From the NCBI GenBank assembly GCA_025449695.1, contig JANWIW010000004.1, forward strand, positions 1-37,955: 37,955 nt of DNA. Direction: 5' to 3'. The notes beneath the pieces are model-generated. The model was given only the letters and a program-made list of their open reading frames with translations. It did no database searches and was not told where the DNA came from. Each line of letters begins with the position of its first letter. Position 1 is the first letter of the stretch. A program made the position numbers and the translations under genes. Below are positions 1 to 37,955 of this stretch, piece after piece. Source of the DNA: Minisyncoccota bacterium (GTDB lineage Bacteria; Patescibacteriota; Minisyncoccia; UBA6257; 2-01-FULL-56-20).

Positions 1-214
<214 letters not shown>

Positions 215-542
215 TCATCCTATCCCATACGGCCTCCTTCCACAACGCCCGACATCGGCCATGGCGGCGATAGCTACCAAAGAAGGAGATTCGCATGTGG
301 CCTTTGAGCTCGCTTTATCCCGGATACCATGCGAGAGCAAGAGTAGCTCGCATACATGCTTTAAAACTCGCAACACTTTTTGACCTTTCGTGAAAATCGT
401 GCCTTGATTTTTCCAGACTAATGTGATAGGGTACAAGCAGTTAGGAACCATATTTGAGAAACGAGAAAGGCAGGTGATCTAGGCACCCAGAACCGCAAAG
501 TTTGTACTTTCTGTTCACATGTAGGGAAAACGCAACGAGAGG

Positions 543-872
543 ATGGGAATCCCGATCATGTCACGACCCAAAGAAGCCCGGGTAAGTTTTATCACGGTAG
601 TCGCACACAACGCCGAGGAGATGGGCGATCTGCTGAGCCAATCGACCGACGCCGACGTGGCAGTGGTCTTCCAGCAGGACGACGATCTTCTGATCCTGGC
701 GAAAGGCCGCGCAGCGGCCTACTGCGCCAAGATCCCGTACGCTAACGCGAAGTACGGAGGTGGCCTGGTGACCGTCAGAGTCTCGGTCTACCCCGAGAAC
801 GAGCAGTTCCTCGTTCCGCTGGCTGCGCGGACGAGCGTGGAATCTGCGGCTACGACCGCCACCGTGCAGTGA
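543..872 (+). CDS. hypothetical protein, 109 aa (alternative ATG at 558)
   Basis: ORF followed directly by a strong inverted repeat (883-922). Confidence 0.6.
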   Translation: MGIPIMSRPKEARVSFITVVAHNAEEMGDLLSQSTDADVAVVFQQDDDLLILAKGRAAAYCAKIPYANAKYGGGLVTVRVSVYPENEQFLVPLAARTSVESAATTATVQ

Positions 873-882
873 TCCAGCGACG

Positions 883-922
883 CCACTGGAACGCTTCGCG
901 GCAAGGCGGGGCGTTCCAGTGG
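883..922 (+). terminator. Hairpin ccactggaacgc...gcgttccagtgg
   Basis: Perfect 12-bp inverted repeat downstream of the 543-872 ORF. Confidence 0.6.
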
Positions 923-984
923 ATCCAGGTCCCATGAAGGACCCGAATCATGCAAAGCGACCGATTCCGGTCGTCTTTTGCTTT

Positions 985-1545
985 TTATACGCGTTCTACG
1001 TACTCTCCCGTCTCCGTGTTGATGCGGATCACCTGGTCCTGATCCACGAAGAGCGGGACGTTCACCTTCGCGCCGCCCTCGATAGTCACCGTCTTGGTGC
1101 CGCCCTGGGCGGTGTTGCCCTTGATCCCCGGAGGCGCCTCGATCACTTTGAAATCCATCTTGATCGGCATCTTCACCTTGATGACCTTGTCGTTGAAAAT
1201 ATAGGTCTCCACCTCGGTATTGGCCTTCAGGAACTTGGCGGAGTCGACGATCTGGCCTTCGGCAAGCGAGAAACGCGCCTTGGGGTCGCCCTTCTAGTGG
1301 AACCAATACTCGCCGCGATTGGCGTACAGGAAGACCGCGGTTTGGCGCTCCACTTCCGCTTCCTCGAAGCTGTCCGAGGCCTGCCAGTTGCGGTCCAGTA
1401 TCTTGCCAGTCACGAGGTTCCTGATCTTCGTCTGCACAACAGCCTTGCGCTGCTGCATGCGCAAGAAATTGGACTCGATGACCTCATAGGGATCCCCTTC
1501 ATAGACAAAGAGGGCGCCTTTCTTTAATTCGGTATATGCCAGCAT
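985..1545 (-). pseudogene. efp: Elongation factor P with in-frame TAG (interrupted CDS or recoded)
   Basis: MLAYTELKKGALFVYEGDPYEVIESNFLRMQQRKAVVQTKIRNLVTGK...GEYWFH*KGDPKARFSLAEGQIVDSAKFLKANTEVETYIFNDKVIKVKMP...; both halves EF-P and in the same frame across TAG 1294-1296. Confidence 0.85.
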
Positions 1546-1727
1546 GGACTTGGTGATGTTCTATACGTTCTAACGAGAAAACGTACCGCGATTAGAACGA
1601 TTACAACGATTTTAGAACGACTAGAACTATAGATGACGTCCGATATTTTAACGCGAAACCCTCACGCTGTCGAGAAGACGGCGCGCCCCGCACCATAGGG
1701 TGCGGGGCGCGGACGCAAAAGTACCTT

Positions 1728-2021
1728 TTATACGGTTCCCTCTTCGGCCGGTTGCTGGCTCCTCAATCCGCCTTCCGGCTCCTCGATCTTCAGATTGACC
1801 CGGGCGTCGTTCTTGATGCCCACGATCCTGAGGAGAGAGCGGATGGCCTTGGCGGTGGAACCCTGCCGGCCCACCACGTGGCCCATGTCCTGGGCGTTCA
1901 CGTGCAGGGTCAAGAGAACGCCGCGCTCGTCTACCTTGCGTTCCACGCGCACATCATCCGGATGGTCCACCAGCGCTTTCACCAAGAATTCCAGGAAGTT
2001 CTTGTCTGGGGTTTCAGCCAT
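1728..2021 (-). CDS. khpA: KH-domain RNA-binding protein (KhpA/YlqC-like)
   Basis: GHVVGRQGSTAKAIRSLLRI KH motif; adjacent to rpsP as is typical. Confidence 0.85.
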   Translation of the reverse strand: MAETPDKNFLEFLVKALVDHPDDVRVERKVDERGVLLTLHVNAQDMGHVVGRQGSTAKAIRSLLRIVGIKNDARVNLKIEEPEGGLRSQQPAEEGTV

Positions 2022-2158
2022 TTCAGAATGTTCTAGGCGCTGTAAGCGTTCGATCGGCCTGAAGCCTCGTTCTATTCGTGGTTCACGCTTAGAACGATTA
2101 GAACAGTTACAACGGTTACAACTTTATCAGTCGACCTTTCGCGTCGTATCCAAACTTG

Positions 2159-2599
2159 CTAAGCTGCAGGCTCTTCGGCGGGAGCTTCGGCCGCAGGGGC
2201 TTCAGCCTCCTTGTCCGCCGTAGCTTCAGCGGAGACGGGAGCAGCAGCGGGCATATCTTCCTTCTTCACGGGCTCGCCCGCCGCAGCCTTGCCTTGCTCT
2301 TCCGAAGCCTCGGGTGAAGGAGAGGCGGAGGTGGGACGCGCCATCGGGATGGCCTTCTTCGGCGCGTTCACTACCCCAGTCCTTACAAGGAGATTATGGA
2401 CGGTGAGCGAGGGCGCGGCGCCGACGCCGATCCAGTACTGTACGCGCTCGGCCTTCACGTTCGCCTGCTTGGTGCGCGGGTCGTACGAACCGAGATCTTC
2501 GGTCGGAGGAGCCCCCATTTTGGAGCGCGCCGGCGCTACCACCAGGCGGTAGCTCGGCTGATGCTTCTTGCCGATGCGTTGCAAGCGGATGGTCAACAT
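2159..2599 (-). CDS. rpsP: 30S ribosomal protein S16 with Ala/Glu-rich C-terminal extension
   Basis: MLTIRLQRIGKKHQPSYRLVVAPARSKMGAPPTEDLGSYDPRTK. Confidence 0.95.
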   Translation of the reverse strand: MLTIRLQRIGKKHQPSYRLVVAPARSKMGAPPTEDLGSYDPRTKQANVKAERVQYWIGVGAAPSLTVHNLLVRTGVVNAPKKAIPMARPTSASPSPEASEEQGKAAAGEPVKKEDMPAAAPVSAEATADKEAEAPAAEAPAEEPAA

Positions 2600-3107
2600 G
2601 TGGGCTGTATGATAACGCCTCCGGGCAGTTTGGTCAATATTGCCAGCTTTCTTGACCCTTGTCTTCCGAGGTTATAGGGTAATCTCAGTGAGAGGCGGGG
2701 TTGGACGCCCGCCTCGGAATTCACTACTACGTCTACCGTCGAGTAAGCTGCCTAGAGTCGTTCCCATCCCTTCCATGAGGAAGCGGCGCAAGAGCGAAGG
2801 CCGGAGGTCCGAATCCTCCTATAAGATGTCTGCAAAGCTTTGTTGTCTCGGCGGTTAAAATCTATCTCGAACCGGGCGCAGCACATGCTGCGCCTTCGTC
2901 ATTATTCCTCTATAGAAATGCGCTTTGTGTTGGTTATAAATATCAATCTCGCTGTCATTCCGGCCTTGCAGTGTCCTTCCATAGCTTCAGCGGAGGAGGA
3001 TCCAGAGGTCTCCTGGATCCCGAATAGCCCAGCCCCAGTTTTCCAAACTGGAGCTGGGCTTCCGGGATGACAAACGGATAGGGAGATCGATCTTCCGAAC
3101 CGCCTCC

Positions 3108-3839
3108 TCAGCCGCCCGAGATGCTATATCCTCCATCCACGAGGATCGTCTGGCCGGTCATGAAACTGGCGCGGTCGCTGGCCAGGAAAAGTATGGCTTC
3201 GGCGATCTCTTCGGGCCGGGCAATCCGGCCAAGCAACGCCCGCTTGACCTTCGCCCAGGTTTCCTCGTTCCAGGTCTTCGTCATTTCCGTATCGGTGAAG
3301 CCCGGCGAAACCGCGTTCACGGCTATGACAGGGGCGAACTCGCGCGCCAGGGTCGCGGTGAGATTGATGATGGCCGCTTTCGATGCGGAGTACGCCGCCC
3401 GGCTGGAAGTGATGCCATAACCGCGTATAGAGCTTATGTTCACTATGCGACCACCGCCTTTCACCTGCATATGGGGAATGACCGCGCGGCAAAAACGCAC
3501 CGTGCCGAGCACGTTCACGTCGAAGACGTCTTTCCATTCCTCGTCCGTTTGCTTCAGAAACTCGCTCTGCGGGTTGGTGATACCCGCGCAGTTTATCAGA
3601 GCGTCCACCCTGCCCGTCTTGACTATGGCCTCTTCGACCGCCGTGCGGACAGCCGCATCGTCATGAACATCCGCCGTAACGGCGTGAGTCTTCAGCTCCG
3701 CGGCGAGCGCTTTCAGCTCCTCGTTCATGTCCCGCCCGTGGAGCACCACCGTGGCGCCATATTGCGCGGCGAGCCGCGCGGTAGCGCCGCCTATGCCGCG
3801 CGAAGAGCCGGTGATTAAAATGGTCTTTCCTTCGAGCAT
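3108..3839 (-). CDS. SDR-family oxidoreductase (FabG-like)
   Basis: MLEGKTILITGSSRGIGGATARLA...; GxxxGIG, NxxS, YSASKAA; start placed at 3839 after TATAAT+6 nt. Confidence 0.9.
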   Translation of the reverse strand: MLEGKTILITGSSRGIGGATARLAAQYGATVVLHGRDMNEELKALAAELKTHAVTADVHDDAAVRTAVEEAIVKTGRVDALINCAGITNPQSEFLKQTDEEWKDVFDVNVLGTVRFCRAVIPHMQVKGGGRIVNISSIRGYGITSSRAAYSASKAAIINLTATLAREFAPVIAVNAVSPGFTDTEMTKTWNEETWAKVKRALLGRIARPEEIAEAILFLASDRASFMTGQTILVDGGYSISGG

Positions 3840-3897
3840 GGCTGGATTATAACCCATTCTTTACACACAGGCGACCATTATTAATTAGCTACAGCCG

Positions 3898-4263
3898 TGT
3901 CATTCCCGCGCAGGCGGGAATCAGGGCGAGCATTCATCAATGAAATTACAGTAGAGATCGCGCCATTCAGGGTTCATGCTCTCGATGAGCCGTATCTTCC
4001 ACTCCCTGTTCCATTTCTTGATCTGCTTTTCTCGTTTAATGGCTGACTCCACATCTGAGGTACTTTCAAAATGCACGAGAATACTCACGCCGTACCACGA
4101 GGTAAAGCCTTTAAAGATATGTAACTTATGCTCGCCTACTCTCTTTAAAAGATCGCTGGTTACGCCCGTGTAAAGCACTCGGTGCGGCTCGTTCGTAAGG
4201 ATATAAACGTAGTAGGTCTTTATTCCTCGACCCTACCTGATTCCCGCCTGCGCGGGAATGACA
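3898..4263 (-). mobile_element. Candidate minimal mobile unit: GIY-YIG nuclease ORF between inverted REP-like palindromes
   Basis: tcattcccgcgcaggcgggaatcagg at left and its exact reverse complement cctgattcccgcctgcgcgggaatga at right; each copy is itself palindromic. Confidence 0.6.
3921..4223 (-). CDS. GIY-YIG nuclease domain protein (apparent start ATA, or GTG at 4178)
   Basis: IKTYYVYILTNEPHRVLYTGVTSDLLKRVGEHK...; GIY-YIG core; in-frame TAG upstream and no ATG before the core motif. Confidence 0.75.
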   Translation of the reverse strand: MKTYYVYILTNEPHRVLYTGVTSDLLKRVGEHKLHIFKGFTSWYGVSILVHFESTSDVESAIKREKQIKKWNREWKIRLIESMNPEWRDLYCNFIDECSP

Positions 4264-4287
4264 ACGCTTGGGGATTGCTCAAGCACA

Positions 4288-5988
4288 TCACTCACGAATC
4301 ATCCATTTCAGCGACGCTTGCAGGTTTCCGCCTACCTTCTTCCCGGGGTTGAAGACGCCCTGCGGATCGAAGATGCGCTTCACTTCCTTAAAGAGGCCCG
4401 TAACCTTGCGGCCGTACATCTTTTGGAGATAAGGGGTGCGGATGAGCCCGTCGTTATGCTCGGCAGTGATGGAACCCTTATATTTCAGGACCAGGGCGTA
4501 CACCTCGTCCATGACCTTGGGAACCATGGCGCGCGCCTTGGGGTCCTTGAAATCCATGAGCGGGATCACGTGGAAATTGCCGTCGCCGTTGTGGCCGGCC
4601 AAGGTGGCGGTCATCTTGTCTTTGTATTTTGCGAGGATGGCCTGGAGCTCGGGTAGGAACTTCGGCAGGTGGCGGGGCTGGACGATGACGTCGTCCACGA
4701 CCGGCAGCGTATGCTGCCCATGAACGTGCTGGCGGAGGAGATTGAAGCTTTCCCGCCGGATCGTCCAATACTTCTTTTCCTCCGGCTCGTGGCCGGTCAG
4801 GTGCATTACCACTCCGAACTTCCGCATTGCTTTCTCGAGTGATTGGAGCCGGGGCCGGATCTCCTTTTCGCTCTCGCCGGTCAGCTCGGCCAGGATCACG
4901 AGTTTCGGCATGCCGTGTTCGCGGACAAGCATCTCGAGATCCGGCAGGAAGCTCCATAGGAACTTCAGCCAGCCCGTCTTCACCCGGGCCAGGATGGCCG
5001 GGAAGAAGCGGATGGCAAGCTTCAGGGTCTTGTCGTCGTAGCATTCCAGGCTTTCCGGCTTGAACTTCAGAAGGGCGTTCGTGATCTCCGCTATCATGCC
5101 CATGTCCCTCAGAAAAATCACCGCCATGAGCGAATGCGGGTTCGGACGGACCAGCTTGAAGGTGATCTCGGTCACGAAGCCGAGCGTCCCCTGCGACCCG
5201 ACCAGAAGCCGGGTCAAATCGAACACCTTCTTCTCCTTATCCCATACGTTCCACAGATAATATCCCGCCGAGTTCTTGGATACGTCCGGCCTCGCGGCCA
5301 TGATGATCCTGTAGTTCCGCTCGATGAGGCGGTGAACTTTGCGGTAGATATCTCCCTCCAGGCTCTTCTCCTTCAATTTCTTTCCCAGTTCCGCGCGCCC
5401 GAGCGGGCGGAAGACATGTTCATCTCCGTCCGCGAGTACCATCTTCAGTTCCGCGATATAATCCTCCGTCTTGCCGTACAATAAGGTCTTCTCGCCGCCG
5501 GAGTTATTGGAAACCATGCCTCCCACCGTGCAGATCTCCCGGGAGGCCGGATAGGAAGGCATGATAAGGCGGTGCGCGAGGGTCCGCTTCTCGAACTTGC
5601 GGTAGAACATGCCGGGCTGGACCCGCGCTTCGCCTTCGGTCGGCAGGCCCTTCGCGCTTTTGCCTTTCTTTTCCGTGAGGCCCAGGAACTTGTTCAAATG
5701 GGCGTTCATGTCGACGACGATAGAACGGGTGAGCGGCCCCCCGGTCATGTCCGTGCCGCCGGAGCGGGCAGTGAGGGAAATGCCTTTGTCCTTCTTCTTA
5801 GCCGCGACCGCCCAACGCACCAGGCGCTTCAGGTCCTCGGCGTTCTTGGGCCGCGCCACGAGCCGGGGCCGCACCTCGAAGATGGAAGCGTCCCGGCTGG
5901 CCTTGGCCAGTGCAGCATCATCGTCGCGCAGTTCGCCCTTAAAAAATGTGCGGATGTCCGTGATGATATCCTTTTTCCCCGCGCGCAT
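4288..5988 (-). CDS. FAD-binding oxidoreductase (GlcD / D-lactate dehydrogenase type)
   Basis: SLTARSGGTDMTGGPLTRSIVVDM, PGMFYRKFEKRTLAHRLIMPSYPASREICTVGGMVSNNSGGEKTLLYGKTEDYI, VGSQGTLGFVTEITFKL; ATG at 5988 after TATACT+6 nt. Confidence 0.9.
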   Translation of the reverse strand: MRAGKKDIITDIRTFFKGELRDDDAALAKASRDASIFEVRPRLVARPKNAEDLKRLVRWAVAAKKKDKGISLTARSGGTDMTGGPLTRSIVVDMNAHLNKFLGLTEKKGKSAKGLPTEGEARVQPGMFYRKFEKRTLAHRLIMPSYPASREICTVGGMVSNNSGGEKTLLYGKTEDYIAELKMVLADGDEHVFRPLGRAELGKKLKEKSLEGDIYRKVHRLIERNYRIIMAARPDVSKNSAGYYLWNVWDKEKKVFDLTRLLVGSQGTLGFVTEITFKLVRPNPHSLMAVIFLRDMGMIAEITNALLKFKPESLECYDDKTLKLAIRFFPAILARVKTGWLKFLWSFLPDLEMLVREHGMPKLVILAELTGESEKEIRPRLQSLEKAMRKFGVVMHLTGHEPEEKKYWTIRRESFNLLRQHVHGQHTLPVVDDVIVQPRHLPKFLPELQAILAKYKDKMTATLAGHNGDGNFHVIPLMDFKDPKARAMVPKVMDEVYALVLKYKGSITAEHNDGLIRTPYLQKMYGRKVTGLFKEVKRIFDPQGVFNPGKKVGGNLQASLKWMIRE

Positions 5989-6021
5989 GGAGAAAGTATA
6001 GCATTTAAAATTGTTCGCCCC

Positions 6022-6056
6022 GCAGGTTCCGATATCGGAGGTTCCTGCGGGGCTTG
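6022..6056 (-). terminator. GC-rich hairpin gccccgcagg...cctgcggggc
   Basis: Inverted repeat just downstream of small ORF 6078-6242. Confidence 0.5.
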
Positions 6057-6077
6057 GTTGGACTGCGGCGACCGGCG

Positions 6078-6242
6078 CTAGAGAATGCGCGCCAGGCACG
6101 GCCACCGCTCGATCGTGCGCTCCGACCACTGGTCGATCTCGCTCGAATAGTAATCGAGCGCGAGGCGGCCTGCGGCCACTGCGATTCCAGCCGCTGTCAT
6201 CTTCAGGATGACCATCAGCAACTCGATGAATAAGCCTTGCAT
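6078..6242 (-). CDS. 54-aa small membrane protein (below ORF-track cutoff)
   Basis: MQGLFIELLMVILKMTAAGIAVAAGRLALDYYSSEIDQWSERTIERWPCLARIL*; GAGGAG SD before ATG; hairpin downstream. Confidence 0.6.
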   Translation of the reverse strand: MQGLFIELLMVILKMTAAGIAVAAGRLALDYYSSEIDQWSERTIERWPCLARIL

Positions 6243-6323
6243 CTCTCACTCCTCATTGGGATTCATGCGAAGTCCCGGCGTTCATCGCGCCGGGACTCCT
6301 AATCGGCCACTGGCCGCGCTTCA

Positions 6324-6608
6324 TCAAACGCCTACCGCATCCGCGAACCGCACGAGGAGCGGCTTACGGGTGGGGTTCTGGGCGTAGTCGGCGCGCGCCC
6401 ACTTGATGGCCTGCGGGATCGTCAACATGAACCCGAGGTAAAAGATGGCAGCGCCGGCGCCGACGATCGTGAACATCCGCTCCGGGTGGTCGGGTCCCAT
6501 CAAAATCACCATGAATCCGATGATCCCCAACACGAAGCCGGTCTCGAGCAGGTTCTCAGCTTCGTTGTAAACGGCGGCAAGCACGCGCTTGATCGTAGCC
6601 TTCTTCAT
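6324..6608 (-). CDS. small membrane protein, 94 aa
   Basis: MKKATIKRVLAAVYNEAENLLETGFVLGIIGFMVILMG...; AGGAGG SD; sigma70-type promoter upstream. Confidence 0.7.
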   Translation of the reverse strand: MKKATIKRVLAAVYNEAENLLETGFVLGIIGFMVILMGPDHPERMFTIVGAGAAIFYLGFMLTIPQAIKWARADYAQNPTRKPLLVRFADAVGV

Positions 6609-6630
6609 AATGTCAATTCCTCCTGGATAT

Positions 6631-6659
6631 ATAATACCACATTGCTTATTAAAAGTCAA
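6631..6659 (-). promoter_or_regulatory. Sigma70-type promoter TTGACT-N17-TATTAT
   Basis: Reverse strand: ttgacttttaataagcaatgtggtattat, upstream of 6608 start. Confidence 0.7.
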
Positions 6660-6797
6660 TATCACTACCCCACCGCCCGGAAGGGCCGATATTCCTCGGT
6701 TTGTCATTCCGGCTCCCGCCGAAGGCGAGGCCCGCCCTTGGCGAAGTCGTGCCAAAGGGCGGCAAGGCCGGGGTGAGACAGGTGCCGGACAACAACA

Positions 6798-7382
6798 CTA
6801 GCGCAAACGCTTGATCTCATTGCCTTCGAAGGCCACGAGGCGGGACGGGCGGCCCTGTTTGCGTCCCCCGTCCACGTAAAGGTCTACCCGCGGCCCGAAA
6901 TACTCCTCGGCATCGCGGATGGAGCGGGCGGGCGGGCTCCCTTCCGGATTCGCGGACGGCGCGACGAGCGGGCCCGTCTTCCGAAGGAGGGCGCGCAATA
7001 TTGCCGGCCCCGGCACGCGGAAGGCGAGAGTGCGGGTGCCCCGATGGAGATACTCGAATTTTTGATGCGGTACCGGCAGGATGACGCTCACCGGTCGCCG
7101 TCTACCCTGTTTACCCCGAGTATGGTCGAGGGAAGCTTGTCGAAGGGGCCAACTCCTGCTCAAGAACGCGCGCTCCTTAGGCGCGAGCTTTACCCCGAAC
7201 CGTTCCAGTTCCTTGGGACCGGAGATAAGGATTATAAAAGGCTTTTTCTTGTTCCTGCCCTTCAAGCGGTAAATGCGGGAGACCGTCTTTTCAGACAGGG
7301 CGCTGCCGACCACGCCGTAGATGGTATCCGTGAGGATCACCGCCACGCCGCCCCGGCGTAAGATATCTACAAGATATGTCAT
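6798..7382 (-). CDS. Sua5/YciO/YrdC family threonylcarbamoyl-AMP synthase
   Basis: MTYLVDILRRGGVAVILTDTIYGVVGSALSEKTVSRIYRLKGRNKKKPFIILI...VAPSANPEGSPPA. Confidence 0.85.
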   Translation of the reverse strand: MTYLVDILRRGGVAVILTDTIYGVVGSALSEKTVSRIYRLKGRNKKKPFIILISGPKELERFGVKLAPKERAFLSRSWPLRQASLDHTRGKQGRRRPVSVILPVPHQKFEYLHRGTRTLAFRVPGPAILRALLRKTGPLVAPSANPEGSPPARSIRDAEEYFGPRVDLYVDGGRKQGRPSRLVAFEGNEIKRLR

Positions 7383-7515
7383 TCCCGCGCCGCGTCCTTC
7401 CGTAGCCTTGCGCGAAGGCGGAGCGGCGGGAATCAGGGAACGCGCCGTTTTACCTGATCCCCGCCGGAGTTTATGCCGCACCCCGATGCGGGACGGGGAT
7501 GACAGGATTTTCCTT

Positions 7516-8265
7516 TTACCCGGCGGCATCGAGTATCTTTTGAAACTCTTCCGCGTCCAGGCTTGCGTGGCCGACCAGGGTACCATCTATTTCGGGACGA
7601 GACAGGAATGCGGCCGCGTTCAGAGCGGTCACCGAGGCGCCGTAAAGCACGGGCGACGAAGGCATGGAAAAACGGGAGGCCAGGAACTCCTTGATAAGCG
7701 TGATGATCCGAGCGGCGTCCTCGGGGGTATCGCTCTCTCCCACCCCCGCTTTAGAGATGGCCCAGACCGGCTCGTAGACCACGTAGAGATCCTTCGTCCA
7801 GGAGCCGTCGGCAACCTCCGCATCCAGGTCGTCCACGGGCAGGGAGCTCTCCAGTTCGCCCAGGACGAACTGCTCTATAGCCTCTTCGCCCTCCGCATGG
7901 ATCTTCGCGGGTTCGCCGACGCAGAGAATTACCTTGAGCCCCGCTTCCAAAGTTTTGATCACTTTTGACCTAATGATCGTATCCGTGTCCCCGGCCGCCC
8001 GGCTGTCGGAATGGCCGAGGATGGCGTAATGGACGCCGAGACCTTTCAGCGCCTCCGGCGAGAACTCGCCCTCCAGCATGATATCCTGCGCACCCACCAC
8101 TACGTCTCCCAGCTTTTCTTTCACCGCCGCCAGGTGCTCGAACCGGGGACAAGCGACCGCCTGCACTCCCGAGGGCACTGCAAGTTGGACGTATCCTTCC
8201 GCGAGCGCGGCCGCCTCCGCTTCCGCGGAGAGATATTTCTTCCAGTTCGCGATGATGAGCTTCAT
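7516..8265 (-). CDS. tpiA: triose-phosphate isomerase
   Basis: MKLIIANWKKYL...GAQDIM...YAILGHSDSRA...YEPVWAISKAG...LYGASVTALNAA. Confidence 0.93.
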   Translation of the reverse strand: MKLIIANWKKYLSAEAEAAALAEGYVQLAVPSGVQAVACPRFEHLAAVKEKLGDVVVGAQDIMLEGEFSPEALKGLGVHYAILGHSDSRAAGDTDTIIRSKVIKTLEAGLKVILCVGEPAKIHAEGEEAIEQFVLGELESSLPVDDLDAEVADGSWTKDLYVVYEPVWAISKAGVGESDTPEDAARIITLIKEFLASRFSMPSSPVLYGASVTALNAAAFLSRPEIDGTLVGHASLDAEEFQKILDAAG

Positions 8266-8358
8266 ATCAAAGGTAGGTCATTCTGAGGTAAGGCCGAAGA
8301 ACCTTCTCCTCTCGCGTACAGAAGGTCCTTCGCAAGCTCAGGATGACAGAGTGGGGTT

Positions 8359-9315
8359 TCATATCAATTTTTTGAACTCTTCCACCATGGGCACGGGTTC
8401 CGGCTCGGCACCGTACAGAAGCGCGGTGTGATAAGTGGTCCAGTCGGCGAGAATCAGATTGGAGAACATCCGCTCATAGCGGCTGCCTCCGCCGAGTGTG
8501 ACTACATCCACGGCCATTCCTTTTTTTTCGTAAAGTTTTTTAGTGACCACCATGCGCTTGCGTACCTGAGGATGATCTTCCTCGTCCTCCAGAAAGACGA
8601 AGTGGAAAGCGTGAGCGAGCGGGCGGGCGCTGCCCGTCGCGGCGAAACCGTTTATCTCATTGTGATTCAGCTCGGGAAAGGAGTTCCAATACGCGGGAAT
8701 CTTGCCGTTCTCGTTGAACTTTATCTTCCAATTGCGGGCGAGCCCTTCGTTGCGTGCAGAGGCATATATCACAGGCACTTTGCCCTTCAGCCTCTTGGAA
8801 AGCGCCTTGCCCTGTATTTCGTACGCGGCCGCGTCCAGGTTCGCGAGCGGACGCATAGCCTTGAGCGTCGCCTCGTCCTGCATGAGGGCGGCGATGCCGC
8901 GCGTCATGAAGGCGTTCGATTGGCGCGGCTGGATGCCAGTGTCCGGGATGACCACGTAGGGCATCCCATATTCCCGGGCGAGCGGGATCAAGGCGCCGCC
9001 TATCGAGACGGCAGCGACGTTTAGCCCCTTTTCCCGGGCCATCTCCAGGGACTCGATCGCTTCCTCGGTATTGCCGGAATAAGAGCTCGCGACGATCAGG
9101 CGGTCATCGAGATCCCGGAGCGGCGGCAGGCCGTAGTCGCGCCAGCTTACGATGTCTTGCGCAGGATCGCCGGCCTTCAGGATGTCCACCGGCAGGTGGG
9201 ATCCGCCCATGCCGCACACGAGGAATTTCTGCGCGCGCTTCAGCTTACCTTTGTTCTCGACGAGAGGCTCAAAGGCGAACTGTGAAGGAAAATCCAAGAT
9301 GGCCTGCGGCAGCAT
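8359..9315 (-). CDS. SIS-domain bifunctional phosphoglucose/phosphomannose isomerase
   Basis: KFLVCGMGGSHLPVDIL...LIVASSYSGNTEEAIESLEMA...SFPELNHNEINGF; start 9315 after TATACT+6 nt. Confidence 0.85.
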   Translation of the reverse strand: MLPQAILDFPSQFAFEPLVENKGKLKRAQKFLVCGMGGSHLPVDILKAGDPAQDIVSWRDYGLPPLRDLDDRLIVASSYSGNTEEAIESLEMAREKGLNVAAVSIGGALIPLAREYGMPYVVIPDTGIQPRQSNAFMTRGIAALMQDEATLKAMRPLANLDAAAYEIQGKALSKRLKGKVPVIYASARNEGLARNWKIKFNENGKIPAYWNSFPELNHNEINGFAATGSARPLAHAFHFVFLEDEEDHPQVRKRMVVTKKLYEKKGMAVDVVTLGGGSRYERMFSNLILADWTTYHTALLYGAEPEPVPMVEEFKKLI

Positions 9316-9398
9316 TGGTTCAGTATAGCAAAAACGAAAACCCGCATTGATATTATGGCTCGGCGGTGGCATAACATAAGCAGATCGGAGGACTTGTC

Positions 9399-9803
9399 AT
9401 GAGGAAATGGATGAGAGAAAACGGCCCGTTCGCCGCGCTCGTACTTATCGCGCCCTTCGTGGGTATCGTGATCGGCATCCGGCGCGAAAGCATCGGTATC
9501 GGCATATTCGCCACTGTCCTCATGTTTATTATCGAGGACATCGGCCTAACGCTCTCCACGCACATGGCACGGGCGGCAACCCGCCTCGTGCTGAAGCTCA
9601 AGGAGTGGTATGCACGGAGGCGCATCCTCAGGGCATTCGTGATGCTTGCCGGAGCTACCCTGGGACTTCTCGCCGAGGTGCTGCTCGCGCCCGAAGAGAG
9701 CGCGGCGGAGATCGGTATCGTCGCCCGCGAGGTCAGGATGGCATTCCGCCGACTCTGCCGCATCCTGCGCCGCACACGACACAAGATCGTCACCCCACGG
9801 TGA
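9399..9803 (+). CDS. hypothetical membrane protein, 134 aa
   Basis: CGGAGGA SD; two hydrophobic segments near the N-terminus; terminator hairpin at the 3' end. Confidence 0.65.
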   Translation: MRKWMRENGPFAALVLIAPFVGIVIGIRRESIGIGIFATVLMFIIEDIGLTLSTHMARAATRLVLKLKEWYARRRILRAFVMLAGATLGLLAEVLLAPEESAAEIGIVAREVRMAFRRLCRILRRTRHKIVTPR

Positions 9804-9816
9804 CGACTTTGTTTTA
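9788..9816 (+). terminator. Hairpin cgtcaccccacggtgacg followed by a T-rich run
   Basis: gtcacc-ccac-ggtgac then gactttgtttt. Confidence 0.65.
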
Positions 9817-9885
9817 TACCGCCGCCAATCTCATGAAATTGACAATTATTCCCAGATAAGGCATTGATATATTAGGAGGTATCTC

Positions 9886-10215
9886 GTGCGCTGATACATT
9901 AAATCTCCACTCATTCTCCTGGGCATCGCTCTGCTCGTCTTCGCCGTGGTGATGGGTATCCGTCACGGAGTGGAAAGTCAGAGTGTCTTCGAAGGGATCT
10001 TCGCCGGCATTCTCACGATCCCGCTCACGTTGCTCGCGATCCTGTTCGGCATCGTGGTCCTCATGTTCATGCTGTTTGTCGCCCTTCTCATCTTCGCGGT
10101 GGGCGCCAGTGCAGCACTCCGGGACATCGCGATGCTCACCGAACTGGCCACCGCCATCGTGCAGGTGATCAAGCGGGGCTTCGAGAGAGACCGGATCAAA
10201 CGAAAAAAGACGTGA
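9886..10215 (+). CDS. small membrane protein; GTG start with in-frame TGA at codon 3 (ORF track starts at 9946)
   Basis: aggaggtatctcGTG cgc TGA tac att aaa ...; same frame continues YIKSPLILLGIALLVFAVVMGIRHGVESQSVFEGIFAG... Confidence 0.5.
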
Positions 10216-10286
10216 GAGTCCACCGCAGATCAAGTCTGCAGGCGCAATAAGAACCGTCACCCACACCAGGTGACGGTTCCGCATTT

Positions 10287-12626
10287 TTATACCTTAGCCT
10301 CCTCCGCGAATTTCATGGAAAGCACCTTGGAAGTACCGTCTTCGCCTAGAGTGACGCCGTAGAGGACGTCGGCCGCCTCCATAGTGGCGCGGTTATGAGT
10401 CACGATAATGAACTGCGTTTCCTTGGAAAACTCTTTCAACATCTCCGCGAAGCGGCGGGCGTTCCTTTCATCGAGCGGCGCGTCGATCTCGTCCAGCACG
10501 AGAAACGGCGGCGGCGACACGGAGATAAGGGCGAAGAGGGTGGCGATGCCCACCAGGCTCCTCTCGCCTCCGGAGAGCATATCCAGAGAACCAATGCGCT
10601 TGCGGGGCAGGGACACCTTGATCTCGATACCGGGCTCCTTCTCTTCTTTCGGCTCGCCGAGATCCTCCTCCGCAGCGGCCGAGGCGGCCGTTTGGCCCTC
10701 ATCCTCTTCCATATCCTCCTTCTTCTTTTTTACTTCCGGCTTCTCGAGGACCAATTTGCCGGTGCCTCCACCGAACATGAGCTCGAAGAACTTCTGGAAC
10801 TCGCCGTTGATCTTCACGAGCGCGGCGGAAAACTGCACATGGATCTTCTCGTTCAGCTCGCGAATCAGCCGGCGCAGGTCCGCCTCCGCAGCCACCAGGT
10901 CACCCGACTCCCGCTCCAGGAATTGGTACCGCTCCTCGGTGGTGCGGGCCTCGTTCACCACCGTCTCGTCCACCTCGCCCATTGCGGCCAGCTCCCCGCG
11001 CAGGCGGAACATCCTTCTTTCCATATCCGCGGCATCCCCCTCGATTCTCGATTCTCGCGTGTCGGCCGAAGCTTTACCGCGTTCGTCCGAAGCGTTGCGC
11101 GAAGGAGAAGCGAAGGCTGAATTCCCGATTCTTTCCTCTGCAAACTCCTCCGGGCGGCGGCCCGCCTCGCGCACGCGGTGCTCCACCTCCTCCTTGCGCA
11201 TCAAAAGACGCTCGTGTTCCAGGGTCTTGGCCTGCTCGGTCCTGCTCCACTCGTCCAGCGCATCGCGGGCGGACTGCACAGAGGCCATCTCCTCCTTGAA
11301 GGCGCGGTAGAAACTTTCTTGGCTCTTCTCCAGAGACCGCTCGCGGTCGCGAAGCTCCATGATCCGGTTCTCGAGCTCGTGCAGCGACTTCGATACCTTC
11401 TCAAACTCGGCGGAGAGGGCCGGATCCTGCACCACCGGCTTCGCGCCTGCCCGGCCAGGGGGAATGGTCTTGGAGAACGCGGCGTCTATGTCGGCAAGTA
11501 CCCGCTTTACCGCTCCTTCAAGGGAAGAGGGGTCCTGCAAGGCCTCTTGCAGGGCCTGCCTCGCGTTTTTCACGAGCACGGTGAGCTCCGCGGCAGCGAG
11601 GCCAACCTCCGGGACCTTAGCCGAGGCTGCATGCATCTCCATGCGCGCCTCAAGGCGGGCAAGTTCGCGGGAGAGCTCGTTCCGCTTGTCCTCGATCTCC
11701 TTGATCGAGGCCTGGAGCGCCTTCAGCTCTTCGCGCTCCTTCGGCTCGGCGGATTCCAAAGCGACCAAGGCCTGTTCGGCCTTGTCCTTGCGCGCGGCGA
11801 TGTCCTGGCGGCGTCCCTCATGCGCGCGCAGCTCCCCCTCCACCCGCGCCAGGTCGCGGCCAAGACCGCTCAGTTGCGTCCCGAAGAAACGGTCCTCGAT
11901 CTCACGCAGCTCCTTGGCATACTCGTCGCGCCGTTCCCAGCGGCTGGTCTGGCGTTTCAGGGACCGCAGATGCGGCGCGATCTCCTCCATGAGCGCCTTC
12001 ACCTTGTCCAGATTGATCTGGGAGCTCCGCAACCGTCGCTCCGCCTCGTGCTTCTTGATCTGGTATTCCTTGAGGCCCAGCACCTCCTCGATCATTTCGC
12101 GGCGTTCTTCGGGCGAGGCACGGAGGACCATATCGCTGTTGCCTTGCGTGACCACGGTGATGCCCCGGCTGCCGAGGCGCGCGGCGGCGAAGAAATCAAT
12201 GATGTCCTTCAGGCGAACCTCCGACCTGTTCAGAAAATAGGTGCTTTCCCCTCCCCGGCCGATCTCGCGGCTCACGGTCACCTCGCCGAACTCCACGGGG
12301 AAGAAATGCTGTTTACCCTGAGCTTCGTCGAAGGGCTTGCCCCGAGTACCCTCGAGGGGCGGATTATCAAAATGCAGGCTGGCCTGCGCCAGGCCGACCC
12401 GCGGGCGTTTGGGGGTCCCGGCGAAGATGAGGTCTTCGCCTTTACCGCCGCGCAGGTTCTTGGCGTCCCGTTCGCCGAGCAGCCAGCGAATCGCGTCGAT
12501 GACATTGGACTTGCCGGAGCCGTTCGGTCCTACGATGGCGGTGATGCCCGTCGGGAACTCCAGCACGGTCTTGTTGGCAAAGGATTTAAAGCCGTTCAGT
12601 TCGAGGCGCTTGAGAAGATGGGGCAT
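10287..12626 (-). CDS. smc: chromosome segregation protein SMC, unusually short (779 aa)
   Basis: MPHLLKRLELNGFKSFANKTVLEFPTGITAIVGPNGSGKSNVIDAIRWLLGE...LSGGERSLVGIATLFALISVSPPPFLVLDEIDAPLDERN. Confidence 0.92.
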   Translation of the reverse strand: MPHLLKRLELNGFKSFANKTVLEFPTGITAIVGPNGSGKSNVIDAIRWLLGERDAKNLRGGKGEDLIFAGTPKRPRVGLAQASLHFDNPPLEGTRGKPFDEAQGKQHFFPVEFGEVTVSREIGRGGESTYFLNRSEVRLKDIIDFFAAARLGSRGITVVTQGNSDMVLRASPEERREMIEEVLGLKEYQIKKHEAERRLRSSQINLDKVKALMEEIAPHLRSLKRQTSRWERRDEYAKELREIEDRFFGTQLSGLGRDLARVEGELRAHEGRRQDIAARKDKAEQALVALESAEPKEREELKALQASIKEIEDKRNELSRELARLEARMEMHAASAKVPEVGLAAAELTVLVKNARQALQEALQDPSSLEGAVKRVLADIDAAFSKTIPPGRAGAKPVVQDPALSAEFEKVSKSLHELENRIMELRDRERSLEKSQESFYRAFKEEMASVQSARDALDEWSRTEQAKTLEHERLLMRKEEVEHRVREAGRRPEEFAEERIGNSAFASPSRNASDERGKASADTRESRIEGDAADMERRMFRLRGELAAMGEVDETVVNEARTTEERYQFLERESGDLVAAEADLRRLIRELNEKIHVQFSAALVKINGEFQKFFELMFGGGTGKLVLEKPEVKKKKEDMEEDEGQTAASAAAEEDLGEPKEEKEPGIEIKVSLPRKRIGSLDMLSGGERSLVGIATLFALISVSPPPFLVLDEIDAPLDERNARRFAEMLKEFSKETQFIIVTHNRATMEAADVLYGVTLGEDGTSKVLSMKFAEEAKV

Positions 12627-12636
12627 AGAACGAGAA

Positions 12637-12733
12637 TCTGGAATTTAGAATCTGGAATCTGGATGTTTGTAATTCATAGCTACTATGTATTTGCATTCAC
12701 TAGATTCTAGATTCTAGATTCCAGATTCTAGCT
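12637..12733. repeat. Hairpin repeat (GAATCTGGAATCT-type words), copy 1, between rnc and smc
   Basis: gagaatctggaatttagaatctggaatctgg ... ctagattctagattctagattccagattctag. Confidence 0.85.
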
Positions 12734-13417
12734 ACCGTATCTTTCGAGTGCCTTCCGCGCCGCTTCTAGCTCGGCTTCCTGCTTGGAGTTGCCGCTGCCC
12801 GTGGCCGCGATCGCGCCGGCGAACTTCACCCCGATCGTGAACATGCGCTGGTGGGCAGGGCCGGATTCGGACACCACCTCGTAAGTGGGCGTCTCCCGGA
12901 AACGCTCCTGGATCAGCTCCTGCAGCGCGCTCTTCGGGTCCTTGTAGCTCTTGGTACGCACGATCTCTTCCACCCTTCCCATGAGGAATTGATCCACGAA
13001 CTTCGATACCGCCTCGAAGCCCTGGTCGAGATAGATCGCCCCGACGAGGGACTCGAAAGCATTCGCCAGGATGACCTCCTTGGCCCGCTGATTGTCGCCG
13101 CGCTCGCCTTTGGACATGAGCACAAACTCCTCCATGCCGAGCTCCGCGGCGATCTTGCCCAATATCTGATAGTTCACGAGCGCCGCGCGGACCACGGTGA
13201 GCTGGCCTTCCGGGAAATCCGGATAGAGGCGGTAAAGCTTCTCCGAGACCGCGAGCTCAAGCACCGCGTCGCCCAGGTATTCCAGGCGCTCATTGTGCGG
13301 CACCGGCCAGTTCGGCTGCTCGTTCAGATAAGAGCGATGCGTGAGGGCTTCCTTCAAGAGGTTCAGGTCGCGGAAGCGGAAACTGATGGTCGTTTCGAAA
13401 GGAGTGATGTCTTTCAT
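12728..13417 (-). CDS. rnc: ribonuclease III
   Basis: LKEALTHRSYLNEQPNWPVPHNERLEYLGDAVLELAVSEKLY...; dsRBD C-terminus. Confidence 0.95.
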   Translation of the reverse strand: MKDITPFETTISFRFRDLNLLKEALTHRSYLNEQPNWPVPHNERLEYLGDAVLELAVSEKLYRLYPDFPEGQLTVVRAALVNYQILGKIAAELGMEEFVLMSKGERGDNQRAKEVILANAFESLVGAIYLDQGFEAVSKFVDQFLMGRVEEIVRTKSYKDPKSALQELIQERFRETPTYEVVSESGPAHQRMFTIGVKFAGAIAATGSGNSKQEAELEAARKALERYGS

Positions 13418-13424
13418 AGGAAGC

Positions 13425-13492
13425 AGAATCTGGAATCTGGTATTTGGAATCTAGGATGCATAAGATTCCAGATTCAAGATTCTAGATTCTTG
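13425..13492. repeat. Hairpin repeat copy 2 (rnc/nusB junction, overlaps nusB 3' end)
   Basis: gaatctggaatctggtatttggaatctagg ... gattccagattcaagattctagattct; supplies the nusB stop codon. Confidence 0.85.
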
Positions 13493-13956
13493 GGCGGAGG
13501 CGGTGAGCTTGGCGAGTTTGCGGCCGGCGGGGGCTCCCCGGCCTTCCGTTCCCGGTAGACGGTGCCCAGCACGCCGTTCACGAAGCGGCTGGAGTTCGGC
13601 CCGCCGTAGTTCTTCGCCATCTCGATGGCTTCGTTGATGGCCACCTTGGGCGGCACCTCCTCGGGATCCGCGTACAAAAGCTCGCAGAGCCCGATGCGCA
13701 GGATGTTGCGGTCGATGGCGGCGATCTTCTCGAGCGGCCACTCCGGCGCGGCCTTGGTGAGGATGTCATCTATCTCCGTGCGGTTGTCTATGATGCCTTT
13801 CAGTATCTTCCAGGCGAACTCCGGTTCGTCGATGCCGGGCGCGAACTCAGCCAGGTTCCGTTCGAGGATCATGGTGATATCCGTTTTCTGATGATAAAAA
13901 TCCCACTCATAGAGGGATTGCAGGAGTACGGTGCGGATGAGATGCCGGGTGGCCAT
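13474..13956 (-). CDS. nusB: transcription antitermination factor NusB
   Basis: [21 protein letters not shown]...[56 protein letters not shown]. Confidence 0.93.
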
Positions 13957-14013
13957 GCAGATAGTTTTTAGTTTTCAGTTTTTAGTTGGGAAGGAGCGGC
14001 GGACATGAGAGGA

Positions 14014-14202
14014 TTATTCTGATTTAGTGGAGGTTGCCTTTCGGCGCGGCGGGTGGTACCCGCAGTTGGGGCAGGTGGCATGGGAAAGCTTCGGCGCCTT
14101 GCATTTGGGACAAACGAAGAGGCGCTGCTTCTTCAGCGCCATATGGCTGCGGCGGCGGGCGGTCTTGCCGTGACTGTGATGCTTAGTAGGTACGCCTCCC
14201 AT
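14014..14202 (-). CDS. rpmF: 50S ribosomal protein L32
   Basis: MGGVPTKHHSHGKTARRRSHMALKKQRLFVCPKCKAPKLSHATCPNCGYH. Confidence 0.9.
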   Translation of the reverse strand: MGGVPTKHHSHGKTARRRSHMALKKQRLFVCPKCKAPKLSHATCPNCGYHPPRRKATSTKSE

Positions 14203-14321
14203 GTGCTTAGTTTTTGTTGATGAATCTATTCATCTACAAAACCTTGCACCCCGCGAAGCTCTTAAGAGCGAAGTGGGGGTCCAGAACTTTGCAGATAAAT
14301 CCCTTAGAGAATAGCCGATTT

Positions 14322-15038
14322 TCAGAGAAAGGTCAATCGATGAATGGGTGTCGGCCCGAGTTTGGCGAGGGCAGCATAATGGCTTTTGGTGGCGTAGCCT
14401 TTGTGCCGCTCAAAGCCGTAACCAGGAAAACGCTTTGCTTCGTTCGCCATGATGCGGTCCCGCTGGGCCTTGGCGAGAATAGAGGCGATCTTCACCGCTA
14501 CGATGCGCTCATCCCCCTTCACCACCGTATGGGCCGTAACGGCGACCTTCGCCGCGAACCTCACCGTCTCCGAGTGGAACGAGGCCCGGGCGCGGGGCGC
14601 CCGAAGCTGCTGGAGGTAAAGGCCGCCGTCCAGATAGACCCCCGCCAGCTCGGCATCGCCTCCCAGGCTGGCCAGGACTTTACGCAAAGCCCGCCGGGCG
14701 GCCTTGTTCGCGGCGCGGGCGATGTTCAGTCGGTCGATGGCGCGGGGGTAGATCTTGGCCGTCGCGAAGACTACCTTATGATGAGCTGTTAGATATCCGG
14801 ACCAGAGTTCCCGCTGGATGGCCGTCAGGCGCTTGGAGTCCCTGAGGCTACCCCTGCCCCCGCCCTCGCGGGGACGCCAGGAGACTGGGATCGCGACCGC
14901 CGCAAGAACAACCGGGCCCGCCAGAGGGCCTCGCCCAACTTCGTCTATACCTATTACGTAGGGAGTTGGCGAAGCTCGCCCGCCCTTTCGGGGCGTGGCG
15001 GCCCCTCCAACCTCATCTATGCCTATGATCACCCTCAT
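14322..15038 (-). CDS. rnhB: ribonuclease HII with duplicated N-terminal motif
   Basis: MRVIIGIDEVGGAATPRKGGRASPTPYVIGIDEVGRGPLAGPVV... Confidence 0.9.
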   Translation of the reverse strand: MRVIIGIDEVGGAATPRKGGRASPTPYVIGIDEVGRGPLAGPVVLAAVAIPVSWRPREGGGRGSLRDSKRLTAIQRELWSGYLTAHHKVVFATAKIYPRAIDRLNIARAANKAARRALRKVLASLGGDAELAGVYLDGGLYLQQLRAPRARASFHSETVRFAAKVAVTAHTVVKGDERIVAVKIASILAKAQRDRIMANEAKRFPGYGFERHKGYATKSHYAALAKLGPTPIHRLTFL

Positions 15039-15039
15039 A

Positions 15040-15103
15040 AGGTTACAGGTTATAGGTTATAGGTTCAATAAAAGACCCTTCTGTCACCTAAAACCTGTAA
15101 CCT
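15040..15103. repeat. Word-type hairpin repeat (ACAGGTTATAGGTT words)
   Basis: aaggttacaggttataggttataggttc ... cacctaaaacctgtaacctat. Confidence 0.7.
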
Positions 15104-15154
15104 ATCTTGCCCCCTTTTTCTGCACAGGGGGTTCGCTTTAATCTGAAGGTACTA

Positions 15155-15378
15155 CAATGGCTCCTTGAAATCCGGTTCGACGGGTGTGCAGCGACCCCTG
15201 ACCGGTCGCCAGCGGAAGACCGATGCACAGGCCTTTCCCGCATGAGCGTCTGGTAATCCAGGCGTATGCCCATCGCTCCCCCAAGGTCCTCTCGGGGACC
15301 ACCGAGGACCGACGGTCGGAATGATCGATAGGAAGCCATTGGGCGGCGGGTTTTTTCAAGGCCCGCCGCGTTTTATTT
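15155..15378 (+). ncRNA. Candidate structured RNA closed by a long-range helix and ending in a terminator-like hairpin
   Basis: caatggct (about 15155) complementary to agccattg (about 15335); then gcggcgggttttttcaaggcccgccgcgttttatttta; no convincing CDS. Confidence 0.3.
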
Positions 15379-16149
15379 TACCGGCGCGGCGGGCGGGGCC
15401 GCGGTGGAGGCATCGGTCAGCTTTTTGTATACGTAGGTGTTGGCAAGCACGAGCGTGGGGATGGTGAGGAATAGGCCCACCAGGAAGGCCAGGGCGCCGA
15501 GGAAGGTAATGCCTATGTAGATGAGGTTCAGAAGCAGGATACGCCCGCGCGATCCCCTGGTGATCTCCTTGCTCGCCTTCAGGGCCTCCAGGGGACCCAT
15601 ATTCCGCTCCACAATGAAGAACGGGAAGAACTGGAAAACGACGAAAGCCAGCAAGATCGGGATTATTACGATGAGAAGCCCGAGAAGGAAGAGCGGCGCC
15701 AAGGTGACCACATACCTGAGGGCTATATCGGGCGCCCAAGCCTGGGCGACAGTCCCGGTTTTAAAGACGAACGCCAGCACGGCGATGAACATGACAAAGA
15801 GCGCCGACACCACGAGGGCGACGGCGACCCAAAGAAGGAGCGACGCGCCGAGCGAGCTCCGGAACCATTTCGGGTTCCAGCGAAAAACCTCTTCCCGCGG
15901 CTTCTCCTTGTTGAAAATCTTTAGACTCGCCGCGACGAGGCCGAGCTGGACCATGATCCCGATCGCGAGCTGCGCCAGGTAGATCAGGAATCCGAGGAAT
16001 GGCGCCCGTTCCGTTAATGCTTTCCCGGTCATCTGAAGGGCGATGTTCAGTGTCCAGCTGACCAGTATCACCACCGCGAAAAAACCGATGTGGTCTATCG
16101 CCTCGTTCCAGCCCCATTTGAGGGCTTCCCGGATGGAGAACTTATGCAT
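15373..16149 (-). CDS. multi-pass membrane protein, 258 aa
   Basis: MHKFSIREALKWGWNEAIDHIGFFAVVILVSW...; several TM segments; start 16149 after TATACT+6 nt. Confidence 0.7.
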   Translation of the reverse strand: MHKFSIREALKWGWNEAIDHIGFFAVVILVSWTLNIALQMTGKALTERAPFLGFLIYLAQLAIGIMVQLGLVAASLKIFNKEKPREEVFRWNPKWFRSSLGASLLLWVAVALVVSALFVMFIAVLAFVFKTGTVAQAWAPDIALRYVVTLAPLFLLGLLIVIIPILLAFVVFQFFPFFIVERNMGPLEALKASKEITRGSRGRILLLNLIYIGITFLGALAFLVGLFLTIPTLVLANTYVYKKLTDASTAAPPAAPVK

Positions 16150-16268
16150 TGATTCAGTATAGCAATCCCTTTTTAAAAACGAACGACTCCGGCAGGGCGG
16201 AGCCGCCTCGTACCGGAGTCTCATTTGTAATGCAGGATGGTCCCGACGAGACCATTGGGAGTGATCAG

Positions 16269-16694
16269 TCACACGAGTCCGCGGACCGGGACCTCGCGGA
16301 TGACCTTACGGCCGCGATGCGATTCCTTCCAGGCATCCACAACGTCCTCCACCATCCATTGCGACCGGTAGGAGGTGAGTTGCTTGTCCTTGGCGAGGAG
16401 CGTGACGACGAGAAGACCCTTGCCGTCGTCGAGCGCTCGCGGATCGGAGGTCTTCATCTTGCCAAGCATGGCCGCGAGCTTGGCGTCCGATTGCCCGGTC
16501 TCCTTCTTCAGCGCGGCGAAGATCTCTTCCCGCACTCCCCCCTTCATCCTTGCCTCGAACTCGGCCGGCTTTTCGGTTTGTACCGATGCCCTCGCCTGCG
16601 GGGGTTTCTTTCTGGGCTCGTCCGCCAGAAGAGAAATGAGTGCGATGAGAACTGCGGCGATCCCGCCGCCGATCATTCTTGTTGTACTTATCAT
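16269..16694 (-). CDS. hypothetical exported/membrane-anchored protein, 141 aa
   Basis: MISTTRMIGGGIAAVLIALISLLADEPRKKPPQ...; GGGAGGA SD. Confidence 0.6.
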   Translation of the reverse strand: MISTTRMIGGGIAAVLIALISLLADEPRKKPPQARASVQTEKPAEFEARMKGGVREEIFAALKKETGQSDAKLAAMLGKMKTSDPRALDDGKGLLVVTLLAKDKQLTSYRSQWMVEDVVDAWKESHRGRKVIREVPVRGLV

Positions 16695-16967
16695 AGTCCT
16701 CCCTCCTGAATGATGGACTGCCCTGCCAGGCCATCGTGCTGAAATGCGTTCCAGGAAGAGACTTGAGTGCCTGCTCATGGAACGCATCTCCGGGTTATCA
16801 AAAGAGCGTGCTCGATTAATATCATTTGCATGGATATGTGTCAATGTTTTGCCGGAGAGGATACCCGCCTTCGCCAAGGCTTCGGCAGGGCACAATCCCA
16901 CTTCGCTCTTCGAGCTTCGCGGGGCACAACAAAATCTAAGCCTCGATTACTCGGCAAGATTTTCTAG

Positions 16968-17051
16968 TGCGCGGGAGAGGATTCGAACCTCCAAGCCCTT
17001 GCGGGCGCTACCACCTCAAGGTAGTGCGGTTGCCAGTTTCGCCACCCGCGC
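16968..17051 (-). tRNA. tRNA-Leu(GAG), CCA not encoded
   Basis: gcgcgggtggcgaaactggcaaccgcactaccttgaggtggtagcgcccgcaagggcttggaggttcgaatcctctcccgcgca; 7-bp acceptor, CTACC-TTGAGGT-GGTAG anticodon arm, long variable arm. Confidence 0.95.
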
Positions 17052-17052
17052 G

Positions 17053-17721
17053 TTAATCCAAGTGCTTGCCGATTATAGCGAAAGCCCGCTGAACTTTCAA
17101 ACGCTTGCGGCTTAAGCATATAACTGCGGGTGAATATAGGCGCTTGAGTAATGTGATGGATTCTTGTTTCGCATATCTCAACTGGTAATACTGGTAGGTT
17201 TGCGTATTGGATCGCCCATGATTTCGCGAAATATGACCGCGCAAGCCTGAAAGCGCTAAGACTTTTGCCCGCAACCATTCGATATGGGTCAAGCTTGCGG
17301 ACGTAAAACTGGTGTAGAACATGAAACTGGAACGCCAGCGCCAGTCCCAATATGAATAGAATGAGCCATCTCCATCAAAGTGACCGCGCAAGAAATCGAA
17401 GAAATATGGATCCGGCACATGTACAGACCCGATAATTTTAGATTTCGCGGGCATCAGGCCAATATCAAGGAGGAATTTGTAGAAATTCACGTCGCCAAAT
17501 TGAATACGTGTGTGTTGAGTGGCAGTAAATCCGGAGGTTTTATGACCGATTTTCACTTCTATACCCAGACATCGCATAAGATTTCTGAGTTGTTCGATAT
17601 CATCCGAGGTGAAATCGATATGTCTTCTGTCCTTGGAAAGACAACCGTCGGTAGTTAACAATCCTATTGCGTACGCAAACTCAGACGACCATTCTATTTT
17701 GACCTTAGAGAGAGGATGCAT
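17053..17721 (-). CDS. LAGLIDADG homing endonuclease family protein
   Basis: EFAYAIGLLTTDGCLSKDRRHIDFTSDD...FLRGHFDGDGSFYSYW...; stop codon 1 nt before the tRNA-Leu 5' end. Confidence 0.85.
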   Translation of the reverse strand: MHPLSKVKIEWSSEFAYAIGLLTTDGCLSKDRRHIDFTSDDIEQLRNLMRCLGIEVKIGHKTSGFTATQHTRIQFGDVNFYKFLLDIGLMPAKSKIIGSVHVPDPYFFDFLRGHFDGDGSFYSYWDWRWRSSFMFYTSFTSASLTHIEWLRAKVLALSGLRGHISRNHGRSNTQTYQYYQLRYAKQESITLLKRLYSPAVICLSRKRLKVQRAFAIIGKHLD

Positions 17722-17771
17722 GACTTTAGACTATAAGAAGAGCCTGCATCAGAAAAACTGTGCACAATCAA

Positions 17772-17795
17772 AAAGGCGGCGCGGAGGCCGCCTTT
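17772..17795 (-). terminator. Hairpin aaaggcggc-gcgga-ggccgccttt
   Basis: Inverted repeat downstream of the 17809-19176 gene cluster. Confidence 0.65.
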
Positions 17796-17808
17796 CAGAT
17801 ATTGCTTG

Positions 17809-17982
17809 TCACTTGGAACTCGCGGGATCAGACGGAACGGACGGCGGATCGTCTTGCCTCCCTTGTTGCTTGGCGGCTCGACGGTCCCGTCTGGCTAATC
17901 GTCGCTCTTCCCGCCGATCATCCTTTTCCAGGCGCTTGCTGGCCGTTCGCTGTTCTTTGCGCATGCCACTATGTCTGACCAT
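17809..17982 (-). CDS. 57-aa highly charged protein (Arg/Lys/Asp/Glu-rich)
   Basis: MVRHSGMRKEQRTASKRLEKDDRREERRLARRDRRAAKQQGRQDD...; AGGAGGG SD. Confidence 0.55.
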   Translation of the reverse strand: MVRHSGMRKEQRTASKRLEKDDRREERRLARRDRRAAKQQGRQDDPPSVPSDPASSK

Positions 17983-17992
17983 GGCAACCCTC

Positions 17993-18244
17993 CTATTCCT
18001 TCGGGCTGATACCGCCCATGCCGCGGAACTTGCAGTCGCAAGCAAAGCAGCGCAGGCCATCCTCGCCTAGGTTCATGATATCGCCGGTACACTTCACGCC
18101 GTCATGGGTGTGAGGACACGCCACAGAGGCGACGGAAGGCCCGGGACGTTCCGATAGACTGGGCAACGCTCCAAGCGGCGCTCGCGCCAGCTCTTCGCCC
18201 CGGCGGCTCACTTCCTGATCTCTTGTCTTCCAGTAGCCGTTCAT
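17993..18244 (-). CDS. small Cys/His-rich (putative zinc-binding) protein
   Basis: VACPHTHDGVKCTGDIMNLGEDGLRCFACDCKF; GGGAGGA SD; ATGA overlap with the upstream gene. Confidence 0.55.
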   Translation of the reverse strand: MNGYWKTRDQEVSRRGEELARAPLGALPSLSERPGPSVASVACPHTHDGVKCTGDIMNLGEDGLRCFACDCKFRGMGGISPKE

Positions 18245-18420
18245 TTTTCCTCCCGTACGACCACTTTCGATGCGCCCTCCGGCCCGATGACCTTGGCCCG
18301 GCCGTCATCGCAGTTACGACAGGGGCCGGACGGCAGCTTCAGGACGCCGCACCGGCAGGACACGCACCCACAGCCTCCTTGACGAGGGTCTATTTCAACC
18401 CTGCACTCCAAGCATCGCAT
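18241..18420 (-). CDS. small Cys-rich (putative zinc-ribbon) protein, 59 aa
   Basis: MRCLECRVEIDPRQGGCGCVSCRCGVLKLPSGPCRNCDDG; AGGAGG SD. Confidence 0.55.
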   Translation of the reverse strand: MRCLECRVEIDPRQGGCGCVSCRCGVLKLPSGPCRNCDDGRAKVIGPEGASKVVVREEK

Positions 18421-18435
18421 CGGATCCTCCTTCAC

Positions 18436-19176
18436 TTAACCGCAGCCGGTGGTCGTAAAGCATTCCGGGCAGGAATAGCAGGCCCCGCGCCGGATCATGA
18501 GCGTGCCGCAGTCGCCGCAGGGCGGTCCGTCGCCCTGAAACCGCCTGGGCGCCGTCACAACCTGTCCTGTCATAGGTGATGCCGGCAGGGCGGTCATAGC
18601 AAAACCGATCCGCCGGTCCGCGGCCACCTCGGCAGCGAAGCCTGGCGGAGATTCTGGGACAGGGAGAGCGATGGTCTTGGGCGCGGCTGCCACCGCATCC
18701 GCTGGAAGCGCCAGAGCGTCCGTCGCGGGGAGCATGGTCGCCATCATCGCCGCCTGCTCGGAACCCGGGAGCCCGAATATCTCATCGAACGCGTGCCGGC
18801 GGAACCGCCAGACCAGCCATCGGCAGAGATAATCGGTGATGGAGCTTGCCCAAGGAACATCGGGATTGCGCGTGAAGCCGAATGGCTCGTACCGGGCGCC
18901 GCCGTAAGTGCGGGCGATCTGCTCGATAGGCACGCCGTGCTGGAGCTCCCGGGAAATGGCGATGGAGAACTGGTCCACGATGCCAGAGAGGGTGGAGCCC
19001 TCCTTCGACATGACCATGAACACTTCGCCCAGGTCGCCGTTATTGGGATAGAACCCCACAATGATGTAACCCTCGTGTCCGCCCACCGAGAACTTGTGCG
19101 TCAACGCCGGCCGCTCATGGGGCAGCTTGCGTCGCGCCGGCGGAGAGATGGGACCCTGATTGCGGTCGTCGGTCAT
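18436..19176 (-). CDS. Stand-alone C-terminal (TSCPD-type) domain of a B12-dependent (NrdJ-like) ribonucleotide reductase
   Basis: RRKLPHERPALTHKFSVGGHEGYIIVGFYPNNGDLGEVFMVMSKEGSTLSGIVDQFSIAISRELQHGVPIEQI...; C-terminal CGDCGTLMIRRGACYSCPECFTTTGCG; no catalytic barrel in the window. Confidence 0.75.
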   Translation of the reverse strand: MTDDRNQGPISPPARRKLPHERPALTHKFSVGGHEGYIIVGFYPNNGDLGEVFMVMSKEGSTLSGIVDQFSIAISRELQHGVPIEQIARTYGGARYEPFGFTRNPDVPWASSITDYLCRWLVWRFRRHAFDEIFGLPGSEQAAMMATMLPATDALALPADAVAAAPKTIALPVPESPPGFAAEVAADRRIGFAMTALPASPMTGQVVTAPRRFQGDGPPCGDCGTLMIRRGACYSCPECFTTTGCG

Positions 19177-19251
19177 GGCTGACCCCTTTCTTGTGATGTC
19201 GTATTGCTATCCTAGTCATACACCGGGACCGTGGATGCGGTCAACAAAAGA

Positions 19252-19278
19252 CCGCCCCGCCTTCAAGGCGGGGCGGGT
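19252..19278 (-). terminator. Hairpin ccgccccgcctt-caa-ggcggggcgg
   Basis: Perfect inverted repeat downstream of rplS. Confidence 0.65.
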
Positions 19279-19296
19279 CCCGGAACCTTTTATTTT

Positions 19297-19605
19297 TTAT
19301 ATAGTGACGCCGAGCTTCTTTCTGACCACGCGCGCGGGCTTCGTGCGCACGAAGTAGAGCTTGGACTTGTGCAGCTTCTTCGGCGAGCTGACCACCTCAA
19401 GCTTCGTGATGTTCGGCGAGCCGATCGGGAAGATCTTCTCCACGCCGACGCCGGCAAGGGTCGTCCGGACGGTGAAGGTGGCGCCGGTCTCAGCACCGTG
19501 CTTGCGCGCGAGGACCAGGCCTTCGAAGGGCGCGGCGGTCGAGCCTTCCCAGACGCGCACGCGCGCGCCTGCCTTTATCTGTTTCAAGACTTGGGAATCT
19601 ATCAT
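19297..19605 (-). CDS. rplS: 50S ribosomal protein L19
   Basis: RVRVWEGS...FEGLVLARKHGAETGATFTVRTTLAGVGVEKIFPIGSPNITKLEVV..RRAKLYF-like C-terminus. Confidence 0.88.
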   Translation of the reverse strand: MIDSQVLKQIKAGARVRVWEGSTAAPFEGLVLARKHGAETGATFTVRTTLAGVGVEKIFPIGSPNITKLEVVSSPKKLHKSKLYFVRTKPARVVRKKLGVTI

Positions 19606-19991
19606 TTTTGGGATTGGATGATGCCTTTCAAAACGGTCGCCAGCTGGTCGATAGGGATCTGGGCCTTCACGAAGTAGTCCACTACCCCGAACCGCTTGGC
19701 CTTCTCGATGTCGCTATCCTGACCCAGATTCGAGGCCACCACCACGGGGGTGCGGCCCACCTGCGGGTCCATGGACATCTGCTCTAGGAACTCGAAGCCC
19801 GACATCTTGGGCATAACCAGGTCGAGCACGACGAGCGCGGGCTGCTGCTCCTTCAGGACCTTCATGCCCTCCTCCCCGTCGTAGGCCTGGAGCACAACGA
19901 AACCTTCCCGTTCCAGCCTCACCTTGAGGAGATTAGACAGGAACTTCTCGTCCTCCACCACGAGGACCTTCTTAGGGGTCTCATCTGCCAT
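19602..19991 (-). CDS. single-domain response regulator (CheY-like receiver)
   Basis: KKVLVVEDEKFLSNLLKVRLEREGF...ALVVLDLVMPKMSGFEFLEQM...VDYFVKA. Confidence 0.9.
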   Translation of the reverse strand: MADETPKKVLVVEDEKFLSNLLKVRLEREGFVVLQAYDGEEGMKVLKEQQPALVVLDLVMPKMSGFEFLEQMSMDPQVGRTPVVVASNLGQDSDIEKAKRFGVVDYFVKAQIPIDQLATVLKGIIQSQK

Positions 19992-20103
19992 GTCGCGGGT
20001 AGTATAGCATGCCTTGCAAAGAGCTTTTTCGCGGTCCCAATGCTTGTCCTTCGAAGCCTTGGCGAAGGAGGACGAGCCTCCTTCAAGCTTCGTAGAACCT
20101 GTA

Positions 20104-20172
20104 TCACGCATCAAGTATCAGTTGCCCACAAGTGGGCTGCTGATACCTGACTTACGATACATCGACGATTGC
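20104..20172. repeat. Long degenerate hairpin (GTATCAG words) between 16S 3' end and response regulator
   Basis: tcaagtatcagttgcccacaagtgggctgctgatacctga; stem GTATCAG CA GCCCAC TT GTGGGC AA CTGATAC. Confidence 0.75.
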
Positions 20173-20280
20173 CTGATTCAATCAGACAAAGTTTAATTGA
20201 TCCACGCACAGCTTCCGCTACGCGTGCCTTGTTACGACTTAGCCCATGTCACCGAGCTCGGGCTGACCCCCCACGGAAAC

Positions 20281-20353
20281 GAGAATCTGGAATCTAGTAG
20301 CTGGAATCTAGTATTCCTACCAGATTCAAGATTCAAGATTCAAGATTCCAATC
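20281..20353. repeat. Hairpin repeat copy 3, inside 16S helix 44/V9
   Basis: gagaatctggaatctagtagctggaatctag ... ccagattcaagattcaagattcaagattccaatctc. Confidence 0.85.
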
Positions 20354-20400
20354 TCGGTGGGAGGCTTTACCCGCTCCCGGCTCCCTTGGCTTGACGGGCG

Positions 20401-21283
20401 ATTATCTTCCCTAAAACAGGGAATGGATGTTCCCACCGCACGGACGGATTTCCCGTATGCGGCGAGCTCAATGCATCTGCTGCTTCAGTTGCAGCAATCT
20501 TTCCAAGCCTTCCGGAGTTAGATGTTGGCCTTTCTCGATAGCTTCGAGCAAGCCGCAGAAGATCCGGAAATCCTTCAGCTTTGAAGGGAACCGAAGGTGA
20601 TTTTTCATGAAGAAAGGAATGATTATTTTCAGGAGATCGCGTCGGTTGAAAACCTCGTATCGGTAACAATCTTGATGGTTTCGCCGACTATCTCTCTGGA
20701 AATACACTTCCCCGCATCTGAAATACTCCCTCAAATCTTCCAGTATCTCTTTATCTTTCTCGACAAGCTTGACATAGAACCTAGGTTCTACTCGCGCTCG
20801 CCGAATATATTCCGTGCTTGAGGTCGGGCTGCGAATAAAAGCAGTAAAACTGCCTTCGCCGTCAACCAAACCGACTATATAATCTGCTGTCAACATTGAG
20901 TGAGTGCCTTCCTCTGGCAGTGTGCCAAAGTACTATGACTCAGCTGACTTCTGGTGCTGCGTCAGTTTTAACTATATTATCCTCCAAAGCCGCGTTCCAA
21001 AACGAGGCTTGGGGATAAACAGACACCAGATCTCCATAGGTCAGTTACAAGGCTTTTCCTTGCATCCCGGCGCGGTTCCTTTTTTGATCTTCGCCATGCT
21101 CACCGCCTATCCATGGCTCGATCTCCGCTCCACGCTATCGTGGCATGCCGGGCTGCGGTTTGCGTCCGGATCCTCCACCGCAATTCTCACGAATTGCGGC
21201 TATCCTTCCGCTACGCTCCAGTAGACGCACTGAAGGGGCTGATTTTAACAGCCTAGTCTTGCAACCTGCTACGCGCTTTTATT
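20401..21283 (-). mobile_element. Intron in 16S rRNA at about E. coli position 1399/1400 (class not determined)
   Basis: Antisense gacgggcg | 883 nt | gtgagtacaggactcgagaacg interrupts the universal gacgggcggtgtgtaca block; contains a LAGLIDADG ORF. Confidence 0.88.
20468..20896 (-). CDS. LAGLIDADG homing endonuclease encoded in the 16S intron
   Basis: MLTADYIVGLVDGEGSFTAFIRS...VEPRFYVKLVEKDKEILEDLREYF. Confidence 0.88.
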   Translation of the reverse strand: MLTADYIVGLVDGEGSFTAFIRSPTSSTEYIRRARVEPRFYVKLVEKDKEILEDLREYFRCGEVYFQRDSRRNHQDCYRYEVFNRRDLLKIIIPFFMKNHLRFPSKLKDFRIFCGLLEAIEKGQHLTPEGLERLLQLKQQMH

Positions 21284-21533
21284 GTGAGTACAGGACTCGA
21301 GAACGTATTCACCGTGGTATAGCTGACCCACGATTACTAGCAATTCCAGCTTCATGGGGGCGAGTTGCAGCCCCCAATCCGAACTAGGACGCGGTTTAAG
21401 GGATTAGCTCCACCTTTCGGTTTGGCAGCCCATTGTCCGCGCCATTGTAACATGAGTGTAGCCCCGGGCATCAGAGGGCCATGCTGATTTGACGTCATCC
21501 CCTCCTTCCTCCCAGCCTGAAGGGCGCGAATAC

Positions 21534-21610
21534 AAGAATCTGGTATCTAGAATCTGGAATCTGGTAGGAACGTGTCCTTGCTAGATTCTAGATTCAAGAT
21601 TCTAGATTCT
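21534..21610. repeat. Hairpin repeat copy 4, inside 16S helix 40 (V7)
   Basis: agaatctggtatctagaatctggaatctgg ... gctagattctagattcaagattctagattct. Confidence 0.85.
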
Positions 21611-21703
21611 GCTCCCGCTCTTTAGGCTGGGCAGTCCTCCGTGACACTTGTAACACGGAGCAGGGGTTGCGCTCGTTACCCCAATTAAGGGAACGCCTCA
21701 CGG

Positions 21704-21735
<32 letters not shown>

Positions 21736-21862
21736 CTTGGGGTCCCTTGCGGGAAAGGCAATGTTTCCATCGCCGGTCTCCAAGCATTTCAAGCCCGGGT
21801 GAGGTTCTTCGTTCATCGTCGAATTAAACCTCATGTTCCACTGCTTGTGCGAGTCCCCGTCT

Positions 21863-21894
<32 letters not shown>

Positions 21895-22522
21895 TCCCAG
21901 GCGGCCTGCTTAACGCGTTAGCTCCGCCACTCCGAGGGTCGATACTCGAAACAGCAAGCAGGCATCGTTTAGGGCGTGGACTACAAGGGTATCTAATCCT
22001 TTTTGATCCCCACGCTTTCGTGTTTCAGAGTCAGGTACGCGCCAGCGAGTTGCCTTCGCCTTTGGTGTTCCCCACGATATCAACGGATTTCACCCCTACA
22101 CCGTGAGTTCCATGCACCTCTCACCTCCTCCAGTCCGATCGTATCTCCGGCACTTCCACCGTTAGGCAGTGGGCTTTAACCAGAGACGCATCGGACCTCC
22201 TACACGCGCTTTACGCCCAATAAATCCGGATAACGCTTGTGGTCTACGTATTACCGCTGGTGCTGGCACGTAGTTACCAACCACTTTCCGCTAGGTGATC
22301 ACCGAAGTTTCTGCCTAGCTACCGCAGTTTACGACCCGAAGGCCTTCATCCTGCACGCGGCGTCGCTCGATCAGACTTTCGTCCATTGTCGAATATTCTC
22401 GACTGCTGCCTCCCGTAGGAGTACGAGCCGTGTCTCAGTCTCGTCGTTGGGGGTCAGGCTCTCACCTCCCCTACCGGTCATAGCCTTGGTAAGCCGTTAC
22501 CTTACCAACTAGCTGATCGGAC

Positions 22523-22819
22523 CTAAGCCGATCTCAGAGTGCCAGCCTCACTTTTGACCTTCTGCAGTAAGCTTCTGTGGATTCTTTTCATGAGCTCGTG
22601 CTTTGAGCTGCCATGATGCTTAAGTCTCGATTCACGCTTTCGCGCATCACTCTCATTGCGATACGCTTCAGCGTAAACCAATTTCCATTCTCCGGAACTA
22701 CGCCGAGTTGACGGGTTCAGGTTCCGTTTATGAGAATCGAGACGCTTCGCTAAATCCTTCGTGAAACCAATGTAGATTTTGTGATTAACCGAGTGTTGGA
22801 TGATGTAGACCACATACAT
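22523..22819 (-). CDS. GIY-YIG nuclease ORF inside 16S V2 insertion
   Basis: MYVVYIIQHSVNHKIYIGFTKDLAKRLDSHKRNLNPSTRRSSGEWKLVYAEAYRNESDARKRESRLKHHGSSKHELMKR. Confidence 0.85.
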   Translation of the reverse strand: MYVVYIIQHSVNHKIYIGFTKDLAKRLDSHKRNLNPSTRRSSGEWKLVYAEAYRNESDARKRESRLKHHGSSKHELMKRIHRSLLQKVKSEAGTLRSA

Positions 22820-22856
22820 TTCATCATCGTAGCACAAGGTCAAAAGTGAAGCTGGC
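22541..22856 (-). mobile_element. Long-stem insertion in 16S h10/V2 carrying the GIY-YIG ORF
   Basis: gccagcctcacttttgacctt (22541-22561) and aaggtcaaaagtgaagctggc (22836-22856): 21-bp stem with one mismatch (G.U in RNA). Confidence 0.75.
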
Positions 22857-23345
22857 TTTACCGGTGAAGGACCATCGGGTATTACCCCGCCTTTCGGCGG
22901 ACTATTCCCGGCTCTGAGGTACGTACTAGGGTGTTACTAACTCGTTCGCCGCTAAACTATCCAATCCGCATTCTTGATGTAATCGCAAATCCTTCAAAGA
23001 TAGTTCCGCTCGACTTGCATGCCTTATCCACGCCGCCAGCGTTCATCCTGGACCAGGATCAAATCCTCTAATATAAATCTGTTCCGCCGAAGCGGGTCAC
23101 AGCTCCTTAAGCCTGCCGAAGCTCCTGCAAAGCAGGAAGCCGGGAAGACCGGGAACCATGCAGATAGTGCGCACTTTTTAGTTTAATTCCAAACCGTGCA
23201 CGAAAAAATGAATGCATTGGGACAGCGAAAAAACTCTCTTTCGCATATGCGTAATTTCATAACTGCTCCACCTCGGCACGGCCGGTAAATGGAACCTGTT
23301 TTTCAAAGAAAGCCGCTTCCTCCGTAAGGAGAAAAGCGCTTGTCT

Positions 23346-23373
23346 ATTATAGAGGGGAAAGGAATTATGTCAA
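23346..23373 (-). promoter_or_regulatory. Promoter of the 16S transcript: TTGACA-N16-TATAAT
   Basis: Reverse strand ttgacataattcctttcccctctataat, about 270 nt upstream of the mature 5' end. Confidence 0.75.
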
Positions 23374-23463
23374 TTCCCGCGGACCGGCCCTGGTTTCCGG
23401 CCTGAAATGCGCAGTCCCACGGGGTGAGCCGTGGGACTTTGCATTGTTGCGTCGTTCGTTCAC

Positions 23464-24177
23464 TCAATCAGACACGGAGCACCGGCAGTCCCGATCGGGC
23501 ATTGTTCCATCGGCGCATAGGTTGGCCGGTGCGACGTAGCCGGGCGCGACCTCGACCATCTCGTGGCACTTGCCGACATTCCGAGGCGTCATGATGAGCG
23601 TGGCACGCTGAATCGCCGGGCGGCGCATGGATGCCGCGATCTGCGCGGTACGCTGAATGCCGAACTGCCGGACCGCTTGGGCGGCCGCCTGGATCGACAT
23701 GGCCTGCAGGGGATCGTCGCTCGAGGCGGACACGTCATCCGGACGGACCGTGACGAGGGCGGCGAAGCTGCCGTCGGAACTGCGCAGGTTGACTTTCAAG
23801 CCGCTCTGCACGCTCTCGCCCGCAGGAGCAACCGTACCCTGCATGACGGGCGCCTCCTCCGCGGCCGGATCGAAGCGCGCGCCCGCGACGAGCAGCACCA
23901 TGTTCAGCGCCGTCTTCATCGTCTCCGCTTCCGGGGCGGCGCCGCTCATTTCAATCCCGCGAACGACTACGCCGTCCATGATCGGGAGTTCGTCCTCTTC
24001 GATGTAGCCGGCGCTCGTGAGATCGAGAGCGGGCCCGATCGGGAGAACCGGCTTCTCGACGCAGATTTCCACGGGAGTGCGCGACAGGACACCGACCGGC
24101 TCGGTCGGGTCGCTCGCGTACGCGAGCACGGATGGAAGGGTAATGCACAACACAAGAATGAGAATTCGGGAACGCAT
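23464..24177 (-). CDS. hypothetical secreted protein (signal peptide)
   Basis: MRSRILILVLCITLPSVLAYASDPTEP...; AGGAGG SD; promoter TTGACT-N17-TGTAAT at 24305-24333. Confidence 0.65.
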   Translation of the reverse strand: MRSRILILVLCITLPSVLAYASDPTEPVGVLSRTPVEICVEKPVLPIGPALDLTSAGYIEEDELPIMDGVVVRGIEMSGAAPEAETMKTALNMVLLVAGARFDPAAEEAPVMQGTVAPAGESVQSGLKVNLRSSDGSFAALVTVRPDDVSASSDDPLQAMSIQAAAQAVRQFGIQRTAQIAASMRRPAIQRATLIMTPRNVGKCHEMVEVAPGYVAPANLCADGTMPDRDCRCSVSD

Positions 24178-24426
24178 GCGATTTGCCTCCTTCTTTTGAG
24201 GCCTCGAAGCCGCGACGCGCGGCTCTGAGGACTTTTGTGGTCCCGCGCCAAAGGCAAATGCCTCTCGCGCGGGACCACAAACATTATCAAATTGCGTGGA
24301 TTACATTACACATCACATTTTATTAAAAGTCAATTGCACTGCCCCTGAAACAGACGCGCCCCGGCACCTTCCGTAAAACGGCAGGTCCGGGGCTCATCAT
24401 TTTTGCGCGCCTCTGAACGCAAGCAT

Positions 24427-25197
24427 TCAGGACGGCGGGGCGGCCGCGCGCGCCGGAAAAGGCGCGGATGGTCGCGTGACGGAGACGGCGGCGGGACGCA
24501 CCATGGGGATCTCGATGATGCGATCACAGGTGACCGCTGCGGCTGCGGCGCCACTCTCGGCCCTTCTGCAGATCGCGAGTCCCCTCTCTTCCTGCACCAC
24601 GCGCAAACTGGCGCCGTGATACACGTTGAGGGACCGGCGGAAGGTACGCAGGCGCAGGAGTGCCAGGGCAACTTCGAGCGGAGCCGCTTGTGCCGCGTCG
24701 TTGCCGCGGAGCGGATCGCCGAAGCGGACATCCATCGCGATCATGAGGCGACGATTCCCAGAAAGCGGCATGACTGATTTCTTCGCGTCGCCATCCAGTC
24801 GGATGCCCATCATGCTCGCTTGCGCCTCGACCGAGTACGCCTCGAACGGGACGGCGAAGACGAAGCTCAGCGCATCCTCCGTGCTCGATGGCAGGCCGCC
24901 AATCGGGAAAAGCATTCCCGCGGGGGCCGCAGGCGGCAGCTCACGAAGCGCCAACTGCCGCTGGACGATGCGGCGCATGCTGGCATAGAAGCTCACGGCA
25001 TCGGGGCCTTCAGTGGGCACGATGCGCATGGCCACGAGCCATTCCCATTGTGCATCAAACTCCGCTTCCCACTGCTGGCGCCCGAGGACGCCTTCTCCCG
25101 CCGCAACCTGCGCGGCGATGCGCTCGCCCGGTACGCCCATGAGGCGGGCGTTTACCATGGTCCTATATACGATGTCTGTCGTCATCATCTCTTTCAC
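24427..25197 (-). CDS. hypothetical protein (weak resemblance to DUF5701-type proteins)
   Basis: MKEMMTTDIVYRTMVNARLMGVPGERIAAQ...; GAGGTGAAAGAG before ATG. Confidence 0.6.
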   Translation of the reverse strand: MKEMMTTDIVYRTMVNARLMGVPGERIAAQVAAGEGVLGRQQWEAEFDAQWEWLVAMRIVPTEGPDAVSFYASMRRIVQRQLALRELPPAAPAGMLFPIGGLPSSTEDALSFVFAVPFEAYSVEAQASMMGIRLDGDAKKSVMPLSGNRRLMIAMDVRFGDPLRGNDAAQAAPLEVALALLRLRTFRRSLNVYHGASLRVVQEERGLAICRRAESGAAAAAVTCDRIIEIPMVRPAAVSVTRPSAPFPARAAAPPS

Positions 25198-25331
25198 CTC
25201 GATCGTTTGAAATTGGGGCCTCGTTCTATCAATAGTTAAGCACAGTCCGGACCGGGGTCAAACTCATGAAAAGTCGCAGGGCGCCCCGGATGAGGCGCCC
25301 TATCGATCATTGGGTTCTACTTCTTCACTCG

Positions 25332-26249
25332 CTACAGGAGGACCTTGTCGATCGCGGTGAGGGCGCGGGCGTACTGGCCGGTCCAGCAGCGTTCCAGCGC
25401 GTCCCTTTCGGCCGACTCGGGAAACTCGCTCCGCCACGGCCCTTCGCAGATCTGCATCGCCTTGCCCTGGCTCGCATGCCAGAGAAAGCCTGACGGTCCC
25501 GGCTCGTCGTTGAACGAGACGCGCCAGTCCTTGCCGGCCATCTCATTGGGACGCATCCAAACCATGAGGCCATTCCTGGTGTCGACCGTATAGCGCCAGC
25601 CGTCACTCACGACGACTACCACCTTGCCGGTGGGATACGGGTCATACTTCAGCATGGCCACGGTCTCGCGCCCCGTCTCGATCTTCCAAACGACGCGGTT
25701 GGCGAGGTCCTGATTCTGCCGGATGGCGAGAGCGGTGCCGGAGACGGCTGGCTGGATGACAGCCCGAACGGTTGGCGCGGACGGATGGGGCGCCGGAACT
25801 GCGGTGCCCGGCGCGGGCCGCGGGGCCAGGAGCAGGCCGAGGACGAAGCCCGCGAGGAGCGTGTAGAACCCGGTCATGATGAGCGCTGCCCAGCTCGGGC
25901 CGCGGCGGCGGGCCGATGCGTCCGGCACATTCACGTTGATGGTGGACGTGTCGGCGATGAAGGTAACCTCGGGCGCCCCGTTCCGGACGTTCACCGTGGT
26001 AACCTCCGCGCTCTCTGAGGCGTTCACGTCAGCCATGAGCTGCGATTCCACCGTCTGCACATTCACCAGGATGTGGTGGTGGCAGGGCGGCCGCGACGCG
26101 GCGAGGGTGAGCTCGGTCAAGGTAAGAGGCGCGCCTGGCCTGCGCCGCGCGAGAGGCTCCAGATCCGGGCGCCTGGGGCTTCCCCCATATATCGCGCGCG
26201 AAGAGCGTCCTATCCTGCCGCGATTGCGGGGGGTGTCAACTTTACGCAT
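25332..26249 (-). CDS. hypothetical single-TM membrane protein
   Basis: MRKVDTPRNRGRIG...PSWAALIMTGFYTLLAGFVLGLLLAPRPAPG...; GGAGGGA SD. Confidence 0.6.
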   Translation of the reverse strand: MRKVDTPRNRGRIGRSSRAIYGGSPRRPDLEPLARRRPGAPLTLTELTLAASRPPCHHHILVNVQTVESQLMADVNASESAEVTTVNVRNGAPEVTFIADTSTINVNVPDASARRRGPSWAALIMTGFYTLLAGFVLGLLLAPRPAPGTAVPAPHPSAPTVRAVIQPAVSGTALAIRQNQDLANRVVWKIETGRETVAMLKYDPYPTGKVVVVVSDGWRYTVDTRNGLMVWMRPNEMAGKDWRVSFNDEPGPSGFLWHASQGKAMQICEGPWRSEFPESAERDALERCWTGQYARALTAIDKVLL

Positions 26250-26371
26250 GGATATTCCCTCCTTCAGTTGCGTCGTTGCGATCAATGGTTTCTGCGAGCC
26301 AAGGCTCGTGCCGATGGCTCCTGTTCTTTCCCATATTCTCGAATCAAGACTGCGATTCGAACGTGAATTTT

Positions 26372-26400
26372 ATTATGCATATTAACATATGAAGCGTCAA
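26372..26400 (-). promoter_or_regulatory. Promoter TTGACG-N17-CATAAT upstream of 26249 gene
   Basis: Reverse-strand hexamers with 17-nt spacer. Confidence 0.6.
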
Positions 26401-26451
26401 TGAAAGCGGCGCGTGCCGATGCTTTTTATAAATAGCCTGTGTTGAAATGAG

Positions 26452-26511
26452 AAGAGGCGCACATGTAGTGCGCCTTCTTCATTCGCCACCGGCCTCCGCC
26501 GATGGGCTTGC
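26452..26511 (-). repeat. 3' double-hairpin module, copy A
   Basis: agaggcgcacatgtagtgcgcctt...gccaccggcctccgccgatgggctt. Confidence 0.75.
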
Positions 26512-26532
26512 TGTCGTTGCTCTCGCAGGATG

Positions 26533-27312
26533 TCACCGGTAGAACTCGCGGACCGTGATGTGGAACACGGCCTGGTTGTACTCTTCGGTGACCTCGACGA
26601 GGCCACGCCGTTCCAGCTTCAGCAGTTCCGTGCGCAGCCACTTGATCTGCTCCGGGGTATAGCGTGGGACCCGGACCCATGCCCACACCTTTTTCGGCTT
26701 CTGACCCTTCTTCGCCTTGAGGGTCACCTCCTTCAGTACGCGGTCCATCTTGGCGATGTCGATGGTCGCGCCGCGAAGGTGCGCCGAGCTCTCCACGCCG
26801 GTTGCGTTCCGGTTGCCGTTCTGGAGTTGCGCCTGCTTGCGCGGCGTGCGCATGGCGGAGGTTGCCTTGAGAGGCTTGCCGGCGGCCTTGGGTGCGCTGG
26901 CTTTGGCTCCGAAACCATTCAGGAACCGGATGACCTGCGGCGCGGCCCATCTCCACTCGGCATCGAGGCGGGTGTCCACGATCGACGAACCGTTATTCGG
27001 AAGCCGCTGCAGCCATCCCTGTGCTTTTAGTCTGCTAATAGGCACGGCCCGGCTCCAGAGTGCCACGTTCATCTTCGAATCGAAAACCTTGCAGCGATTG
27101 TTCGGCAGAACCTTGATCTTCCCCGCTTTCACCCGTGCGACGAACACGTCGTCGTCGATGATGAAAGGCAGATTATCCTGTCTCGCGATCTCTCCCTGCC
27201 AGGCGAGAGAGTCGTGACTTCCCGCAAGGCTTGTTCGAGGTTTCCTCGGCCTTGCGGAAACATCCGGCCCCAGGACGAGGCAGAGTAGAGTTAACGCGAT
27301 GATCTTTTTCAC
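26533..27312 (-). CDS. secreted DUF5715-like protein (putative peptidoglycan-active)
   Basis: VKKIIALTLLCLVLGPDVSA signal; GNRNATGVESSAHLRGATIDIAKM...YTPEQIKWLRTELLKLERRGLVEVTEEYNQAVFHITV. Confidence 0.65.
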   Translation of the reverse strand: MKKIIALTLLCLVLGPDVSARPRKPRTSLAGSHDSLAWQGEIARQDNLPFIIDDDVFVARVKAGKIKVLPNNRCKVFDSKMNVALWSRAVPISRLKAQGWLQRLPNNGSSIVDTRLDAEWRWAAPQVIRFLNGFGAKASAPKAAGKPLKATSAMRTPRKQAQLQNGNRNATGVESSAHLRGATIDIAKMDRVLKEVTLKAKKGQKPKKVWAWVRVPRYTPEQIKWLRTELLKLERRGLVEVTEEYNQAVFHITVREFYR

Positions 27313-27383
27313 GGACAAGCCCTCCTGCTTGTTGTTGTATTTTCGAGTCAAGAATACTGCAGATACTTACACCAACGTATAAA

Positions 27384-27412
27384 ATTATACATCTAAATCA
27401 TTGAAAAGTCAA
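27384..27412 (-). promoter_or_regulatory. Promoter TTGACT-N17-TATAAT upstream of 27312 gene
   Basis: Reverse strand ttgacttttcaatgatttagatgtataat. Confidence 0.8.
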
Positions 27413-27442
27413 GGCTAGAGCTTGTGGGAAGCCTTGAAATCG

Positions 27443-27500
27443 GAAGGGCGCACTGGTGGGTGCGCCTCTTCATCTTGCCATCGGTCTCCCCGATGGGCTT
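27443..27500 (-). repeat. 3' double-hairpin module, copy B
   Basis: agggcgcactggtgggtgcgcct...gccatcggtctccccgatgggctt. Confidence 0.75.
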
Positions 27501-27527
27501 CTTGTTCATGCTGCACTCGCGAAGCAA

Positions 27528-28571
27528 TCACTCCATTTCCGTCAGGTTGGCGGTGGTCTTCCTGGCATAGGTGGTGAGCCTCTTGGACCAGCACGAACGC
27601 CAATACGGAAGCTGGGCTTTGTTGTCCAACCAGCGCCGTGCCGCGCCCGATGCGCCGGTCTTTCCATCGGGGTCGTGGTGGGCGGTCGCGATCATGGCAA
27701 CGACATCCTTGTGGCGCGAGCGGACGATCCGCTTCAGCACATTGCGTTCCTGCTTGTCCAGCTCCTTCGCGATGTAGCAAAGGTTGTGGATCATGAGCAG
27801 GATGGCCACAGTGTGATGCTGGTCGCCTCGGAGCATCGCGGTACTGCCGTGCGGTACCGGGTCCTTGAGCGCGGAGTTGATCCAACTGCCTCCCCGCTTG
27901 CCACTCGGACCGTCGTACCACGCATACTCCGTCATCTGATAGGGACCAAGCGACGCTTTCCCATCCGATTTGGCCGGAATGCTTTCCACGTAGCGGCGGC
28001 CGGCCTGATGGAGCAGAAAGTCGAGGAACTTCGCGTTCAGGTCACCGTCGAAGCCGGGGAAGAGCTCGGTGAGCGAATAGGCCACCAGGTCATCCCCATG
28101 CAGCGAATCGACGACCTGACGCACCAGTTTCAACTCCTCGTCGCTCAACCGCTCGATCCGCTGGACCTTCTTCCAGTCGATGCCGGCGCGAACACGGTCG
28201 AGGTGGGCTTGCAAGTGACGACAGTAGTCCTGGATAGTCATGTGCTGCGGATCCTTCTCGCGGTACTCGCGGAGGATGGCGCCCGCAAGGGCATTGACCA
28301 CCACGTGCGGACGATAGCCCACGATCTTTTTCTTGCCGTTCCGGATCGGAATGCGGGATCGCTTTTTCTTGGCGGCCCACATCTTCTCCATGTTGCGGTA
28401 GAAGTCGATGCGCGCGGCCGGCGGGACCGTGCCGGAAACACCGAGGTAATCCGCGAACTCACCGCCGAACTTTCTTCCCGTGAGCTTGCCCATGGGGTAC
28501 TGTTTTTCCTTTGCGAAGCCCTCTGCGGCCATGAAGCCCAGAAGGAGAATCGCGATCACACGGTTTCTCAT
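27528..28571 (-). CDS. secreted protein, lytic-transglycosylase-like segment
   Basis: MRNRVIAILLLGFMAAEGFA signal; ESIPAKSDGKASLGPYQMTEYAWYD; GASGAARRWL. Confidence 0.55.
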   Translation of the reverse strand: MRNRVIAILLLGFMAAEGFAKEKQYPMGKLTGRKFGGEFADYLGVSGTVPPAARIDFYRNMEKMWAAKKKRSRIPIRNGKKKIVGYRPHVVVNALAGAILREYREKDPQHMTIQDYCRHLQAHLDRVRAGIDWKKVQRIERLSDEELKLVRQVVDSLHGDDLVAYSLTELFPGFDGDLNAKFLDFLLHQAGRRYVESIPAKSDGKASLGPYQMTEYAWYDGPSGKRGGSWINSALKDPVPHGSTAMLRGDQHHTVAILLMIHNLCYIAKELDKQERNVLKRIVRSRHKDVVAMIATAHHDPDGKTGASGAARRWLDNKAQLPYWRSCWSKRLTTYARKTTANLTEME

Positions 28572-28676
28572 CTCTTTCCTCTCTATCTGCGTGAAATGCG
28601 GTCCTCCGAAGAAGGCTGCTTGTTATCGTATTCGTGAATCAAGAGTACTGCGGACACGGACGCTAATCTAGAGTTA

Positions 28677-28705
28677 ATTATACACTCTTTTATGTAAAAA
28701 GTCAA
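28677..28705 (-). promoter_or_regulatory. Promoter TTGACT-N17-TATAAT upstream of 28571 gene
   Basis: Reverse strand ttgactttttacataaaagagtgtataat. Confidence 0.8.
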
Positions 28706-28735
28706 TAAAACACTTGCCGGACCATCAAAATCACA

Positions 28736-28791
28736 AAGGGCGCACTGTACGTGCGCCCTTCGATTCGCCATCGGCCTTCGCCGATGGGCTT
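28736..28791 (-). repeat. 3' double-hairpin module, copy C
   Basis: aagggcgcactgtacgtgcgccctt...gccatcggccttcgccgatgggctt. Confidence 0.75.
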
Positions 28792-28824
28792 GTGGGTTAA
28801 GAGAGTCGCTCAGATACGCGCGGT

Positions 28825-29931
28825 CTAGTAGGCCGTTTGATTCTGCCGGTGCAGGCGCGAGCTGATCGCCATAGCAAAGAGGAACAGGATGGGGAAGAAG
28901 TCGAGACCCAGAGCGAAGGACCAGGCATAGCTGACCTCGCGCCAGTACCGGAGCACGGCCTGGGGCGCGTCGATCATGCTGAAGGCCTGCTGTTGCTCGA
29001 GGACTTCCTCGTCGTCGCCCACGACCTCGGCGATGATCTGCTGGGAAGTAGCGACGACATCCTTCATGCGCTTCACCGCGGCGATTTGTCCTGGCTGGTT
29101 GCCGGGATCGGACACCATCGCGAGACGCGAGAGATTCTTGTTGATCTGCTTCACGTAACTCCGAGAAGAGATACTGTTCAGGGTCGCGAGGAGCTCGTTG
29201 ATGTCGGCAAGCTCCTTCGTGAACTTGAGGCTGTTCTCTTCCATAAGCCTCGTGTCACCGACCGATCCCCTGTCGCTCTCCGCGGCGATCTTGCGAGCCG
29301 CCGCCAACTTCTTCTTCAGCCCGTCATAGGTGTCTTTGCGGAGCTTGGCGTTGCCCTTGATCTGATCGGCGACGTTGCGGAAGAGGTTGGCCGTCGTCTC
29401 CAGATTCACCACCACCTCGCCACGCCCCTTCAGATTGGAAAGCCCTCCGCCCATATCGGTCCGCGCGTACGAGTCGAACTGCCTGGCCTGGCTCTCGAAG
29501 ACGGGCACGAGGTTGGCCTCGCGTTCGCCCCGCTGCCAGTAACCGCTCGCCAGCCTCTCTGCGGTGTCGATCGTCTTGGTCATGTGGGTAACCTGCGCGC
29601 GGCGGCCGCCGATCGTGATCACCGTCCAGATCGTCGAGAATCCGAAAATCACCGCGACGAACGGAATCGCGAGCAGGCCGTACAGTCCGAGCTGCAGGCC
29701 ACTCGAGTACTCGATGTGCCGGCCGACGAAATACCAGAATCCGGACGCGCAACAGCCGGCGGCCATCGCCACGCCGCACTGGATGAAGAAATCGTCGGTG
29801 ACGGTCATGAGTCCCATGGCCGTGGTGTAGATGCTCGCGATGCCGCAGACGATGGTGAGGAACGTGAAAATGGCGAATGTGGTTTTGGCGGCCTGCTCAC
29901 GGGGTGATAACTGCCGCTGATTCGTGTTCAT
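28825..29931 (-). CDS. multi-pass membrane protein with long soluble/coiled middle domain
   Basis: N-terminal TM segments, central helical region, C-terminal TM (SYAWSFALGLDFFPILFLFAMAI). Confidence 0.65.
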   Translation of the reverse strand: MNTNQRQLSPREQAAKTTFAIFTFLTIVCGIASIYTTAMGLMTVTDDFFIQCGVAMAAGCCASGFWYFVGRHIEYSSGLQLGLYGLLAIPFVAVIFGFSTIWTVITIGGRRAQVTHMTKTIDTAERLASGYWQRGEREANLVPVFESQARQFDSYARTDMGGGLSNLKGRGEVVVNLETTANLFRNVADQIKGNAKLRKDTYDGLKKKLAAARKIAAESDRGSVGDTRLMEENSLKFTKELADINELLATLNSISSRSYVKQINKNLSRLAMVSDPGNQPGQIAAVKRMKDVVATSQQIIAEVVGDDEEVLEQQQAFSMIDAPQAVLRYWREVSYAWSFALGLDFFPILFLFAMAISSRLHRQNQTAY

Positions 29932-30221
29932 GACTGCCCTCCTGGCTTTCCTGTTGTCCCTGTATCCGACATGGTCTCTTGATCTCCGGGGATCTGAAGA
30001 TATACGTCGAACGCCCGCAGACCTCTTCCCTCCGGAGGGCCGACGGTGCCGACCGTAAAGTCGACGTCCAGTCCACGCACTAGTTCCAGTCCGTCGCGGA
30101 CTGAAACCACAACGAGCTTCTTGCCGTTGTGCTGGCTCGTCACCTCACTGACGCGTACCTTCCAGACGGTGCCTCCGGGTGTCGGATCGGACCCTACCAC
30201 AAACCCTTTTACTCGTGGCAT
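29928..30221 (-). CDS. hypothetical protein, 97 aa
   Basis: AAAGGAG SD; ATGA 4-nt overlap with the downstream membrane-protein gene. Confidence 0.6.
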   Translation of the reverse strand: MPRVKGFVVGSDPTPGGTVWKVRVSEVTSQHNGKKLVVVSVRDGLELVRGLDVDFTVGTVGPPEGRGLRAFDVYLQIPGDQETMSDTGTTGKPGGQS

Positions 30222-30427
30222 TGTGGCGCTCCTTTCATCCTTTAGTCCTGCTGCCTGTTAACTCTTCTCGCGTTCTACAACCTCCTCTCTATTGTTTGCC
30301 TCGTTCTATGGCTGAAAGTCGCCTGACTCTCTTTTTTGCCAACCACGAATCGAGGGCGCTGCACGGGTGATCTAAGCCACCGTGCAAGGCGCTCGGCTCG
30401 TGGTCGCTTTTCAAAGGCCTTGTATTG

Positions 30428-30457
30428 ATTACAACACAATCCATAGCGAATGGTCAA
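30428..30457 (-). promoter_or_regulatory. Promoter TTGACC-N18-TGTAAT upstream of 30221 gene
   Basis: Reverse-strand hexamers. Confidence 0.55.
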
Positions 30458-30499
30458 TATTAGCGCAATGGCGAAGTTTGTCGGCACATAGAAATCAGA

Positions 30500-30557
30500 A
30501 GGAGCGCACCGTGGGTGCGCTCCATTCATCTTGCCACCGGCCTTCTCCGATGGACTT
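30500..30557 (-). repeat. 3' double-hairpin module, copy D
   Basis: aggagcgcaccgtgggtgcgctcc...gccaccggccttctccgatgg. Confidence 0.7.
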
Positions 30558-30580
30558 TGTAATCGCTCGAACTGGCGCGC

Positions 30581-31510
30581 TCAGCCTTGCGTCTCCCACA
30601 GCCGGTGAACCTTGCGCATCACCTCGTCGGTGATACCAAGCTCCTTCTGCGTGAAGCCGTAGTCGATCATCGTGCCCATGAGCGCCCGCGCCGCGTTTGC
30701 CCCGTCTTCGCGCACCTTATTGTAGGCGTCGCTGACCTCCTGGCTGGCGCTGGCAGCGGGTTCCGGCGCGCTCGGGTCGTACTTCTGCACGCTCTCGACG
30801 AGCGCGGGCACCGCCTTCTTGAACGTGGTCTTGAAGAAACCGTTGGCCTCTTCGCCGGTCATGCCGAGCTCCTTGCTCGTCGGATCGACGCCGGCGATGT
30901 CCGCGCGCAGGATGGCCTCTTCGACAAGTCCCGTCGGGACAAAAGCGGGGTGGCGACGCCCGACGGTGACGATGTAGGCCAGGTCCTCCGGGATCGGCTT
31001 GCCGGTCTTCACGAGCGCAAGAAGGGCCTTCGCGGACTCGAGGTTTGTGGTTTTGACATACTCGTCCGCCTTCTCACGGGTGACGCCGGCCTCGGTAACC
31101 ACGGCGGCGTAGGACTCGCTGGAGCTGGTCATGCGATTCTTGAGAGCTTCCGCGGCCGCGTACTTCTCCTGCCATTCAAGCGCGGTGCGGATCGTCGAAT
31201 CAACGCCCTTCGCGTGATCGGCAAAGGTCATCGTCGTGCTGACCGGCTTCTCGATGGCCGCGATGCTCTCCTTGACCTCGGCGAGATCGCGGTCATGCTC
31301 CTGCTGCCGGCGCTCACGTGCGAGCTTGGCATCGGCGGCGGTGTCGGTGGTCAGCGTGGTCGCCGTGTTATCAGCATCATCCGTGGGAACGCGGCTGATC
31401 GTCGCGGTGGACGTATCGGTCGCGGAATCCGCGGTGTTTTCGTCGCCACAGGCGGCGATCAAGACAGTGAGAGCGAGCAGTATTGCGAAGATCCAACGGT
31501 TTGCTTTCAA
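30581..31510 (-). CDS. lipoprotein (hypothetical)
   Basis: TTG start with GGAGAAGGA SD; MKANRWIFAILLALTVLIAACGDENT lipobox. Confidence 0.65.
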   Translation of the reverse strand: MKANRWIFAILLALTVLIAACGDENTADSATDTSTATISRVPTDDADNTATTLTTDTAADAKLARERRQQEHDRDLAEVKESIAAIEKPVSTTMTFADHAKGVDSTIRTALEWQEKYAAAEALKNRMTSSSESYAAVVTEAGVTREKADEYVKTTNLESAKALLALVKTGKPIPEDLAYIVTVGRRHPAFVPTGLVEEAILRADIAGVDPTSKELGMTGEEANGFFKTTFKKAVPALVESVQKYDPSAPEPAASASQEVSDAYNKVREDGANAARALMGTMIDYGFTQKELGITDEVMRKVHRLWETQG

Positions 31511-31600
31511 GTTCCTTCTCCTTCTTTTGCGTCAGTTCGGTTATGCAGTTGTCGAGGTGCTTCCGACGCTGCACAACCCGGTGGTGGTACAGTATTTGAA

Positions 31601-31629
31601 ATTATACTACTATTATGATAAAAAGTCAA
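31601..31629 (-). promoter_or_regulatory. Promoter TTGACT-N17-TATAAT upstream of 31510 lipoprotein gene
   Basis: Reverse strand ttgactttttatcataatagtagtataat. Confidence 0.8.
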
Positions 31630-31659
31630 TATGAGCCTGGTTTCGCTATAATGGAACCT

Positions 31660-32454
31660 ATGGAAACTGCGAACGACGTGTCCGTGATCATCGCGAACTA
31701 CAACAACGCCCGCTTCCTGGAAGACTGCCTTGCTTCCCTTTTCCGTAATCCCGGCATTCTGGAGGTGATCGTGGTGGACGACGCCTCGACGGACGATTCC
31801 GTGGAGATCGCTTCGAAGTATCCCGTCCGGCTCATAGAGAACGCCATGAACTTCGGGCCGGTGCGGACGAAGAATATCGGCGCCGCGGAGGCGGCCGGAC
31901 GGTATATCCTCTTTTTGGACAGCGATACGACCCTGGATCCCGATTATATAGAGAGGACCGCCGCCTTCCTGGACGAGCGCCCCGAGGCGGGCGTGGTGAG
32001 CGGCAGGATCACAAAACCGGACGGAGAACGCATGTGGCATGGCTTCGGGCACCGCTTCGCGATACTCCGAAGCGCGGGCGCGAGGGCGTTCGGCGCGACC
32101 TATCCCCTCTGGCAGGCCACTGCTTTCGAGCAAGTCCTCCGGCGGCTGTCCCTGCCCTTTACCCTGAACTTCGCCGAGGACAAGGTCATGGAAGTGGGCT
32201 GGGTGTCGGGAATGGCCCTCCTTACCCGCGCCGGCCTCTTTCGCGAGCTCGGCGGTTTCGACGAGCACTTCTGGATGTATCACGAGGAGCCGGACTACTG
32301 CCTGCGCGCCCGCGCGGCGGGATTCAGGACGTTCTACACCCCGTCTACCCGCGCCTATCATTGGAACGGTCAGAGTCATCGCCATCGCCGTGCGCAGTTC
32401 ATGCGGGATTCCAACCGCTATTGGGCCTACAAGCACGGCGTGCGCTGGTGGTAA
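31660..32454 (+). CDS. glycosyltransferase family 2
   Basis: VSVIIANYNNARFLEDCLASLFRN...VIVVDDASTDDS...ILFLDSDTTLDPDYI; TATAAT + 7 nt + ATG. Confidence 0.92.
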   Translation: METANDVSVIIANYNNARFLEDCLASLFRNPGILEVIVVDDASTDDSVEIASKYPVRLIENAMNFGPVRTKNIGAAEAAGRYILFLDSDTTLDPDYIERTAAFLDERPEAGVVSGRITKPDGERMWHGFGHRFAILRSAGARAFGATYPLWQATAFEQVLRRLSLPFTLNFAEDKVMEVGWVSGMALLTRAGLFRELGGFDEHFWMYHEEPDYCLRARAAGFRTFYTPSTRAYHWNGQSHRHRRAQFMRDSNRYWAYKHGVRWW

Positions 32455-32610
32455 AACCACAGACCTTGTCATCCCCGTGCAGGCGGGGATCGGGTGAAGG
32501 CAGGGTCAGTCTTGATTCCCGCTGGACTTTACCCCCGCGGAGGCGGGGGCGGGACTGACACGTAAGTGTAACCTTGCTATCTTCCGAATTCTCTGTATAA
32601 TGTTCCCACC

Positions 32611-32856
32611 ATGAAAACCGACCTGCACCCGACATACTATCCCACGGCAAAAGTGAGCTGCGCCTGCGGCAACACATTCACGGTGGGCGCTACCAAGCCC
32701 GAGATCCACGTGGAAATCTGCGCCAAATGCCATCCGTTCTACACCGGCGAGAAGAAACTTGTGGATGTGGCCGGCCGCGTGGAACGCTTCAAGACGCGCG
32801 CATCAAAGAAGACCGAAGTTAAGGCGAAGAAGCCCCGCGTTAAGAAAGAGAAATAA
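32611..32856 (+). CDS. rpmE: 50S ribosomal protein L31
   Basis: [46 protein letters not shown]. Confidence 0.94.
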
Positions 32857-32868
32857 TCCGTTACGAAA

Positions 32869-32905
32869 CACCCCCGCCGCGCTGAGCGCGGCGGGGGTGT
32901 TTTTG
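32869..32905 (+). terminator. Rho-independent terminator of rpmE
   Basis: cacccccgccgcgctgagcgcggcgggggtgttttt. Confidence 0.85.
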
Positions 32906-32910
32906 CACGA

Positions 32911-33489
32911 TCAGCCGCGCAGCAGGTAAAAGATGTCTATAGCGAAAAGCAGGATGCTCAACACAAGAAGCATGACGCCCTCTTTGGAACGCCGCATGAT
33001 GACCCCGAGAACCGCGCCGATGAGGCCGAGCGCCCAGGCGATGCCAAGCACGGAGAGGAGCGCCGCGAGGGTGGAGGTCAGATCCGGAGCGAGCGGTCCG
33101 AGGTGCTCGGCGTAGTACGTCACGAAGCCGCCCTGCACCAGGAACGGCGCATTAGTGAGAATGAGAACCACTTCGAGCGCAAGGATCAGGATGCTCACCC
33201 AGTTGAGCCACGGCCGGAGCCAAGGCTCCCGGTCGAGATCCCTGGACACGAGGTAAGTCATGAAGCTCACAAGCAGGGAGAATCCCAGGAGGACCTCCAT
33301 GCCTATAACGGCATTCTCGAACTGCCAAGACGTGCCCGCCGCCGCCATCACGCCGTTGAATATAATGACGATGATGCCGAGACTCCAGATGCATGCGCCC
33401 GTGGTCCAGAGCGATATCCGGGAGATCGCATGAGCTGCAGGATGGCCGGTCCAGTGGTCCCGGCGGGCGGTCGCGTGCTTCTTCTGCAT
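32911..33489 (-). CDS. multi-pass membrane protein, 192 aa
   Basis: Several hydrophobic segments; TATACT+6 nt+ATG. Confidence 0.65.
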   Translation of the reverse strand: MQKKHATARRDHWTGHPAAHAISRISLWTTGACIWSLGIIVIIFNGVMAAAGTSWQFENAVIGMEVLLGFSLLVSFMTYLVSRDLDREPWLRPWLNWVSILILALEVVLILTNAPFLVQGGFVTYYAEHLGPLAPDLTSTLAALLSVLGIAWALGLIGAVLGVIMRRSKEGVMLLVLSILLFAIDIFYLLRG

Positions 33490-33506
33490 ACCTCAAGTAT
33501 AGCAAT

Positions 33507-34502
33507 TCATCCTTTCTGCAGGGCCAAGAGGACTTTGAGGTACATCTCCTCCACGATCCGGGCCTGTTTCGGGCCGCTCGCCGCGTAGTGATCCAGGCCG
33601 GGCGAATCGTTGATCTCGAGGATCCAATAGCGGCGGGGAGGCTTCGCGATATCCCCTTGGACCATAAGATCCACTCCCGCATAGCGGAGCCCCATATCTT
33701 TGGCGAGCCGGACGGCGATCTTTTGAAAGGCGGGGTGGATGATCTCGGTCACGTCCCTGGCCATGCCGCCCGCGGAAAGGTTCGCATTGTCCAGAAGAAC
33801 GAGCTTCTGTCCCTTGGCGGGGCGGGAGGACATGCGCATCCCCTGCCGCCGGAGCTTGGCCCTGATGCGGAAGTCGCCGGGGTCGATGACCGTATCCCGG
33901 CCGGAGCGGACGAAGGATCTCTGGAGAGACCTGAGAAGCTGGAGCACCGTGGAGCGCCCGTTCCCCGTCACGGTGAGCGGTATCCGCTCGTACGCGGAGA
34001 TGACCTCGCGATCCAGGACCACGATGCGGTAGTCCTGGCCCATGAGGGCGCGCTGGACCAGCATGACGCGGTCCTTGGTGAAAATATACTTCGCGGCCCG
34101 GTAGAACTCCTTCTTATCGCGGACCTTGCTCACCCCCACCCCCTGCGTACGGCTGTTGGGCTTCACGATGACCGGCAGGCCGAGCTCTTTCGCGTAGCGC
34201 CAGGCGGCGTGGATGTTCCGCTTCGATTTGATTGCTTTCGCGAACTTCTCCGAGAAAAAGGTCGTTCCAGGCACGGTCGCGTAGCCCATCCGGCCCATGA
34301 AGTAGTTCGCATACCCCTTGTCCGAACAGAGGGCGGATGAGCCGAGCGGGTTCAGGTCCAGGGCCGAGTTCCGGAAATAGCTTTTCCGTCCGTCCTTGAA
34401 GGCGATTTGGCCCACCACCCGCCATTCCGGCTCAAGATGTATCTTCACGCCGGCGCGCTTCGCTATCTTCCGGAGCGTCCTGCTGACCAGTGCTTCTTTC
34501 AT
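33507..34502 (-). CDS. ATP-grasp protein (RimK / cyanophycin-synthetase-like)
   Basis: LGLPVIVKPNSRTQGVGVSKV...RIVVLDREVISAYERIPLTVTGNGRSTV...YAGVDLMVQ...WILEINDSPGLDHY. Confidence 0.82.
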   Translation of the reverse strand: MKEALVSRTLRKIAKRAGVKIHLEPEWRVVGQIAFKDGRKSYFRNSALDLNPLGSSALCSDKGYANYFMGRMGYATVPGTTFFSEKFAKAIKSKRNIHAAWRYAKELGLPVIVKPNSRTQGVGVSKVRDKKEFYRAAKYIFTKDRVMLVQRALMGQDYRIVVLDREVISAYERIPLTVTGNGRSTVLQLLRSLQRSFVRSGRDTVIDPGDFRIRAKLRRQGMRMSSRPAKGQKLVLLDNANLSAGGMARDVTEIIHPAFQKIAVRLAKDMGLRYAGVDLMVQGDIAKPPRRYWILEINDSPGLDHYAASGPKQARIVEEMYLKVLLALQKG

Positions 34503-34621
34503 GTGAGGGCAGTATATCACCTGATAAGCATGGAAAAAACGGCGGGACTTGGTATCATATCTCACATGCAACGCATGACCCTTCCCTTCGACCTCGCTCA
34601 GGGTAAAATCAGTTTATCAAT

Positions 34622-34696
34622 ATGCAAAGGATAATTTTAGAGGTACGCGGCTGCCCTGAACCGAGCTTTGCTCTGGTTCATTCCTCCCCCAAATAA
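34622..34696 (+). CDS. 24-codon upstream mini-ORF mimicking the start of the downstream release factor
   Basis: [24 protein letters not shown]; stop 1 nt before [14 protein letters not shown]. Confidence 0.5.
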
Positions 34697-34697
34697 C

Positions 34698-35456
34698 ATG
34701 CAGAAGATCATCATCGAAATCAGAGGAGGCACAGGGGGTGACGAGGCCGCGCTTTTCGCGGGCGACCTCGCGCGTATGTACCAGCGCTATGCGACGAAAC
34801 GCGGCTGGGGCTTCGCGATCGTGGATTCCTCGGAGAACGATCTCGGCGGCTACAAGACCTTTGTCGCAGAGATAAGCGATCCCTCAAGCGAGGCCGCCTC
34901 CGGGCAAGGACCCTATGGCGAGCTAAAACAGGAATCCGGCGTACACCGCGTGCAGAGGGTCCCGAAGACCGAGCGCCAGGGCCGCGTCCACACCTCCACC
35001 GCCACCGTGGCGGTCATGAAGATCGTGGAAGCCCGGAATGTGGACCTTAAGGAAAGCGATATGGAGTTCACCTTCTCCCGAGGCGGCGGCCCGGGAGGCC
35101 AGAATGTGAACAAGATCGAATCCGCCGTACGGCTTCTCCACAAGCCGACCGGCATCGTCATCTCCTCCCGCTCGGAGCGGTCTCAGCAGGCCAACCGGCA
35201 GAAGGCGATGTCCATTCTCGCTTCTAAGCTCTAGGAGATGGAACAGGAACGGGTGGCGTCGGAAGCCGGAGGCAACCGCCGCGACCTAATCGGTTCCGCC
35301 GACCGCTCGGAGAAGATACGGACCTATAACTTCCCCGAGGATCGGATTACTGATCACCGTATAGGGAAAAAATTCCACAATATCGAGAAGGTGCTGGACG
35401 GCAATATGGACGCGATCGTTGAGGCATTTAAAAAGTCCCAGGCCCGGGCCTCCTGA
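34698..35456 (+). pseudogene. prfA: RF1-type class I peptide chain release factor lacking domain 1, interrupted by in-frame TAG at 35232-35234
   Basis: [62 protein letters not shown]; then [47 protein letters not shown] in the same frame. Confidence 0.88.
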
Positions 35457-35458
35457 TC

Positions 35459-36589
35459 CTACCCTTCCAGTACGTAGTAGAACGGCTTCTCTTCCCGATC
35501 CTCCTCGAGATACACCGGCGTATAGGCGCGGGTGTCCCTTTGCACGTCAATGAGGTATTCGATGGAGAACGCGTCCCGCGCGGGATCGTACACAGGAATG
35601 CCGTGGTACGGCAGGCGGATGCAGTCCCTGCCGATAGGGATAATGCCCAAGCGCCCCGGCTTGGGAGCGACAGAGAGATGCAAGGCGCCCGGTACCTCCT
35701 TTTCGATGTAGCCGATATCGTCACGCATGCCGAGGTAGGCATGATACGCGATGATCGCCTCGTGAGCGCGCCGGCGCAGATCCTCCCGAACCTGCCGGGC
35801 ATCGGGCGGGAGGTCTCGATCGATGATCGCCTCGTTGTAGACGTCCATGAGCACCTCAACCGGCACGCCCTTCGTGGAAATGATGCGGTACATGGAAGGA
35901 TACGTGCCCTGGTACTTTTCGAGGAACGCGGCATCTTTGTCCACGTACAGCGTTTCAAGCCGGGCGATTTTCTCCGCATATCTCGCCTCGAAATCCGGCG
36001 CCGTAGCTTCCATGTCCGAGAGGTCCTTGAAGATCATATCCTTCAGCCCGGCCATACGGGCAAGCTCCCCGAGAAAATGCGCATATGCGGTGCATTCCTC
36101 GGCCGGCACCCCTTCCGACTTGCCGAAGGCGCCCTCGGTGAAGTTCGTGAGCACCGCTCCCGGCGGATAGGCTTCGCGTATTGCTTGAAGAAGGTTATCG
36201 AGCCTCCGCAGGATGAGCATCTCGCCCATATCTGGCAGGACCCGGTCGGTCTTCAAGGGCACCGGTATCTTGAACGGGAACCCGAGCAGGACGAACTGAA
36301 GCGGCTCGTCCGCGTCAGTGAATCTGCGGAAACGTCGCAGCCAGTCCTCCTTCATGTCCAGGACGTATTCCGGAGACCCGAAGAGCACTTCGTCGTCGAG
36401 GAACATTGAAAACACCCTCTCGGCCGCCGAGTTCCCCGCCGGCACGGGGGCGGGCAGGCGCCGTCGGGCGAGCAGGGCCGCGACGGCGTCCCAGGTTTCG
36501 TGCCGGGGCGCACGGAAATTGTCACTGAGTTTCTTATCGAAAAGGTCCCGGAAGGGCGTATAGGGGTAAGTGTATTTGTTGGACTGCAT
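35459..36589 (-). CDS. DIT1/PvcA-family isocyanide (isonitrile) synthase-like protein
   Basis: PLQFVLLGFPFKIPVPLKTDRVLPDMGEMLILRRLDNLLQAIREAYPPGAVLTNFTEG; TACAAT+7 nt+ATG. Confidence 0.75.
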   Translation of the reverse strand: MQSNKYTYPYTPFRDLFDKKLSDNFRAPRHETWDAVAALLARRRLPAPVPAGNSAAERVFSMFLDDEVLFGSPEYVLDMKEDWLRRFRRFTDADEPLQFVLLGFPFKIPVPLKTDRVLPDMGEMLILRRLDNLLQAIREAYPPGAVLTNFTEGAFGKSEGVPAEECTAYAHFLGELARMAGLKDMIFKDLSDMEATAPDFEARYAEKIARLETLYVDKDAAFLEKYQGTYPSMYRIISTKGVPVEVLMDVYNEAIIDRDLPPDARQVREDLRRRAHEAIIAYHAYLGMRDDIGYIEKEVPGALHLSVAPKPGRLGIIPIGRDCIRLPYHGIPVYDPARDAFSIEYLIDVQRDTRAYTPVYLEEDREEKPFYYVLEG

Positions 36590-36612
36590 GGTAATCATTG
36601 TAAACGAATGTC

Positions 36613-36645
36613 GTGGGGCCCGCCGAACGTGCGGCAGGCCCCTTG
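36613..36645 (-). terminator. Hairpin ggggcctgccgcacgttcggcgggcccc between the two DIT1/PvcA-like genes
   Basis: Inverted repeat in the intergenic gap. Confidence 0.55.
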
Positions 36646-36663
36646 ATGTGTTTTCCTCCTTGT

Positions 36664-37941
36664 TTATCTGGCCTCTTCATAATAGAAGATGACCTGCTGG
36701 TCGGAATCGAACCCGAGCTCGCGCATGGAGATGCGCACGGGCCGGAGTTCGCTCCGCTTCCTCAGGCGATACTCGGGCGCCACGCTCAGCGTGTAGTACC
36801 CGTTGGACCTTCCGCGCCGCGCCAGAGCCATGCCATGATGCGGCAGGACGTCCGCCGTGAGATCGAAGGCCACGCGATCGTTTTTACGGGTCGCGCAGGC
36901 ATCGATGAACGGTACGCCGAGAAGCCGGTGGATTAGGTGGGTTTGCTTGCGGACGTTCAGATACCTGTTCAGCACGACCGCCTGCTGTTCCGCTTTCTCC
37001 CACAATGCGCCTGCCTGCTCCCGAAGCGCTTTGTAATCGCGGTCCTGGGTCACGTAGAGAGGCGCCATGATGGTCTCGTTGGTCATCTCGGGCAACGAGC
37101 AGAGCAGGGCGTAGACCTTGGCCGGCTCGACGGTGACTACCTGGGCGGCGAGGCTCGCCGGATCGAAGTACTCGGGCAGAAGCTCGCGCACTTCGAGCGG
37201 CGCCTCCATCATCCGATAGATGCGTCTCACGGCGTTCAGGAAGGTCTGGATGGCATCGCGGTTAAGGCCCATGAACTCTTCGCCGATGAGGCTTGCCTCG
37301 TCGTAGAAGATAACCTTGATGCCCGGCTGATAGAGCCTCTTCACCTTCTCGTTGATGAGACGAAAGACGAAGCCGACGTGCATCCATGCCAGCGTGGGCG
37401 CCTGGATCGTCGCCTCGCTGAACTTGAGCGGGTTCGTCACCCGGCCCCCCATGGTCAAGAGAATGACGATGGGGATGGGCTGCTTCTGTCGGACGCAATC
37501 GCCGATCAACCCCGCGAGACGGCTGCGCTCCGACTTCGAGACCTCGACCCTCTTGTCGGTGTGACTGAGGAAGATCTGAAGGATGCTGTCGGGCACGGGA
37601 TCGGAGGGAGGCGCGTAGCCCCGCATACGCAGGTGGAACTGGGACTCGAAGAACGCGAGTTCCGCAGCGAGAGTAGTGAGGCCGCTCCGGGTATCCGGCA
37701 TGACGATCGCCGGACCCTGGGGCTTCGCTTCGATCCCCCGCTCGATGCGCTTCAGAAGGTCGTGGACGAAGCGCGGGCTCGTAGCGGGAAAGCGGATCAT
37801 TTCCGATCCGTCCACCGCCACCACCGCCACTGCATCCTGGAACCTCACCCTGACCACGTGCGCGAAACGGGAAGTGGGCGAAGGCTCGTGGAGGCCGCCG
37901 ATGATCCACTCTTTCGGCGCGACCTTCCGCAACTGCTCCAC
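36664..37941 (-). CDS. divergent paralog of the DIT1/PvcA-like protein (may extend past window end)
   Basis: QPIPIVILLTMGGRVTNPLKFSEATIQAPTLAWMHVGFVFRLINEKVKRLYQPGIKVIFYDEASLIGEEFMGLNRDAIQTFLNAVRRI aligns by pattern with the 35459-36589 product. Confidence 0.55.
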   Translation of the reverse strand: MEQLRKVAPKEWIIGGLHEPSPTSRFAHVVRVRFQDAVAVVAVDGSEMIRFPATSPRFVHDLLKRIERGIEAKPQGPAIVMPDTRSGLTTLAAELAFFESQFHLRMRGYAPPSDPVPDSILQIFLSHTDKRVEVSKSERSRLAGLIGDCVRQKQPIPIVILLTMGGRVTNPLKFSEATIQAPTLAWMHVGFVFRLINEKVKRLYQPGIKVIFYDEASLIGEEFMGLNRDAIQTFLNAVRRIYRMMEAPLEVRELLPEYFDPASLAAQVVTVEPAKVYALLCSLPEMTNETIMAPLYVTQDRDYKALREQAGALWEKAEQQAVVLNRYLNVRKQTHLIHRLLGVPFIDACATRKNDRVAFDLTADVLPHHGMALARRGRSNGYYTLSVAPEYRLRKRSELRPVRISMRELGFDSDQQVIFYYEEAR

Positions 37942-37955
37942 GCCCTCCCCGTACA

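Follow-up and report, generated by a model that had tools for sequence, protein, structure and literature searches.

The locus studied here raises the question of how a hairpin found in the spacers between protein-coding genes can also sit inside the 16S rRNA gene of the same bacterium, and what kind of element it represents. The window, i.e. the whole stretch of 37,955 nucleotides that was analysed, belongs to the draft genome G000 (983,527 bases in 37 contigs, 92.7% complete) of a small uncultured bacterium, which was placed through its relatives as CPR (Candidate Phyla Radiation)/Parcubacteria-like. An earlier note had described four hairpins in the window, and all of them are present: in 4/4 cases two inverted 28-nt arms consist of four heptads each, with the plus-strand consensus GAATCTN in the left and NAGATTC in the right arm. 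The hairpins lie (i) in the gap between rnc and smc (12634 to 12728; arms 12634-12661 and 12701-12728, loop of 39 nt), (ii) at the junction of nusB and rnc (13426 to 13489; arms 13426-13453 and 13462-13489, loop of 8 nt), where the end of the nusB reading frame (13474-13956) is overlapped, (iii) on the minus strand at the presumed tip of helix h44 of the 16S rRNA (20283 to 20348; arms 20283-20310 and 20321-20348, loop of 10 nt), and (iv) on the same strand in helix h40 (21536 to 21609; arms 21536-21563 and 21582-21609, loop of 18 nt). The word CTAGATTC occurs 10 times in the window as compared to 0.9 expected copies, a number reached in 0/100 shuffles. The protein-coding genes follow each other in the order nusB, rnc, smc, and rnc, which encodes RNase III (12728 to 13417, minus strand; Pfam Ribonuclease_3 and dsrm), has one heptad hairpin on either side. 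These flanking hairpins (12634-13489) could be sites of self-cleavage or autoregulation, and the encoded RNase III is a candidate for the processing of heptad hairpins.

A dispersed family of four-heptad arms

A whole-genome census of the word, which the earlier note had named as a check, revealed a dispersed family: the host genome contains 123 exact dimers of AGATTCNAGATTC as compared to 0 for the reversed control. The arms were studied in detail in 366 kb of host sequence picked for containing elements, completed by whole-genome pattern counts. In this sample, exactly four heptads were present in 55/72 arms of three or more units, and still in 55/76 if two-unit chains were admitted. Position 3 of the heptad is A in 220/220 units and position 1 is G in 219/220, position 7 being free. 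The arm pairs that are at most 60 nt apart are convergent in 27/27 cases (forward, then reverse), none being divergent or tandem; single arms without a partner occur as well. With their dispersed palindromic copies, their high number and their mainly extragenic location, the hairpins resemble REP sequences.

The architecture is found beyond the host. A scan for perfect hairpins missed the families of the relatives, which were recovered by a scan for arrays with a lag of 7 nt: such arrays stand out above other lags in many relatives, and none was found in 50 kb of E. coli. Other heptad words likewise give arrays of about 28-30 nt. Among contigs that had been chosen by a four-unit pattern, exactly four units of the same word were found in 20/21 arms of at least four units in other CPR bacteria, whereas array length is variable outside the CPR (four units in 33/88; Fisher p = 9e-7). 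Longer tandem arrays of the type (AGATTCN)n are present in Vibrio, Bacteroidales, Clostridiales, Thioalkalivibrio and other groups, with up to 32 units (L201, L187, L199, L243 and others). In two loci, GTATCTG arrays expanded to 11-12 units replace a left arm (L066 11027-11110; L071 16763-16839); such expanded arrays break the rule of four units and point to slippage. What makes up the element is an architecture, i.e. inverted arms of 4 x 7 nt, and not one sequence.

Heptad hairpins in rRNA helices and protein loops

The 16S rRNA gene (20190 to 23074, minus strand; Rfam RF00177 and blastn to relatives and E. coli), of which one copy was detected in the 92.7% complete draft genome, is broken up by the two heptad hairpins as well as by two insertions of the homing-endonuclease type. 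Mapping by blastn to the E. coli (Ec) 16S placed the hairpins between Ec 1114 and 1174, which we take to be h40, and between Ec 1399 and 1481, presumably the tip of h44. On both sides of the inserts the 16S sequence continues with about 85-90% identity to relatives. RNA folding predicts that either insert extends the stem of its host helix (z = -5.7 for h40, z = -7.9 for h44). Two proposals of the earlier note are borne out, the second as a prediction: a single family occupies the spacers and two 16S helices, and the inserts lengthen existing helices. None of the Rfam introns was found at the two hairpin sites, and in having stem-loop inserts in variable rRNA helices, with no splicing intron there, the gene resembles those that carry intervening sequences (IVSs). 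The hairpin at the h44 tip was absent from every other 16S compared and is confined to G000.

The larger insertions are of a different kind. The one at 20390-21290 (minus strand), located after Ec 1399, carries a LAGLIDADG_1 reading frame (20468 to 20896, minus strand; Pfam E 3.3e-14) and, just upstream of this frame, a weak match to group II intron domains D1-D4 at 20905-20986 (RF01998; 29.4 bits, below the gathering cut-off of 35). This insertion is the LHE-encoding group II-like type at position 1400 of Tsurumaki et al. 2024 (PMC11270868). Part of its sequence is common to G003, and G024, which is of the same genus as G003, appears to be without it. In the 5' part of the gene, a GIY-YIG endonuclease reading frame (22523 to 22843, minus strand; Pfam E 2.2e-16) lies inside the second insertion (22497-22870, minus strand; about 300 nt), which appears as a 308-nt insert in the RF00177 alignment and was not detected as an intron.

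The comparison with relatives shows that h40 is extended in most members of the family: the base of the stem is conserved (e.g. GCCCCCGCTAAAG / CTTTAGCGGGGG), and the distal arms are replaced. A significant 7-nt period with other words was detected in the distal h40 of G002, G003, G024, G026, G027, G032 and G042. Seven family members have heptad hairpins at this site, and in six of them the hairpin is clearly built from the word that is dispersed in the host itself, the enrichment being weaker in G024. In counts that relied on patterns chosen by hand from each h40 insert and that include the h40 copy itself, the word of G000 is present 123 times in its own genome and at most once elsewhere in its family; the corresponding numbers are 51 vs at most 14 for G002, 22 vs at most 2 for G026, 10 vs at most 2 for G003, 9 vs at most 1 for G027, 7 vs at most 1 for G032 and 8 vs at most 4 for G024, in which the match to the own word is partial. 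The 14 matches of the G002 pattern in G000 belong to another repeat, an exact ACTACTC tandem that is likewise picked up by the reversed control; exact ACTACTC arrays lie on contigs C7, C13 and C16 of G000 and are unlike the degenerate four-unit arms. Even species of the same genus have different words at the same h40 site, as seen for G003 and G024 and for G026 and G032. Short h40 extensions without heptads were found in G001, G004, G010 and G023, in whose sampled stretches lag-7 arrays are rare or absent. There are two exceptions: G029 has a short heptad-like h40 yet no array in the sample, and G038 has arrays and a non-heptad h40. The h40 insert of G038 (L037) has a period of 8-9 nt and contains AAGTGGGTTCGAATCCACTT, a look-alike of a tRNA T-arm.

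The idea of the earlier note that the 16S rRNA had been invaded holds as far as the presence of the inserts is concerned, but an insert in h40 is not unique to this genome, since most relatives are extended there and several have other heptad words. The note had also reasoned that unrelated sequence of similar length at both sites in relatives, with no genome-wide family, would speak against an invasion. At h40 the relatives indeed differ in sequence from G000, but the word of each is tied to a genome-wide family; the case is therefore strengthened, although half of this counter-evidence was found. The 16S h40 is a hotspot across the family, and the fact that relatives fill it with genome-wide words of their own suggests that this class of hairpins may colonise rRNA repeatedly.

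Neither the 16S rRNA nor the rRNA as a whole is the only place inside genes. The 23S rRNA of G032 has hairpins of its own word at Ec ~280, ~1184 and ~1704, and in the 23S of G000 a second word family, AGGTTNN, forms a hairpin at Ec ~285; an array of the same kind is present in the window (15040 to 15064, plus strand). Heptad inserts were also found in the 23S of G003 and G027; since pairwise global alignment fragments the insertions in the intron-rich 23S of G000 and G003, only inserts bearing heptads were counted. In protein-coding genes, named from recognisable protein context, the reading frame runs through a single 28-nt arm in uvrC, valS, tsaD and iscS, and through two such arms in mnmA. 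Alignment with relatives places these arms in variable, often gapped loops, and the same loop of mnmA contains an array of G024's own word in G024. In G003, arms are present inside a gene that reads like ksgA/rsmA.

Origin and fate of the arms

Taken together, we consider it probable that the hairpins of the window represent a dispersed bacterial class in which the 4 x 7 architecture persists while a largely genome-specific word turns over between related species. The sequences, the distribution, the architecture, the match to the own word and the predicted folds were observed directly; recurrent insertion or replacement would account for the situation at h40. In an element of this class, an unrelated loop would be enclosed by a pair of inverted 28-nt arms, each made of four degenerate heptads, and the targets of the element would be intergenic spacers, in-frame protein loops and the tips of surface-exposed rRNA helices. 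In the rRNA, the inverted arms would form their own stem atop the host helix (h40 and h44, and several 23S helices in relatives). As this stem would stand on a peripheral helix, the core fold of the rRNA can be kept and the hairpin could persist. It is likely that the inserts are tolerated because of the peripheral position of the sites, and they are probably retained in the working ribosome as a rigid extension or at most nicked by RNase III.

How the arms arise is a more difficult matter. The 55 four-unit arms behave as independent draws of the columns (pairwise-distance variance p = 0.82; 50 distinct arms vs 49.7 expected), and the 20 loops compared had no similarity to one another; MITE-like copy lineages were rejected on these grounds. 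A burst of copying followed by neutral mutation would yield the independence of the columns but not the constraint at specific positions of the register. Rather than being copied from one another, the arms seem to have been drawn independently from a profile, which is not what ordinary transposition predicts. Moreover, complementarity between partner arms is no higher than that between arms of different hairpins (permutation p = 0.85), thus indicating that pairing at the variable positions is not kept by compensatory change; a selected RNA pairing via co-variation of the arms was rejected for the same reason. The positions of the elements turn over quickly, since for 14/19 arrays of G003 the orthologous place in G024 is without an array. 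This observation also disfavours a concerted change of the word at fixed sites. In the orthologous empty regions, the divergence of the intergenic flanks is too strong for junctions or target-site duplications to be made out. The distribution suggests that the elements may be mobile. REPINs need a Y1 transposase (RAYT); no match to this family (PF01797) was found in G000 (92.7% complete), and 3/17 genomes were positive. No reverse transcriptase was detected in G000 either, and this enzyme was rejected as a consistent partner because the 11/17 genomes that have it do not include G000 and G042, which are rich in arrays. It is tempting to speculate, though only tentatively, that a non-copying process draws the arms of an architecture-defined hairpin class from a lineage-specific 7-nt profile and so repeatedly rewrites rRNA helices and protein loops.

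Several other explanations have to be weighed against a dispersed class with turnover of the word. If each arm were the site of a protein that reads four heptads, i.e. a selected binding or processing motif that is not mobile, the fixed number, the fixed register positions and the independent variation would all be accounted for: every heptad is under the same position-specific constraint (G at position 1 in 219/220, A at position 3 in 220/220, position 7 free), the columns are independent and copy lineages are lacking. However, arms are also present in rRNA helices and, in frame, within essential proteins, and the location of most arms differs between species of the same genus, which suits a parasite or a by-product better than a regulon, and we regard such a motif as unlikely. 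Slippage during replication does occur, as seen from the GTATCTG arrays of 11-12 units, but the view that heptad arrays form on the spot, in variable loops prone to hairpins, and then stay where they are has very little probability: the same word is present at many unlinked places in one genome and rare in relatives, the number of units is fixed at four, and an inverted partner needs a second event with the same word. Even less credible are ordinary lineage-specific expansion segments of the rRNA or an artefact of metagenome assembly. It is true that h40 is long in nearly all family members and that the genome is a draft in 37 contigs, but the 16S continues on both sides of the inserts at the identity given above, the architecture recurs in independent assemblies, and the words of the inserts match genome-wide families.

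The classical IVS model, in which RNase III excises the hairpins after transcription and base pairing holds the fragmented 16S rRNA together, concerns the fate of the RNA and does not compete with an account of where the inserts come from. Bacterial IVSs are cut out of rRNA (cited in PMC11270868), the stems are long (about 28 bp), RNase III is encoded in the window, and some 23S sites in relatives (Ec ~550, ~1184) are at or near positions known for IVSs cut by RNase III; indeed, Tsurumaki et al. 2024 (PMC11270868) suggest this fate for those short inserts of CPR bacteria that lie at IVS sites known in the 23S. The stems are mismatched at many heptad boundaries, however, a cut inside h40 or h44 would break the 16S rRNA, and mitochondrial hairpin elements, including those of fungal and yeast genes, and yeast GC clusters have been reported as not removed from transcripts (PMC2800124). 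Excision is possible but, in our opinion, doubtful.

Relation to known systems and implications

Rickettsia palindromic elements and REP/REPIN sequences are short palindromic repeats, some of them inside open reading frames, and REPs are abundant and intergenic; unlike the hairpins described here, they have no heptad architecture. The closest analogue appears to be the P6b stem of the Nostoc tRNA-Leu(UAA) group I intron, with the heptads TDNGATT (Class I) and NNTGAGT (Class II) in variable repeat number (PMC4476775). In both cases, degenerate 7-nt words form both sides of an RNA stem, and the word is replaced in relatives while the stem is kept. The Nostoc repeats, however, are part of a spliced intron rather than of rRNA, with two classes of words and a variable number of units (PMC4476775), whereas here many words, four units per arm, locations in 16S, 23S, spacers and reading frames, and a link to genome-wide copies are found. 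The TAACTGA repeats of marine Beggiatoaceae, cyanobacteria and Bacteroidetes, the origin of which is unexplained (PMC4679880), are also dispersed heptad arrays that are mostly intergenic and rarely in reading frames. They have an exact word in direct orientation, mostly in 2-4 copies upstream of start codons, and no insertion into rRNA is described in the sections consulted; the elements of the window differ from this type in their different and degenerate words and their inverted pairs.

Like the hairpins of sponge mitochondria and the GC clusters of yeast, the scattered distribution of which suggests repeated invasions, the elements described here are dispersed in intergenic regions, occur in an rRNA gene and are divergent between taxa (PMC2800124). 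The former are mitochondrial, have no heptads and keep the sequence of their helix, with changes confined to the loops, whereas our arms vary at fixed positions of the register. In their survey of insertions in CPR rRNA genes, Tsurumaki et al. 2024 detected insertions of at least 100 bp and left short non-intron inserts without reading frames uncharacterised; neither "repeat" nor "hairpin" is mentioned in their main text (PMC11270868). Our inserts resemble this class in being short, non-intron and free of reading frames, some of them at known 23S IVS sites, but part of the uncharacterised class is traced here to dispersed heptad hairpins. The literature search, which was confined to open-access papers, found heptad hairpins described neither for CPR genomes nor for bacterial rRNA.

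Our work proposes what some of the short uncharacterised insertions in CPR rRNA are, namely dispersed genomic hairpins, which are traceable word by word. The origin of rRNA expansion segments becomes testable in this way, since one cell contains both the insert and the genomic source to which it can be matched. It is puzzling that the 4 x 7 architecture is kept while the word turns over between species and the copies are without lineage. Finally, the inserts lengthen the 16S rRNA, with h40 near V7 and h44 in V9, and could thus hide the bacteria that carry them from amplicon surveys.
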